Positions 1 through 58,549 of a stretch of 58,549 nt of DNA are shown here, one piece after another; position 1 is the stretch's first letter; every line of letters starts with the position of its first letter. The position numbers were made by a program, and so were the translations under genes. The stretch comes from an uncultured Acetobacteraceae bacterium (lineage in GTDB: Bacteria; Pseudomonadota; Alphaproteobacteria; Acetobacterales; Acetobacteraceae). Under the pieces are notes generated by a model, which did no database searches, had not been told where the DNA came from, and saw only the letters and a list, made by a program, of their open reading frames with translations. The stretch spans positions 1 to 58,549 of the forward strand of contig CALMVT010000280.1 in NCBI GenBank assembly GCA_937873175.1, given 5' to 3'.

Positions 1-384
1 ACGGGCGAGCGGGGTCGGAGCCCGCAGCCTTGCCGCCACACATTCCGATCTATGTCGTCCTCGGTCATGCCGCTCAGGACGCCGTTTACCCGGATCACCG
101 CGCCTTCGGCTGTCACGGGGGCAAGCGAAACCTGACTGTCACCGCAGCAGCTTCGGGTCTTGCGTGGAGCATCGTGTCCGCCAAGCGGATCATCGCGAGA
201 CTCCTCGGGACGCGGCAACGAGCGGTCGGATCAATCCCCGCGTTCCTCGGCGCAAGTGCCTGCCCTCCCCTGCTGTTCTCGGTTGCAACACGGCAACAGT
301 TGCCTTGTTCGCGTGCCTTCCCGAAGACAGGCGTAGGCGCCACGGCCTTTGACGGCTCCGCAATGCCCTGAGAACTGAAGCGGG
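1..384. other. Left edge, no confident gene
   Basis: No gene can be defended here. On the minus strand one frame is open from a stop near position 226 to the window edge and reads plausibly (for example TAEGAVIRVNGVLSG around positions 50-95), so the end of a gene running off the left edge is possible. It has only a TTG as a candidate start and matches no family I recognise. Competing open frames on the plus strand have no ribosome-binding site and no recognisable domain. Confidence 0.3.
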
Positions 385-726
385 TCAGTCTAAAGGAGGC
401 GCGTTGCTGAGAGATCGGGGCATTGCAGCACGGTCCGTACCGGTCAGCACGAGACCCGCAGGCCGACTGCCAGGGTCAGCCCTGCCGTCCTTGCCGGACG
501 CGACGGGCCGCGACTGCATCTGCTGCCCAGCGAAATGGCTAAGCATCAGGGTCAGCACAAGCACGCAAACAACGTAAAGCGCGAGCGCGTCAACCCAACC
601 ATCAAGAACCAGCGTCAACCCGGCAAGCAGAGTACCCAGGACGCTGACGATCACAAGGGCGAACGACCAGCGCTGCCACGGAGTTGCCTGCATAACGCGG
701 TGCCTGATCCAAGCCGGCTGTCGCAT
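385..726 (-). CDS. Small two-TM membrane protein (hypothetical)
   Basis: This is a 113-residue frame directly downstream, on the same strand, of the polymerase-like gene. Two hydrophobic segments are visible, roughly residues 20-41 (FALVIVSVLGTLLAGLTLVL) and 44-63 (VDALALYVVCVLVLTLMLSH), followed by a polar, probably disordered tail. That looks like a small inner-membrane protein. I do not recognise the family. Its place at the end of the EPS polymerase transcript suggests an accessory membrane role, but this is inference from position only. The frame could be spurious, because GC-rich DNA yields many open frames. The two clean TM segments are the main support. Confidence 0.45.
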   Translation of the reverse strand: MRQPAWIRHRVMQATPWQRWSFALVIVSVLGTLLAGLTLVLDGWVDALALYVVCVLVLTLMLSHFAGQQMQSRPVASGKDGRADPGSRPAGLVLTGTDRAAMPRSLSNAPPLD

Positions 727-816
727 TTCGAATCCATCCCGATATCAGAATAACATCGAGAGCGACGGGCTGTAAAGCTCGAAACCGCCCGTTCTGCATA
801 TTCAATCTGATTTTAC

Positions 817-2094
817 TTAAATCTCGCCTTGATGCATGAAGGCGACGGTGCCGACAAGCAAGACGGGGAAAAGAATAGGCGAGAACTGATGATAGCCGCC
901 GGTCAGCAACAATAGCACCATAAGGGGGGTGAGCAACATCCACTGGCGTTTCGTGCGGGTTCCCCAGGTGAGGAGGCACAGGTAAAGCAGCAGGCCGAAG
1001 ATCCCGTACTCCATCAGAACTTTGATCGGGGTGTTGAGATGGTAGATGTAGGGGACGATGAGTTGTTCCGAGGCGCCGGGCCCGATACCCGTCACAGACA
1101 CCCAGGGCGCCGCGTTGAGCAAATCTTGCAAGGCCAGGAACGGCGTCACGAAACGCTCGTGACCGCTCGTGCCGGGCAGGGTGAACTCGTAAACTCGGCC
1201 TGACATCATGTCGGCAAAGTCAGGCAGCACGACGCTGAGCGCGGTGAAGGCCAGCGCGCAACCCGCCGCCAGCAGAATGGCCCCTAGCAGGCCGCGCCGT
1301 CCGGCGCTGATCGCGAGCACGGCGATGTATGATCCTAGCACCAGCCAGCCGGTGCCGGACATGGACGACAACAGGGCCACGAAGAACAGCACGAGATAGG
1401 CGACCCGGCGCAAGTATAGCGCCTCGACCACCACTGCCAAGGCCATGAACTGGGAGAACACAGACGGCTCGACGAGGAAGAGCCCGTTCGACTTGTTCAA
1501 GCCGCGATCAATCGGAATGGTAACGTTGTATTGTTCCTCAATTAAAAAATCGTCCGGCACGACGCCCGTGAAAGCGAAGAAGCTGACGCCGACGAACTGC
1601 AGCACGAACTGCACAAGGCCCGCGACGGCGAGCGCCGCCAAGGCGAGCGACACGAGGCGGAAAAACGCGGTTTCGCTGACCGAGTGGCGGAACCGCAGCA
1701 CGGCAAACCCGGTGATGGCCAGCCAATAGTATAAAGATGTCAGACTCATCCGCGGCGCAATCGCCAGCGGCAGGTTGAACTGGGTGGCCACCGAGAACAG
1801 GGCCACGGCGCAAAGGCCGCAAAACAGCGCCATCCGACGCCGCTCGATGACCAGCGTGCCGCTTGCGACGGCCCAAGCGGCCAAGCCCAGAACAAGCGGA
1901 GTCGCGATGCTCACTTTGAGGCCAGCCAGCGGGATCGCAAAACGCTGCAGCACGAGGCAGCAGAACAGCGTGCCCCAGGTAAAGGCGTTGACGCCGAGCC
2001 GCCCACGCCAAACCGACGGCTGCAACGCCATGACCGGGATCGCACGGTTCGAGCGCGCAGCGGTGAACCCAGCGGTTCTCGTGGAAGGAGCCAT
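817..2094 (-). CDS. Polysaccharide polymerase / O-antigen ligase-like membrane protein (Wzy-type)
   Basis: This 425-residue protein is almost entirely hydrophobic, with about ten predicted membrane segments. Between them lies a large periplasmic-type loop (about residues 170-205 and 290-330) containing TGIGPGASEQ and the polar segment NVTIPIDRGLNKSNGLF. Ten or more helices plus one long loop is the architecture of Wzy_C/O-antigen ligase family proteins, which polymerise lipid-linked repeat units at the periplasmic face or transfer them to an acceptor. The neighbours (acyltransferase, glycosyltransferases, Wzc, Wza, WbaP) support an EPS polymerase. These proteins diverge strongly in sequence, so the call rests on topology and context. 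It starts with ATG at 2094. A divergent acyltransferase starts 203 bp away, so the interval probably holds promoters for both. Confidence 0.7.
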   Translation of the reverse strand: MAPSTRTAGFTAARSNRAIPVMALQPSVWRGRLGVNAFTWGTLFCCLVLQRFAIPLAGLKVSIATPLVLGLAAWAVASGTLVIERRRMALFCGLCAVALFSVATQFNLPLAIAPRMSLTSLYYWLAITGFAVLRFRHSVSETAFFRLVSLALAALAVAGLVQFVLQFVGVSFFAFTGVVPDDFLIEEQYNVTIPIDRGLNKSNGLFLVEPSVFSQFMALAVVVEALYLRRVAYLVLFFVALLSSMSGTGWLVLGSYIAVLAISAGRRGLLGAILLAAGCALAFTALSVVLPDFADMMSGRVYEFTLPGTSGHERFVTPFLALQDLLNAAPWVSVTGIGPGASEQLIVPYIYHLNTPIKVLMEYGIFGLLLYLCLLTWGTRTKRQWMLLTPLMVLLLLTGGYHQFSPILFPVLLVGTVAFMHQGEI

Positions 2095-2297
2095 GCCGCC
2101 ATTATGACCCGCACGAGCACGCGCGTCGCGCCCGCCATGGACACGTTGGGGACGCCCGTCCGGCGAAATCGCTTAATCGTGATCTACAATGCTTGCACGC
2201 GGCCTGCCATTGTTCAAAAAACGATGGTTTTAGCGCAGAATGTGTTTTAATTGGGGTTTTATCACAAACTATGGCCGGCGTTTGCTGGTGAAAGATT

Positions 2298-3461
2298 ATG
2301 TTGGCGAAGCGCGGGCTTGCCGCCGTGGTGTTGTCGCGGCCGTCCCATGGACATTTTAACCACAATGTTCATGGGGCGCGTGGATTGTTCGCCTTCATGG
2401 TGTTCATCTTCCACGTCGTGAACTCGGGATTGGGCACCTTCGCCCCGCTCTCGACGCCCACCGGCTTTTTCCTCACCTCTGCCTCGGAATACGGGGTGGA
2501 ACTGTTTTTCTGCATCAGCGGCTATGTGATCGCGGGCACGTTGCGGCGCGCCCGCAATCCCTTGGTGTTCATCGAGGACCGCGCCATCCGGGTGTTCCCT
2601 GTGCTTTGGGCGTCTATCCTCGTCATCGTCGCTGCCGGCCTGACCACCCGGACGCACGGCTTCGAGGGCGAGACGTGGGGCCGGCTGCTGATGGAAGTGC
2701 CGGTCAACCTGCTGGCGCTTCCTGGCCTCCTGCCGATTGACAACATCCACCCGGCCGCTTGGTCACTGAGCTATGAAATGGCCTTCTACCTGTTCTGCGC
2801 CGTTTGCTGGGACATGTGCAGGCGCTTTGGCTCCAGGACCTATTGGCTGATCGTGCCGGTCGCGGCCGTGCTGCTTGCCCATTATCCCCGAGGCGCGCTT
2901 CTGCTCGCGGGGATGCTGGTGGCCGAGGAATGGCCGCGCACGGGGGCGCTCCTGCGCGTGGCCCGGCACCCCTTGCCGCTGCTTGTGCTGTTTCTGCTGT
3001 GCTGGCGCACCATTCAAAGCCTCAGCGCACCGGAGCACATCATTGCAACCACGGTGGTCGAGTGGGCCGGCGATTGGCGGCTGCCGCTCGCGTTGGTGGG
3101 TTTCGTGGCGGCGGCGCTGGGCTTCCATGGCATCGTGGCGGGGCATGGCGTGCTCGGCACCCTTTTGCGCTCCCGCCCCCTGCACTATCTTGGGACCATC
3201 AGTTACAGCTTTTATCTTTGGCATCCCGTCGTGATGTCCGGCGTCAAGACGTTTCTGTTGCGGGCGGGGGTTCTGCAAGCCTCGGGGATGTGGGCACAAG
3301 CCCTGTTCCTGATCATCGCCCTGCCCCCGTCGCTGGTCGCATCCCATGCGAGCCAGCGCGTGCTGGAGCGGCGCTTCGCGGCTTGGATGCGCCGGCGGCT
3401 GCATCACACGCCGCCCTTGCAGCCGCCCCTCGCCCCCATACCCCACATGGAGAGTGCATGA
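2298..3461 (+). CDS. Acyltransferase 3 family membrane protein (OafA/ExoZ-like)
   Basis: This 387-residue integral membrane protein has the acyltransferase-3 hallmarks: an early GARGLFAFMVFIFHV segment with the conserved R and the catalytic-type H, a later AAWSLSYEMAFYLF motif, and a YLGTISYSFYLWHPV motif near the C-terminus. About ten TM helices are apparent. Members transfer acetyl or succinyl groups from cytoplasmic donors to extracytoplasmic polysaccharide. In this locus the likely substrate is the exopolysaccharide repeat unit. The short polar tail after residue 365 is proline-rich. The stop overlaps the start of the GH26 gene (ATGA), so the two are almost certainly cotranscribed and translationally coupled. 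Confidence 0.9.
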   Translation: MLAKRGLAAVVLSRPSHGHFNHNVHGARGLFAFMVFIFHVVNSGLGTFAPLSTPTGFFLTSASEYGVELFFCISGYVIAGTLRRARNPLVFIEDRAIRVFPVLWASILVIVAAGLTTRTHGFEGETWGRLLMEVPVNLLALPGLLPIDNIHPAAWSLSYEMAFYLFCAVCWDMCRRFGSRTYWLIVPVAAVLLAHYPRGALLLAGMLVAEEWPRTGALLRVARHPLPLLVLFLLCWRTIQSLSAPEHIIATTVVEWAGDWRLPLALVGFVAAALGFHGIVAGHGVLGTLLRSRPLHYLGTISYSFYLWHPVVMSGVKTFLLRAGVLQASGMWAQALFLIIALPPSLVASHASQRVLERRFAAWMRRRLHHTPPLQPPLAPIPHMESA

Positions 3462-4423
3462 CCCATCCGACCACCCTCACGCGCCGGACCCTCACCCGCG
3501 TCGCGGCGGCCCTGGCCGTGGCGTCGGCCGCGCCGGCCCGGGCGGCGCCGGGCGTCCGCATCGGCACCTATGGCGGCGCCGGCTCCACGGGCGTGCCGGA
3601 GGTCGCCGCTTACGAGAAGTGGCTGGGCCGTCCGCTCGACGTAGTGCTGGATTTCCTTGAAAAAGAAACCTGGGCCGGAATGGTGAACGAGGCCGGGTGG
3701 ATGGCCGGATGCTGGCGGGATGCCGGGCGCAAGAGCCTGATCGTTTCCGTGCCGATGCTGGTGAGCGAGGGGCAGCCGAGCCTGGCCCAGGGCGCCAGCG
3801 GCGCGTTTGATCAGCACTTCGTGGCGCTGGGCCGCAAGCTGGTCGAGACCTCCTACGCCAACAGCGTGATCCGCATCGGCTGGGAGTTCAACGGCGGTTG
3901 GTATTCCTGGACTGCGCGCGGCAACCCGGCAGATTACAAGGCATACTGGCGACGGATCGCGCTCGCGATGCGCGGCGTGCCGGGCGCGCGCTTCCGCTTC
4001 GATTGGAGCGCCACCGTCGTGGACGGCCCCCGGGAGGATGCCTACCCCGGTGACGATGTCGTCGATATTGTCGGCCTCGACGTTTACAACCAGTCCTGGC
4101 CGCTGATCGCCGACCCGGCGCAACGCTGGCAATACCTGCTGAACCACGAGGCCGGCCTCCGCTGGCACCGCGATTTCGCCAAAACCCACAACAAGCCCCG
4201 CTCCTTTCCGGAATGGGGCACCGGCCTGCGGCCCGACGGGCACGGCGCCGGCGACGATCCCGTGTTCGTCCGCAACATGCTCAACTGGATGCGCGACGGC
4301 GGCCCGGTTGACTACGCCTGCTACTGGAACTACCGCGCGCCGGACTACGACGCGAAGGTCACGGACGGCCGCCTGCCGGAAGCGGCTAAGGCGCTGCGCG
4401 CCGGGCTGCAGCGGGGCGTCTGA
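3458..4423 (+). CDS. Exported glycoside hydrolase family 26 (beta-mannanase-like)
   Basis: The mature enzyme is a (beta/alpha)8 glycosidase of the GH26 type. The acid/base glutamate lies in RIGWEFNGGWYSW and the nucleophile glutamate in SFPEWGTG near the C-terminus. The conserved YWNYR segment follows. The first 30 residues contain a twin arginine (TRRTLTRVAAALAVASAAPARA), so export through Tat or Sec to the periplasm is likely. The start was placed at the ATG overlapping the acyltransferase stop, because the frame is open far upstream without coding character. At 321 aa it is a single-domain enzyme. GH26 members cleave beta-mannan or related beta-glycans. Here it may trim or edit the EPS made by the cluster, as glycosidases often do in polysaccharide loci (inference). 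Confidence 0.85.
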   Translation: MTHPTTLTRRTLTRVAAALAVASAAPARAAPGVRIGTYGGAGSTGVPEVAAYEKWLGRPLDVVLDFLEKETWAGMVNEAGWMAGCWRDAGRKSLIVSVPMLVSEGQPSLAQGASGAFDQHFVALGRKLVETSYANSVIRIGWEFNGGWYSWTARGNPADYKAYWRRIALAMRGVPGARFRFDWSATVVDGPREDAYPGDDVVDIVGLDVYNQSWPLIADPAQRWQYLLNHEAGLRWHRDFAKTHNKPRSFPEWGTGLRPDGHGAGDDPVFVRNMLNWMRDGGPVDYACYWNYRAPDYDAKVTDGRLPEAAKALRAGLQRGV

Positions 4424-4436
4424 ACCGGCGGCGGCG

Positions 4437-5606
4437 CTACCGGGGCGGCGAGGCGGGAGGCAGGGACGCGTAAAGTTCGGCAGTCCGCCGGGCGATCTCC
4501 GGCCAGGTCGGAACGGACCTCGTCAGAGCGAGGACACGCGCCGCGCAGGTGGCCGTGAACCGGCGGTCCGCGACCAAGCGTGTCATGGCGGCGGACAGCG
4601 CGTCCACGTCCTCCGGCGGAACCAGAAGCCCATGCTCGCCGTCCTGCACCGCCTCGATGAAGCCGCCGAGGCGCGACGCGAGGATCGGGCGGCCAAAGGT
4701 GATGGCCAGGCTGAGCACGCCGCTCGCCTCGATTTCGCGGTAGGGAAAGCAGGCGACGACGCCTGGCGCGAAGATGCCGCCCACCTCCGAGTCGCAAACG
4801 AAGCGCGGCTCGATAGCCACCCGGTCGCCCACGCCCCGTTGCCGGGCCAGGTCGTGCAACGGCGACAGGTCCATGTAGGGCTTGCCGACGATGCGCAGCC
4901 GCGCCTGCGCGCGCAGCGCCGGGTCCAGGCGCGCAAAAGCCTCGATCAGCAGGTCGGCGCCTTTGTAGGGCTTGATCTTGCCGAACAGCAGAAAGGTGAT
5001 CTCCCCCTGCATGGCGTCCGTGCAGGCCCGCGCCGATGCGCGCCCAAGCAGCCCATGCGGCAGCACCGTCACCCGGTCCTTCCCTTCCCCATGGGCCAGC
5101 AGCCGGGCGCGGCCCTGCTCGGTGTGCACGATCAGGCGGTCGAAATCCGCGAAGGCCTTGTGGGCGCCCACGCGCTGCAGGCCGCCGGTGGGGTTGCCGT
5201 TGAACGGGTTGGTGTCGTGCACGGTCAGCACCAGCGGGGCGACCGCGCGCAGGCGCCGGAGAAAGCGCCGGTCCACCACAGGGAGCGGCAGCCATTGGAA
5301 GTGGATCACATCCGGGCGCTCCCGCCGCAGCCGCCGCACCAGCGCCTGCATCGACCAGGCATGGTCGAGGCCCTTGATGCCCAGCCGGATCGCCCGGGGC
5401 AGGCGCGCAAGGGCCGGGGCGCCGGCGACCCGGTAGAAACTCGCGCGCAGCGGCGCGCCGTCTGTCGCGTTATCGTCCGGGCCGGGGGCACGGCCGTGCA
5501 GCACGACCTGGTGCCCCTCCGCCTGCAGCCCGGCCGCCAGCGCCGCGTCGTAAGGCAAGGTGAACAACGACGGATCGATCAACGCCACCCGCATGATTCG
5601 GCTCAC
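4437..5606 (-). CDS. GT4-type glycosyltransferase
   Basis: This is a 389-residue GT-B fold glycosyltransferase. The N-terminal half begins MRVALIDPSLFTLPYD and has an acceptor-domain HDTNPFNGNPTGG loop. The C-terminal half carries LFGKIKPYKGADLLIEAF and the donor-binding acidic segment REIEASGVLSLAITFGRPI, followed by GLLVPPED. These are standard GT4 features for retaining transfer from nucleotide sugars, in the cytoplasm at the inner face of the membrane. It starts with GTG at 5606, overlapping the stop of the upstream GT14 gene by 4 nt, which indicates coupling. An in-frame ATG 4 codons later is an alternative start. The 3' end is convergent with the GH26 gene, 13 bp away. Confidence 0.88.
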   Translation of the reverse strand: MSRIMRVALIDPSLFTLPYDAALAAGLQAEGHQVVLHGRAPGPDDNATDGAPLRASFYRVAGAPALARLPRAIRLGIKGLDHAWSMQALVRRLRRERPDVIHFQWLPLPVVDRRFLRRLRAVAPLVLTVHDTNPFNGNPTGGLQRVGAHKAFADFDRLIVHTEQGRARLLAHGEGKDRVTVLPHGLLGRASARACTDAMQGEITFLLFGKIKPYKGADLLIEAFARLDPALRAQARLRIVGKPYMDLSPLHDLARQRGVGDRVAIEPRFVCDSEVGGIFAPGVVACFPYREIEASGVLSLAITFGRPILASRLGGFIEAVQDGEHGLLVPPEDVDALSAAMTRLVADRRFTATCAARVLALTRSVPTWPEIARRTAELYASLPPASPPR

Positions 5607-6523
5607 TGCACCAGGGCTTTGTCCGGCACGGCGCTCACCGGCAACGGCCGATTCGGCAGCCCGCTCATCGGGAACCCAAGCTGCCGGGCCAGTTGCGGCA
5701 GAACCTCGGGATGACGCTCATGGTCAAACTTGCGTGAAAACAACGCAGGGCTGGACAATAGCCGGGGCAGGTCGTCCCCGGTCATCACCTTGGGGCCGGG
5801 AAAGATGATTTCCCGCCCGTAATGCGGCGCCACCTTGTCGCGCCACGGGCCGTTGCGCACCAGCGTTTGCATGATCAGCTCGTCCGACAGCAGGAGGCGG
5901 CTGAGATAGCGCTTGATGGGTTTGGCGATCGGCGCGCGCTGCTGCCATTCGCAGAATGCGCGCGGCAGGATCGACCATTGCGAGCCTTTGTAGGCGAGTT
6001 CAAAGTCGGAGGGCGGCTGGCGCGGGCCTTTGAACTTCACGGCACGATGCGGAAGCTCAATCATCGGATGCCAGCGCAGGTGCCAATCATCGGCCGGCAG
6101 CGTCGAAAGGTGCCGCAGTTCCACAAAGACTTGATCCGGATCCGTGGCAAGCGCCTGCCTGATTTGTTCAATCGGCTTGATTGGATAGCATTGCCCACTC
6201 AGATTGACGAAATGCGACCATCCGGTAGACGCCTGCAATGCGACTTCGATGGCACGGAGCTGGACGCGCGCCAGGCTCCACCCGCCCCAGTTGGTGAAGC
6301 GGGGCCGCATGAGGATCAAGTTGGGATGCTCGGCCGCCAGCGCCCTTGCCGTCTGCCAAATGCCGCGCCGCTCGGCCTTGAGGCCCAGCATCGACTTGCG
6401 GTCGATGTGCAGGATGATCGTGTCGCGACCGGCGCCCCCGGGCCGCGCCAAGGCTTCCACCAGCCAGCGCAATTGCTGGGGCCGATGGTGGGCCAGTATG
6501 AAATACGCTATCCCGTTATGCAT
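5603..6523 (-). CDS. Core-2/I-branching-type beta-glycosyltransferase (GT14-like)
   Basis: The protein begins IAYFILAHHRPQQLRWLVEA and continues with ILHIDRKS and FVNLSGQCYPIKP. These are the characteristic motifs of the core-2/I-branching enzyme family (GT14), whose bacterial members add sugar branches to exopolysaccharides. The ATG at 6523 was chosen because the family usually begins just before the YxILAH strand; an upstream TTG would add 11 residues of little character. It is about 306 aa. It is the first gene of a two-gene minus-strand unit with the GT4 gene (4-nt overlap). It is divergent from the Wzc-like gene, which starts 134 bp away, so a two-way promoter region lies in between. Confidence 0.85.
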   Translation of the reverse strand: MHNGIAYFILAHHRPQQLRWLVEALARPGGAGRDTIILHIDRKSMLGLKAERRGIWQTARALAAEHPNLILMRPRFTNWGGWSLARVQLRAIEVALQASTGWSHFVNLSGQCYPIKPIEQIRQALATDPDQVFVELRHLSTLPADDWHLRWHPMIELPHRAVKFKGPRQPPSDFELAYKGSQWSILPRAFCEWQQRAPIAKPIKRYLSRLLLSDELIMQTLVRNGPWRDKVAPHYGREIIFPGPKVMTGDDLPRLLSSPALFSRKFDHERHPEVLPQLARQLGFPMSGLPNRPLPVSAVPDKALVQ

Positions 6524-6657
6524 GGCCGTTAGATGGCATCGGCGCAACTCGACCAAAAGTCACAACCGCTTCAAACCCGTCCGGCGCGTTGCTGGGTTGC
6601 ATCACCCGTAGGCTTGGCCGGCCCCCGCTTGCCGGTTCGCAGGAAAGGACATTAGGC

Positions 6658-8841
6658 ATGTCGGAGCTTGCGCTCCTCGACGAGCGGTTTGAGAAAACGC
6701 CGCCCGCGGCCGACGACTCGGTCATCTCCCCGGCGCAGCTTCTGGCGACGCTTCGCCGCAACTGGCCCTTGATCCTGTTCTTCGGCCTGCTGTTCGGCGC
6801 GGCCGGGTATGCCTACACCGTGACTTCGGTGCCCAAGCAGTTCACGACGGCGGGAACGCTTTCGATCGACATGGAGCGCTACACCGTCCCGGTGCTGCAG
6901 GGGGCGCTCAGCGGCGAGGGGCTGGCCGACCCGATGCCGCAGGTGCGCAGCGAAGTGCAGATCCTGATGTCGCGCTCCCTGCTGCAGAAGGTCGCCGACG
7001 ATCTGCGCCTTATCGACAATCCGGAGTTCAACGCCGCGCTGCGGCCGATGCCGTGGGGGGAGGCGACGAAGCGGGCCATCGCAAGCGCGCTGCCGGAAGC
7101 TGTGGCACAGCCGCTGTTCGACGTGGGCCTGCTTCCTGATGTCACCAAACCCATCGAGCAGTCGCCGGAGGCGGTGCAGAAAGACGGGGTTATCGGCAGC
7201 ATCGCGCAGCACCTCAGCATCATCAACGACAACCGCAGCCTGATTGTGCTGGTCCAGTTCACGTCGAAGGACGCGAACATGGCCGCCGCCGTGGTGAACA
7301 GCGTCATCAAGAACTACACGGCGGACAAGGCGCAGAGCCGCGCGTCTGCGAACACCGACGCCAACTCCGAGCTGTCGCGTCGGGTGGTCGAAGCGCGAAA
7401 GGAAATCGGCGACCTCGAACGCAAGATCGCCGCGACGCGGGAAAAGTACAACCTGGTGCAGACCCGGGCCGGCAGCGTCAGCCAGCAGCAGCTTGAAGAC
7501 CTGTCCAGCGCCCTGACCCGGGCTAGCGCCGAACGCGCGCAGGCAGTGGCGAACGTCCAACGCGCCGGCGCGATTGCCCGGGGTGGCGTCACGTCGAGCG
7601 ACAACGTCGCGGTGCTCGGTTCCAGCACCATCAGCGGGTTGCGGGACAAGGAAGCGGCGGCGGACCGCAAGCTTTCACAGCTTTCGACGACGTTGGGCCA
7701 AGGGCATCCGCAGTTTAGCGCGGCGCAGGCCGAGCTTGCGTCCGTGCGACGTGCGCTTGCGGCGGAAACGCAGCGGGTCATGGCTTCGCTCGGCGCCCAA
7801 GCTGAATCGGCGCGGGCGCGTGAGGCTGACCTGAAAAACCAGCTTGAAATCGCGCAAAAGAATGCCGGCGGCCTTGCCGCGGTGCAGTCCGAGCTGCAGC
7901 AGTTTGAAAAGGATGCGGAGTCTCGCCGCAACGTGTTGCAGACCTTGCTGCAAGGCGAAGCGCAAACCGCGTCGCGCAAGATCGGGCCTGAGCAAAGCGG
8001 CGTGCGCGTGGTCAGCCTGGCCGTGGCGCCGTCGTTCCCGTCCAGCCCCAAGCCGAAGATCGCGGCGCTGCTGGGCTTGCTCAGCGGCTGCGCCTTTGGC
8101 GGGCTGCTTTCGCTGGCGCGGGGACGCCGCGACAAGGGTTTCGCCGGGCCGGACGAGCTCAAGAGTGCCCTGGGCCTCACGCCGCTCGGCACCGTGCCGC
8201 GTCCCGCGAATGGCGCATCGCTGGCGGAGCGCGTCGCCGCCGACCCGAGCGGGCCAGAGGCGGAAGCCTTGCGCTCGCTGCGCACCCGGCTGCGGTTCTC
8301 CGGGCGCGGCTCGGTGCCGCGCAGCGTGCTGTTCGTGTCCAGCCTTGCCGGAGAGGGTGCGGCCGAGTTCACCGCGGCGTTCGCCCGCGTGGCCGCCATC
8401 GACGGGCTTCGGGTCCTGTTGCTCGAAGGCGATCTGCGGGAGCCGTCGCTCGCCCGCGTCCTCAGAATCCCGCCCTCCAACGGCCTGATCGACACGCTTC
8501 AGGGCAGCGAGCACTGGCAGGAGCAGGTGCAGCAGGACGGGCGCACGTCGCTTGACCACCTGCTCGTCGCCGGGCCGCAGCCCGCAGCGAACCAGCTTCT
8601 GGACTCGATGCAATTACAGAACCTGATCGCGGAAGCGCGGGACGAGTACAACCTCGTGGTCATGGACAGCCAGCCGATCGGCAGCGCCACGCAAAGCATG
8701 GTGCTGGCGCATATCGTCGATACCGTCGTCCTCGTGATCGGCGCCAAGCGTTCAAGCCGGGCAGCAGTACGCGAGTCGATGCACACGCTGGCCGTTGCGT
8801 CGCGCAAGCCGGTCGCGGTGGCGCTCAACATGGCAGCCTGA
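6658..8841 (+). CDS. Wzc-like polysaccharide co-polymerase with degenerate BY-kinase domain
   Basis: This 727-residue protein has the PCP-2a layout: a Wzz domain with one TM (about 35-53), a long coiled-coil periplasmic region (about 230-440), a second TM (about 465-485), then a cytoplasmic CpsD/BY-kinase-like ATPase domain. It would control EPS chain length and couple polymerisation to export through Wza. The start at 6658 has AGGAAAGG upstream. The kinase motifs are ruined. The Walker A position reads SSLAGEGAAEF (about 558-570) with no Lys or Ser/Thr. Walker A' reads VLLLEGDLREP, with the first Asp replaced by Glu. Walker B reads VVMDSQP. No C-terminal tyrosine cluster is present. It is probably a pseudokinase scaffold. 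Confidence 0.9.
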   Translation: MSELALLDERFEKTPPAADDSVISPAQLLATLRRNWPLILFFGLLFGAAGYAYTVTSVPKQFTTAGTLSIDMERYTVPVLQGALSGEGLADPMPQVRSEVQILMSRSLLQKVADDLRLIDNPEFNAALRPMPWGEATKRAIASALPEAVAQPLFDVGLLPDVTKPIEQSPEAVQKDGVIGSIAQHLSIINDNRSLIVLVQFTSKDANMAAAVVNSVIKNYTADKAQSRASANTDANSELSRRVVEARKEIGDLERKIAATREKYNLVQTRAGSVSQQQLEDLSSALTRASAERAQAVANVQRAGAIARGGVTSSDNVAVLGSSTISGLRDKEAAADRKLSQLSTTLGQGHPQFSAAQAELASVRRALAAETQRVMASLGAQAESARAREADLKNQLEIAQKNAGGLAAVQSELQQFEKDAESRRNVLQTLLQGEAQTASRKIGPEQSGVRVVSLAVAPSFPSSPKPKIAALLGLLSGCAFGGLLSLARGRRDKGFAGPDELKSALGLTPLGTVPRPANGASLAERVAADPSGPEAEALRSLRTRLRFSGRGSVPRSVLFVSSLAGEGAAEFTAAFARVAAIDGLRVLLLEGDLREPSLARVLRIPPSNGLIDTLQGSEHWQEQVQQDGRTSLDHLLVAGPQPAANQLLDSMQLQNLIAEARDEYNLVVMDSQPIGSATQSMVLAHIVDTVVLVIGAKRSSRAAVRESMHTLAVASRKPVAVALNMAA

Positions 8842-8844
8842 CTG

Positions 8845-8884
8845 GGAAGGGCTTGGCGCTCCGGACCCGGCGCCGGGCCCTTCC
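8845..8884. terminator. Hairpin between convergent wzc-like and GT2 genes
   Basis: There is a perfect 8-bp stem, GGAAGGGC (8845-8852) with GCCCTTCC (8877-8884), whose 24-nt GC-rich loop can fold further. It sits in the 82-bp gap between two convergent stop codons, so it could end transcription from both sides. No T-run follows, so a factor-independent terminator is only a candidate. Confidence 0.5.
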
Positions 8885-8923
8885 TCTAAGCTGCTGCTGC
8901 GGCTCCGCGCGGAACCGCCAGCA

Positions 8924-10030
8924 TTAACCGCGGGCGGACGCGGGAGGGGTCCAGATCTGGAACCGCTCACCGCGCATCGACTGGGCGACGCCCAATCCCG
9001 TCGCCACGAACGCCGAGGCAATGCCCACGAGCTTGCCAAACGGCCCGGCAGGACGCAGCCGTGCGGCCACCAGAAGCGCCGTCCCAGCAAGAGCGCAAAG
9101 CAGCAGCAATACCCACGCGCCAAGCACCGCCAACCCTGCCGCGAAGCACAGCAGCGCCGCCCCCAGCAGGTAAGCCGCGAACCAGCGCAGCAGCTTGTGC
9201 GAAACGTACTTATAACGGTTGAACAGCGGAAGCTTGGCCAAGTCGGCGCGCAGCATCCGGTGCACGTTGAAAGCCTGGCAGGCAATGCGGACCTTGCGCC
9301 GGAACTCGTCGCCCGCGTGCGTCGCGGACTCCTCGTAGGCCAGCGCGTCGCTGGCCCGCACGACCCGGTGGCCGCCGCACAGGATTGACAGGGACACATA
9401 CATATCGTCGATGATGTCGGGCGGCGGCGGCCGGTGCAGCGCGCGCCGGATTGCGAAGATCGACCCGTCGGCGCCCATCGTCGATCCGCTGCTGGATTCA
9501 AGCTCCTTGATGGTCTCTTCCAATCGCCAATACAGCGAACCCGTCACCGCCGTGGCGCTGTCATTGGCCCGGGTGTAAACCAAGTGGCCGCACACGCACC
9601 CGACTGCCGGGTCATCGAAGCGCTGTAGCAGCCGGGGAATGGCGTCGGGCGCGAAGGTGACATTCGCGTCGGAGAACACCAGGATGTCGGCATTGGTTTG
9701 CGCGACCAGCGTGTTCATGCCGTAGGTCTTGCCCTGTCGCGTCGGCGACGCGACCACGGTGATCTCGTTCTCGTACTCGCGCAGGATTTCGGCCGTGCGA
9801 TCCGACGCCGCATCGACATAGATCAGCAGCTCAAGGCCGGGCACCGCCTCGCGCATGCTGACCATGTTGCCGGCCTTGGCGCGGATGACTTTTTCCTCGT
9901 TGTAGGCGCAGACGCACAAGGCCACGCGGGGGGGTGGGGCGGGCTGCGTCGGGAGCGGCACGGCGGTTCGCCGGGGCCGAAACCGGTCAAGCAGCGCGAG
10001 GCTCAAGGGGTATGTGGCGAAAGGGTGCAC
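8924..10030 (-). CDS. GT2 membrane glycosyltransferase
   Basis: This GT2 enzyme has the GT-A nucleotide-binding start RVALCVCAYNEEKVI, the DAASDRTAEI strand, the DxD-like segment LVFSDANVTF, and the acceptor motif MGADGSIFAIRR. Two hydrophobic stretches follow near the C-terminus (about residues 265-310). It adds a sugar to the growing lipid-linked EPS unit. The GTG at 10030 is the only standard start. However, the frame is open upstream to the stop of the preceding GT4 gene (TAA 10100-10102), and it encodes a hydrophobic stretch (LLGQQLLASACVFAAVGV) typical of the N-terminal helix in this family. A CTG about 40 nt upstream has GGGAG seven bases before it, so the true start may be that CTG. 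Confidence 0.87.
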   Translation of the reverse strand: MHPFATYPLSLALLDRFRPRRTAVPLPTQPAPPPRVALCVCAYNEEKVIRAKAGNMVSMREAVPGLELLIYVDAASDRTAEILREYENEITVVASPTRQGKTYGMNTLVAQTNADILVFSDANVTFAPDAIPRLLQRFDDPAVGCVCGHLVYTRANDSATAVTGSLYWRLEETIKELESSSGSTMGADGSIFAIRRALHRPPPPDIIDDMYVSLSILCGGHRVVRASDALAYEESATHAGDEFRRKVRIACQAFNVHRMLRADLAKLPLFNRYKYVSHKLLRWFAAYLLGAALLCFAAGLAVLGAWVLLLLCALAGTALLVAARLRPAGPFGKLVGIASAFVATGLGVAQSMRGERFQIWTPPASARG

Positions 10031-10099
10031 GCCGACCGCTGCAAAGACGCAAGCGCTGGCGAGCAGTTGCTGACCTAGCAGGACAAGTCTCCCAGTGAC

Positions 10100-11371
10100 T
10101 TAAGGATGGTGCGGCTGGACCGTCGCGCCATGCCAAGGCGCTCCAGCCTTTTCCGGGACCGGCCGGCGGGCGGCGGCTGCCTCCAGCACTGCCTCATACT
10201 CGGCAGTGATGCGAGAAGGCATGAAGTTTGCGGCGGCTTTGCGGCATTTCGCGAACACACCCGTACGATCCCAAGAAGCGCTGATCAGCGCGGACAGGCT
10301 GGTGAACAGCGCCTCCGCGTCGGTTCCCGCGATGAGGAAGCCGTTGCGTCCATGCTCGACCACCTCCGAAAGCCCGCCCAGCGGACTGGCCAGGCTCGGC
10401 ACGCCATAGGCCAAAGCTTCATGAAAAACACGGGGGAAAGGGTCCTCCCAGATTGAGGGAATCACCAGCAGGTCGATGGAGGGAAAAAAGGCCGACGGCG
10501 CGGCATGGCCGACGAAGCTGATGCCCGCGGCACCCGCCGCCCGCCCGTGCAGCGCCGCCGTGTATTCGGGCTTTCCCGTTCCGGCGATGCTGAGAAAGGC
10601 CGCGCCTTCCGGCAAGCGACGCGCGGCGTCGATCAGGTTCTCCAGCCCCTTGGACGGATCGAGCCGCCCCATGAAGCCCAGGCGGAGCGGCGTGCGGGGA
10701 ACCGGCGGCACGGCGTCGGGCAGCGCGTCCGCCGCGTTGTTGCCGCGGATGATGCGGATGGGCTGCTGGCCGGCCGCCGCGCGGGGAAAGGCGCCGGCCG
10801 CGGTCAGGCGGTCGAACACCCGGTTGCTGACGCAGGTCACCATATCCGGGATCCCCGACATGGCCCGGCGCGGCCGGCTGAAGACCCGGCACTCCGCGCA
10901 AAGCGACGCGCAGTTGCCCCGGCCGGGCCGCCACATGGCGCTGCGTGGGCATGCCGTGTAGTAGTCGTGCAGCGTTTGCACGATGGGGATGCCCAGCTCC
11001 TGCGCCGCTGCCCACGCCGAGGCCGAGAAGCCCTGGAGGTTATGGAAATTCACGACGTCGGGGGACAAGCGGCGCAACAAACGGGTGAGCCGCCGCTTCA
11101 TCACGGGGTTGTATGCTTCCATTGTCTGGAACACAACTCTCCATGGCAAAGTTTTACTTGCGCCGTGCGGCCAGAAGACATTTGCAAGCGGAACGTAATG
11201 CACGGGTATTCCGTCGATCTCGCGCGTTTCGGCCCGCCATCCCGGGGTAAGCGTCACCACATTGCAATCGTGGCCGCGGCCCATCATCTGTGCAGCAAGC
11301 AGGCGAAGCGTCGTCTCCGCTCCGGCCGCGCCGTAGGGAGGATAAAGTGTGTTCAGAAACGTCAGGCGCAC
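10100..11371 (-). CDS. GT4 glycosyltransferase
   Basis: This is a 423-residue GT-B enzyme. The N-terminal domain opens with the glycine-rich loop YPPYGAAGAETTLRLLA and contains VVNFHNLQGFS and the HDYYTACPR segment. The C-terminal domain has GFMGRLDPSKGLENLIDAA, then IPSIWEDPFPRVFHEALAYG with the donor-binding acidic pair, and then GLSEVVEHGRNGFL. These are standard for GT4 retaining transferases that act on nucleotide-sugar donors at the inner membrane. It shares a strand and transcript with the GT2 gene that follows: its TAA stop is in the same frame as that gene, about 70 nt before the GTG start. It is divergent from the AAA ATPase gene, about 100 bp apart. Confidence 0.9.
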   Translation of the reverse strand: MRLTFLNTLYPPYGAAGAETTLRLLAAQMMGRGHDCNVVTLTPGWRAETREIDGIPVHYVPLANVFWPHGASKTLPWRVVFQTMEAYNPVMKRRLTRLLRRLSPDVVNFHNLQGFSASAWAAAQELGIPIVQTLHDYYTACPRSAMWRPGRGNCASLCAECRVFSRPRRAMSGIPDMVTCVSNRVFDRLTAAGAFPRAAAGQQPIRIIRGNNAADALPDAVPPVPRTPLRLGFMGRLDPSKGLENLIDAARRLPEGAAFLSIAGTGKPEYTAALHGRAAGAAGISFVGHAAPSAFFPSIDLLVIPSIWEDPFPRVFHEALAYGVPSLASPLGGLSEVVEHGRNGFLIAGTDAEALFTSLSALISASWDRTGVFAKCRKAAANFMPSRITAEYEAVLEAAAARRPVPEKAGAPWHGATVQPHHP

Positions 11372-11473
11372 AGAGTACCTCCGCAGGAGTCACGCGATCG
11401 TGTTGCTTGAAGCCCGCCCGAAGTTTCGACGGTTTGCGTTGCATTGCAGCATCCAGGTGATTTACTTCCACCC

Positions 11474-12793
11474 ATGAGTTTCGTCACGCGCATGCTCCGC
11501 CGTTCGCCGCGTCCTGCGCCGGAGGCGTCCCTATCTCCGCCCCGGCACGCAGCCCCCCGCCTCAGCATGCCCCCGCGCCCCGGCGTTGCACGTCCGGGCG
11601 GCCCCTCCCCTACCGACATCGCGCCCTCGCCTTCCCAGCAGCACGCGCTGCGGGAGGTTTTCACGCCGACGCGCCCGCAGCGCAGTTCGCGGCGGGTCAG
11701 CGGGCGGCAAACGGAACTGCTGCGGATCTTCCGCGCCATCGCGCTCGACCGGGCGCATGTCGTGCTATACGGCGAGCGCGGGCGCGGCAAGACCTCTCTT
11801 GTGAACCTCGTGGCCTCCGCCGCCCGGAGTTCCGGCTACATGGTCGGGCGCTACACCTGCTCCTTCGACAGCTGCTTCGAGGACATCGTGCGCGGGCTGG
11901 CGCGTGATCTGCCGAAGTCGATGCTGGCGGCGCCCATCGTCCAGGACGATGAGCTTGAAGGGTGCGAGGCGGCGTTGCCGCGCGCCCGGGTCCAGCCGCG
12001 CGATGTCGCAGCCCTGCCCGGCCGCTTGGCGGGGCGCCACGTGGTGCTGATTGCCGACGAATTCGACCGCGTGGAAGATTCTGCGACGCGGACCTGGTTC
12101 GCCGACGCGATCAAGCAAGCGTCCGACCGCGGCGCCGCGATCAGCTTCATCATCGTCGGCGTGTCTGACAGCCTTGAGGAGTTGGTCGGGCGGCACCCGT
12201 CCATCCAGCGCAACATCCTCGGCCTCGCCCTGCCTTTGCTGACCGACACGGAAATCGACGAGATCCTCGTGCAAGGCGGCCGGGACGCCGCGATCGAGTT
12301 CCTGCCCGAAGTGCGCCATGCCGTCGTGAACGTCGCCCGCGGCGTGCCGTATGTGGCCCAGCTTCTTGGCCTGCACGCGGGGACGGAGGCGATTGCGCGT
12401 GCGTCGCCGGAAGTCGAGCCGCCGGACTTGCTGGCGGCCTTCCGCCGGGCTGTGGACGAGGCCGATCCCCGCGTGGCCGCGATCTACCAAGGGATCACCG
12501 GAGGCGAGCGCGACCGCGGGATGCTCGAAAGCCTGCGGGCCATCGCCGCCGGGGAGCAGGACCGTTATGCCCGGTTCATCGTGTCCGAGCAGGAAGGCGT
12601 GCACTACATCGCGGATCATTGGCTGGAGCCGGGCGCGTGGGAGCGACTCATGGACACCGGAACGGTGCGGGCTTGCCGGAGCATCGGCCCGGACTGCTTC
12701 GCCTTTTCCGAACCCATGCTGCAGCACTACATTCTGATGCGGGAAGCGCTTGACCGTGGGCTGCCGCTCCACAACGGGGGCGCATTCGGCTGA
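11474..12793 (+). CDS. AAA ATPase domain protein of the EPS locus
   Basis: This roughly 439-residue soluble protein has a proline-rich N-terminal 70 residues followed by an ORC/ExeA-like AAA domain. An intact Walker A (YGERGRGKTSLV, about residue 98-108) and Walker B (VVLIADEFDRV, about 189-199) are visible, and a sensor-like IIVGVSDS strand follows. The family binds and hydrolyses ATP, but its role in polysaccharide loci is not established. It may act as a switch or assembly factor for the export machine (inference). The start at 11474 was preferred because AGGTGA lies 12 nt upstream. An ATG at 11444 would add ten residues and has no visible ribosome-binding site. It is convergent with the beta-barrel gene 30 bp downstream. 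Confidence 0.8.
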   Translation: MSFVTRMLRRSPRPAPEASLSPPRHAAPRLSMPPRPGVARPGGPSPTDIAPSPSQQHALREVFTPTRPQRSSRRVSGRQTELLRIFRAIALDRAHVVLYGERGRGKTSLVNLVASAARSSGYMVGRYTCSFDSCFEDIVRGLARDLPKSMLAAPIVQDDELEGCEAALPRARVQPRDVAALPGRLAGRHVVLIADEFDRVEDSATRTWFADAIKQASDRGAAISFIIVGVSDSLEELVGRHPSIQRNILGLALPLLTDTEIDEILVQGGRDAAIEFLPEVRHAVVNVARGVPYVAQLLGLHAGTEAIARASPEVEPPDLLAAFRRAVDEADPRVAAIYQGITGGERDRGMLESLRAIAAGEQDRYARFIVSEQEGVHYIADHWLEPGAWERLMDTGTVRACRSIGPDCFAFSEPMLQHYILMREALDRGLPLHNGGAFG

Positions 12794-12823
12794 TGGCTGG
12801 GGCGCCGGAATGGCCGGCCGCCG

Positions 12824-14203
12824 TCACAAGGCCAAATGGATTCCGAACAGCACGACGTTGCGGTTGTAGCTGCCGGTGGTTAGGGTGTTCAGCTGCTGGC
12901 CAAGCGACACGCCCGCCTGCTGGGTAGAACTGAGCGGCGTATTCAGCACCTGCGTGCCGACAATCGATGCGTTCCCCGGACCGCTCTGCTGCGTGAAGTC
13001 GTAATCGGCAGACAAGCGCAAGCGGCGGTTGACCAGGCAGTTCACGCCGCCGCCCAATGTGTAGCTGGTCGTGGTGCCGGTTGACTGAAAGTACTCCGCG
13101 GCCTGGAAGCTGCCCCGGCCCTGCAACAGGACGTTGCGCTGGAGTTCATGGTCCAGAACGAGCCCGGTCGTCGTGAAGGTGTAGCCGGCGGTTCCTTCCG
13201 TCTGCACATCCTCGATCTGCCGCCGCACATAGCCGGTCAAGGTGGTCAGCCCCGTCGGCGTGTAGATCACGTTCGCTTCGGCGATCGGAGCCGTGCGGGT
13301 GCCGTATTGGGACGCGGCGAAATCCCGCACCTCAATCCCGGCGAGCAGGCGGTAGCGCCATAAGCCGGTCGCCTGGTAATCGATGCCGGCCAGGGCCAGG
13401 AAGCTCTTCGAGTTGTTGCTGACCTCCTCGTTCTGCGGCCGGATGTAGTGCGAGTTGATCCCTTGCAGCACGACCAGGATGCTGCGCTGGTCGCTCAGGC
13501 TATAGCGGGTCGTGACGCCGCCGCTCACCACGGTCCGATCGCGAAAACGTTGGCTAGTCGGCAGCCCGGCAACGGACGCATTGCCGAATTGGAACAAGCG
13601 GACATCGATGTTGGGCACGAAAGAGAACCGGCCGGATTCAATCGTGTAGTCCGCACGCACGGCATCGACATCGTAAGGCAGCGGCGTCGTCGTCGCGATA
13701 GCGCCGATGTCCGTGCCGAGCTGGTGCTGCCGGAAATGCGAGTAGGCGATATCCAGGTCGTGGCGGCCGATCGTGTAGCCGCCGCCAATCGAAACGTTGT
13801 AGTTGGTGTAATTCTGGTTGGAGGCGCTGAAATACGAGTAGTTGTCCAAGCTGGCCGAAACGCCGAAGCGATTGCGGGACCAGTTGGAATTCGCAATGAT
13901 CGAGGGCGACGTCTTGACGAAACCGCTGCTCGGCCCGCCGCTGATGCCCAGAATGTTTGAGTCGTAGCCGACGCTTTCATCCAAACGCGCGTTGACGGTG
14001 TAGGCCCCAAGCCGCACGCCGGGTTCCTGATACAAGGGCCGGAGCCGGGACAGCACCGTCACGCCCTGATCACGGTCGAAGCCTGGGACTCCCGTTGGGA
14101 AATAGTTCTCGACATACTGCGCATGGGCGCCTGGCGAGAAGCCCCACGCCAACAGGCCGACCCCGATACACGACAAGCGCCGCCGTGTTCCTGACCGTGC
14201 CAT
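12824..14203 (-). CDS. Outer-membrane beta-barrel protein (EPS-associated)
   Basis: The 459-residue precursor has a Sec signal peptide (twin-Arg/Arg-rich start, then CIGVGLLAWGFSPGAHA, cleavage near residue 28). The remainder alternates polar and aromatic residues as in amphipathic beta-strands (for example FGVSASLDNYSYFSASNQN and YNVSIGGGYTIG). No soluble domain is visible. This fits the outer-membrane beta-barrel family often found in EPS loci, probably helping secretion or surface attachment. The start at 14203 follows GGCGGAGG with good spacing. It is divergent from the Wza-like gene 233 bp away, consistent with joint control of two outer-membrane components. Confidence 0.82.
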   Translation of the reverse strand: MARSGTRRRLSCIGVGLLAWGFSPGAHAQYVENYFPTGVPGFDRDQGVTVLSRLRPLYQEPGVRLGAYTVNARLDESVGYDSNILGISGGPSSGFVKTSPSIIANSNWSRNRFGVSASLDNYSYFSASNQNYTNYNVSIGGGYTIGRHDLDIAYSHFRQHQLGTDIGAIATTTPLPYDVDAVRADYTIESGRFSFVPNIDVRLFQFGNASVAGLPTSQRFRDRTVVSGGVTTRYSLSDQRSILVVLQGINSHYIRPQNEEVSNNSKSFLALAGIDYQATGLWRYRLLAGIEVRDFAASQYGTRTAPIAEANVIYTPTGLTTLTGYVRRQIEDVQTEGTAGYTFTTTGLVLDHELQRNVLLQGRGSFQAAEYFQSTGTTTSYTLGGGVNCLVNRRLRLSADYDFTQQSGPGNASIVGTQVLNTPLSSTQQAGVSLGQQLNTLTTGSYNRNVVLFGIHLAL

Positions 14204-14436
14204 GACCCCTCCGCCGCCATCCATCGTTCCCGCAAGGACACGAGCGTGCCGATGCGGTCAAGGGCAAAGGCGGTCCAAGACGGAGTTGAGGAGAACCGCC
14301 CCCAATTATGATCGTGCCGTGCGACCTTGATGCAACGATTATACCTGATCGTGAGCCAAGCGTGGCAGTTGCTCTCGACGGTGCAACCAAACCGGCCATA
14401 ACATGCTAAGAGGGATGCCGAAATCAGGAGAACGTC

Positions 14437-15042
14437 ATGCGTGTGACATGTACAAGGCCCGGACTGCTGTCGAGGCGGGTCGCTTTGGCCGGCATCGCGG
14501 CGGCGCCGGTGGCTGGCCTTGTGGGCTGCGGCGGCCCCGGCTCGGGCCTTCCGCCCGTGCCCGACGTGAACGCCAGCATCTACACGCTGGGACCAGGCGA
14601 CCAGATCCGGATCATCACGTTCGGCGAGCAGCAGTTGACGGGCGAGTTCCGGGTCGATGCGGCCGGGGAGATCGCCTTGCCTCTCGTCGGCGACGTGCAT
14701 GCCGGCGGCCTGACCCCGAAGCAACTGGAGGGTTCGGTCGCCCAGGCGCTGACCCGGTCCAAGCTCTACAGGAATCCCAGCGTTTCGGTCGAGGTGATCG
14801 CCTACCGGCCGATCTTCATCTTGGGCGAGGTCGCCCGCCCGGGGCAGTATCCTTATCAGCCCGCCATGACCGTCGTCACCGCGGCGGCGGTGGCCGGCGG
14901 CTTCACCTACCGCGCGGTCACCAACCGGTTTTCGATCGTCCGCACCAGCAACAAGGCGCCCGAAACGACCGAGGGCGGCGCTATACGAGAAACGCTGGTG
15001 CAGCCCGGTGACGTTATCACGGTGTTCGAGCGGATCTTCTGA
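14437..15042 (+). CDS. Wza-like polysaccharide export lipoprotein
   Basis: This 201-residue protein begins with a lipoprotein signal (RRVALAGIAAAPVAGLVGC, with the lipid-modified Cys near residue 31). It then has a Poly_export domain (YTLGPGDQIRIITFGEQQLTGEF) and one SLBB domain (ILGEVARPGQYPYQPAMTVV). It would form the outer-membrane/periplasmic exit channel that works with the Wzc-like protein. E. coli Wza has about 380 residues with several SLBB repeats and a C-terminal helix that crosses the outer membrane. This one stops after a single SLBB domain, so it may depend on another protein, perhaps the divergent beta-barrel, to cross the membrane (inference). Confidence 0.92.
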   Translation: MRVTCTRPGLLSRRVALAGIAAAPVAGLVGCGGPGSGLPPVPDVNASIYTLGPGDQIRIITFGEQQLTGEFRVDAAGEIALPLVGDVHAGGLTPKQLEGSVAQALTRSKLYRNPSVSVEVIAYRPIFILGEVARPGQYPYQPAMTVVTAAAVAGGFTYRAVTNRFSIVRTSNKAPETTEGGAIRETLVQPGDVITVFERIF

Positions 15043-15297
15043 TCATATGTGGTGAATTTGCCACAAGCTTTGTGACGGGATAACCACATGAGTTGATTGT
15101 GGTTTACCGTTGCGCTTTCAAACCTCCACCCTTCAGCTAAGGGACGTTGCAACACCCACGAGCATCGTCAACGATACGTGATCGGCACTTTGTGTGCGTT
15201 GCGGCATGGTTCGCGTTAACAGATGTAAGGGACCATCCCTTGTGAATAGCGTTTACATCTGCGCGGCTGACCTTGGCGATGGGCGGAGAATCTACGG
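15043..15297 (+). promoter_or_regulatory. Leader region with nested inverted repeats before wbaP-like gene
   Basis: This 255-bp gap carries two sets of symmetry. Near its left end, ATGTGGT (15047-15053) pairs with ACCACAT (15083-15089), and the stem CACAA-GCT-TTGTG lies between them. Another TGTGGT copy is at about 15099. Near its right end, CAGATGTAA (15220-15228) pairs perfectly with TTACATCTG (15253-15261), and AAGGGA/TCCCTT (15227-15232/15236-15241) forms a hairpin nested inside. The second set is 36 nt before the downstream ATG. These look like operator or attenuator elements for the initiating transferase gene. The regulator is unknown. Confidence 0.45.
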
Positions 15298-16752
15298 ATG
15301 CATGTTAACTCTCTAACGCGTGAGACTTCGCCACGATTGCGTGTTCGCCGTGTGCCGTTCAGGCCGGCGACGATCCGCTGGATGGCACTGTTTTCCGCCG
15401 ACATCGTCGCGTTGCTACTGGCAGCGGCGGTGGCGGTGTGCACGCACATGATGTATGAAAGCGTATCTCTGGATCAAACCTTGCGCCAGATCCCCACTCA
15501 AGGGTTCGGCTGGCGCGGGTGGGGCAGCATCCTCGTCGCCGCCCTGCTCGTCGCCTACTTCGGCTGCCGTGGCCATTACACCCTCCGCGTGCCGATCTGG
15601 ACGGAGTTGCGCGGCCTGGCAGCGGGGGTGGCCATCGGCTTTCTCTGCGACAGCTACATCCGCGTCATCGTTTACAACTCGCACCTTGGGTTTGAAAGCA
15701 TATCCCGTTGGGTTTTGCTCCTGCCGTGCCTGCTCCTGATGCGCAAGCTGGCACGGACGATCCTTGACGACTTCGGCGTGTGGCGTTTGCGCACCCTCAT
15801 CATCGGCGATGACGCCGCCTTGAAATCGACGCGGGCGGCGTTCCAATCAGACGCCCGGCTCGGCTACGAGGTCGTGGCATCTGTCGGCTTGCACGCGGTC
15901 AACCACGCCCCGGGCCGCGGGACATGGTTGCTGGAGCAGCATGACGCGGAATTCGCGGTGATCGCGACGCGGGGCGACATTTCCGGGGAAGCCGCCCGCT
16001 TTGCCGAGGACCTATCGCGCGAGCGCGTGCCTTTTGCGCTCGTTCCGGCCTTTGACGGGCTGCCAGTCAGCGCATTCAACAGCCAGTACTTCTTCACGCA
16101 TGACGTGACGTTGCTGGTATACGGCAACAACCTCGCGCGCCCGCTCAGCCGCTTCGTCAAGGCGTTTTTCGACCAGGCGGTTGCCTTGTTCCTGTTGGTG
16201 GCGTTGTCGCCGCTTTTCCTGGCGCTCGCCTTGCTGATCCGTGCTGACGGAGGCCCGGCGCTGTTCGGCCATCGCCGCGTCGGCGAGAACGGGCGGTCGT
16301 TCCGGTGCTTCAAGTTCCGGTCCATGGTCACAAACGCGGACGAGGTGCTGCAGCAGGTGCTCAACACCGATCCGCGGGCGAAGGCGCAATGGCTGGCGAC
16401 CCACAAGCTCCAGGATGACCCCCGCATCACCTCGATCGGCCGGGTGCTCCGCGGAACGAGCCTCGACGAGTTGCCGCAGTTGCTCAACGTCGTCCGGGGC
16501 GAGATGAGCCTGGTCGGCCCCCGCCCGATCATCGATGCAGAAATCCCGCGCTACGGCCGCGACATCTCCTACTACTTTGAGACCAAGCCGGGGATCACCG
16601 GGCTGTGGCAGGTCAGCGGGCGGAGCAACACGACGTATGAGCACCGCGTGTCCCTCGATGTCTGGTATGTGCGCAACTGGTCGCTCTGGCACGACATCGC
16701 CATCTTGTTGAAAACGCTCCCGGCGGTACTGAAGAAGGAGGGCGCGGTCTGA
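15298..16752 (+). CDS. WbaP-type undecaprenyl-phosphate sugar phosphotransferase
   Basis: This 484-residue protein has four to five N-terminal TM helices (about residues 25-140), a CoA-binding-like middle domain (LRTLIIGDDAALKSTRA), one more TM (about 280-305) and the bacterial sugar transferase domain. The catalytic domain shows GHRRVGENGRSFRCFKFRSM, then SLDELPQLLNVVRGEMSLVG and PGITGLWQVSGRS. It transfers a sugar-1-phosphate (galactose or glucose) from UDP-sugar to undecaprenyl phosphate, starting each EPS repeat unit. The exact sugar cannot be read from sequence. The stop codon lies in the loop of a terminator-like hairpin shared with the convergent GT2 gene. Confidence 0.92.
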   Translation: MHVNSLTRETSPRLRVRRVPFRPATIRWMALFSADIVALLLAAAVAVCTHMMYESVSLDQTLRQIPTQGFGWRGWGSILVAALLVAYFGCRGHYTLRVPIWTELRGLAAGVAIGFLCDSYIRVIVYNSHLGFESISRWVLLLPCLLLMRKLARTILDDFGVWRLRTLIIGDDAALKSTRAAFQSDARLGYEVVASVGLHAVNHAPGRGTWLLEQHDAEFAVIATRGDISGEAARFAEDLSRERVPFALVPAFDGLPVSAFNSQYFFTHDVTLLVYGNNLARPLSRFVKAFFDQAVALFLLVALSPLFLALALLIRADGGPALFGHRRVGENGRSFRCFKFRSMVTNADEVLQQVLNTDPRAKAQWLATHKLQDDPRITSIGRVLRGTSLDELPQLLNVVRGEMSLVGPRPIIDAEIPRYGRDISYYFETKPGITGLWQVSGRSNTTYEHRVSLDVWYVRNWSLWHDIAILLKTLPAVLKKEGAV

Positions 16753-16761
16753 GGCCGCGCC
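16741..16761. terminator. Hairpin overlapping wbaP-like stop codon
   Basis: GGCGCGG (16741-16747) and CCGCGCC (16755-16761) form a perfect 7-bp stem with a 7-nt loop that contains the TGA of the sugar transferase gene. The convergent GT2 stop begins two bases later. It is a plausible bidirectional terminator, but no long T-run follows it. Confidence 0.5.
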
Positions 16762-16762
16762 T

Positions 16763-17764
16763 TCAAGCGAGGTGGCTAGCGCCGGGGAAGTAGCCGCCGC
16801 GAAGCGTCTTGCGCAAGATGACGGGCATTTGGCGCATCGTTTCCAGAAAGATGTAGCTGGAGCTCAAGGGAGACTGAACCAGCAACCGGGCGGCCTCCCC
16901 GATCTGTCCTTTTTTCACTGCATCGGTGAACGCCCGGTAGTAGTATAGCCGGTCTATCTTCGCCTTGTGCTGGCGAAGGGCTTTGCAAAGCGCCGGGTCG
17001 CGCGAAACCGCGGAATCTTTCAGAAAATCCCCTTCAAGCTGCGCGATGCGCAACAGGTCGCCAGAGCTTTGCACCTCGGCCAGCGTTCCTGGCCGCATGG
17101 CGTAGTGGTAAAGAACCTCGGGTGTCACCCACCAGCACGCCCCGGCGCGCAGGCAAGCGATATAAAACATGTAATCCTCGCCGAAGCGATTCCGCTCGTC
17201 ATATCGAATGCCATGCTTCAACAGGAAGTCGCGCCGGATCATCGGCTGCATAAACCCATAGCTGAGCCTGGGGTTCTTGGGATCACCGATGTTGCGATAG
17301 ATGAATTCCGCCGCCGTCAGGTGTTGGGGATGCCCCAGGAGGTCCGGCGAGATCAGCAAATAGGGCGTGCCGCCGACCGGCATCAGCAGCAGGTTGTCCG
17401 AGACCATGTGTGCGGCATTCGCATCGGCAAGCGCCAAAAGTCGCGCAAGCCGCTCCGGGCCATAAGCATCATCCGCATCGAGCAACGCGATCCAGCGTCC
17501 GCACGCTGCGTCAAAACCGATGTTGCGCGCGGCCGCGGGCCCGTCGTTGTGCGCTGTGTGCAGCAGCTTGATTCGGTCATCCCTTTGGGCGAACTGCTCG
17601 ACAATCTCCGCCGTGTCATCGGTCGAGCAGTCGTTGATGACGATCAGCTCAAAGCGGCGTTGCGTCTGGTTAAGAACAGACTGGATTGCGGTGCCGATCA
17701 GATGACTGGAGTTGTAGGCGGGTAACAGAATGGAAACGAGGCATTCCTGTCCCGCGTCGTTCAT
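16763..17764 (-). CDS. GT2 family glycosyltransferase
   Basis: This 333-residue GT2 enzyme has the GT-A start CLVSILLPAYNSSHLIGTAI, then ELIVINDCSTDDTAEI, then GPAAARNIGF and the metal-binding IALLDADDAYGP (DxD). The C-terminal part contains YGFMQPMIRRDFLLKHGI and FGEDYMFYIACL, usual for inverting GT2 transferases of surface polysaccharides. The start at 17764 has GGAAAG seven bases upstream. The same reading frame is open further upstream and contains a relic of another GT2 gene (18020-18151), but nothing marks a start there that would make one long protein. Expected cytoplasmic, acting on lipid-linked EPS intermediates. Confidence 0.9.
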   Translation of the reverse strand: MNDAGQECLVSILLPAYNSSHLIGTAIQSVLNQTQRRFELIVINDCSTDDTAEIVEQFAQRDDRIKLLHTAHNDGPAAARNIGFDAACGRWIALLDADDAYGPERLARLLALADANAAHMVSDNLLLMPVGGTPYLLISPDLLGHPQHLTAAEFIYRNIGDPKNPRLSYGFMQPMIRRDFLLKHGIRYDERNRFGEDYMFYIACLRAGACWWVTPEVLYHYAMRPGTLAEVQSSGDLLRIAQLEGDFLKDSAVSRDPALCKALRQHKAKIDRLYYYRAFTDAVKKGQIGEAARLLVQSPLSSSYIFLETMRQMPVILRKTLRGGYFPGASHLA

Positions 17765-18606
17765 GCGTCTTTCCGTTAGTTGTCTTGAATGCGGGCGCAA
17801 AGCCCTTCCCGGCCTTTGGCCTGAAACGTGCCCGTTGTTTAAGCAACCGGGAGAACGCCAGGACGCAATCAAGCCGCATGATCGCCCTTGCGAAGCCAAG
17901 CCACCCCAACCTAAATGCGACCAAGGAGATGTGGCACGACATGGCATCGTGCAAAGGGCTGCCCGGCTTTTGATCTGAAGCAGACGTGATTGGGAAGTCC
18001 GCGCGGTCAAGCTTCCGAGGACCCCTGCCGCGTCGTCATCCATGACCATGATCTCGATGTGGTCCTTGCTCGGCGCCCGTGCCGACACGGCCGCACGTCC
18101 GATCAGGTGGGCGCGGTTGCAGGCGGAAATGAAATTGCTGGAAAGCGGCACCGTGTATCTGGCGAAAAGGAACAGCGGTCCAAATGGTGGTTCCTGATTT
18201 CAGCTCAGCGAAACGACCGCGTTGCAAGCGCGAGCAGACATTACGGTATGGCGTTGCCTCCAAAACTCTGCTCTTGAATTCGCCGGAGGGAGTATTCCGT
18301 CAGCTCGGTGGTTGCCGCCATAGGCAATAAGGATGGGAAACGGCCTAAGCATCCGGCAGGAGATGGCCCATGTTTCCGTCACCGTCCCCATGCGCGACCG
18401 AACCGGCACATCGCACGAAAGCTTGATGCCTGCCGCTTGCGCGATACGGCATCGGGTGATGCCCAGGCAGGTTCCTCCAAGGATGCAAACAGCGTTTAAG
18501 ACGTATCTGGCGCGACGCCGATCCAATCGGGCTTCGGCCCTGCACGCCACGCTGACGTTCCACGACGCCTTGCGCGGACGTGGCGAGCATCGCCGCCGAC
18601 CCAGTG
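17765..18606. other. Non-coding stretch with lower GC and a GT2 relic
   Basis: No intact gene is visible in these 842 bp. Base composition is visibly less GC-rich than the flanks, and open frames are short without family motifs. The only recognisable content is the GT2 fossil listed at 18020-18151 (minus strand). The stretch separates the EPS locus from the cysteine-rich/PIG-L genes and probably represents decayed former EPS coding DNA. Confidence 0.5.
18020..18151 (-). pseudogene. Fossil N-terminus of a GT2 glycosyltransferase
   Basis: Translated on the minus strand, the piece ISACNRAHLIGRAAVSAR followed by DHIEIMVMDDDA aligns without gaps to the standard GT2 opening (IPAYNRAHLIGRA..S...., then DIEIIVVDDGS). 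The distance from the GRA motif to the DD motif is unchanged, but key positions are altered: AYN became ACN and DDGS became DDDA. No continuing GT2 domain follows in any frame. This is best read as the remnant of a duplicated or deleted glycosyltransferase just upstream of the intact GT2 gene. Confidence 0.55.
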
Positions 18607-18957
18607 TTACTCCTGCTCAGTCTCGGTTTGGGGAGGAGCGTTGTATGCGTCCAGCGCCGCCTGGCAGTTCTTCGACAGGTTTATGTAGAACTGTGCAAGG
18701 CAGGCCGCCGCGATGGGCGGCGCGGGATCATTCCCGACGCAATGAGCACGGTAGTCGGTTCGGCACGCCGACTTCAGCGCCGTTCCCGTATTGCGCCCCT
18801 CGCTGTCCTGCGCCCAGGCTGCCGCCGGGCTGCATGCGATCAGGGCCGAGATGCCGGCCACCCAGAATCCGGGCAGGCCGGCGCCCCGCCTACTCGGCCG
18901 CCGCCAGGTTTGCGGACCGGCGGGATGCGAACTCTCGGGCACGTTGGTTTTCGGCAA
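18607..18957 (-). CDS. Small secreted cysteine-rich-repeat protein
   Basis: The frame encodes up to 116 residues: an unusually long basic N-terminus, a hydrophobic signal core (VAGISALIACSPAAAWAQ) and a short mature part. The mature part contains the spacing ACRTDYRAHC...PPIAAACLAQF...NCQAAL, the pattern of the cysteine-rich repeat family of small periplasmic proteins in Proteobacteria. Four cysteines are present in the mature region. The function of the family is unknown. The ATG at 18957 lies inside the 3' end of the PIG-L gene (68-nt overlap). A GTG at 18861 would remove the overlap but also the basic n-region, so the start is uncertain. Confidence 0.6.
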   Translation of the reverse strand: MPKTNVPESSHPAGPQTWRRPSRRGAGLPGFWVAGISALIACSPAAAWAQDSEGRNTGTALKSACRTDYRAHCVGNDPAPPIAAACLAQFYINLSKNCQAALDAYNAPPQTETEQE

Positions 18958-19723
18958 TGAAAAACTCCTTTGGCGTGATCATTGTTGCGAGTTGGGCGTC
19001 GGACAGCGTGAAGCCCAGGGGATCGTCGGCGATCAACGGCGTGGTCTGCGACCGGTGCTTGAGCACGGCCGCGCGCTTGGCGGCGACATGCGGGCCGATG
19101 TCAATCGAAAACCCGTTCCAGCGCAAGTTCGGCATAAGCGTCCGGCCCGACAGCATCCAGGCCCAGACGGGGTAGGAGAACAGGGAGGCTTGGGCTACAC
19201 GCGCCGCCGCTGCCGCGTAGCGGTGAGCCGCGACGTGATCGGGATGGGTGTCGTAATCCCAGCTCGTGAAGATCGTCTCGGCTGCTATGTCCCGGGCCAG
19301 CGCCGCAAGGCTCCGCCCGGCGGCCTTTGCCGCCGCGCCGCGTTGGGGAGCGCGGCCGTCTGGGAGGCCCAGGAAGCTGACGCGCTCAGGCGGCATGCCC
19401 AGCACCGCGACCGCTTCAAGCGTCTCGCCCCGGCGAAGCTGCCGCAGCAGCTCAGGTCGGTGCGTTTGGGACCCGGAATGCGACCCGGCGCCGTCCGTCA
19501 CCACGGCGACGTGCACCACCTCTCCAAGCCGTGCCGCCTCGGCAATCAACCCGCCGCATCCCAAGCTTTCATCGTCGGGATGCGGCGCGACGACGAGCGC
19601 CGGCCGGCCACGGAGCACGTCGCGGAGGCTAGCCTCCGGCAGCGCCCGGACCCGCGCAAGGGAGGTCGAAGCCAGGCATGGCCCGTGCCGGACGCATCGG
19701 GCAAAGCGCTGCCACCGCCTCAT
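18890..19723 (-). CDS. PIG-L family N-deacetylase
   Basis: This 277-residue protein has the PIG-L/LmbE zinc-site motif VVAPHPDDESLGCGG near residue 45 and the third metal-ligand region TSWDYDTHPDHVAAHR near residue 150. These enzymes remove acetyl groups from N-acetylglucosamine-type sugars attached to lipids or small molecules, using zinc. It is probably cytoplasmic, as no clear signal peptide is seen. Its position beside the EPS locus suggests deacetylation of a polysaccharide or lipid-linked precursor, though LmbE enzymes also act on unrelated substrates. It is followed by the cysteine-rich gene, which overlaps its 3' end. Confidence 0.88.
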   Translation of the reverse strand: MRRWQRFARCVRHGPCLASTSLARVRALPEASLRDVLRGRPALVVAPHPDDESLGCGGLIAEAARLGEVVHVAVVTDGAGSHSGSQTHRPELLRQLRRGETLEAVAVLGMPPERVSFLGLPDGRAPQRGAAAKAAGRSLAALARDIAAETIFTSWDYDTHPDHVAAHRYAAAAARVAQASLFSYPVWAWMLSGRTLMPNLRWNGFSIDIGPHVAAKRAAVLKHRSQTTPLIADDPLGFTLSDAQLATMITPKEFFIAENQRAREFASRRSANLAAAE

Positions 19724-19947
19724 TCCATTCTTCCCATGGATCGAGGCATCCCCCCAGTTCCTGCGAGGCAGCCAGAATGGACAGCGCCTGAAAAATGCCA
19801 GAAAGGATTCGTAAAGCCGCCTAGTCGCGATACTTTGAGAGCCGGATCGACGCGGGAGACGATATGTCTCGCTATTGTTTGCAAAACGTTATATTTGTGA
19901 CGCCTGTTGAGGCGGTGGAGGGTCGATTGAAGGCTTGGGGATTGAGG

Positions 19948-20664
19948 ATGCGCGGACTCCGCGGTGTGATGCTTGCGGCGTGCCTCGTGCCGCTGTGCGC
20001 CTTTGCGCAGGCCGCGCATGCGGAGGGGCGCGTCGGCGACCTTTGCCAGGTGGCGATTGCCGGGCACGCCCCGGCAACGCGCCTGCCTCCGAACCTGCTC
20101 ACCGCGATTGGCCGGGTCGAGAGCGGCCGCCTCGATCCGCGGGACGGCAACGTCAAGGCGTGGCCGTGGAGCATCAATGCCGAGGGGCGCGGCTACGTGT
20201 TCAACACCAAGGCCGAGGCGATTGCCGCCGTGGTCGCTCTCCGCGCCCGCAACGTCCAGTCGGTCGATGTGGGCTGCATGCAGGTCAACCTGATGCACCA
20301 TCCCGCAGCCTTCGCATCGTTGGAAGAAGCGTTCGATCCGGCAGCCAACGTACGTTACGCAGCCAAGTTCCTCGGGCAATTGTTTGCCGAAAGCGGGGAT
20401 TGGAACACTGCCGCCGCCCATTACCATTCCAAGACCCCCGATCTCGCCCTGGCCTACCAGCGCAAAGTGCTGGCCCAGCTTCCCGGCGCCGCCCGCGTCC
20501 AGGCTGTCTCTGCCGAGCAGCTTTCGCTGACCAATGCCTGGGCCTCGACGCTCGGCCCGTCCCAGGCGGCCACGCCGCGTCAAGGCTCCCGGGTGTTGGA
20601 AGCGCAATGGGGGACGCCGCGGCCGGCGCAGCCGCGTGTGATCCTGCTCGCCAGCCGCCGGTGA
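19948..20664 (+). CDS. Lytic transglycosylase (SLT domain)
   Basis: After a signal peptide (VMLAACLVPLCAFAQAAHA), the 238-residue protein shows an SLT-type fold. The catalytic glutamate lies in LLTAIGRVESGRLDP. The substrate-groove segments AWPWSINAEGRGY and SVDVGCMQVNLMHHP follow, and then the helix NVRYAAKFLGQLF. Such enzymes cleave peptidoglycan with formation of 1,6-anhydro-MurNAc in the periplasm, often to let large secretion machines pass the wall. The start at 19948 was chosen for its signal peptide and the preceding TTGAGG. The frame is open back to 19864. The gene is convergent with the ExeA-like gene and may serve EPS or protein secretion. Confidence 0.85.
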   Translation: MRGLRGVMLAACLVPLCAFAQAAHAEGRVGDLCQVAIAGHAPATRLPPNLLTAIGRVESGRLDPRDGNVKAWPWSINAEGRGYVFNTKAEAIAAVVALRARNVQSVDVGCMQVNLMHHPAAFASLEEAFDPAANVRYAAKFLGQLFAESGDWNTAAAHYHSKTPDLALAYQRKVLAQLPGAARVQAVSAEQLSLTNAWASTLGPSQAATPRQGSRVLEAQWGTPRPAQPRVILLASRR

Positions 20665-20722
20665 CCGCCGCGGCCGGCAGGCCCGGGTCATGGATGCTGG
20701 AGGGCAGCAACGCCCGCCGCCG

Positions 20723-21922
20723 TCAGGGCGGCGTTCCGGGAGTGGCCGCAAGGGTGCCGTAGTTCCAGCGAAGATACTCGTTGAATAAGCGTGACCGCTC
20801 GTTCTCGCTCAGCTTCTTCGAGCCCCATTCCGTTTGGGCCAGAAAGCGGTCGAACTCGCCGCGAAGCCGGGCCAACTGCTCGTTGCTCGGCAACGCTGGG
20901 CGCTCCGGCGGCGGCGCTGTTACCTCGGGTTCGCGGGTGGGCGGCGTAGTCTGGGGCGTCGCTGGCAAAGCCGCCACGTCAGGCTCGCGGCTGGGTGGCG
21001 GAGGGAGCGCCGGCGCCGCTACCGCATCGGGTTCGCGGCTCGGCGACCGCATAGGGGGCGGTGCCGTTGCCACGTCAGGTCTGAGGCTGGGCGGCGCAGG
21101 CGCTGGTTCCGGCTCGGCAGCTTGCTGTGGCAAGGCCGGCGCGGAAGGCAGTTGCGCGTCCCCTGGCAGGGCTTGAGCCGGCGACGACGGCTCAATCTGC
21201 GCGGGGGGAGCCGGGGCGATCAGAGCCTGGATACGCGGCCGCGCCGTATCATACCAACCCATCCCAAGGGTTGCGGCGACCACGCCCAGCATCAGCGCCC
21301 CCACTGCGGCGAACACCCACCGCCGACGGCTGGCAGCGGCCACGGCGGGCTGCTTTGCGACCGTTCCGCCAGGCTCCACGTGCCTCGGCATGGCCGCGCT
21401 GAGTTCCGGACCGGCAAGCGGCGCCTGAACCCGGATCACTGGTCCGAGCCGGTCGCGAAGCGGGGTCAGTTCGTCCCGGTCGATCAGGGGGAGAAACTTC
21501 GGATGCCCGGCGAACACCAACTGCAGCCGGGGCGTCCGGGTGCCGAACACCGTGAGCGCCACCTGCAGAAAGGCGAGCGTCGGCGGCGGCAAGAGTTCGG
21601 CCTGTTCCAAGACGAGGGCAACCTGGTTTTCCCCATGGGCGCGCGTCGCGAGCGCCCGGACAATCAGTTCGTCATCATCGGCCCGCGGTCCGCTGCGATG
21701 GTTGGCGCCGATCTCCTCGACGATCCGCGACAGGGTCAGCGCCGTGCCGGGCAACCCGCGAACCCGCACCACGCGAATGCAGTCCCCAGGCAGCACGGCG
21801 AGGCACCCATCGACGGCGACCGACACGGCCTGCGCGCTCGTGCCGAGCAAGGCCACGACCGGTTTCGCTTGCCGAACCGCGTCCGCGAGTTGAGCCACCG
21901 GATCACCCGGGCGCTGGCTCAT
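20723..21922 (-). CDS. ExeA-like membrane protein with degenerate ATPase motifs and REP repeats
   Basis: The N-terminal 170 residues follow the pattern of ExeA/AAA_22 domains, but the P-loop position reads VVALLGTSAQAVSVAVDG, with no GKS/T. The Walker B position reads VALVLEQAELLPPP, with Gln where the usual DEAQ acid would be. One TM helix follows (about residues 200-222, WVFAAVGALMLGVVAATLG). A long proline-rich segment then contains four copies of an S/T-R-E-P-D/E-x-V unit, and a basic/acidic C-terminal domain (about 350-399) follows. It is probably a membrane-anchored structural partner of a secretion machine rather than an active ATPase. The start at 21922 (ATG) is preferred over the GTG at 21949. 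Confidence 0.6.
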   Translation of the reverse strand: MSQRPGDPVAQLADAVRQAKPVVALLGTSAQAVSVAVDGCLAVLPGDCIRVVRVRGLPGTALTLSRIVEEIGANHRSGPRADDDELIVRALATRAHGENQVALVLEQAELLPPPTLAFLQVALTVFGTRTPRLQLVFAGHPKFLPLIDRDELTPLRDRLGPVIRVQAPLAGPELSAAMPRHVEPGGTVAKQPAVAAASRRRWVFAAVGALMLGVVAATLGMGWYDTARPRIQALIAPAPPAQIEPSSPAQALPGDAQLPSAPALPQQAAEPEPAPAPPSLRPDVATAPPPMRSPSREPDAVAAPALPPPPSREPDVAALPATPQTTPPTREPEVTAPPPERPALPSNEQLARLRGEFDRFLAQTEWGSKKLSENERSRLFNEYLRWNYGTLAATPGTPP

Positions 21923-22637
21923 GGCCTGGCCGCTAGGTTTTGCACGCACAAAAGAGATCGCCGCCTCCTGTGGCTGGCCCGCCTATCCCGAGATGCCGTC
22001 GCATGCACGCGCATGCCGAAATCATGAACGCCTGCAGCCGATAGGCAACCATCTAATGGTCATTATCTTGGGTGCCCTGCCATTCCACAAAGGCCCGGAA
22101 CAATCTCTCCTTCTCGTCGGCCTCCGTCACCGCGAGGGCGACCGGCGCCACGACGCGTGCCGTGCGGCCATGGGATTGGACGATCCGTTGCGGCCGGGTT
22201 CTCTGCGCAGACAAAGCCGGGCCATGCCCGGCACGGGACGGGGTGCCGATGCAAGCTGGAAGCGACAACAGCAACGAACATGACCCCAGCCTGGTTGTCG
22301 CATGGAAGCATGCCCACGGGTTCGCCAATCTTATGGACGTCCTTGCTGCGCAGAGCCGGGCCGAGCATGCTGCTTGCGTCAAGCCGACAGGTAGGCGATG
22401 GCGAACTGCATGGGACCATGGGCGCATCGACCGGGCACGCAGCAGGAACAATGCATTTAAATTGATCTTTGAGCCATAGGCTGAGACTCAACATGCGGCC
22501 GCAGCTGCATCGTAATCAAGAGCTACGGTTGCAGACGGGCAGCAGCTCTTCCATTCGTGATCAGCAACCAACATTCAGGCTGAACCTCGCCGCACGGCGC
22601 CGCGCCGGCAAACATTCCCCTTGCCGCCGCCCAAATT
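21923..22637. other. Gene-poor stretch, nothing convincing
   Basis: This is about 0.7 kb with reduced GC content and several short overlapping open frames on both strands. A 76-codon plus-strand frame at 22252-22479 and a minus-strand frame ending near 22053 have passable amino-acid composition. Neither has a ribosome-binding site, domain motif or signal peptide that I trust. Confidence 0.4.
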
Positions 22638-23978
22638 TCACCGCCGGGCTTCGTTCCCGCTTCCGGCGCCCCCTGTCACCCTCCATACGGTGTTGCCCAC
22701 ATCGTCGGCAACCAGCAACGCCCCGTTCCGGTCCATGGCGACGCCCACCGGGCGCCCCTGCGCCTCGCCCGATGCGTTCAGGAAGCCGGTCAGGATCTCC
22801 ATCGGCTCGCCCGCCGGCCGGCCCTCCGCAAAGGGCACGAAGATCACGCGGTAGCCGCTTGGCGGGTTGCGGTTCCAGGAGCCGTGCTGGCCCACGAACG
22901 CCCCCTGCGTCAGCGCAGCCGGCAGGCTGCCCGCCTCCGAGAACGCGAGGCCCAGCGACGCCGTGTGCGCGCCGAGGGCATAGTCGGGCACGGCGGCGCG
23001 GGCCACCATCTCGGGATGGGCCGGCGCCCGTTCGTCCACATGCTGCCCGTAGTAGCTGAACGGCCAGCCGTAGAACGCGCCGTCCCGCACCGCCGTCATG
23101 TAGTCCGGCACCAGGTCGCTGCCGATCTCGTCGCGCTCGTTCACCGCAACCCACAGCGCGTCGGTTTGCGGCTGCCAGGCCATGCCCACGGGATTGCGCA
23201 GGCCGCCGGCGAATACCCGGTGCGCCCCGGTGGCCGCATCGACCTGCCACACCGCGGCCCGCCCCTCCTCCGCCGACAGGCCGTTCTCCGCCACGTTGCT
23301 GTTGGAGCCGACGCTGACATACAGCGTCCAGCCATCCGCGCTCGCCACCACGTTCTTGGTCCAGTGGTGGTTGATGGGGCCGCCGGGCAGGTCACAGATC
23401 TTGGTGCCCGGCGCCGTGATCTCCGTTTGCCCCAGCCCGTAGGGGAACCGCAGCAGCGCGTCGGTGTCGGCCACGTAAAGGTTGTCTCCGGCCAGCGCCA
23501 TGCCGAACGGCGAGTTCAGGCCCTTGAGGAAGACGTGGCGCTCCACTCCGCCATGGCCGTCGTCGCGCAGCAGGGTGATGCGGTTGGCGCTCGGCGTGGA
23601 TGCGCCGGCTTTCGAGAACAGTGTCCGCTGCACCAAGCCGCGGATGCCCTTCCCATCGTCGGGCCGCTTTGGCGCGTTGGTTTCGGCCACCAGGATGTCG
23701 TTGTTCGGCAACACCGCGAGCCAACGCGGATGGTCCAGCCCCTGCGCCAGGGCCGAAACGCGCAGGCCCGGCGCCGGCACCGGCGCAGCGCCCGCCGCCC
23801 AGCCCCTGGCCGTGGCGATTTTGACGGTCGGCACCAGGGTAGAATGAGGAGGCGGCAGGGCCGGGCTTGGTCCGACGCCCGCTTGCAGCGGCAGGGTCGC
23901 ACGCTCGCCGCAGGCCGAAACAGCGCCCGCGACGGCGAGGATTGTGGCACCAGCGATGACAAGCGTGCGTGGGCGCAT
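22638..23978 (-). CDS. PQQ-type sorbosone dehydrogenase-like lipoprotein
   Basis: This 446-residue precursor starts [19 protein letters not shown] and has a lipobox ending in Cys (residue about 23), so it is anchored in the periplasm. The mature part is a six-bladed beta-propeller of the soluble glucose/sorbosone dehydrogenase type: [20 protein letters not shown] at the first blade, then [35 protein letters not shown] and [10 protein letters not shown] near the end. Members use PQQ or a related quinone to oxidise aldoses or sorbosone in the periplasm, and they are abundant in acetic acid bacteria. The natural substrate here is not deducible. The start was placed at the ATG before the signal peptide. 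An open extension to 24206 lacks coding character. Confidence 0.85.
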
Positions 23979-24171
23979 GGCTGAACCGATTTGTTGCCGC
24001 ACAAGGATATGATGCGCGCTGCCGGATCGGCAACGCCGTCCGCGGCAGCCGCGCCCGGGCGTCGCCTCCTGCACGACAGCGTGACCCAGGTCACAGCACC
24101 GCTCGCCAAACCGGCTCAGACTCTCATCGGCGCGGCAGAGCGCAGCGTCAACCCAGGCCAGGGAGACACCG

Positions 24172-25866
24172 ATGAGTGCGGGAATGAACAAGCTTGCGCC
24201 CAGCAATCATGGCAGCGGGGTGCGTGGCGACACGATGCGCCGCCGTTCCTCCATGTTCGAGGGCCGCTTCGGCCGCATGTTCCGCAACCTGCCGCCGGCT
24301 GCCTGGCCGGAGGACGCGCTGCACGCCCTGGGCGATGCGATGCTGGCGTCGCCGGAAGCGACGGACACCACGCCCCCGCTGCCCAAAGCCTCCCCGGAAA
24401 CGGACGCCATCCTGCAGGACGACGAGGAGAACAGCGGCATTTCCGCCGGCTACACCTACCTCGGCCAGTTCATCGACCATGACATCACCTTCGACCCGGC
24501 CTCCAGCCTGCAACAGCAGAACGACCCGGACGGGTTGGTGGACTTCCGCACGCCCCGGCTGGACCTGGACTCCGTGTATGGGGGAGGTCCCGATGACCAG
24601 CCCTACATGTATGATGGCAAGCGGTTCCGGCTCGGCCGGCCGCTGCTGGAACTGGACCAGCCCAGCCCCCGCCGCGACCTGCCGCGCTACGACGATCCCG
24701 AGGTCCCGTCCCGCGCCAAGCGGGCGCTGATCGGAGACCCGCGGAACGACGAGAACGTCATCGTTTCGCAACTGCACGCCACGGTGCTGCAATTCCACAA
24801 CCGCCTGGCCGACCTCAACCCGGGCCTTGCGTTTGCGGAGGTGCAGCAGCTTGTCCGCTGGCATTACCAATGGATCGTGGTCAACGACTTCCTGGTGCGC
24901 ATCTGCGGCGAGGAGGTGGTGGACGAAATCCTGCCCTATAGGCAGGCAGCCCGGCCTGCCTGGGAAAAGGAGCCGAGGCTGCGGTTCTACCGGCCCCGAT
25001 ACGATGCGTTCATGCCCATCGAATTCTCCGCCGCGGCCTACCGCTTCGGCCATTCCATGGTCCGGCCGATCTACCGCCTGAACACGGAGCTCCACGGCGG
25101 CGACAACCCGCTGCTGGCGACGCCGGATGAGATCGAGCGTGGCCTGCAAGGGCGGTTCTTCATCTTCGCAGGGGTCCAAACGCGCGGCCTCAACGGCTTC
25201 GGGGCATTCCCTCAGCAATGGGCCATCGATTGGAGCCTCTACTTCGACATTGACGGCTCCGGCGGACGGGGCGGCACCAGGCGCGTGCAACCGGCCTACA
25301 AGATCGACACGTCGCTGGTGAACCCGCTTGGCTTCCTGCCCGAGTTCTCGAAAACCGTCCCTGCCTCGCCGCCGCTGACCGTGGACCAGCTTCAGGCCAA
25401 GCCGGTTGACCCCGAGCGCAACCCCGCCAACCTGGCCGCCCGCAACCTGCTGCGCGGCATGGCCATGGAACTGCCGAGCGGACAGGCGGTCGCCGACGCG
25501 ATGGGGGTCCCGTGCGTCCCCGACGAGCAGCTTTTCATAGGCAAGGCCATTGTCGATGAGCTGACGAAAAGCCCCAAGCTCGTCGACATCGACCCGAGCT
25601 TCGCGGGTAGCGCGCCGCTCTGGTATTACGTGCTGGCGGAAGCGCAACACGAGTGGCTTGCCCGCGCCACCGGACCCGGCGGCAAGGGCGACGCGGAACC
25701 GGTCCGGCTTGGCGCGGTGGGCCGAAGGATCGTCGCCGAAACGCTGATCGGCCTGCTGGCCGCAGATGGGCGTTCTTACCTACGGCAGAATCCGAACTGG
25801 CAACCGGTGATCGCGGGGCAGCCGATCCGCACGATGGGCAGCCTGCTCAAGTTCGCGTCGGGCTGA
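24172..25866 (+). CDS. Animal-haem-peroxidase family protein
   Basis: This 564-residue protein belongs to the peroxidase-cyclooxygenase superfamily. The distal His lies in [16 protein letters not shown]. The following region [12 protein letters not shown] is typical of the bacterial branch. The proximal His lies in [19 protein letters not shown]. No signal peptide is evident, so it is cytoplasmic or exported by an unrecognised route. Such proteins use peroxide to oxidise halides or organic substrates, or act as dioxygenases. Bacterial members of this length are often genomic islands of secondary-metabolism or defence character, but their function here is unknown. The start follows AGGGAG. It is convergent with the ROK-type gene. 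Confidence 0.87.
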
Positions 25867-25887
25867 CGGCTTCCAGCCGGCCCGGCG

Positions 25888-26487
25888 CTACTCGGCGCCG
25901 GACCAGTTGCTGAAGCGCGCGTTGCCCAGCCCGGTGCCGATGGTCATCACGCCCCAACGCTCCACGTCGCGCATGAACGGCACCTCGCTCAAGCCTTGCA
26001 CCACCACGTCGTTGTGCATCAGCACCACCGTTTCGTGCCCGCCGATACCCGGGATGGCGTCCCGCAGCAGTTGGGGCAGGTTGAAGCTCTTGTGCTCCCA
26101 ATCGCCGGGCAGGTTCTGCCCACCCTTCTTGATCGACCTGTCCTCCCGGATCAGGCCGGGACAGCCGAGGCCGATGAACGGCGCCAGGTTCAGCCCTTGC
26201 TTGCCCGCGCGCTTGATCAGGCCCTGCAGCATGCCGACCAAGCGCTCGACCGCCGCTTCCCGGTCGGGTTGGTCGTCGGCATGACGCCACAGCTCCGACA
26301 TCAGGACGCCTGCCTTTGACAGGTCGGGAGCTTTCCGCACGTTCAGCCCGACGATGCCGACCCGGATGTTGGAGCCGCCGATATCGACGGCCAGGATGCT
26401 GTCATGGCCCGAGAAGATCCATGACGGCGCCAGATGGATGCAGCCGATCAGCCCGGCCTCGTCGGGATGGTGCCGGATCGGCTGCAT
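25888..26487 (-). CDS. ROK-type sugar kinase, N-lobe half (downstream piece of split gene)
   Basis: This reading frame (199 codons) contains the first half of an ordinary ROK kinase. It has the phosphate-1 loop AVDIGGSNIRVGIVG, then GLGCPGLI, the catalytic-Asp segment VLMHNDVVVQGLSEV, and the phosphate-2 loop MTIGTGLGNA just before the stop. Before the DIGG motif it has PIRHHPDEAGLIGCIHLAP, which corresponds to the last helix of a ROK protein. The frame lacks a convincing start: the ATG at 26487 has no ribosome-binding site and lies 7 nt past the stop of the upstream piece. I read it as the C-terminal portion of one permuted, now frameshifted protein with 26495-26953. Substrate probably a hexose; polyphosphate or ATP donor unknown. 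Confidence 0.7.
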   Translation of the reverse strand: MQPIRHHPDEAGLIGCIHLAPSWIFSGHDSILAVDIGGSNIRVGIVGLNVRKAPDLSKAGVLMSELWRHADDQPDREAAVERLVGMLQGLIKRAGKQGLNLAPFIGLGCPGLIREDRSIKKGGQNLPGDWEHKSFNLPQLLRDAIPGIGGHETVVLMHNDVVVQGLSEVPFMRDVERWGVMTIGTGLGNARFSNWSGAE

Positions 26488-26494
26488 GGCGACC

Positions 26495-26953
26495 TCATGC
26501 TCCGACCCTCTTCAGCAGCACCGCGGTGCGGCCGATCGCCAGCTCGCCGACGCAGCTGTCGCGCAGGCCGCCGCCGACCACGATGCGCTGCGTGTCGCGC
26601 CACTCCTCCAGCCGCATGAAGCGGCGGATCACCGTTGCGAACTCCTGGGCGAACTCCTCGATTGTGCCAAGCACCACGCCCGCCGCTTCCGGATCGCCGT
26701 CCTGCATCACGCGGTCGAGCTTCTTCTTGCTGATGTCCTCGCTCGGCGTGCTGCCGATCGGGTCGCCGCAGCCGTCCCGCACGCGCTCCCGCCCGTCCTC
26801 CAGGATGGCCCGGAACGCCCGCCCGCTCGCGCGGTCACCGATGAATCCGCCCTCGTCGCGCAATTCGGCGTTGTAGGTGTCGATGTGCACGGTGGCGAGC
26901 TTTCCCGCGCCATGGCCGGCGAGGCCGGGGCTCTGTGTGCTTGGGGTCGACAT
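26495..26953 (-). CDS. ROK-type sugar kinase, C-lobe half (upstream piece of split gene)
   Basis: This 152-codon frame encodes what is normally the C-terminal half of a ROK kinase. A helical region runs from KLATVHIDTYNAELRDEGGF to FATVIRRFMRLEEW. It is followed by the glycine-rich strand RIVVGGGLRDSCVGELAIG, the equivalent of the FIAGGG segment near the end of polyphosphate glucokinases. It stops at LLKRVGA. In the other frame the missing end of the fold continues at once (PIRHHPDEAGLIGC). Removing one G near 26500 would join the pieces into a protein of about 350 residues. In this family member the C-lobe therefore precedes the N-lobe. The gene is either broken here or carries a sequencing error. 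Confidence 0.7.
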   Translation of the reverse strand: MSTPSTQSPGLAGHGAGKLATVHIDTYNAELRDEGGFIGDRASGRAFRAILEDGRERVRDGCGDPIGSTPSEDISKKKLDRVMQDGDPEAAGVVLGTIEEFAQEFATVIRRFMRLEEWRDTQRIVVGGGLRDSCVGELAIGRTAVLLKRVGA

Positions 26954-27048
26954 CAGGGGGCGCCTGCTGGTGGTGGGAGGAAAGTAGCCCCATCAACCCG
27001 GCTCGGCCGTTAAAGTTCGATGTGTTCCGCGTTGCGCGTGCGCGATGC

Positions 27049-27075
27049 CGGGCGGCCACAACCTGTGGCCGCCCG
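27049..27075 (-). terminator. Strong hairpin after CHRD gene
   Basis: CGGGCGGCCACA (27049-27060) and TGTGGCCGCCCG (27064-27075) pair perfectly over 12 bp with a 3-nt loop, 14 bp beyond the CHRD stop. Stability is high, but no T-run follows on the minus strand. It may terminate transcription or protect the mRNA end. Confidence 0.6.
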
Positions 27076-27089
27076 CAGCTTTGCCCGCG

Positions 27090-27509
27090 TCACTTGGCGC
27101 GGGTCATCTGCCCCCGGATCTCGCCCGCCGGATTGGCGGCGGTATGCACGTTGGCATACCACTTGCCCGCCATCAGGTCGGCCATCTGCGCGTCCGTCAG
27201 CGTGGCGGTTCCCTTGATTGGGCTGGCCGGCGTCGGGAACGGCACGACCACTCCGGCATTCGCCCCAGAATCGGCCGGGCCGTGGAAATGCGCGGCGGTC
27301 GCGGGGCCGGACAGCCCGGAATACTCCACGTTGTAGGTCAGCGTCTTGGACGCGGTATCCAGAGACGCCGTGGCCGCTCCCGTGCCGGCGGTGGTTTTGG
27401 GCGGGACTTCGCTGGCGCCCGCCAGCGTGGCGCTGAACGGCACCGTTTCGGCGCGGGCGGCGGCGCTGAACAGGCACAGGACGCCCAGCAGCAACATGAA
27501 ACGCGGCAT
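27090..27509 (-). CDS. Exported CHRD-domain protein
   Basis: This 139-residue protein has a signal peptide (RFMLLLGVLCLFSAAARA) and one CHRD domain: FSATLAGASEVPP at its start, then LTYNVEYSGLSGPATAAHFH in the centre and WYANVHTAANPAGEIRGQM at its end. CHRD domains are beta-sandwiches found in chordin and in many small secreted bacterial proteins of unknown function. The start at 27509 has GGGAG nine bases upstream. It is a single-gene unit, divergent from the alpha/beta hydrolase, and ends with a strong hairpin. Confidence 0.9.
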   Translation of the reverse strand: MPRFMLLLGVLCLFSAAARAETVPFSATLAGASEVPPKTTAGTGAATASLDTASKTLTYNVEYSGLSGPATAAHFHGPADSGANAGVVVPFPTPASPIKGTATLTDAQMADLMAGKWYANVHTAANPAGEIRGQMTRAK

Positions 27510-27659
27510 CTCGCTCTCCCTTTGTCGTTGAGCAGCCAGCATGGACCGACTCTGCGGCCATGTCAGGGGGGCCACGGCCGACGGCGGTGGACAATGGCCG
27601 CGGCAGGGTGCTGGATGATGGAGCGGCCACGCCGCGCCTGGACTTGACGGAGCACAGCC

Positions 27660-28550
27660 ATGCCGCATGCCGCCACCGATGACCATGTGACGCTCTACTA
27701 CGAAGAGGCCGGCTCCGGCGCCCCGGTCATCTTTGTGCATGAGTTCGCCGGCGACCTGCGAAGCTGGGAGCCGCAGATGCGGCACTTCGGCCAGCGCCGC
27801 CGGGCGATCGCCTTCAACGCCCGCGGCTACCCGCCCTCCGCCGTGCCGGAGCACCCGGCGCACTACTCGCAGAACCGCGCCGCGGACGACATCGCCGCCG
27901 TGCTCGACCACCTCGGCATCGAGCGCGCCCACGTCGTCGGCCTGTCCATGGGCGGGTTCGCCACCCTGCACTTCGGCTTCCGCCACCCGGGGCGCGCCGT
28001 GTCGCTGGTGGTCGCCGGCTGCGGCTACGGGGCCGAGCCGGCGCAGGCCGCCCGGTTCAAGGCCGAGGCCGCGGCCATTGCCGAAACCCTGAAGCGCGAC
28101 GGCATGGCCGCCTTCGCCGCGCGCTACGCCCATGGCCCGACCCGCGTGCAGTTCGAGAACAAGGACCCCCGCGGCTTCGCCGAGTTCGCCCGGCACTTGG
28201 CCGAGCACAGCGCCCTCGGCTCCGCCAACACCCAGCTCGGCGTCCAGGGCGCGCGGCCGTCGCTGTACGACTTGGTGGATCAGATGCAGGCGCTCATCGT
28301 TCCCACACTGGTGCTGACGGGCGACGAGGATTGGCCCTGCCTGCAGCCGGCGCTGCTGATGAAGCAGGCGATCCCAGCCGCGGCGTTGTCGGTGATGCCC
28401 AACTGCGGCCACACCATCAATCTTGAAGACCCCGACCAGTTCAACCACTTGGTCGGGCAATTCCTGGCCCACGTGGAAAGCGGGCGCTGGCCGATGCGGG
28501 ACCCGCGCGCGCTGTCGCCGTCCATCACCGGGATGGGGCCGAGGCGCTAA
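27660..28550 (+). CDS. Alpha/beta hydrolase
   Basis: This 296-residue alpha/beta hydrolase shows the oxyanion-hole strand PVIFVHEFAGDLRSW, the nucleophile elbow GLSMGGFA, the acid region LVLTGDEDWP and the catalytic His in MPNCGHTINLEDPDQF. The first residues (VTLYYEEAGSG) match the typical opening of epoxide-hydrolase/haloperoxidase-like members. It is cytoplasmic, with no signal peptide. The substrate is not deducible. It is convergent with the AbgB-like hydrolase gene, 11 bp away. It could hydrolyse an ester or lactone related to the neighbouring uptake systems, but nothing in the sequence proves it. Confidence 0.88.
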   Translation: MPHAATDDHVTLYYEEAGSGAPVIFVHEFAGDLRSWEPQMRHFGQRRRAIAFNARGYPPSAVPEHPAHYSQNRAADDIAAVLDHLGIERAHVVGLSMGGFATLHFGFRHPGRAVSLVVAGCGYGAEPAQAARFKAEAAAIAETLKRDGMAAFAARYAHGPTRVQFENKDPRGFAEFARHLAEHSALGSANTQLGVQGARPSLYDLVDQMQALIVPTLVLTGDEDWPCLQPALLMKQAIPAAALSVMPNCGHTINLEDPDQFNHLVGQFLAHVESGRWPMRDPRALSPSITGMGPRR

Positions 28551-28561
28551 CCGGAACCCAG

Positions 28562-29992
28562 CTACACCCCGCGGCTCATGGCCTGGATCGGCGGCTGCAC
28601 GTCGGCGGGCAGCGGCGACGTGTAGGGCGTGTCGCGGGTGCGCTCTACCAGGTCAGCTTTGGCGCGCTCGATCAGCCCCGGGTCCTGCAAGGCGTCCAGC
28701 GCGGTGCCGGCCATCACCTTGGCGACGTGGACGAGGCCCTTGTGCGCGGCGGGACTCTTGCCTTGCGCGGTCAGCTGCCAGGAATGGAACGGCGTGCCCA
28801 CGGCGCAGGTGGCGCCGCGCGCCTGCACCGTGGGCACCACCCAGGACACGTCGCCCACGTCCGTGCTGCCGTTGCCGCCTCGGCCGTGCGAGGCGAACGG
28901 GATCACGAAATCGCACATCGCGAGGTCGCGCCGCACAGGCACCCCGGCGCGGTCAAAGGCGGCGGCAATGTCGGCGTCGGACAGCGTGGCGCGGATGCGC
29001 TCGGCATAGGCGCGGTCGGCCTCATCGAACTCGGGCGGGCCGAGGCGCAGGAAGTTGTCGTGCATCGCCTGCTCCATCGGCGTGTTGGCCAGCAGGTTGC
29101 TGACGGCGCTGACCGTCTGGGCGCTGACGGTTGTTTCCGTCATCAGCGCCGCGCCCTCCGCGACTTTGCGCACCCGGGCCACGAGGGCAGTCAGGCCCGC
29201 CAGGTCGCGGGCGCGGATCAGGTAGCGCACCTTGGCCCGGGCCTGCACCACGTTCGGCGCGATGCCGCCCGCATCGAGGTAGGCGTAATGCACCCGCGCG
29301 TCGTCCGGCATGTGCTCCCGCAGGTAGTTCACGCCGACGTTCATCAGCTCCACGGCGTCCAGCGCGCTGCGGCCCAGGTCCGGCGCCGCCGCGGCGTGGC
29401 TGGCGCGGCCCACGAAGGTGAAGTCGATCCGCGTGTTGGCGAGGCTCACCGCCTCGTTCACGCCGGAGAACGAGGCCGGGTGCCAGGAGATCGCGATGTC
29501 CACGTCCGCGAAGGCGCCGGCGCGCACCATGAAGCCCTTGGCGGCGCCGCCTTCCTCGGCGGGGCAGCCGTAGTAGCGCACGCGGCCGGGCACGCCAGAC
29601 TGCGCCAGCCAGTCCTTGACCGCGGACGCCGCCAGCATCGCCGCCGAACCCAGCAGGTTGTGGCCGCAGCCGTGGCCGACGCCGCCCTGCCCCTCCACCG
29701 GGCGCGGCTCGTCCAGCCCCGCTTCCTGGCTCAAGCCCGGCAGCGCGTCGTACTCGCCAAGGATCGCGATCACCGGGCCGCCCTCCCCGGCCTCCGCCAT
29801 CATGGCCGTAGGAATGCCGGCGACCTCGCGGGTGACGCGGAAGCCTTCGCGCTCCAGCATCGCCAGGTGCTCGGCGGCCGAGTGGTGCTCGCCGTAGGCC
29901 AGTTCCGGCGTGTCCCAAACCCGGTCGGCGAGCGCCGTGTAGTGTGCGCGCTTCCCGTCCACGATCTGCCAGATTTGCTCGGCGTTGCGCAT
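28562..29992 (-). CDS. M20 amidohydrolase, AbgB-like (p-aminobenzoyl-glutamate hydrolase subunit B-like)
   Basis: This 476-residue M20D peptidase has metal-site motifs in order: ILGEYDALPG, GVGHGCGHNLLG, GCPAEEGGAAKG, SWHPASFSGVNEA and a late His in GTPFHSWQLT. A dimerisation domain (about residues 190-310) contains the VGRASHAAAAPDLGR segment. AbgB-type enzymes hydrolyse the amide bond of p-aminobenzoyl-glutamate and related N-acyl amino acids. It is the last gene of a minus-strand unit after the oligopeptide-binding protein gene (12 bp gap), so it likely processes an imported peptide-like or acyl-amino-acid substrate in the cytoplasm. Confidence 0.9.
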   Translation of the reverse strand: MRNAEQIWQIVDGKRAHYTALADRVWDTPELAYGEHHSAAEHLAMLEREGFRVTREVAGIPTAMMAEAGEGGPVIAILGEYDALPGLSQEAGLDEPRPVEGQGGVGHGCGHNLLGSAAMLAASAVKDWLAQSGVPGRVRYYGCPAEEGGAAKGFMVRAGAFADVDIAISWHPASFSGVNEAVSLANTRIDFTFVGRASHAAAAPDLGRSALDAVELMNVGVNYLREHMPDDARVHYAYLDAGGIAPNVVQARAKVRYLIRARDLAGLTALVARVRKVAEGAALMTETTVSAQTVSAVSNLLANTPMEQAMHDNFLRLGPPEFDEADRAYAERIRATLSDADIAAAFDRAGVPVRRDLAMCDFVIPFASHGRGGNGSTDVGDVSWVVPTVQARGATCAVGTPFHSWQLTAQGKSPAAHKGLVHVAKVMAGTALDALQDPGLIERAKADLVERTRDTPYTSPLPADVQPPIQAMSRGV

Positions 29993-30004
29993 GGGCCTGC
30001 CCTC

Positions 30005-31582
30005 TTACTTCACGGTCACGTAGCGCAGCGGGAAATAGTTGTCCGCCATCTGCTGCAGCTCGACATTGCTGCGGTAGGCCCAGACAACGGTTTGCTGATG
30101 CAGGGGGATGAACGCCGCCTCGTCGTGGATGATCTTGGACGCGCGCTCGATCTGCCCCTGGCGCTTCGCCGGGTCGGTTTCGACGGTGATCTGATCGAGC
30201 AAGCCGTCGAACTCCTGGTTCGACCAGCCGCCGTCGTTGAACACCCCGCGCACGCCGTTTCGGGTGCCCGCCAGGTTGAACAGGCTGTTCAGCGCGTCAT
30301 ACGTGGTGGGCGTCCAGCCGAGCATGTAGAAGCTTGTGCGGTAATCCGGGTTGGAGATCTGCGCGAAGTACTGCAGCCGGGTCTGCGCGTTCAGCGTGAC
30401 CTTCATGCCGATGCGGGCCAGCATGTTGGTGACGGCCTGGCAGATCGCCTCGTCGTTGATGTAGCGATCGTTCGGGCAGTCCAAGGTGACGCCGAAGCCG
30501 TTGGGATACCCGGCCTCCGCCAGCAGCTTCTTGGCGCCGTCGGGGTCGTAGGGAATGCGCACGTCGGACTCGGCGGTGTAGCCGTTGACGCCGGGTCCGT
30601 ACATCAGGCCGGTCGAATGGCTTTGGTTGCGCATGACCCGGCTTTGGATCGCCTTGGCGTCCACCGCCATGTTGAACGCCCGGCGCACGCGCACGTCCTG
30701 GAACGGGTTCTTGCCCTTCACGTCCGACTTCAGCAGTTCCGGCCGCGACTGGTCGAAGCCGAAGAAAATCGTGCGCAGCTCCGGCCCGACCGCGAGCTTG
30801 AGGCCGGCGGTGCGGCCGATCCGGTCCATGTCCTGCGGCGGCACGGTGTAGATCATGTCCACGTCGCCCGACAGCAGGGCGGCAACCCGGGTGTTGGCGG
30901 CAGAGATGACGTTGAACGTCACGTCGGTCAGGTTGTGCTCAGGCTTGTCCCACCAGGCCGGGTTGTTACGCAGCGTGGTGCGCCGGTCCGGCTCGCGCAA
31001 GCCCAGGATGAAGGGGCCGGTGCCGTTGGCGTTGCGGGTGGCGTAGTTCTCTTCCTTGACCTTGGTGAGGTCCGCCGGCTGGGTCGCATTGTGCGCTTCG
31101 CACCACGCCTTCGACATGATGCCCCATTGCGTGATCTCCTGCACGAAGATCGGGTTGGGGGCCTTGGTGATGAAATCGACGGTGAGGTCATCGACCTTTT
31201 TTACCTCCTTCACCGTCGAGAAGTTGCCGTTGATTTGGCTGCCCGGGCCAGTCGCCCGCCCATAGCTGAACAGCACGTCGTCGGCAGTGAGCGCCTCGCC
31301 GCCGTGGAACTTGACATTGGGGCGCAGGTGGAAGCGCCAGGTCAGCGGGTCCGGCTGCTCCCAGCTCGCCGCCAGCGCCGGCTCGACCTTCAACTCACGG
31401 TTGCGGCGCACCAGGGGGTCGTAGATATTCTGGGTAAAGGAAAGCAGGAACGTTTCGTTGCGGGTGTATGGGTCCATGGAGTTGGCGTCGCCGTCATTGG
31501 CCCAACGGAAGGTCGCGGCGGTTGCGGTTGCCGTGCTCAGCCCGAAGGCCAGCAAGGACGTCGCCAACATACGTTTCAGCAT
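30005..31582 (-). CDS. Oligopeptide ABC importer substrate-binding protein
   Basis: This 525-residue precursor has a signal peptide (KRMLATSLLAFGLSTATATA) and the family-5 (DppA/OppA) solute-binding fold. It shows FRWANDGDANSMDPYTRNE at the mature start, then WRFHLRPNVKFHGGEALTADD and VRRAFNMAVD. It resides in the periplasm and delivers peptides or similar solutes to the membrane complex. The permease and ATPase genes of the same system are upstream on the same strand (32342-36207), separated from it by the BrnT remnant and BrnA genes. The M20 hydrolase gene follows it directly. Confidence 0.92.
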   Translation of the reverse strand: MLKRMLATSLLAFGLSTATATAATFRWANDGDANSMDPYTRNETFLLSFTQNIYDPLVRRNRELKVEPALAASWEQPDPLTWRFHLRPNVKFHGGEALTADDVLFSYGRATGPGSQINGNFSTVKEVKKVDDLTVDFITKAPNPIFVQEITQWGIMSKAWCEAHNATQPADLTKVKEENYATRNANGTGPFILGLREPDRRTTLRNNPAWWDKPEHNLTDVTFNVISAANTRVAALLSGDVDMIYTVPPQDMDRIGRTAGLKLAVGPELRTIFFGFDQSRPELLKSDVKGKNPFQDVRVRRAFNMAVDAKAIQSRVMRNQSHSTGLMYGPGVNGYTAESDVRIPYDPDGAKKLLAEAGYPNGFGVTLDCPNDRYINDEAICQAVTNMLARIGMKVTLNAQTRLQYFAQISNPDYRTSFYMLGWTPTTYDALNSLFNLAGTRNGVRGVFNDGGWSNQEFDGLLDQITVETDPAKRQGQIERASKIIHDEAAFIPLHQQTVVWAYRSNVELQQMADNYFPLRYVTVK

Positions 31583-31809
31583 TGTTATCCCTTGTTCGTG
31601 GCAGCGGCGTCTATTAGGCGCTGGTTCCGCGGGGATGCAAATGCGGTCGATGTGCCGCTGCCGGGGTTTGCTTACTGCTGCGGCACTCCCGCTGTGATCA
31701 GCGGTGCTTTACGCGCTTGTCATCCCGCTGGGTGTCACAACGAGCAGCGTCGGGAGCGGTAGCAACACACGGCAGCGACGGCTATGTTGATGTGGGGAGG
31801 GGCAGGCGG

Positions 31810-32100
31810 TCAAAGCTCGCCCTTCTCCAACGCTTGGCGCAACACGCGCTCGACGCGGGCATTGTAGCCGGGGCCAGTCGCGCGGACGCCCTTCACCACA
31901 TCGGCCGCGAGCCGGAAGCCGATATGCACCTTGGGACTCTCGATCGGGGGACGACCTAATTTTTTCCACGCTCTGTATTGCTCGGGGAAGGCCTCCTTGA
32001 ACGGTTTTGCCTGGGCAAAATCCTCATCGGTCAACTCCGGCACGTCCACCGAATCCCAATCCTCTTGCGAGGTTTGAGGCGGCTTCTCAGGACCGCTCAT
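31810..32100 (-). CDS. brnA: BrnA-family antitoxin
   Basis: The 96-residue protein has the BrnA layout: an acidic, flexible N-terminal half (DSVDVPELTDEDFAQAKPF) and a C-terminal ribbon-helix-helix domain (GRPPIESPKVHIGFRLAAD, then the helix VERVLRQALEKGEL). BrnA binds its own promoter and neutralises BrnT, an RNase. The ATG at 32100 was chosen because it lies 14 nt inside the upstream toxin frame, the usual BrnT-BrnA arrangement, with AGGGAAC in front of it. Only the toxin is damaged, so BrnA is left as an orphan that may still act as a DNA-binding repressor. Confidence 0.82.
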   Translation of the reverse strand: MSGPEKPPQTSQEDWDSVDVPELTDEDFAQAKPFKEAFPEQYRAWKKLGRPPIESPKVHIGFRLAADVVKGVRATGPGYNARVERVLRQALEKGEL

Positions 32101-32263
32101 AGCGTTCCCTTGCACGTCGGTTGGCTTTTCTCAGGCCGATGACCCGGACAGCCGAACCGCGTATTGTGAACCACAGGACATGGAGCCTACCCGCAATGGG
32201 CGCAAAGGCGCGGAGTCGCGTTTCGCCGTAATCAAACAGGTTGGGGTCGAACTCGATCTGCAC
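32087..32263 (-). pseudogene. brnT: Internally deleted BrnT toxin
   Basis: Reading the minus strand from a GTG at 32263 gives 58 codons. They start MQIEFDPNLFDYGETR and continue with APIAGRLHVLWFTIRG and VRVIGLRKANRRARERYE before the stop. The beginning (IEFDP) and the end (GRLHV-x-FT-x-RG, RVI-x-LRKANxRE-x-x-YE) are hallmarks of BrnT. Intact BrnT has about 90 residues; here about 30 residues between EFDP and DYGE, including the first helices, are missing, in frame. No ribosome-binding site precedes the GTG. The toxin is therefore probably inactive, although the conserved C-terminal strands that contact BrnA remain. Confidence 0.75.
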
Positions 32264-32341
32264 GGATCACAGCAGCAACAAACCAAGCTGGGCGCAAAGA
32301 TTTTGTTGGCGCATAAATCCTGGACGCAGCGTTCTTTCCGC

Positions 32342-33343
32342 TCACCCCGCCCCCCGCCCCTCCTCCACCGCATGGCACGCCGCCAGCACGTCGCCATCGC
32401 GCGTGTGCTTCGGCACCTCTGCCCGGCAGCGCGCGTTGGCCAACGGGCAGCGCGGGTGGAAGGTGCAGCCGCTCGGCGGGTTGATCGGGCTCGGCACTTC
32501 GCCGCCCACCGGCGTGCGGGCGCGCGTGCTCCCCGCCATGCCGAGGTCCGGGATCGCGTCCAGCAACAGCCGCGTGTAGGGATGGCGAGGTGCTGCAAAA
32601 ATGCTCTCGCCCGGCCCATACTCGACGATGCGGCCCAGGTACATCACCCCCAGCAGGTCCGACATGTGGCGCACCACGGCCAGGTTGTGGCTGATGAACA
32701 GATAGGTGATCTGCATGCGCGCCTGCAGGTCGCGCATCAGGTTCAGGATCTGTGCCTGCACCGACACGTCAAGCGCGCTGGTCGGCTCGTCGCAGACCAG
32801 GAATTCCGGCTCACTCGACAGCGCGCGGGCGATGGATACGCGCTGGCGCTGGCCGCCGCTGAACTCGTGCGGGTATTTTTCCCCGTCGCGCGGCGACAAG
32901 CCCACCTGCGTCAGAAGCTGCCCGACCCGATCCTGCACGTCGCGCCCGGACAGCAGGCGGAAGGCGCGGATCGGCTCGGCCACGATGTCCGACACGCGCC
33001 AGCGCGGGTTCAAGGACGCATAAGGGTCCTGGAAGATCATGTTCATCCGCCGCCGCAGCGCCGGCTGCGCGCGGGCGGTCGAAAGGCTCTGCCCCTCGAA
33101 ACGGATTTCGCCGCCGCTCGGCTCGTACAAGCCTACGGCCAGGCGCCCGACCGTGCTCTTGCCGCAGCCGCTTTCGCCGACCAAGGACAGCGTGCGGCCG
33201 ACGGTGACAGCGAACGACACCGCATCCACCGCGCGCAGCACCCTCCGCCCCTCGCGGGCCACCATGCGCTGCAGCCACGGCCGCGACACGTCGAAGCTGC
33301 GGCTGGCCTCGATGGCTTCCAGGACGATGCGGCCCTCAGCCAT
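32342..33343 (-). CDS. Oligopeptide ABC importer ATPase (DppF/OppF-type)
   Basis: This roughly 333-residue ABC ATPase has Walker A in LVGESGCGKSTVG, the signature FSGGQRQRVSIARAL and Walker B FLVCDEPTSALD. The C-terminal Opp-type extension has cysteine-containing segments (GCTFHPRCPLANARC) typical of oligopeptide_HPY domains. It hydrolyses ATP to drive import with the OppD-like partner. The ATG at 33343 overlaps the OppD-like stop by 8 nt; a TTG six codons earlier is another possible start. It is the last transporter gene of this unit before the BrnT remnant. Confidence 0.92.
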   Translation of the reverse strand: MAEGRIVLEAIEASRSFDVSRPWLQRMVAREGRRVLRAVDAVSFAVTVGRTLSLVGESGCGKSTVGRLAVGLYEPSGGEIRFEGQSLSTARAQPALRRRMNMIFQDPYASLNPRWRVSDIVAEPIRAFRLLSGRDVQDRVGQLLTQVGLSPRDGEKYPHEFSGGQRQRVSIARALSSEPEFLVCDEPTSALDVSVQAQILNLMRDLQARMQITYLFISHNLAVVRHMSDLLGVMYLGRIVEYGPGESIFAAPRHPYTRLLLDAIPDLGMAGSTRARTPVGGEVPSPINPPSGCTFHPRCPLANARCRAEVPKHTRDGDVLAACHAVEEGRGAG

Positions 33344-34310
33344 GCGCCGGCGCCGGGTCAAACAGCCAGCAGGCGGCCTCGGTCTGCCGGGCTGGCATCA
33401 GGTCCGGCCGCTCCACCTGGCAGCGGTCGAACACCTGGGGGCACCGCGGGTTGAACGGGCAGCCCGGCGGGATGGCATTCAACCGCGGCATGGCCCCGTC
33501 GATCTGCCGCAGCCGCTCCACCCGCACGTCAAGCGACGGGATGCTGCCCATCAGCCCCACGGTGTAGGGATGCGACGGGTTGCGCACCACGTCGGCGACG
33601 GCGCCGATCTCGATCACCCGGCCGGCATACATCACCGCGATCCGGTCGGCAGCCTCCGCGATCACGCCCATGTCGTGGGTGACGAGCATGACCGATAGCC
33701 CCCGCTCCCGTGTCAGGCGCTTCAGCAGCGCGATCACCTGGGCCTGGATCGACACGTCGAGCGCCGTGGTCGGCTCGTCCGCGATCACCAGCCGCGGTTC
33801 CGCGCACAAGGCGAGCGCGATCACCACCCGCTGCCGCATTCCGCCGGAGAACTCGTGCGGGTAAGCGTCGATCCGCTGGGCGGCGGCGGGGATGCCCACG
33901 TCCTCCAGCCAGCGCACCGCCCGGCGCCGCGCCTCGGGGCCGGACAGCGGCAAATGCGCCTGCATGGTCTCGGTCAACTGGCGGCCTACCGAATACAGCG
34001 GGTTCAGCGTCGTCAGCGGGTCCTGGAAGATGGCGCCGACCTGCTTGCCGCGGACCCGCCGCATCCGGTCGGGGGACAGGTTGTCGATGCGCCCGCCCTC
34101 CAGCCGGATTTGCCCGGCGGCGATGCGGCCCGGCGGCTCCAGCAGCCCGATGATGGCCGCCCCGGTCAGGCTCTTGCCCGCCCCGCTTTCCCCCACCACG
34201 CCCAGCACCTCGCCCGGCGCGATGGAAAAGGACACGCGGTCGAGCGCGCGCAGCACGCCGCGCCGGGTCGGGAACTCGACGGTCAGCCCATCCACGTCGA
34301 GCAGGCTCAT
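33336..34310 (-). CDS. Oligopeptide ABC importer ATPase (DppD/OppD-type)
   Basis: This 324-residue ABC ATPase has Walker A VVGESGAGKSLTG, the signature SGGMRQRVVIALAL and Walker [13 protein letters not shown]. The C-terminal region has the Opp-type cysteine segment GCPFNPRCPQVFDRC. It pairs with the OppF-like subunit to power uptake of peptides or related solutes. The start codon overlaps the stop of the permease C gene (ATGA), which indicates translational coupling within a five-component importer whose binding-protein gene lies further downstream. Confidence 0.93.
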   Translation of the reverse strand: MSLLDVDGLTVEFPTRRGVLRALDRVSFSIAPGEVLGVVGESGAGKSLTGAAIIGLLEPPGRIAAGQIRLEGGRIDNLSPDRMRRVRGKQVGAIFQDPLTTLNPLYSVGRQLTETMQAHLPLSGPEARRRAVRWLEDVGIPAAAQRIDAYPHEFSGGMRQRVVIALALCAEPRLVIADEPTTALDVSIQAQVIALLKRLTRERGLSVMLVTHDMGVIAEAADRIAVMYAGRVIEIGAVADVVRNPSHPYTVGLMGSIPSLDVRVERLRQIDGAMPRLNAIPPGCPFNPRCPQVFDRCQVERPDLMPARQTEAACWLFDPAPAHG

Positions 34311-35242
34311 CGCAGCTTCGGATTCAGCGCGTCGCGCAGCCAGTCGCCCAGCAGGTTAATCGACAACACCAGCAGCACGAGGGCGAGGCCCGGGAAGATC
34401 GTCATCCACCATTCGCCGCTGAACAGGAAATCGTTGCCGATACGGATAAGCGTTCCCACGGACGGCGAGGACGGCGGCAGCCCGACGCCAAGAAAGGACA
34501 GCGTCGCCTCCGTCACGATGGCGAGGCCCAGCGTCAGCGTGCCGATCACGAACACCGGCCCCAGCACGTTGGGCAGGATGTGGGTCAGCATGATCCGCCC
34601 GGACGACAGCCCGATCACCCGCGCCGCCATGACATACTCCCGCCCCCGCTCCACGAGCGTCGAGCCGCGGACCGTGCGGGCGAACTGCGGCCAGAAGCTG
34701 ATGCCGATGGAGAAGATCAGCACCTGCACCTTGAGCCGCTCGTGCATCTCCTGCGGCAGCGCCGCCGTCACCACGCCATCCACCAGCAGCGCGATCAGGA
34801 TCGCGGGAAAGGTGAGCTGGATGTCGGCGATCCGCATCAGCACCGCGTCCACGGCGCCCCCGGCGTAGCCCGCCAGCAGCCCGGCGGCGATGCCCACCAC
34901 CACCGCGAACAGCACCGCGCCCACGCCGATCACCAGGCTGATCCGCACGCCGTACAGGATGCCCGACAGGATATCCCGCCCCTGGTCGTCGGTGCCGAGC
35001 GGGAAGCTCGACTGCCCTTCCGCGTCCCAAACCGGCGGGATGCGGCTATCCATCAGGTTCAGCGAGGCGAGGTCGAGCGGGTTGTGCGGCGCGACCCACG
35101 GCGCGAGCGCGGCGCCGAAAAGGATCACCAGCAGCATCAGCGCCGCCGCGACCGCCACCGGCGAGCGGCGGAAGCTGTAGGCGAGGTCGCTGTCCCACCA
35201 TCGCGCCAAAGCGCCGGGCGCCCGCGGAGCCGCGGCGCTCAT
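34307..35242 (-). CDS. Oligopeptide ABC importer permease (DppC/OppC-type)
   Basis: This 311-residue inner-membrane protein carries the OppC N-terminal segment (FRRSPVAVAAALMLLVILFG), the DppC signature FPLGTDDQGRDILSGILYG, and the permease coupling region EYVMAARVIGLSSGRIMLTHI with the later LSFLGVGLPPSSPSVGTL. Six TM helices are predicted. It forms the translocation pore with the OppB-like partner. The ATG at 35242 overlaps the stop of the partner gene (ATGA). The reading frame is open much further upstream, but that extension is inside the partner gene and is a shadow. Confidence 0.92.
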   Translation of the reverse strand: MSAAAPRAPGALARWWDSDLAYSFRRSPVAVAAALMLLVILFGAALAPWVAPHNPLDLASLNLMDSRIPPVWDAEGQSSFPLGTDDQGRDILSGILYGVRISLVIGVGAVLFAVVVGIAAGLLAGYAGGAVDAVLMRIADIQLTFPAILIALLVDGVVTAALPQEMHERLKVQVLIFSIGISFWPQFARTVRGSTLVERGREYVMAARVIGLSSGRIMLTHILPNVLGPVFVIGTLTLGLAIVTEATLSFLGVGLPPSSPSVGTLIRIGNDFLFSGEWWMTIFPGLALVLLVLSINLLGDWLRDALNPKLR

Positions 35243-36207
35243 CAGCGGGCCACCCGCAGCCGCGGATCGACGGCGTAGTACAGCAGGTCCACGACCAGGT
35301 TGATCCCCACGAACAGCACCGAGATCATGACGAGGTAGGCCGCCATCACCGGCACGTCCGCCACCTGCACGGACTGCACGAACAGCAGCCCCATGCCGGG
35401 CCATTGGAACACCGTTTCCGTCACGATGGAGAACGCGACGATGCCGCCGATCTGCAGCCCGGCAATCGTGACGACCGGCACCAGCGTGTTGCGCAGCGCG
35501 TGACCGAAGTTGATGGCCCGCGGACCCAGGCCCCGGGCGCGGGCGAACTTCACGTAATCGCTGCGCAGCGCTTCCAACATCTCGGACCGCACCAGGCGCA
35601 TGATCAGCGTCATCTGGAACAAGCCGAGCGTGACCGCCGGCAGCACCAGCGCCTTGAGGCCGCCCACGGTCAGGAACCCGGTGCTCCAGTGCGAGAAGCG
35701 CACCACATCGCCCCGGCCAAAGCTCGGCAGCACCTGCAGCCACACGCTGAATACCAGGATCAGCAGAATGCCGATCAGGAAGGTGGGGAGCGACACGCCG
35801 ACCAGGCTGAACACCATGAACAGCCGGGACGCCGCCGTGCGGTGGATGCCGGTGTAAACCCCCATCGGCACGCCGACCAGCAGCGCGAACACCGAGGCGG
35901 TGGCGGCGAGTTCCAGCGTCGCCGGCATCCGCTCCGCCAGCAGGTCCGTCACCGGCCGGGCCAGGCGGTAGCTGATGCCGAACTCCCCATGCAGCGCCGC
36001 CCACATGAACTTGGCATACTGCACGAAGAACGGCTGGTCGAGGCCGAGCTGCTTCACCAGCGCGACCCGCTGCGCCTCCGTGTAGTCGGTGCCGAGCATG
36101 ATGGTGACGGGATCGCCCACGAAGGCGAACATGGCATAGGCGATCAGGCCGACCACGAGGACGACGGGGATGGCTTGCAGGATGCGGGAGACGATGAAGG
36201 CGAGCAG
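35242..36207 (-). CDS. Oligopeptide ABC importer permease (DppB/OppB-type), start unclear
   Basis: This membrane protein has the OppB pattern: LAFIVSRILQAIPVVLVVG at the start, then the FVGDPVTIMLG loop, FGISYRLARPVTDLLAERMPA, the coupling segment SDYVKFARARGLGPRAINFG and FQWPGMGLLFVQSVQVAD. Six TM helices are apparent. Family members start just before the first TM, but no ATG, GTG or TTG is found there. A CTG at 36207 follows GAGGACCAA, and the frame is open to ATG codons at 36363 and 36411 through a proline-rich, non-coding-looking stretch. I placed the start at 36207; the ATG at 36363 is the alternative. Confidence 0.82.
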   Translation of the reverse strand: MLAFIVSRILQAIPVVLVVGLIAYAMFAFVGDPVTIMLGTDYTEAQRVALVKQLGLDQPFFVQYAKFMWAALHGEFGISYRLARPVTDLLAERMPATLELAATASVFALLVGVPMGVYTGIHRTAASRLFMVFSLVGVSLPTFLIGILLILVFSVWLQVLPSFGRGDVVRFSHWSTGFLTVGGLKALVLPAVTLGLFQMTLIMRLVRSEMLEALRSDYVKFARARGLGPRAINFGHALRNTLVPVVTIAGLQIGGIVAFSIVTETVFQWPGMGLLFVQSVQVADVPVMAAYLVMISVLFVGINLVVDLLYYAVDPRLRVAR

Positions 36208-36411
36208 TTGGTCCTCGATCCAGGCCGCGTGGGGGTGCGGGCCGGGTGGAGGGTTAGAACGGGCGGGCGGGGGTGCCAAGGGGTTTGATCTGGCAGGAGG
36301 ATGGTCCTGCGATTTGCAAATCAAAATGGTGGCCGCCTTGGACAACCAACTCGCAAACGGCATGGCTCTGTCAATAGCAGCTTCCGAACGGAATGCAGGA
36401 GTTATGATCAT

Positions 36412-36895
36412 ACTGTCTGCAGAATAAAAAGAAAGGCGGCGCGCTTAATGACAGGACGTGTGTAAACAACGCTGACTTTCGAGAGAGCTGTTTCAAAAGT
36501 ATCTGGCTTGATTCCGTCAAAGATCTAAGCGCCGACCAGATTGCGCATACCTCTGGTGACGAGAAAACAATCCTTCCAAAAGACTTTGAGCGTCCTTCCC
36601 ATTGGCCACCTCTACAGTAAGAGATGAAGCCGAAACAGTAACAGAGGGTCTGCCCCGGGCTGAGCCTCTTCTGAAAGCATCCAGATGTTGTGAAAGTCTG
36701 ACGGAAATCTTGGTCTACACAGGGAGTCAGCCGACGAACGCGAAGTTCTAACTAGTCTTCTTTCGAGAGCAACTGATCAGATATGGACAGCTGACTTGGG
36801 CGTAAAGCCGCCCGCAAAGGACTGCACGGTCTGCGTCTGCCCCCACCATAACCCAATGGTCGAACTGACACACCATCAATCACCCCCAACTACCC
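36412..36895. other. AT-richer island between two importer operons
   Basis: This region, roughly half GC against about two-thirds in the surroundings, separates the first importer operon from the second. No intact gene is visible. One plus-strand frame (36408-36620) is open for about 70 codons without an ATG and contains SIWLDSVKDLSADQIAHT, which I cannot assign. The lower GC suggests imported or decayed DNA, possibly a former mobile element. Its end abuts the stop of the OppD-like gene at 36896. Confidence 0.4.
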
Positions 36896-37873
36896 CTAAG
36901 CCGCCACCGACTCCCCCACCCGAACACACCGCGCCGTCCGTCCCGGCCCCACTTTCTGCTCCGCCGGAACCGCCGCGCTACAAGCCCCAACCGCCGCCGG
37001 ACACCGCGCCGCAAACGCGCACCCCGGCGGCGGCCGGCGCAGGTCAGGCGGACTCCCAGGAATGCCCGGCGCTTCCACCCCATCCGCCCGCACCACGGAA
37101 GCCAGCAGCCCCCGCGTATAAGGATGCACCGGTCGCCGCAACACATCCCGCACCGGCCCCTGCTCCACAATCTGCCCGGCGTACATCACCGCCACCCGGT
37201 CCGAAACCTCCGCCGCCACGCCCAGGTCGTGCGTGACCAGCACCATGCCCATGCCAAGCTCCCGCTGCAGCCCGCGCAGCAGTACCAGGATCTGGATCTG
37301 CACCGTGGCGTCCAGCGCCGTGGTCGGCTCGTCCGCCAGCAGCAGGCGCGGGCGGCAGGCCAGGGCCATGGCGATCACCACCCGCTGCCGCAGCCCGCCG
37401 GACAGCTCGTGCGGATAAGCATCCAGCCGACGCGCCGCGTCCGGCACGCGCACGAGGTCCAGCACCTCCAGCGCCCGAGCGCGGGCGGCAGCGCGGGTGC
37501 CGCCCCGGTGCTGCTGCACGCTCTCGGCGATCTGCTGCCCCACGGTGTACACCGGGTCGAGCGCGGTCATCGGCTCCTGGAACACCATCGCCGCCGTGCC
37601 GCCGCGCAAGGCACGCAGCGCCCGGCCCGACAGCCTTCCCACCTCCTGCCCCTCTACCTGCACGCCGCCGGTGACGCGCGCCTGCGGCGGCAAGAGGCGC
37701 AGCAGCGCCCGCATCGACACGCTCTTGCCCGAGCCGCTTTCGCCGAGCAAGCACAGCACCTCGCCGGGCATGACATGGAGGCTCACGCCCCGCACCGCCT
37801 GCACCGCGTCCGGCCCGGCGCCGAACTGCACCCGCAGGTCGTCCAGCTCCGCCAGGGGGGCCGCGCCGGTCAC
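36896..37873 (-). CDS. Second oligopeptide importer ATPase (OppD-type)
   Basis: This 325-residue ABC ATPase has Walker [14 protein letters not shown], signature [14 protein letters not shown] and Walker [17 protein letters not shown]. The C-terminal cysteine-containing extension [15 protein letters not shown] is present. The start GTG at 37873 overlaps the stop of the OppF-type gene (GTGA), so it is translationally coupled as the last gene of the second importer. Open sequence upstream of that GTG is a shadow of the partner gene. Gene order here is binding protein-B-C-F-D, whereas the first importer has D before F. Confidence 0.92.
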
Positions 37874-38883
37874 GCCGCAAGCGCCGCGGCGGAATGGCCG
37901 GAGCCGGGGTGGACCATGTGGCATGCCGCCTGATGCCCGTCCCAGCTTCCCGGCGACGGCACGCGGTCGGCGCAGACCGGCTCGGCATGGGGGCAGCGGG
38001 TGCGGAAGCGGCACCCACTCGGCGGGTTGGCGGGGGATGGCGGGTCGCCGACGATGGGCGCCTGCTCCACCCGGCGGTCCGGGTCCATGCTGAGGCGCGA
38101 CGCGAGCAGCACCCGGGTGTAGGGATGCAGCGGGCGGGCGAACACGTCGTCCGCCGGACCGCTTTCGGCGACGCTGCCGAGGTACATCACCAGCACCCGG
38201 TCGCTGACATGCCGCACCACCGCCAAGTCGTGCGAGATGAACACGTAGGTCAGGCCAAGCTCCCGCTTCAGCCGGGCCAGCAGGCTGAGCACCTGCGCCT
38301 CAACGGACTTGTCCAACGCGCTCACCGCCTCGTCCAGGATCACCAGGCGCGGCTGCAAGGCCAACGCCCGGGCGATGTTGACCCGCTGCTTCTGCCCGCC
38401 CGACAGCTCATGCGGGTAGCGCGGGCCGAACTGCATGGGATCGAGGCCCACCCGGCGCAGCGCCTCGTCCGCCTCCGCCGCCGCCTGCGCGGGACCGCGG
38501 CCCAGCACGCGCGGGCCGAACGCCACGCTGTCCCGCGCCGGCATCCGGGGATTGAGGGAGCTGGCGCTGTCCTGGAACACCATCTGCGCCTGCCGCCGCA
38601 GCTCCTTGAGCGTGATGCCGCGCGGCGCGCCCACGGCCTCCCCGTCGAACACCAGCTCGCCCGCGTCCGGGCGGACCAGGTGCAGCAGCAGCCGGGCCAG
38701 CGTGCTCTTGCCGCAGCCGCTTTCGCCGACGACGCCGAGCGTTTCACCCTTCGCCACGCTGAACGACACGCCGTCCACCGCGCGCACCGCGCCGCCGCCG
38801 GGGATGGGGAAGTGCTTGCGCAGGCCGGCCGCAATCAGCATCGGCTGCGCCGGGCCGCCGCGGTCGGGCACGGCGCCGCTCAC
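37870..38883 (-). CDS. Second oligopeptide importer ATPase (OppF-type)
   Basis: This 337-residue ABC ATPase has Walker A VVGESGCGKSTLARL, signature LSGGQKQRVNIARAL and Walker B LVILDEAVSALD. Ala-Val replaces the usual Pro-Thr in the Walker B neighbourhood, a common variation. The Opp-type C-terminal segment GCRFRTRCPHAEPVC follows. The GTG at 38883 overlaps the stop of the OppC-type gene (GTGA); the frame further upstream is antisense noise. It powers import together with the OppD-type subunit that follows. Confidence 0.92.
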   Translation of the reverse strand: MSGAVPDRGGPAQPMLIAAGLRKHFPIPGGGAVRAVDGVSFSVAKGETLGVVGESGCGKSTLARLLLHLVRPDAGELVFDGEAVGAPRGITLKELRRQAQMVFQDSASSLNPRMPARDSVAFGPRVLGRGPAQAAAEADEALRRVGLDPMQFGPRYPHELSGGQKQRVNIARALALQPRLVILDEAVSALDKSVEAQVLSLLARLKRELGLTYVFISHDLAVVRHVSDRVLVMYLGSVAESGPADDVFARPLHPYTRVLLASRLSMDPDRRVEQAPIVGDPPSPANPPSGCRFRTRCPHAEPVCADRVPSPGSWDGHQAACHMVHPGSGHSAAALAA

Positions 38884-39776
38884 CGCAGCCGTACGTCCAT
38901 GGCGGAGCGCAGGCCGTCGCTCACCAGATTGAAGCACATGCTGGTGACAAAGATCGCCGCCCCCGGCACGGCGCACACCCAGGGCTGCACGTAGATCGCC
39001 TGGCGCAGCGTGGACAGCATCAAGCCCCAGTCCGGCACCGGCGGGCGCACGCCCAGCCCCAGGAACGACAGGCCGGACGCCAGAAGGATGCTGACGCTGA
39101 CCAGGCTCGACGCATACACCAGCACCGGCGCCAGCACGTTGCCGAGCAGATGGTGCCGCACGATCATCAGGTGGCCGGCGCCGGTCGCCCGCGCCGCTTC
39201 CACGAAATCAAGGCCGCGCACCTGCGTCGTCGCCGTTTCCGCCACCCGGCACACCGCCGGGATGAACACCAGGGCCAGCGCAATCATGCCGTTCAGCATC
39301 CCGCCCCCCATCGCGCCGGAGATCGCGACCGCCAGCAGCACCGACGGAAAGGCGTAGAACACGTCCATGGTCCGCATCACCAGCGTGCCCACCCAGCCCC
39401 CGGCATAGCCCGCCAGCACGCCGAGCGACCCGCCGACCAGCCCCGCAAACACCACGGGACCCACGCCCATCAGCAGCGCGCTGCGCCCGCCGTACAGGAT
39501 GCGTGCCAGGATGTCCCGCCCCAGCTCGTCCGTGCCCAGCGGGTGCCCGCGATAGCCGAACGGCTTGAGCCGAAAAATGATGCTTTCCTTGTAAGGGTCG
39601 AACGGCGAGATCAGCGGCGCGAACACCGCCGCCAGCACGATCGCCAGCATCAGCAGGCAGAACACCACCGTCACCGGGTCCCGCCGCAGCCGGCCCCCGA
39701 CCATCCCCCAATAGCCCGGCCGCGGCGGCAGGCGCACCGGCGCCGCCGCCGGCAAAGCGAGAGTCTGCGAGTTCAT
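38880..39776 (-). CDS. Second oligopeptide importer permease (OppC-type)
   Basis: This 298-residue membrane protein has the DppC signature HPLGTDELGRDILARILYGG, the coupling helix FVEAARATGAGHLMIVRHH and the LSFLGLGVRPPVPDWGLML loop. It starts with an ATG overlapping the OppB-type stop (ATGA) and is followed by the OppF-type gene with a GTGA overlap. It forms half of the translocation channel. The short proline-rich N-terminus before the first TM is normal for the family. Confidence 0.93.
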   Translation of the reverse strand: MNSQTLALPAAAPVRLPPRPGYWGMVGGRLRRDPVTVVFCLLMLAIVLAAVFAPLISPFDPYKESIIFRLKPFGYRGHPLGTDELGRDILARILYGGRSALLMGVGPVVFAGLVGGSLGVLAGYAGGWVGTLVMRTMDVFYAFPSVLLAVAISGAMGGGMLNGMIALALVFIPAVCRVAETATTQVRGLDFVEAARATGAGHLMIVRHHLLGNVLAPVLVYASSLVSVSILLASGLSFLGLGVRPPVPDWGLMLSTLRQAIYVQPWVCAVPGAAIFVTSMCFNLVSDGLRSAMDVRLR

Positions 39777-40741
39777 GCGCGCCGCACCCGCGGGTCCATC
39801 GCTGCCTGCAGCAGGTCCACCGCCAGGTTGGTCGCGACGAAGATCAAAGCCAGACTGAGGATCGCGCCCTGCAGCACCGGCACGTCGCGGTTGACGATGG
39901 CGCGGCCGAGCAGCGTGCCGCTGCCGGGCCAGGCGAACACCGGCTCCACCAGGATGGACCCGCCCATCAGGTAGCCGAATTGCAGCCCCATCACCGCCAG
40001 CATGCCCGGCGCCGCGTTCTTCAGCACGTGGCGCACCACGGCCAGCTCCGTCAGACCCTTGGCCCGCAGCGTGGTCACGAAGTCCTGGCCGCGCACCTCC
40101 AGCACCGCGGCGCGCGTGCTGCGCGCGATGATGCCGACCGGCACCAGCGCCAGGGTCACGACCGGCAGCACCAGATAATGCAGATCCGCCCAGCGCAGGA
40201 CAGAAAACCCATCCGATCCGCCCATCCCCATGCCCGACGCCGGCAGCCAGGACAGCTCAACGGCAAAGACGATGACCAGCACCAGGCCGAGCCAGTAGTT
40301 CGGCACGCTGACCCCCATCACCGCCGTGCCCGTCACCAGCCGGTCCAGCGTCCGCCCCAGCCGCCCCGGCGGCGCGCAGCCCGCCAGCGTCCCCAGCCCC
40401 GCGCCCACCGCAAAGGACAGCGGCACCGCGAACACCGCGAGCACCATCGTGTTGGCCAGCGCCCCGCCGACCTCCAGCGACACCGGCCGCCGGGTCGCGA
40501 CCGAGAGGCCGAAATCGCCATGCGCCGCGCGCCACAGCCATTGGGCGAATTGCACCGGCAACGGCTTGTCGAATCCGTAGGCGCGCTTGACGATCTCGAT
40601 CATCTCCGCGTTGGCGTCGGGCGGCAGCACCGTCTGCAGCGGGTCGCCGGGCGCGATGTACACCAGCATGAAGCACACCAGGCTGACCCCGAAGGCGATG
40701 GGCAAAGCGTAGAGCAGCCGCCACAGGATCGTGCGCGCCAT
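39773..40741 (-). CDS. Second oligopeptide importer permease (OppB-type)
   Basis: This 322-residue OppB-type permease starts with the family opening TILWRLLYALPIAFGVSLVC, followed by the YIAPGDPLQTVLPPDA loop. It has VRGQDFVTTLRAKGLTELAV as the coupling helix and FAWPGSGTLLGRAIVNRD near the end. It has six TM helices. It lies 6 bp after the binding-protein stop and couples to the OppC-type gene through a 4-nt overlap. The start is a clear ATG, in contrast with the first importer's B gene. Confidence 0.93.
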   Translation of the reverse strand: MARTILWRLLYALPIAFGVSLVCFMLVYIAPGDPLQTVLPPDANAEMIEIVKRAYGFDKPLPVQFAQWLWRAAHGDFGLSVATRRPVSLEVGGALANTMVLAVFAVPLSFAVGAGLGTLAGCAPPGRLGRTLDRLVTGTAVMGVSVPNYWLGLVLVIVFAVELSWLPASGMGMGGSDGFSVLRWADLHYLVLPVVTLALVPVGIIARSTRAAVLEVRGQDFVTTLRAKGLTELAVVRHVLKNAAPGMLAVMGLQFGYLMGGSILVEPVFAWPGSGTLLGRAIVNRDVPVLQGAILSLALIFVATNLAVDLLQAAMDPRVRRA

Positions 40742-40747
40742 CGCGCC

Positions 40748-42322
40748 CTACTTCGCCACAGTGACCGGCGTCAGGTCCTGGAACCAGCTTTGCGCCTGCA
40801 CGAAGCCCTGCACTTTGGGCGACAGCGCCCGCGGGTTGAGGTCGTGCACCACCCAGATCATCACGGCGTCGTCCACCATCTTCTCGTGGATCTGGGTGAG
40901 GATGCCTTCCCGCTTTTCCAGGTCGAACTCGTTGAAGGCGGCGGCGATCAGGTTTTCCGCGTCCTCCGAATAGTAATGCCCCCAGTTGCCGCCGCGCGGC
41001 GACCACTGCGCCTTTTGCATGAAGCGGGTCATGCCGTTGATCGGGTCCTGCACGGCGCGGCTGACGTTGATGGCGTCCACGTCCGGCGCCGATTCCACCC
41101 CGCCGCGCGCCAGCGCCAGCAACGCGTTCCAGTCCATCACCCGCAGCGTGACCTCGAACCCGGCCTCTTCCAATTGCGACTTGATCAGCCCGTTCATCGG
41201 CAGCGGCTGCATCTGGCCGGAGCCGGAGGTGCTGATGGCGAACGTCACCTTGCACGGCGCGCAGCCCGCCTCCTTCAGCAGCGCCTTGGCTTTTGGCAGG
41301 TCGTACTTGTAGCTGACGGGATGGCCGTAATAGCTGGTGTTCGGCGGCACGTTGGCCGGGCCTTCCTGCGCGACGCCGCCCAGCAATTCCACGATGTCCG
41401 CCCGGTTCAGCGCGTAGTTCGCAGCCCGGCGCACCCGCACGTCGCGGAACGGCCCGTTCACGAAGTTCAACTGGTAGGACCAATTATGCGGGTAGGCGTT
41501 GGTGACGATCCGCATGCCCGAGGACTTCAGCCGCGGAAGCGCGTCGGGCGTCGGCGCTTCCACGAAATTCACTTGGCCGCTCAGCAGCGCCGCGGTGCGC
41601 GTGCTGGCTTCCGGCATCGGCAGCAGCACCAGCCGGTCCTGCTTGGGCACCCGCGCCTTGTCCCAATACTCGGCGTTGGGCACCATCTCCAGCCGTTCAT
41701 GCGGCACCATGCGGTCGAAGCGATACGGGCCGGTGCCGGACGGCTGGCTGGCCAGCGCCGCCCAATCGTATTTCAGCGCCTCCGCCCGGCAGCGGCTGGT
41801 CATCAGGATGAAGCTGACTTCATACGGGAACAGCGAGCTGGGGATCTTGGTGGTCAGCGCGACGGTTTTGTCGTCCACCTTCTCGGCGCCGGCAAAGTTC
41901 GGCAGGTAGGCGCGGGACAGCGCGAACTGCTGCGGGTTCCATTGCGGCGCTTTCTCGTCGAAGCGGCCGAAGTTCCACACCACGTCATCGGCGGTGAAGG
42001 GGCAGCCGTCATGCCACTTCACCCCGTCCCGCAGGGTGAACAACCAGCGCCGGGTGTTGGCGGGATCGACGCGCCACTCGGTGGCGAGGCCGGGCTTGAT
42101 CACAGCCAGCCGGTCGGCGCGGCTCAAATCCCAGTTGATCAGCGCATCATACAGGTTCGTCGCCACGAAGCGGAACCCCTCGAATCCCTGGTCCGGGTTG
42201 CCGCCCGTCACCGGGATGTCGCCCGCGGTCATCGCCACGGTGAGCACGCCCGCCCCCTGCGCCGCAGACGCCGAAAGCAGCAGCCCGGCGGCGGCCAGGC
42301 GTGAAAGGGATGACCGGGCCAT
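40748..42322 (-). CDS. Second oligopeptide importer substrate-binding protein
   Basis: This roughly 524-residue family-5 solute-binding protein has a signal peptide (SSLSRLAAAGLLLSASAAQG), then VAMTAGDIPVTGGNPDQGFE, WLFTLRDGVKWHDGCPFTADD and VRRAANYALNRADI. It is periplasmic and hands peptides or related molecules to the permease encoded next. The start at 42322 has an ideal AAGGAGG six bases upstream. It is divergent from the AtzG-like/amidase pair; the 266-bp gap between them carries the sigma-54-like promoter. Confidence 0.93.
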   Translation of the reverse strand: MARSSLSRLAAAGLLLSASAAQGAGVLTVAMTAGDIPVTGGNPDQGFEGFRFVATNLYDALINWDLSRADRLAVIKPGLATEWRVDPANTRRWLFTLRDGVKWHDGCPFTADDVVWNFGRFDEKAPQWNPQQFALSRAYLPNFAGAEKVDDKTVALTTKIPSSLFPYEVSFILMTSRCRAEALKYDWAALASQPSGTGPYRFDRMVPHERLEMVPNAEYWDKARVPKQDRLVLLPMPEASTRTAALLSGQVNFVEAPTPDALPRLKSSGMRIVTNAYPHNWSYQLNFVNGPFRDVRVRRAANYALNRADIVELLGGVAQEGPANVPPNTSYYGHPVSYKYDLPKAKALLKEAGCAPCKVTFAISTSGSGQMQPLPMNGLIKSQLEEAGFEVTLRVMDWNALLALARGGVESAPDVDAINVSRAVQDPINGMTRFMQKAQWSPRGGNWGHYYSEDAENLIAAAFNEFDLEKREGILTQIHEKMVDDAVMIWVVHDLNPRALSPKVQGFVQAQSWFQDLTPVTVAK

Positions 42323-42541
42323 GCGGTGCCTCCTTGCCAAGACGGTGCAGCGTGGCAAGAGCCGCCAGGGCGGGACAAGGCCAAAATGACGAATTCGCGC
42401 AAATTTTTGGCAGAGGGAGACCGGAACCGCTTCGCATGGCGGCGTACGATTAACAGTTGTGCACGATGCGGCTGATCCCGCATGGGAATCCTGACGCGCA
42501 AGGTTGTCGGCGGCAAGCGGCCTCTAGACAGCCCGCCGTTT

Positions 42542-42557
42542 TGGCATGGAAAATGCT
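42542..42557 (+). promoter_or_regulatory. Candidate sigma-54 (RpoN) promoter
   Basis: The sequence TGGCATGGAAAATGCT matches the -24/-12 consensus TGGCACG-N4-TTGCW at all but two fixed positions, with the required GG and GC dinucleotides ten bases apart. Transcription would begin near 42568, giving a leader of about 20 nt before the AtzG-like ATG with its GGAGG site. Sigma-54 control fits nitrogen-responsive expression of an amidase operon. Confidence 0.5.
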
Positions 42558-42588
42558 CGACAACCGGACAGCGTTGCAGGAGGACCCC

Positions 42589-42780
42589 ATGCCGCAACCC
42601 ACGTCGCGAGCGGATTTCGAGGCGCTGATCCGCCGCGCAGGCCTCACGCTCACGCCCGAGCAGGTCGCCGAACTCTATGTCGGCTGGGCGCATGTGGAGC
42701 CAATGCTGGCCCGCATCCGCGCGCCCGGCCGCGGGCGGGACGCCGAACCCGCCCTGACCTTCCAGCCGGAGCCTCAGTGA
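42589..42780 (+). CDS. AtzG-like small subunit (DUF4089-type)
   Basis: This 63-residue protein has the helical pattern of AtzG, the GatC-like partner of the amidase AtzE: FEALIRRAGLTLTPEQVAEL followed by WAHVEPMLARIR. AtzG stabilises AtzE and contributes to the active site in the 1-carboxybiuret hydrolase complex. The stop overlaps the start of the amidase gene, which argues that they form one complex. The start has GGAGG five bases upstream; an open extension before it lacks coding character. Being so small, it would easily be missed. Confidence 0.75.
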   Translation: MPQPTSRADFEALIRRAGLTLTPEQVAELYVGWAHVEPMLARIRAPGRGRDAEPALTFQPEPQ

Positions 42781-44201
42781 TGGAGTCTCCGATGCAGACC
42801 CCCACGGTCGCGGACGCTGCCCGGCAGATCGCCGCGCGCCGGCTTTCCCCCGTCGAACTCACGCAGCACCTGCTGGGCCGCATCGACGCCGAGGACACGG
42901 CGCTCAACAGCTTCATCCTGGTGACACCGGAGCGCGCAATGGCCGACGCGCGCGCGGCGGAAGCGCGCATCATGGCGGGCGAGGCGCGCGGCCCGCTGGA
43001 CGGCATCCCCATCGCGCACAAGGACATCTACGGCACCGCGGGCATCCCGACCACGGCGCATTCCAAGCTGCTGCAAGGCTGGGTGCCCGACACGGACGCC
43101 ACCACCGTCCGCAAGCTGGCGGAGGCCGGCACGGTGATGCTCGGCAAGCTCGCGACGCACGAGTTCGCCTTTGGCGGCCCTAGCTTCGACCTGCCCTGGC
43201 CGCCGGCGCGCAACCCGTGGAACACCGACCACTTCACCTCCGGCTCGTCGTCCGGCACCGGGGCAGCGGTGGCGGCGGGGCTGATCCTGGGGGGCACCGG
43301 GTCCGACACCGGCGGCTCGATCCGTGGACCCGCCGCGCTGTGCGGCATCGCCGGGATCAAGCCGACCTACGGGCTGTGCAGCCGGGCCGGCATCCTGCCG
43401 CTGTCCTTCTCGCTGGACCACGCCGGCCCGATGGCCTGGACGGTTGAGGACTGCGCGCTTCTGCTGCAAGCCATGGCCGGCTTTGACCCTCAGGACCCGG
43501 CCAGCGCCGACCGCCCGGTGCCGGACTTCTCTGCCGATCTGCACGGCGGCGTGAGGGGGCTGCGCATTGGCGTCGCACGGAGCTGGAACGACGACCGCCC
43601 GGTCAGCCCCGCGGTCCAGGCCGGCATCGACAGCGCGCTCGACATCTGGCGCGCGCAGGGGGCGGAGGTCCGAGAACTTGCCCTGCCGTCGCTCTACGAT
43701 TACCAGGCGGCGAACTACATCGTCCTGGTTGCGGAAGCGTTCTCCCTGCACGAACCCTGGATGCAGGAACGGTTCGGCGACTACGGCGAACTGCTGCGCG
43801 ACCGCATGGCCTATGGCGGGCTGATCGCCGCGACCGATTACGTGCAGGCGCTGCGGATGCGCCGGGAGCTGTGCGCCGCCACGGCCGCGGCGATGCAGGG
43901 CCTTGATCTGATCGTCACCGCCGGCGCGCCGGCAGAAGCGCCGCGCATCGACGCCGTGCCGAAATGGGACAACCTGGCCCGGCCAAGCTTCACCGCGCCG
44001 TTCAACCTCACGGGCTGGCCCGCCATGTCCGTCTGCTCCGGCTTCGGGGTGGACGGCTTGCCGGTCAGCGTGCAGATCGCGGCCAAGCCGTTCCAAGAAG
44101 CGACCCTGTTCCGCGCCGCCCACGCGTTCGAACAGGCAGCCGACCTCCGCGCCAAGCGCCCGGTGCCCGCGCCTCGGTGGACGGTCGAAGTGGCGACATA
44201 G
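42780..44201 (+). CDS. Amidase signature family enzyme (AtzE-like)
   Basis: This 473-residue enzyme has the Ser-cisSer-Lys triad motifs: catalytic Lys in PIAHKDIYGTAG, cis-Ser in FTSGSSSGTGAAVAAG and nucleophile Ser in GTGSDTGGSIRGPAAL. Together with the upstream AtzG-like protein it resembles 1-carboxybiuret hydrolases and related amidases that release ammonia from amides or ureas. The true substrate cannot be read from sequence. The ATG at 42780 overlaps the AtzG-like stop. A second ATG at 42792 with GGAG before it is an alternative. Neighbouring peptide importers suggest that imported amide compounds feed it. Confidence 0.9.
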   Translation: MESPMQTPTVADAARQIAARRLSPVELTQHLLGRIDAEDTALNSFILVTPERAMADARAAEARIMAGEARGPLDGIPIAHKDIYGTAGIPTTAHSKLLQGWVPDTDATTVRKLAEAGTVMLGKLATHEFAFGGPSFDLPWPPARNPWNTDHFTSGSSSGTGAAVAAGLILGGTGSDTGGSIRGPAALCGIAGIKPTYGLCSRAGILPLSFSLDHAGPMAWTVEDCALLLQAMAGFDPQDPASADRPVPDFSADLHGGVRGLRIGVARSWNDDRPVSPAVQAGIDSALDIWRAQGAEVRELALPSLYDYQAANYIVLVAEAFSLHEPWMQERFGDYGELLRDRMAYGGLIAATDYVQALRMRRELCAATAAAMQGLDLIVTAGAPAEAPRIDAVPKWDNLARPSFTAPFNLTGWPAMSVCSGFGVDGLPVSVQIAAKPFQEATLFRAAHAFEQAADLRAKRPVPAPRWTVEVAT

Positions 44202-44264
44202 GAAGCGTCACCCTCATGGCGGTGTTGGGCCACTCTGCGCCGCACCGCGCCGGCTTGGTGCGTG

Positions 44265-44507
44265 ATGACCACCACCCTCACCAGCCAAGCCAGCCCTCCC
44301 CAGCAAGGGTGGCTGGCCGCGTTCCTGAGATTTGGCGGGCTGTCCGGCATGGGCTGACTGCTCGACTTTGCCCCGTTGCTGTCCATGGTGGGCGACCTCG
44401 GCGTGCCGCCCTTTGTTGCCAGCATTGTCAGCTCCAGCACCGCCGCGCTCACGGGGTTCCTGATGTCGCGCCACATGAGCGCGCGCGGTGGCGCCGGGAA
44501 CGTGACC
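44265..44507 (+). pseudogene. GtrA-family fragment with internal stop
   Basis: The frame reads LAAFLRFGGLSGMG, then a TGA at 44355-44357, then LLDFAPLLSMVGDLGV and the membrane-like AALTGFLMSRH. GtrA family proteins have Trp at the TGA position (GxGWLLDF), so the stop is a TGG to TGA change. After FLMSRH the remaining half of a GtrA protein (about 60 residues) is absent; the frame runs directly into a GT2 start. GtrA proteins help flip undecaprenyl-linked sugars. This one is a broken fragment. Confidence 0.6.
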
Positions 44508-45229
44508 ATGGCCGAAAAGCTCCTGGTGTTCATCCCCTGCTACAACTGCATGGCACAGGTCGGCCGCGTGCTGGCGCAGCTTAAAGGCCCCCTCGCCCGG
44601 CGCCTTGCGGAAGTCCTGGTGCGGGACAACGGCACGGTGGAGGCGACCATTGCGGCGGCGCCCGAAGCCGAAGTGCCTCGGGTGACGGTCGTGCGCAACC
44701 GCGTCAACCACAACCTCGGCGGTTTGCACAAGGCCGCCTTTGCCGATGCCGAGCGAGAAAGCTTCACCCACCTCACCGTCCTGCACGGCGACGACCAGGG
44801 CAGCATCTCCGACCTTTCCCCCGTGTTGGACGGCAGCCAACACTTTCGGCATGAGGACTGCCGCGGCGCGCGGTTTGCCTAGGGATCGTCGCTGCTTGGC
44901 TACTTGCGGCGGGCGTGTTCACTGACCGGAGCGTCCCGCACTACGCCGACGATCTGCGCTTCAACAACTTCCTGTTGCTGGGCCTGTTCGACGCCGGGCG
45001 CTCGATCCTGTTGTTCCCGATCAGTTGGCGCGAGGACGACCAAGGGCGCAACGTCAAGACGACGTCGCAGGCGCTTAAAACGCTCGCCATCCGGCGCGAT
45101 TATTGGCTGCGCCCCGTGCGCTTCCGCTAAGCGGACCACCGCGCGGTGCCGCATGAGCGTTACGAGTTCGACGCGGTCCACCCCGCCGCGCACGACCCGG
45201 CGCAGGCGTCCCCGGCCATGGCGCGCTGA
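44508..45229 (+). pseudogene. Decayed GT2 glycosyltransferase
   Basis: The first part is a good GT2 N-terminus: MAEKLLVFIPCYNCMAQVGR, then LVRDNGTVEAT and HLTVLHGDDQGSISDL. It ends at a TAG (44880-44882) after CRGARFA. The C-terminal part reappears in another frame (from about 44915, RSVPHYADDLRFNNFLLLG to LRPVRFR) with a deletion of the central region between the two, then a further TAA at 45128-45130. Homologous-looking sequence (HERYEFDAVHPA) continues after that TAA to 45229. Two stops, one frameshift and a deletion rule out function. Together with the GtrA fragment it is the wreck of a lipid-sugar flipping and transfer unit. Confidence 0.65.
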
Positions 45230-45270
45230 ACGCGCCCGGCCGGGCCGGTCGGCGGGGAAACGTCCCGGGC

Positions 45271-45954
45271 CTACGCGGTCTTGCGCGGCGCGCGGCGGAT
45301 GACGCCGAGGCCGAGGAGGCCCGTGCCAAGCAAAGCCAGCGACATTGGCTCGGGCACCTCGGTGGCGGACACGTTGCCGACCGAGGCATCCAGGCTGAAG
45401 CGCCCCTCCCCTGTGGTCGTGATGGTGATCACTTCAGTCAGGGCGAACAAGCCATCTGTGACGGCGGTGGCCGTCCCGCTGCCGCCCAGGTTCACGCTGC
45501 TCAGCAGCGTGCAGCCGACCGCGCAGCCCGGGTTGCTCAAGGTGTTGCTGTTGTCGAGATATGACCTGGCACTCACGGTGGCCGAGCTGTTGCCGACGTT
45601 GGTGACGTTGCCGGTGAACTGCGTCAGCCAGCTCGACGCGCCGACCGGGGTCGTGAAGCCGGTTCCAGTCACAGTGATGGTCAGGGTCCCGCCCTTCTTG
45701 CTTGAAAGATCGAAGGTCGCGAGATCGATGTAGCTCGGCGCGTAGAGCTGCGTGCCGATGTTGTTGGCGGTGAAGTTGCCCACGGTCATGGACTCAAAGC
45801 TGCGCGATCCGCCGCTGGGACCGAACGTAGCCGATTGGAACGTGCTGTCGTTGCCCGATTGCATGGTGATCCCGAGCGTGGGCGTAGCCCAGGCTTTGCC
45901 CGCGATGAAAGGTGCAGCGAGGACCATCGCTGACGCTAAAAGAAACTGGCGCAT
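45271..45954 (-). CDS. PEP-CTERM domain exported protein
   Basis: This 227-residue precursor has a signal peptide (FLLASAMVLAAPFIAGKAWA), a Ser/Thr/Gly-rich mature region without known domains, and a C-terminal PEP-CTERM sorting tail: VPEPMSLALLGTGLLGLGV followed by basic IRRAPRK. Such proteins are cleaved and anchored by exosortase during passage to the surface, often together with exopolysaccharide. No exosortase gene lies in the window. The start at 45954 follows GGAG at the right distance; the longer frame upstream is not supported. Its exact role is unknown. Confidence 0.85.
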   Translation of the reverse strand: MRQFLLASAMVLAAPFIAGKAWATPTLGITMQSGNDSTFQSATFGPSGGSRSFESMTVGNFTANNIGTQLYAPSYIDLATFDLSSKKGGTLTITVTGTGFTTPVGASSWLTQFTGNVTNVGNSSATVSARSYLDNSNTLSNPGCAVGCTLLSSVNLGGSGTATAVTDGLFALTEVITITTTGEGRFSLDASVGNVSATEVPEPMSLALLGTGLLGLGVIRRAPRKTA

Positions 45955-46195
45955 GAACACTCCGAAGTTGACGGGCACCCGAACGGCCCGCCACTTTTTC
46001 GCAATAATGAGACCAGTCAGTGAAAACAGTAAGTTGATCAATTTTGAGCCGAACCGTTGTAAGTTGGCATCGGATTCAAGGTTTAAGTTTTGCTAAGGTT
46101 TGTGAGACGGGCGGCACCGCGCTTTTCATGGCCGGGCCTGCACCCATCCCGCTTGCGCCCGCGTTGAAGCCCTGCCCCCAGCAACGGAGACCGCG

Positions 46196-47287
46196 GTGTC
46201 TGCTTTCAGCCCCAAGCCGAACCTGCTGATGCGGTGCGCGCACCCCTACAACGCCGAGACTCCTCTGAACCGGCTTCTCGCGTCCCGCATAACCGCGCAG
46301 GCCGACTTATACGTCCGCAGCCACGGCGACATCCCGCATCTCGACCCGGCGACGCACCGGCTGCGGGTGGGTGGCCGGGTCGCCGCGCCGCTGGACCTGT
46401 CGATGGCGGAGCTGCGGGAGCGGTTTCCCGCGCGCACCGTCACCGCGGTGCTGCAATGCGCCGGCAACCGCCGCGCCGACCTGCAAACGGTGCGCCCGAC
46501 CACGGGCGATCCTTGGGCAGCCGGAGCCATCGGCAACGCCGAGTGGACCGGGGTTGCGCTGGCCGATGTGCTGCGCGCGGCCGGAGCGGAGGCGGATGGG
46601 GCGCTGCACGTCGCGTTTGCGTGCCGTGACACCGTGGAGATGCCGGAGGAAGGGCGGTTCACCTACGGCGTGTCGGTCGGCATGGCTAAGGCGATGGCGC
46701 CGGAAACCCTGCTGGCCCACACGATGAACGGCGAGCCACTGGCGCCGGAGCACGGCTTTCCGCTGCGCGCCGTGGTGCCGGGCTACGCGGGCGTGCGCAG
46801 CCCGAAGTGGCTCGCCGCCGTGACCGTGCAGGACCGGCCTTCCGATAACCACATGCAGCAGCGCGACTACAAGCTGCTGCCCCCCGGCGTCACCGAGGAC
46901 ACGGTGGATTGGCAGAAGGGCGTCACCATCGACGACATGCCGCTCACCTCGGCGATCTGCCAGCCGGCGGAGGGTGCCGTGCTGGAAGCAGGTTGCACGC
47001 GGCTCGGCGGCTACGCCGTCGCGACCGCCCGCGCCGTGGCCCGGGTGGACGTGTCGGCCGACGGCGGCCGGACGTGGGCACAGGCCGAGCTGGAGCATGA
47101 CCCGGCGGCGCCTTGGAGCTGGACGCTTTGGCGCATCGCGCTTGACTTGCCGAAGGGCCGGCATGAGCTGGCGGTGCGGGCCTGGGATTCCGCCGGGCAA
47201 ACCCAGCCGGCGCTGCCGGACGACGTGTGGAACTTCAAGGGCTATTTGAGCACGGCCTGGCACCGGGTCCACGTTTCGGTCGTCTGA
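46196..47287 (+). CDS. Sulfite-oxidase-type molybdopterin oxidoreductase
   Basis: This 363-residue protein has the oxidoreductase molybdopterin fold with the Mo-ligating cysteine in AVLQCAGNRRADL. The conserved GVALADVLRAAGA and RAVVPGYAGVRSPKWLA segments follow, and then the Mo-co dimerisation domain (from about residue 250, ARVDVSADGGRTWAQAEL). Family members oxidise sulfite to sulfate. No Tat signal or cytochrome domain is present, so it may be cytoplasmic, or the substrate may differ from sulfite. It starts with GTG after GGAGACCGCG. The next gene, an MHS-type transporter, begins 80 bp downstream. Confidence 0.85.
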   Translation: MSAFSPKPNLLMRCAHPYNAETPLNRLLASRITAQADLYVRSHGDIPHLDPATHRLRVGGRVAAPLDLSMAELRERFPARTVTAVLQCAGNRRADLQTVRPTTGDPWAAGAIGNAEWTGVALADVLRAAGAEADGALHVAFACRDTVEMPEEGRFTYGVSVGMAKAMAPETLLAHTMNGEPLAPEHGFPLRAVVPGYAGVRSPKWLAAVTVQDRPSDNHMQQRDYKLLPPGVTEDTVDWQKGVTIDDMPLTSAICQPAEGAVLEAGCTRLGGYAVATARAVARVDVSADGGRTWAQAELEHDPAAPWSWTLWRIALDLPKGRHELAVRAWDSAGQTQPALPDDVWNFKGYLSTAWHRVHVSVV

Positions 47288-47367
47288 CGCGGGACGGAGC
47301 CGGGCAGCCCGGCTTGCGGAACGCGCAAGCCGGCCGCATCGTGAGCGAAAGCCGCGAGGAGGAACCC

Positions 47368-48684
47368 ATGTCTTCAACCGCCCAGGCGCCGGCCCTGTCC
47401 CCCGCGGAGCAGCGCCGGATGCTGACCCGGGCGGCGCTGGCCGCCACCATCGGCACGACCATCGAGTGGTACGACTTCTTCCTGTATGGCACCGCCACCG
47501 GCCTGGTGTTCGGAACGCTGTTCTTCCCAAATGCCGATCCGCTGGTCGCCACCCTCAACGCGTTCGGCGTTTATGCCGTGGGCTTCGTCGCCCGGCCCAT
47601 CGGGGCCGCGATCTTCGGCCATTTCGGCGACCGCATCGGGCGCAAATCGACGCTGATCGCCACCCTGATGCTGATGGGCGTCGCCACCGTGCTGGTGGGC
47701 GTCGTGCCCACCTACGCCACCATCGGCATCTGGGGCGCGGTGATCCTGACGGCGCTGCGTTTCATCCAGGGCGTGGGCGTCGGCGGCGAGTGGGGCGGGT
47801 CGGTGCTGATGTCCATGGAATGGGCCGGCAGCAAGGGCGGGCGGGGGCTGGCCGCGTCCTGGCCGCAGATGGGCGTGCCCGCCGGGCTGTTCACCGCGAA
47901 CCTGGCCGTGCTGGGCTTCAGCGCCTGGTCGGGCGACGCGTTCCTGGTCTGGGGCTGGCGCATTCCCTTCCTGCTGTCGGTCGTGCTGATCGGGGTCGGC
48001 CTGTGGATACGGCTGGGCGTGGAAGAGTCCCCGACGTTCCAGCGCATGGCGTCCGAGAACCGCATCGAGAAGACGCCCGCGCTCACGGTGGTGCGGCAGT
48101 ACCCCAAAGAAATCCTGCTCAGCGCGCTGGCCCGCATGGGGGAGCAGGCGCCGTTCTACATCTTCACCGCCTTCGTGTTCTCCTATGGCGTCGGCACGCT
48201 GAAACTGTCGCGCGACCTGCTGCTCATTGCGGTGATGGCCGGGTCGGCCTTGTCCTTGGTGACGGTGCCGCTTGCCGGCCACCTGTCGGACCGCTTCGGA
48301 CGGCGGCGCATCTACATGCTGGGTGCGGTGCTCACCGGGCTGTATGGATTCGTTTATGTCGGCCTGCTGAACACGATGTCGCCGGCGCTGGTGTTCATCG
48401 CCATCGTCGTGTCGCTGATCCCCCACGACATCATGTATGGGCCGCAGGCGGCGCTGATCGCGGAGTGCTTCCCCGGACGACTCCGCTACAGCGGCGCGTC
48501 CATCGGCTACCAATTGGCCTCCGTGATCGCCGGCGGCCCGGCGCCGCTGATCGTGGCGTACCTGCTGGCCCAGTACAAGACGGGCTGGGTGATTGCCGGG
48601 TTCATCCTCGCCTGCGCGATCATCAGCCTGATCGCCACGGCCCTGCTCCCGGACAACACGGACCGGCACGCCGCCGACGATTAG
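47368..48684 (+). CDS. MFS transporter, metabolite:H+ symporter (MHS) family
   Basis: This 438-residue transporter has 12 TM helices and the MHS hallmarks: TIGTTIEWYDFFLYGTATG in TM1, GHFGDRIGRKSTL in the loop 2-3 motif, ALRFIQGVGVGGEWGGSVL and LSDRFGRRRIYMLG. MHS members import carboxylic acids (citrate, ketoglutarate, shikimate-like) with protons. The start at 47368 has GAGGAGGAA upstream. Its stop overlaps the stop of the convergent MFS gene (TTAG). A 750-codon plus-strand frame through the same area is a shadow. Substrate unassigned. Confidence 0.9.
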   Translation: MSSTAQAPALSPAEQRRMLTRAALAATIGTTIEWYDFFLYGTATGLVFGTLFFPNADPLVATLNAFGVYAVGFVARPIGAAIFGHFGDRIGRKSTLIATLMLMGVATVLVGVVPTYATIGIWGAVILTALRFIQGVGVGGEWGGSVLMSMEWAGSKGGRGLAASWPQMGVPAGLFTANLAVLGFSAWSGDAFLVWGWRIPFLLSVVLIGVGLWIRLGVEESPTFQRMASENRIEKTPALTVVRQYPKEILLSALARMGEQAPFYIFTAFVFSYGVGTLKLSRDLLLIAVMAGSALSLVTVPLAGHLSDRFGRRRIYMLGAVLTGLYGFVYVGLLNTMSPALVFIAIVVSLIPHDIMYGPQAALIAECFPGRLRYSGASIGYQLASVIAGGPAPLIVAYLLAQYKTGWVIAGFILACAIISLIATALLPDNTDRHAADD

Positions 48685-50081
48685 GTCGAAATCTGCTCCA
48701 ATTCCAAATCGCGGGTGCGCGGGCCGAACATGCCGATAGACAGCACCACCATGAGCATGGCGAAGGCGATCAGCCCGAACACGCCCTTGGTCCCCGCGGT
48801 TTGCAGGAAAAACCCGATGATGAAACTCGCGAACACCGTGCTGACCCGGCTGAAGGAGTAGGTGAACCCCACGGCGCGAGCCCGCACCCGCGTCGGGAAC
48901 AGCTCGGTCTGGTAGCCGTGGAAGGTGTTGGACAGCACGTTGTTGCAGAGCGTGATCAGCACCCCGAACACAATCAGCAGCGCCATCGTGCTTTGCAGCG
49001 AGAACAGCACCCCGAACACGCCGACGCCGCCGGCCGCAGCCACCAACTGCCATTTCCGTTCATAGGTGTCGGCGAAGCCCATGGCCAGCAGCGGGCCGAA
49101 CGGACTCGCGATGGCGATGATGAAGGAGTACAGCAGGCTCGCGCGGACATCGATGCCGGTCTGCTGCGCGATCAGCGTCGGCACCCAGGCCGAGAAGCCG
49201 TAGAACCCGAAGGTTTGGAAGAACTGGAACACCATCAGCATGACCGTTCGCGTGCGGAAGGGCGGCTGCCAGATCTCGGCGAACCGGCCGGCGGCCTCCG
49301 TGCGCTCGACGGCGTGCGGCGCGGGCCGCGGCAGCGGGGCGCCGTCCAGGTCGGCCGCAACCCGGGCCTCGATGGCCGCCGTCACCGCCTCCGCTTCCGC
49401 CACGCGGCCTTGCTGCAGCAGCCAGCGCGGGCTTTCCGGCACGCCGCGGCGCAGCACCCAAACGAACAACGCGCCGACCGACCCGATGGCCACCACCCAG
49501 CGCCATCCGTCGATGCCGAACGGTGCTGCGGGCACCAGCAGGTAGGACAGGAACGCCACGATGGGCACGGCGGAGAACTGGATCACCTGATTAAAGGCGA
49601 AAGCCCGCCCCCGCACGTGCTTGGGCACCAGCTCGGCGATGTAGGTATCGATCGTCACCAGTTCGACGCCGATGCCGATGCCGGCGATCAGCCGCCACAG
49701 GCAGATAGATAGGCCGGTGTTCTGGAACGCCATGATCAAGGTCGCCGCGCAGTAGAATAGCAGCGAGAACGTGAAGATGGCCCGCCGCCCACACTTGTCG
49801 GCCACGAAGCTGAAGACGGACGTGCCGATGAACAGGCCGGTGAACGTCGCCGCCACGAACAACGCCGGCCCGGTGAAGATGCCGACCGCCACCTGGGCCA
49901 GCAGCCCCGCCTTGACTAAAGCGGGGGTTACGTAGGCGGTCATGAACAGGTCGTAGAACTCGAACAAGCCGCCGAGCGACAGCAGCGTGACCAGCCGCCA
50001 GATGTGGCGCGTCGCCGGCAAGCGGTCCAGCCGCGCCAGGATGGCCGACGCGGTGTCCTGGTTCACCATCGTGTTCGTCAT
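48681..50081 (-). CDS. MFS transporter, sugar-porter-like
   Basis: This 466-residue 12-TM transporter starts with LSLGGLFEFYDLFMTAYVTPAL and has FSFVADKCGRRAIFTFSL as the loop 2-3 motif. A later AELVPKHVRGRAFAFNQVIQF and TELFPTRVRARAVGFTYSFS match the pattern of the sugar/acid porters related to YaaU and NiaP. The substrate is not deducible; sugar acids are possible given the adjacent idonate-type dehydrogenase and the hexuronate operon. It starts with ATG at 50081; a second ATG four codons later is equally possible. Confidence 0.88.
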   Translation of the reverse strand: MTNTMVNQDTASAILARLDRLPATRHIWRLVTLLSLGGLFEFYDLFMTAYVTPALVKAGLLAQVAVGIFTGPALFVAATFTGLFIGTSVFSFVADKCGRRAIFTFSLLFYCAATLIMAFQNTGLSICLWRLIAGIGIGVELVTIDTYIAELVPKHVRGRAFAFNQVIQFSAVPIVAFLSYLLVPAAPFGIDGWRWVVAIGSVGALFVWVLRRGVPESPRWLLQQGRVAEAEAVTAAIEARVAADLDGAPLPRPAPHAVERTEAAGRFAEIWQPPFRTRTVMLMVFQFFQTFGFYGFSAWVPTLIAQQTGIDVRASLLYSFIIAIASPFGPLLAMGFADTYERKWQLVAAAGGVGVFGVLFSLQSTMALLIVFGVLITLCNNVLSNTFHGYQTELFPTRVRARAVGFTYSFSRVSTVFASFIIGFFLQTAGTKGVFGLIAFAMLMVVLSIGMFGPRTRDLELEQIST

Positions 50082-50157
50082 GTCCCGACGTGCCGCCTCC
50101 CTTTCCCTCCTAGCTGCCCGGATCGGATTTGTCGGTCAAGCCGCTCGCGAAGGACGG

Positions 50158-51195
50158 TCAGAAAACGATCTGCACCTTGGCATGCTTGTCCCGCTGCTTC
50201 GCCAGGCCGAACGCCGCCGACGCTTCTGCGGCCGGCACGGAAGCGGTGAGCAGCGGCGTCACGTCGATCAGCCCGCGATCGAGGCAGGCGACGGCGTGGG
50301 CGAATTCGCGGTCGAAGCGCATGGCGCCGCGTAGGTCGATCTCCTTCGCCATCACCAGGTTGCCGGCAAACGGGAACTGGCCCGGCGGCAGCGTGCCCAC
50401 CTGCACCACCGTGGCCCCCGGCCGCACCGCCTGAAGGCAGGACGCGAGGCCCGCCGGGTTGCCGGACACCTCGAACGCGGTCTCGAAGCCGCCCGTCTCC
50501 TGCGCCATCCGGGGCAGCGCATCGGGGTCGGCCGCCACGTTCACCGCCGCGTCGGCGCCGATGCGCCGTGCCAGCGCCAAGGGCGCGTCCAGGACGTCGG
50601 TCATCGCCACCGTCTCCGCCCCGGCACGCCGAACCGCGAGCAGGACCAGCAGGCCGATCGGCCCCGCGCCGACGACCAGCACCGACCGGCCCAGCAACGG
50701 ACCGGCACGCTCAACTGCGTGCAGCGCCACGGCCAAAGGCTCGGCAAAGGCTGCGGTGGTGAAGGGAAGCGCATCGGACACCGGGTAAGCCTGGCTTTCG
50801 TCTATGGCGACATACTCGGCGAACCCGCCCTGCATGTGCGGGAAGCGGCTGGCACTGCCCATAAAGAACACGTTGCGGCACAGGTTGCCGCGCCCGGCCC
50901 GGCACGCCGCGCAATGCCCGCAGTTGCGCCCCGGGTGGATGGCGACGCGCTGGCCGGGGCGCAACCGCGTGACCTCCGACGCGACGGCCGCGACTTCCCC
51001 CGAAACCTCGTGGCCCGGGATCAACGGTTCGCGGATCACGAAATCGCCGTTGCGGCCCTCGAAGTAGTAATGCAGGTCGGACCCGCAGATGCCGCCGGCC
51101 CGTATGCGGATCAGCGCGCCGCCGGGCGGGATGTCCGGGGTTGCGCGGTCCTCGATCCGCAGGTCTTCCGCTCCGTGGATGACGCAGACTTGCAT
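50158..51195 (-). CDS. Zinc-dependent polyol dehydrogenase, L-idonate 5-dehydrogenase-like
   Basis: This 345-residue medium-chain dehydrogenase shows the catalytic zinc site (GGICGSDLHYYFEG and PGHEVSGEV), the structural zinc cysteines (GRNCGHCAACRAGRGNLC) and the Rossmann glycine motif VLVVGAGPIGLLVLLA. The GSDLHYYFEGRNGDF signature resembles L-idonate 5-dehydrogenase, which makes 5-ketogluconate. A sorbitol/xylitol role cannot be excluded. The start at 51195 has GGGGAGG upstream. It is divergent from the hexuronate operon, sharing a 159-bp control region, which supports a joint sugar-acid role. Confidence 0.85.
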   Translation of the reverse strand: MQVCVIHGAEDLRIEDRATPDIPPGGALIRIRAGGICGSDLHYYFEGRNGDFVIREPLIPGHEVSGEVAAVASEVTRLRPGQRVAIHPGRNCGHCAACRAGRGNLCRNVFFMGSASRFPHMQGGFAEYVAIDESQAYPVSDALPFTTAAFAEPLAVALHAVERAGPLLGRSVLVVGAGPIGLLVLLAVRRAGAETVAMTDVLDAPLALARRIGADAAVNVAADPDALPRMAQETGGFETAFEVSGNPAGLASCLQAVRPGATVVQVGTLPPGQFPFAGNLVMAKEIDLRGAMRFDREFAHAVACLDRGLIDVTPLLTASVPAAEASAAFGLAKQRDKHAKVQIVF

Positions 51196-51264
51196 GACAT
51201 GCCTCCCCTCTTCTGACTCGCGCGGACGCGCAGCCCTTTGCAAGCTTTTATACCAGAAAGCCGT

Positions 51265-51289
51265 ATGCCATGGTCGGCTTTGCTGGCAT
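51265..51289. promoter_or_regulatory. Inverted repeat in the idonate/hexuronate divergent promoter
   Basis: ATGCCA (51265-51270) and TGGCAT (51284-51289) form a perfect inverted repeat 13 bp apart, in the middle of the 159-bp gap between the dehydrogenase and transporter genes. It could be an operator for a sugar-acid regulator (GntR- or IclR-type), but no regulator gene lies in the window and the arms are short. Confidence 0.35.
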
Positions 51290-51354
51290 GAAACGGCGAG
51301 GGACACAGCACGGCGGCACCGACCGCTGCAATCAACAATCAACGGAGGGGCGTC

Positions 51355-52635
51355 ATGTTGAAGAAGAAGCGCTGGCAAATGGTGCTGCTGCTGTTCATCG
51401 CGGGCATCATCAACTACCTCGACCGCTCCGCCCTATCCGTGGCGGCGCCGCTGGTCATGAAGGACCTCGAACTCACCCCGGCCGACCTCGGCCTGATCTT
51501 CTCAAGCTTCTTTGTCGGCTACGCGGCGTTCAACTTCATCGGCGGCTGGGCGTCCGACAAGCTCGGGGGCAAGCGGGTGTTCACCCTGGCCATGGGCGTG
51601 TGGTCCGTGTTCTGCGCGCTCACCGCGGCGGCGGGGGGGTTCGTGTCGCTGCTGGTCATCCGGGTGTGCTTCGGCGTGGGCGAAGGGCCGCTGTCCTCCA
51701 CGATGAACAAGGTCGTCAACAACTGGTTCCCGCACCGGGAAGCCGCGAGCGCGGTGGGCTTCGCCAACTGCGGCACGCCGCTGGGTGGCGCGATTGCCGG
51801 GCCGGTGGTCGGCTTGATGGCGGTGGCGCTGGGCTGGAAGGCGGCGTTCGTCGTGATCGGCCTGATCGGCTTCGCGTGGCTGTTCTTCTGGGTCCGGCTC
51901 GCCACGGAAACGCCGCGCGAGCACCCGACGATCAGCGCCGAGGAGCTGCACGAGATCGAGGGCGACCGCGCCGCCCCGTCCGCCAGCCTCCCCGCGCAGC
52001 CGCTCGGCTTTTACCTCAAGCAGCCTGTGGTGCTCGCCACCGGCCTCGCGTTTTTCGGCTACAACTACATCCTGTTCTTCTTCCTGACCTGGTTCCCGAG
52101 CTACCTGACCATGGCGCAACACCTCAGCATCAAGGACATGAGCATTGCCACCGTGCTGCCCTGGGTGCTCGGCTTCTGCGGCCTGGCGGCCGGCGGGGCG
52201 GTGTCGGACGCGGTGTATCGCCGCACCGGGCGCGCGCTGTTCGCCCGCAAGCTGGTGCTGACCGTGTGCCTGAGCCTCGCCGCCGTGTCCGTCGCGCTGG
52301 CCGGTCTGGTCACGACCCTGGGCAGCGCGCTGCTGCTGATGAGCGCCGCCGTGTTCTTCCTGTATCTCACCGGCAGCACCTATTGGGCGATCCTGCAGGA
52401 CACGGTGCGCGGCGAGAACATCGGCGGCGTCGGCGGCTTCATCCACATGATGGCCAACTGCGCCGGCATCATCGGCCCGGCGGTCACGGGCTTCATCGTG
52501 CAATCCACCGGCGTGTTCACCAGCGCTTTCGTGCTCGCGGGCGGCATCGCCATCTTGGGCGTGCTGTGCGTGCTGGTCTTCGTCAAGCCGATCGAAAGCA
52601 CGCGTACGTCGGACGCCGCCCTGGCGCTGCACTGA
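51355..52635 (+). CDS. MFS sugar-acid transporter (ACS family, hexuronate/galactonate-type)
   Basis: This 426-residue 12-TM transporter belongs to the anion:cation symporter family: MVLLLFIAGIINYLDRSALS in TM1, ASDKLGGKRVFTLAMG in the loop 2-3 motif, RVCFGVGEGPLSSTMNKVV and NWFPHREAASAVGFANCGTP. ExuT and GarP import hexuronates or aldarates with protons in this way. The start follows ACGGAGGGGCGTC. It is the first gene of the unit with mannonate dehydratase 31 bp downstream, so the imported compound is most likely a hexuronate or aldonate. Confidence 0.9.
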   Translation: MLKKKRWQMVLLLFIAGIINYLDRSALSVAAPLVMKDLELTPADLGLIFSSFFVGYAAFNFIGGWASDKLGGKRVFTLAMGVWSVFCALTAAAGGFVSLLVIRVCFGVGEGPLSSTMNKVVNNWFPHREAASAVGFANCGTPLGGAIAGPVVGLMAVALGWKAAFVVIGLIGFAWLFFWVRLATETPREHPTISAEELHEIEGDRAAPSASLPAQPLGFYLKQPVVLATGLAFFGYNYILFFFLTWFPSYLTMAQHLSIKDMSIATVLPWVLGFCGLAAGGAVSDAVYRRTGRALFARKLVLTVCLSLAAVSVALAGLVTTLGSALLLMSAAVFFLYLTGSTYWAILQDTVRGENIGGVGGFIHMMANCAGIIGPAVTGFIVQSTGVFTSAFVLAGGIAILGVLCVLVFVKPIESTRTSDAALALH

Positions 52636-52666
52636 GGCGCCCCAACCCCAAACCCGGGAGAGCCAA

Positions 52667-53863
52667 ATGGAACAAACATGGCGGTGGTGGGGTCCAAACG
52701 ATCTCATCTCCCTGTCCGACATCTGCCAGGTGGGCGCCACCGGCATCGTGACCGCCCTGCATGACGTGCCCACCGGCGCAGTATGGACCCGCGAGGCCAT
52801 CGCCGAGCGCAGGCAGGTCATCGAGGCCGACCCAAGCCTCGGCCTGCGCTGGAGCGTGGTGGAAAGCGTGCCGGTGCACGAAAGCATCAAGCTGGGGGAG
52901 GACGACGCCGCGCCCTACTATGAGACGTATCGCGAAACGCTGAGCAACCTGGGGGACGCAGGGATCGGCACGGTCTGCTACAACTTCATGCCGGTACTGG
53001 ATTGGGCGCGCACCACGCTCCGCCATCCATTGCCGGGCGGGGCCACGGCGTTGCGCTTCAACGCGCACGAGTTCGCCGCCTTCGACGTGCACATGCTGGC
53101 GCGTCCGGGAGCGGAGGCGGACTACGCCCCCGACGTGCTCGCCCGCGCCAGCGCCTGGTTCGACGCCGCGACCGCAGACGACCGGCGCACCCTGCTCGGC
53201 AGCATCATGGCCGGGCTGCCCGGCGCGTTCGACCGCTACGACATCGAGGGGCTGCGCGGCATGCTCGCCCGCTACCGCGACACCGGCCACGCCCAGTTGC
53301 AGGCCAACCTCGCCCGCTTCCTGGAGGAGGTCGTGCCCACGGCGGAGCGGGCCGGCGTGCGGCTCGCGATCCACCCCGACGACCCGCCGCGCCCGCTGCT
53401 CGGCCTGCCGCGCATCACCTCCACGGCGGAGGACATCGCCTTTATCCTGGACGCCGTGCCGTCCCCGTCCAACGGCCTCACGCTTTGCACCGGCTCGCTC
53501 GGCGCGCGCCCGGCCAACGACCTGCCGGCCATCGCCCGGCGCTTCGCCGACCGCATCCAGTTCGTGCATCTGCGCAATGTCAGCACGGAGCCGGACGGCT
53601 CCTTCATGGAGGCCGACCACCTGGCAGGCGACACCGACATGGTAACCGTGGTGCATGCGCTGCTGGAGGAGCAGAAGCGCCGGCAGGACGGCGGCGACCC
53701 GCGTTGGCGCCTGCCCTTCCGCCCGGACCATGGGCACGAAATGCTGGACGACGTGGGCAAGCCGACCCACCCCGGCTATCCGCTGATCGGCCGGATGCGC
53801 GGCCTGGCCGAGATCCGTGGCGTCATGACCGCGCTCGCCCGGCAGAACGGGTTGCCGACCTGA
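52667..53863 (+). CDS. uxuA: D-mannonate dehydratase
   Basis: This 398-residue enzyme matches UxuA: MEQTWRWWGPNDLISLSDI at the start, VCYNFMPVLDWARTTL, the metal-site segment AIHPDDPPRPLLGLPRI, LCTGSLGARPANDL and QFVHLRNVSTEPDGSFMEA. It dehydrates D-mannonate to 2-keto-3-deoxygluconate, using manganese or iron, in the cytoplasm. The length equals the family norm. The stop shares bases with the start of the next gene (TGATG), and the preceding transporter ends 31 bp upstream. The GGGAGAG upstream of the ATG is a good ribosome-binding site. Confidence 0.95.
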   Translation: MEQTWRWWGPNDLISLSDICQVGATGIVTALHDVPTGAVWTREAIAERRQVIEADPSLGLRWSVVESVPVHESIKLGEDDAAPYYETYRETLSNLGDAGIGTVCYNFMPVLDWARTTLRHPLPGGATALRFNAHEFAAFDVHMLARPGAEADYAPDVLARASAWFDAATADDRRTLLGSIMAGLPGAFDRYDIEGLRGMLARYRDTGHAQLQANLARFLEEVVPTAERAGVRLAIHPDDPPRPLLGLPRITSTAEDIAFILDAVPSPSNGLTLCTGSLGARPANDLPAIARRFADRIQFVHLRNVSTEPDGSFMEADHLAGDTDMVTVVHALLEEQKRRQDGGDPRWRLPFRPDHGHEMLDDVGKPTHPGYPLIGRMRGLAEIRGVMTALARQNGLPT

Positions 53864-55323
53864 TGGTGGACCGGCTGTGCGAGGCGACGCTGGCGCGATT
53901 GCCCGCAGGCGTCGCCCGGCCCGGCTACGACCGCAGCGCCTTGCGGCCGGGCATCGTGCACCTGGGTGTCGGCGCGTTCCACCGCGCGCACCAAGCTGTT
54001 TACACCGATGCCGTGCTGGCGGCGGGCGATGGGCGCTGGGGCATCACCGCCGCCAGCCTGCGCAGCCCGGACACGCGCGATGCGCTCGCGCCGCAGGACG
54101 GCCTGTATGCGCTGAACATCCGTGGAGAGGCGGACCAACTGGCGGTGATCGGCAGCATCGGCCGGGTGCTGGCCGCGCCGGATGACCCGGCCGCCCTGCT
54201 CGATGCCCTGTGCGCCCCCACGGTCGCCATCGTCAGCCTGACTGTGACCGAGAAGGCGTATTGCCGCGACCCCGCCAGCGGCGCGCTGGACGAGGCGCAT
54301 CCGGACATCCTGCACGACCTGTCGCATCCGCAAGCGCCGCGCTCGGCCCTCGGCTGGCTCGCCGCTGCCATCGCTCGGCGGCGCGCGGAGGGGCTGCCCG
54401 CGTTCACCGTGCTGTGCTGCGACAACCTGCCGGCCAACGGACGCACGCTGCACCGGCTGCTGGCCCGCTTCGCTCAATTGCGCTCGCCCGGCCTCGGCGC
54501 TTTCGTGGAACATGAGGTCGCCTGCCCGGACACCATGGTGGACCGCATCGTGCCTGCGACCACGGATGAGGACCGCACCCGGGTCGCGGCGGCGCTCGGA
54601 CTGCGGGATGCCTGGCCCGTGATCGCCGAGCCGTTCACGCAATGGGTGGTCGCCGACCGCTTCCCCGCCGGACGCCCGGCGTGGGAGGACGTGGGCGTCA
54701 CGCTGGTTGCGGACGTGGCGCCATTCGAGGCGATGAAGCTCCGCATGCTGAACGCCAGCCATTCTGCCCTCGCGTACTTGGGCTGCTTGGCCGGGGTGGA
54801 AACGGTGGCCGAGGCAATGGGGGACCCAGCCCTGGCCGGATTCGCGGGGCGCGTGATGGAGGATGCCGCTCCTACCCTCACCGTGCAGCCGGGCATGGAT
54901 GTGACAGGCTACAAGCAGGCCCTGCTCGCGCGGTTCCGCAACCCCGCCTTGCGCCACCGCACGGCGCAGATCGCTATGGACGGCTCGCAGAAGCTGCCGC
55001 AGCGCGTGCTAGGCACGATGCGGGACCGCTTGGCGCTGGGTTTGCCAGTAGACGCGCACGCCCTCGTGGTCGCGGGTTGGATGCGCTACGTGACGGGCGT
55101 GGACGAGCATGGGAAATCCATGGACGTTCAGGACCCGGCCGCGCCAGACCTGGCCGCCGTCGTGCAGGCGGCCGGGCCGGTGCCGGACCGGCTGGCGCCG
55201 GCATTGCTCGACATGCGGCCGATCTTCGGCGCGCTGGGGCAGGACCCGCGCGTCCGCACGGCCGTGACTGCGGCACTGGCCCGGCTTTATACGCTCGGCA
55301 CGCGGCAAGCGGTGCAGGCATGA
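53863..55323 (+). CDS. uxuB: D-fructuronate reductase / mannitol dehydrogenase family
   Basis: This 486-residue polyol-specific long-chain dehydrogenase begins with the NAD-binding IVHLGVGAFHRAHQAVYTD. It has VSLTVTEKAYCRDPASGAL and the catalytic-Lys motif MKLRMLNASHSALAYLG. It reduces fructuronate to mannonate (UxuB reaction), or acts on a related ketose acid, in the cytoplasm. Flanked by UxuA, KDG kinase and KDPG aldolase genes, fructuronate reductase is the natural assignment rather than mannitol dehydrogenase. It overlaps the UxuA stop by one base and the KdgK start by four. Confidence 0.92.
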   Translation: MVDRLCEATLARLPAGVARPGYDRSALRPGIVHLGVGAFHRAHQAVYTDAVLAAGDGRWGITAASLRSPDTRDALAPQDGLYALNIRGEADQLAVIGSIGRVLAAPDDPAALLDALCAPTVAIVSLTVTEKAYCRDPASGALDEAHPDILHDLSHPQAPRSALGWLAAAIARRRAEGLPAFTVLCCDNLPANGRTLHRLLARFAQLRSPGLGAFVEHEVACPDTMVDRIVPATTDEDRTRVAAALGLRDAWPVIAEPFTQWVVADRFPAGRPAWEDVGVTLVADVAPFEAMKLRMLNASHSALAYLGCLAGVETVAEAMGDPALAGFAGRVMEDAAPTLTVQPGMDVTGYKQALLARFRNPALRHRTAQIAMDGSQKLPQRVLGTMRDRLALGLPVDAHALVVAGWMRYVTGVDEHGKSMDVQDPAAPDLAAVVQAAGPVPDRLAPALLDMRPIFGALGQDPRVRTAVTAALARLYTLGTRQAVQA

Positions 55324-56237
55324 CGGCGAGCGTCGCCTGCATCGGCGAGTGCATGGTGGAGTTGCGGGAAGGATCGGACGGGCAGCTCCGCCGCGGCTTC
55401 GGCGGCGACACGCTGAACACCGCCGTTTACCTGGCGCGGCTCGGCATCGGCGTGGACTATGTGACGGCGTTGGGCGACGACGCTTGGAGCGACGAAATGC
55501 TGGCGCGCTGGCAGGAAGAAGGGATCGGCACCCGGCTGGTGCATCGACTTCCCGGGCGGCTGCCGGGCCTATACGTCATCCAGACCGACCTGCAGGGCGA
55601 GCGCCGCTTCCTGTACTGGCGCGACAGCGCGGCCGCCCGGCACTTGTTCGACCGTCTCGACCCGGCGGAGCTTGCGGCCTTCGGCACGCTTTACCTGTCC
55701 GGCATCACGCTTTCCATCTACGACGCCGCGGCGCGGGCCGTGCTGTTCGGGGCGCTGGCCGACGCCCGATCCCGCGGCACGCGCGTGGCGTTCGACACCA
55801 ATTTCCGCCCGCGCGGCTGGCCAGACCGCGCCGCCGCACACGCTGCCTATGCGCAGGCATACACCATTGCGGACATCGTGCTGGCCTCCGCCGAGGACTT
55901 GGCGCTGCTCTACGGCGACGCGGGCGAAGCCGAGCTGCTCCGCCACGCCGCCACCACGGAGATCGTCCTGAAGCTGGACCACCCCGCCTGCCGCGTCCTG
56001 CATGACGGCGCCGAACTGCTGGTGCTGGCCGGCCCAGTGAAGCAGGTGATCGACACCACGGCGGCTGGCGACAGCTTCGCCGCCGCTTACCTCGCGGCCC
56101 GCCTGCGCGGCGCTTCGCCCGAAGCCGCGGCCCGCGCCGGGCACGACCTCGCCGGTATCGTGGTGGGCCATCCAGGCGCCATCGCGCCGCGGGCGGCCAT
56201 GTCACGGCCCGCCGACCCCAAGGAGCTTAACGCATGA
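55320..56237 (+). CDS. kdgK: 2-keto-3-deoxygluconate kinase (PfkB family)
   Basis: This 305-residue ribokinase-fold enzyme has the first PfkB signature region (FGGDTLNTAVYLARLG), the second region with the catalytic Asp (VIDTTAAGDSFAAAYLA), and the opening CIGECMVELRE typical of KDG kinases. It phosphorylates KDG to KDPG with ATP. Its ATG overlaps the fructuronate reductase stop and its stop overlaps the aldolase start (ATGA at both junctions), so the three proteins are made from one coupled message. The C-terminal 20 residues are proline/alanine-rich and probably flexible. Confidence 0.95.
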   Translation: MTASVACIGECMVELREGSDGQLRRGFGGDTLNTAVYLARLGIGVDYVTALGDDAWSDEMLARWQEEGIGTRLVHRLPGRLPGLYVIQTDLQGERRFLYWRDSAAARHLFDRLDPAELAAFGTLYLSGITLSIYDAAARAVLFGALADARSRGTRVAFDTNFRPRGWPDRAAAHAAYAQAYTIADIVLASAEDLALLYGDAGEAELLRHAATTEIVLKLDHPACRVLHDGAELLVLAGPVKQVIDTTAAGDSFAAAYLAARLRGASPEAAARAGHDLAGIVVGHPGAIAPRAAMSRPADPKELNA

Positions 56238-56887
56238 GCCAATCCCGCCACCGGCTTGCCGATGTGCTGGCACTGGGGCCGGTCATCCCGGTGATCACCA
56301 TCAACCGGCTGCAGGACGCCGTGCCGCTCGCCCGCGCGCTGGTGGCCGGCGGCGTGCGGCTGCTGGAGATCACGTTGCGCACGCCGGACGGGATGGCCGG
56401 CGCGGAGGCCATCATCCGGGAGGTGCCGGACGCTGTGGTGGGCATCGGCACGGTGCTCACGCCGGCGGACCTGCACCGCAGCATCGAGATCGGCGCGCGC
56501 TTCGCCCTTAGCCCCGGCGCGACGCCAAAGTTGCTGGACGCGGCAGCGGCAGCCGACATCCCCTTCATGCCAGGCGTCGCCACGGCGTCCGAGCTGATGG
56601 AAGCCATGATTCGCGGCTTCGACGCCGTGAAATTCTTCCCCGCCACCGCCGCCGGCGGATTGCCCTATCTCAAAGCCCTTGCCGGCCCGTTTCCACAGGC
56701 ACGGTTCTGCCCGACCGGTGGCCTCACGGAGGAGAACGCCGCCGATTGGCTGGCGCAGCCCAACGTGGTCGCGGTCGGCGGCTCCTGGCTGACCCCCGCA
56801 ACGGAGATCGCCGCCGGGCAATGGGACGCGATCACCGCGCGGGCCGTCCGCAGCCGGGAACGCTTGAAGGGCGGCGCGGGCGGCTGA
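56234..56887 (+). CDS. eda: KDPG/KHG aldolase
   Basis: This 217-residue class I aldolase has the active-site glutamate in RLLEITLRTPDG, the Schiff-base lysine in FDAVKFFPATAAGGLP, and the substrate loop FCPTGGLTEENAADWL. It splits KDPG into pyruvate and glyceraldehyde-3-phosphate, the last step of hexuronate breakdown and also of the Entner-Doudoroff route. Its length matches E. coli Eda (about 213). It is the end of the operon: a small convergent gene lies 25 bp away. Confidence 0.96.
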   Translation: MSQSRHRLADVLALGPVIPVITINRLQDAVPLARALVAGGVRLLEITLRTPDGMAGAEAIIREVPDAVVGIGTVLTPADLHRSIEIGARFALSPGATPKLLDAAAAADIPFMPGVATASELMEAMIRGFDAVKFFPATAAGGLPYLKALAGPFPQARFCPTGGLTEENAADWLAQPNVVAVGGSWLTPATEIAAGQWDAITARAVRSRERLKGGAGG

Positions 56888-56911
56888 CGCCGGGGCCGCT
56901 CCGCCGCCGCC

Positions 56912-57163
56912 TTACTTGCCGGTCTTCTCGATCTTCTGTTTCTCGGCCTGGTTCATCTGCTTCACGGTCGGGTCCTGACTGCTGGACGCGGTCGTTTGCC
57001 CGGTCGTGGCGGCCGGCGCGGCATTGGGGACCGAGGATTGCTCCGGCCCCCGTGACGGCCGGGCCTGCGACGCGGCGCCGGGGCCGGTGGGCGTGCTGGT
57101 TTGCGCCGCCGCCGGCGCCGCCATGGCGGCGGCGAGGACGATGGAGGCAAGCATTGACTTCAT
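56912..57163 (-). CDS. Small exported Pro/Ala/Thr/Ser-rich protein (hypothetical)
   Basis: This 83-residue protein has a clear signal peptide (MKSMLASIVLAAAMAAPAAA, cleavage before Q21). A mature low-complexity part rich in Pro, Ala, Thr and Ser follows, ending in a charged helix-like tail (KQMNQAEKQKIEKTGK). No domain is recognised. It lies 55 bp after, and on the same strand as, the IorB-type gene, and could be carried on the same message. A role in the periplasm is all that can be said. Small secreted proteins with such tails are common in alphaproteobacteria and poorly characterised. Confidence 0.65.
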   Translation of the reverse strand: MKSMLASIVLAAAMAAPAAAQTSTPTGPGAASQARPSRGPEQSSVPNAAPAATTGQTTASSSQDPTVKQMNQAEKQKIEKTGK

Positions 57164-57218
57164 GACTCTGGAACTCCGATGCGGACGGGGGACCGCGCCC
57201 AGCGGCCCCCCGCTCCCA

Positions 57219-58549
57219 TTAAACCGCGAGCTGGTCGCGGATCGGCAGGCTGCGGATGCGCTTGCCAGTCGCAGCGAAGATCGCGTTGACCAGCGCGGGC
57301 GCAAACGGCGGCACCCCCGGCTCCCCCACCCCGCTCGGCGGCGTGCCCGCCGTGAACGGCATGATGTAGGTGTTGGTGACGCGCGGGGCCTCGTCGATCC
57401 GCACCACGGGGTAGTCGTCGTAGTTGCTTTGCTGCACCCGGCCATCCTTGAAGCTGATCTCCCCAAGCTTGGCGAGGCTCAGCCCCATGACGGCGGCCCC
57501 CTCGATCTGCGAGTAGATGCGTTCCGGGTTGACCCATGTGCCGCAATCGATGGCGGTATCGACCCGTGGGACCGTCAGCACGCCCTTCTTGTCCACCGCC
57601 ACCTCGACCACAGTGGCGATGTAGCTGACAAAGCTGCGGTGCGCCGCGATGCCCAGGCCGTGACCCTCCGGCAGCTTGCGTCCCCACCCTGCCTTGTCCG
57701 CCACCAGTTCCACAACCCGGCGCAGCCGGCCCGCGTCGATGGGGTAGCTGTCCACTGGCTCGCCGTAGTTCCACGGCTTCTCGACGGAGGGGCTGAACGG
57801 CACGATGCGTGCCGGGCCGATCAGTTCCAGCAGCACGTCCTTCGGGTCGCGCCCGGTCGCCTGCGCGATCTCCGCCACCATGGACTGCACGGCAAAGGCG
57901 CGCGGGATGTTGGACACCGAGCGGAACCAGCCGATGCGGGTGTGGGCCGCCGCCTCCGGGTTCTCGCACCGCACGTTCTTGATGTCGAACGGCAGGTCGA
58001 TCAGCCCCATGCCCAGCTCCACAGGGATCTGGTGCTTGGTGTCCGGTGCGAAGGTGGAGCCGATGCTCGGCGCGGCGCTACGATGGCGCCAGGCCACCAC
58101 CTTGCCGGACTTGTCCAGACCCGCCTCGATCCGCTCGGCGGAGACGGTATGGTAGAAGTCGTGGTGCAGGTCGTCCTCGCGCGTCCACTGCACCCGCACC
58201 GGCGCGTTCAGCTCACGCGACAGCAGGGCTGCTTCCAGCACGAAGTCGCACTTCGACTTCCGGCCGAAGCCACCGCCCAGCAGCGTCGGGTGCACCGTCA
58301 CGTTGTCCGCGGAGATGTCCATCGTCTTGGCCAGGTCCTCGCGCGTGCCGCCGGGGCTTTGCACCGGCGCCCAGGCCACGACCTTACCATCCGTCCAGTG
58401 CACGGTCGCCACCGGCGGCTCCATGCTGGCGTGCGCGATGTGCGGCGCGTAGTACTCGCCCACCACCACCTTGTCGGCGCCCTTCAGCGCTGCCTCCGCG
58501 TCGCCGTCGTTGCGCACCACGAGGCCCGGCGCGCGCACCGCGGTTTCAA
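57219..58549 (-). CDS. Molybdopterin-binding oxidoreductase, IorB-type (partial, runs off right edge)
   Basis: The visible C-terminal 440 or so residues belong to the xanthine-oxidase-superfamily large subunit of the isoquinoline 1-oxidoreductase/aldehyde dehydrogenase type. They show [59 protein letters not shown] and the cofactor-proximal [17 protein letters not shown] near the end, including the active-site Glu region. Family members oxidise aldehydes or N-heterocycles and often pass electrons to a cytochrome. The N-terminal half is outside the window; a GTG at 58538 is internal, because the frame continues through the edge. Confidence 0.88.

Follow-up and report, generated by a model that had tools for sequence, protein, structure and literature searches.

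A frame-broken copy of a probable circularly permuted ROK kinase in an Acetobacteraceae genome and its intact relatives

The DNA analysed here is a 58,549-nucleotide stretch (the window) from an uncultured Acetobacteraceae bacterium (contig CALMVT010000280.1). Taken as a whole, the evidence is best explained if one of its genes is a frame-broken copy of a naturally circularly permuted family of ROK kinases, a reading in which we have high confidence. In such a protein, the old C-terminal helix would be fused to the old N-terminal strand via a short linker. The start and end of the chain, judged from the sequences and a structural model, would now lie within the beta-hairpin that comes next to the phosphate-2 loop on its far side, leaving the two-lobed kinase fold unchanged but with the chain broken at a different place. 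Known natural permutations of other protein families have joined old termini, new termini in a surface hairpin, and a fold that is kept. The permuted ROK family resembles them in its joined ends, its predicted surface-hairpin termini, and a fold that appears to be kept. We found no description of a permuted ROK or a permuted ASKHA sugar kinase in the literature searched (open-licence papers only), and a naturally permuted ROK kinase appears not to have been reported there.

Two reading frames in the window and one in its relatives

The gene lies on the minus strand and is read in two pieces. ORF1 (26495..26953, minus strand; 152 aa) carries RIVVGGGLRDS and matches positions 178-246 of the Pfam ROK profile. 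It corresponds to the end half of an ordinary ROK protein (the rest of lobe II, with the adenosine-motif strand) and here comes first in the chain. ORF2 (25888..26487, minus strand; 199 aa) is in another frame, open from 26511, and carries DIGGSN, CPG, HND, and GTGLG. It comprises the last helix of lobe II, the linker, and then the ordinary start half, and it matches profile positions 2-139. The first-pass annotation had described ROK motifs in an order reversed by halves, and the motifs are indeed where it placed them, on the minus strand, in ORF1 and then ORF2, with the order of the Pfam profile reversed.

The frame breaks at 26488..26511 (minus strand), where ORF1 stops at 26495 and alignment to an intact relative, L009, places one extra base near 26510. 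The window copy and the L009 gene share 92.3% DNA identity, with this one base extra in the window, and the third codon position accounts for most of their other differences (22 at position 1, 13 at position 2, and 47 at position 3). Against the L009 protein, ORF1 shows 90% identity to the N-terminal part and ORF2 95% identity to the C-terminal part. Without the extra base, L009 is open throughout. Since both halves form one uninterrupted protein in more than 80 loci of other genomes, the two-frame split is a local frame break peculiar to the window copy. As it stands, this copy would yield two truncated peptides; it has therefore either been inactivated recently or contains an assembly error. 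The window genome is a draft of 624 contigs.

The first-pass annotation had proposed a search for unsplit homologues in this order, and such homologues proved abundant. A scan of GTDB genomes returned 120 encoding stretches; we kept 80 loci, whose single open frame encodes a protein of about 350-390 aa. The kept loci come from Acetobacteraceae, Bradyrhizobium, Methylobacterium, Phyllobacterium, Rhizobium, Bosea, Steroidobacter, many Variovorax, and one Labilithrix MAG. Among 398 sampled Pseudomonadota genomes, with the window's own genome not counted, 21 carry a full-length copy (E < 1e-100; three of these 21 matches report one internal stop). Two full-length permuted copies are present in each of genomes G257 and G274. 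Matches were also found in 206 plasmid records, nearly all rhizobial; where a gene is listed, it is mostly annotated as a 'ROK family protein', and one plasmid match is in two pieces. No match to the permuted kinase was found in PHROGs or phage records.

Family members are at least 48% identical to L009, and this cohesiveness suggests a single origin. No intermediate between ordinary and permuted ROK proteins was seen among the sequences collected. On two rhizobial plasmids (p42c of R. etli, locus L168, and a plasmid of R. leguminosarum, L089), the permuted kinase gene and otsB are close to repABC, and this closeness may help explain why the pair is found on many rhizobial replicons.

Evidence for the permutation and alternatives to it

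Sequence profiles follow the rotated order. Against the Pfam ROK profile (PF00480, curated cut-off 22.9 bits), the two halves of the window copy scored 15.8 and 16.8 bits when searched separately, both below the cut-off. When the halves were swapped in silico, they gave one match of 28.8 bits, above the cut-off and covering profile positions 2-246. An intact relative also exceeded the cut-off (31.8 bits). For L009, the best ROK stretch in natural order covers only profile positions 179-292, and the rotated protein gives one stretch covering 2-292 of 294.

We then aligned the 48-member permuted family to ordinary ROK proteins with hhalign. In natural order, residues 187-358 aligned to ROK residues 5-154, with 72-178 aligned as a separate piece to 204-303. 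In rotated order, a single alignment ran from 6-354 on ROK residues 5-303 (E 9e-13). The natural order also gave a single alignment, through the junction, to a tandem ROK-ROK construct (72-358 on 204-462, E 1.9e-13). In a scan of rotation points, the hhalign score rose from 75 to 96 with the cut at residues 157-187. The ordinary ROK order, with the DIGGT-bearing lobe I first and the GGG strand and GxxGAA helix last, is reversed in all intact homologues. The swapped motif order is far beyond chance, since 48 diverse intact homologues keep it.

An AlphaFold model of L009, built with 48 aligned sequences, was confident (pLDDT 94.3, pTM 0.91). Residues 182-350 of the model superpose on residues 1-142 (or their counterparts) of solved ROK proteins, with human ManNAc kinase as the best match (Z 13.8, rmsd 1.9 Å over 147 residues). 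Foldseek, a sequential aligner, returned partial alignments only, as expected of such a method. The N-terminal half would be ROK lobe II, judging from the sequence profiles and the confident model of the whole protein. The claim of circular permutation is thus upheld by sequence profiles, by profile-profile alignment in natural, rotated, and tandem order, and by the structure of the model. The new termini, which had been placed after the GTGxG loop, do appear to lie beyond it, though their exact site is predicted to be inside the beta-hairpin that follows.

We considered three other explanations for the unusual order. The two ORFs could be independent genes for the two subunits of a split kinase, and each does have its own possible start codon. 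This is very unlikely, given that all other loci compared encode one chain, including one that is 95% identical and from which the window differs by one extra base at the junction. Lobes of the actin-like superfamily resemble each other, and some sequential structural alignments reach across both lobes, with DnaK, MreB, and hexokinase as partners (Z about 9, rmsd 3-6 Å), as they might if this were an actin-like protein of ordinary lobe order that only looks rotated. Such a protein, however, would not be expected to have its phosphate-1, CPG, ND, and phosphate-2 motifs in a second half that is closest to ROK lobe I and superposes on it at Z 13.8 and 1.9 Å, or a first half that aligns by profile to the ROK end, and we regard this explanation as extremely improbable. 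As for an assembly chimera of two ROK fragments, which a draft in 624 contigs might invite, complete plasmids and more than 80 other genomes, including many isolates, have the same order; this refutes the idea, and we give it next to no weight.

Active site and comparison with known kinases

Conservation was counted in an alignment of 48 diverse intact homologues, and positions below are on the minus strand of the window. Across all 48, DIGG-N, CPG, NLPGxW, HND, GTGLGN, and GGG show little or no variation. Reading along the chain, the adenosine motif GGG (26567..26575) is invariant (48/48). It is followed by AGLIG (26443..26457), which alignment identifies as the GxxGAA-type helix that ends ordinary ROK proteins. 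The linker between the old C-terminus and the former first strand, read from the sequence, is PSWIFSGHDSILAV (26386..26427); around it, the L009 model has a helix at 177-181 and then a strand at 185-191. The phosphate-1 loop DIGGSN (26368..26385; D, I, G, G, and N invariant) comes next, followed by the invariant CPG (26155..26163), the N-lobe substrate-side segment QNLPGDW (26098..26118; N, P, G, and W invariant), and the invariant HND (26008..26016) with the presumed catalytic aspartate. The phosphate-2 loop GTGLG (25924..25938), also invariant, is near the new C-terminus.

The first-pass annotation had stated that all catalytic motifs are kept. This holds for the phosphate, catalytic, and adenosine motifs but not for the ExGH sugar-contact motif or the zinc-binding cysteines, which are absent. 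The region corresponding to ExGH reads HGAxxLPSVxVD, with a near-invariant His14-Gly15 (26909..26914) and an alignment uncertain by 1-2 residues; at the ExGH positions themselves, E18 is found in 24/48 homologues and the GH positions are P/S. A family-specific motif, FIGDRAS (26825..26845), has invariant F and G, with D in 47/48. The CxCGxxGC zinc motif is missing, and the CPG cysteine is the only one conserved among the 48 homologues.

In ROK kinases, the motifs retained here bind phosphate and metal and provide base catalysis, and ExGH contacts the sugar; ExGH and CxCGxxGC are present in many, though not all, members. Since the phosphate, metal, and base residues are retained and ExGH is lost, phosphotransfer has likely been kept and sugar specificity changed. 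The intact protein would bind ATP or polyphosphate between its lobes, and the HND aspartate would activate a sugar hydroxyl for phosphorylation, at a sugar site presumably modified because ExGH is missing. With both ExGH and the zinc cysteines gone, sugar kinase activity is not assured. We came across neither an enzyme assay nor a solved structure of any family member.

The predicted fold and most catalytic motifs are those of a ROK kinase; the differences lie in the order of the chain and in part of the sugar site. Compared with ROK kinases (PF00480; e.g. the N-acetylmannosamine kinase domain of human GNE, 2YHY), the permuted family shares the lobe I fold, the DIGGT-like phosphate-1 loop, CPG, the ND segment, the GTGxG loop, and GGG. 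In contrast, its halves are swapped, it lacks ExGH and the zinc cysteines, and it gives a full-length profile match only when rotated. Among the ordinary ROK proteins collected, ranked by score against the rotated profile, the best were alphaproteobacterial and polyphosphate-glucokinase-like, and the top one (L095, 37.9 bits) is from the window's own genome. This closest unpermuted relative found (contig 414, locus positions 1435-2226) is an ordinary-order, PPGK-like ROK that starts at the end of an ORF reading like ribose-5-phosphate isomerase. Polyphosphate/ATP glucokinases (NF045942; 1WOQ) and L095-like ROKs have the same NDxxxQGL-type catalytic segment and short lobe II without the zinc motif as the permuted family; unlike it, they are in ordinary order and about 240-265 aa long. 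The nearest NCBIfam model to ORF2 was also polyphosphate-glucose phosphotransferase (NF045942), at 23.9 bits against an equivalog cut-off of 250, and ORF1 had no match.

Neighbours, stress promoters and role

Clustering of conserved neighbours identified no operon common across genera, so context gives no clue to the substrate other than otsB and NAGGN in Rhizobiaceae. The permuted kinase gene is divergent from otsB (trehalose-phosphatase) in Rhizobium and Shinella, and from the peptidase gene of the osmoprotectant NAGGN system in Sinorhizobium. In the window, a 564-aa ORF on the plus strand (24172-25866) that reads like an animal-type haem peroxidase is convergent to the kinase gene. The upstream neighbour (27090-27510, minus strand) reads like a small secreted CHRD-domain protein. 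Homologues of both adjoin the intact copy in L009 as well.

Of 29 Hyphomicrobiales copies, a set that includes close relatives and so is not fully independent, 15 have a perfect GGAAC-N16/17-CGTT 60-101 bp upstream; this is the published EcfG1 motif of R. etli (PMC3892343). Among random 300-bp stretches drawn from these loci, 1.05% contain it. Neither the window copy nor the beta- and gammaproteobacterial copies showed it upstream. Judging from these promoters, the Hyphomicrobiales gene would belong to the EcfG general stress regulon.

The best-supported, and most likely, role is that of a hexose kinase of the general stress response with links to trehalose or osmoprotectant metabolism. In Hyphomicrobiales, the enzyme would probably phosphorylate glucose or a related hexose in that metabolism under stress, a proposal we hold at about even confidence. 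The main rival keeps the permuted ROK fold but has it no longer act as a sugar kinase; its part in the general stress response would instead be that of a sensor or regulator, or would involve a substrate other than a sugar. Loss of ExGH and the zinc cysteines, gain of the family-specific HG and GFxGD motifs, and stress promoters without a conserved metabolic operon would all fit this, yet all 48 homologues retain the catalytic aspartate and the phosphate-1, phosphate-2, and adenosine motifs without change, and no DNA-binding or other domain is fused to the protein. We consider it rather unlikely. A broader proposal, that this is a widespread, unrecognised permuted branch of ROK proteins whose remodelled sugar site (ExGH lost, HG and GFxGD new) now serves an enzyme or sensor of the general stress response that has a new substrate, is put forward only tentatively.

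The intact family, found across alpha-, beta-, and gammaproteobacteria, is a clean case for studying how new chain ends beside a phosphate loop are tolerated by an enzyme that has two lobes, closes about a hinge, and belongs to the actin/hexokinase/Hsp70 fold. In rhizobia, where the annotation is 'ROK family protein' only, the stress-type promoters make its physiological role testable.
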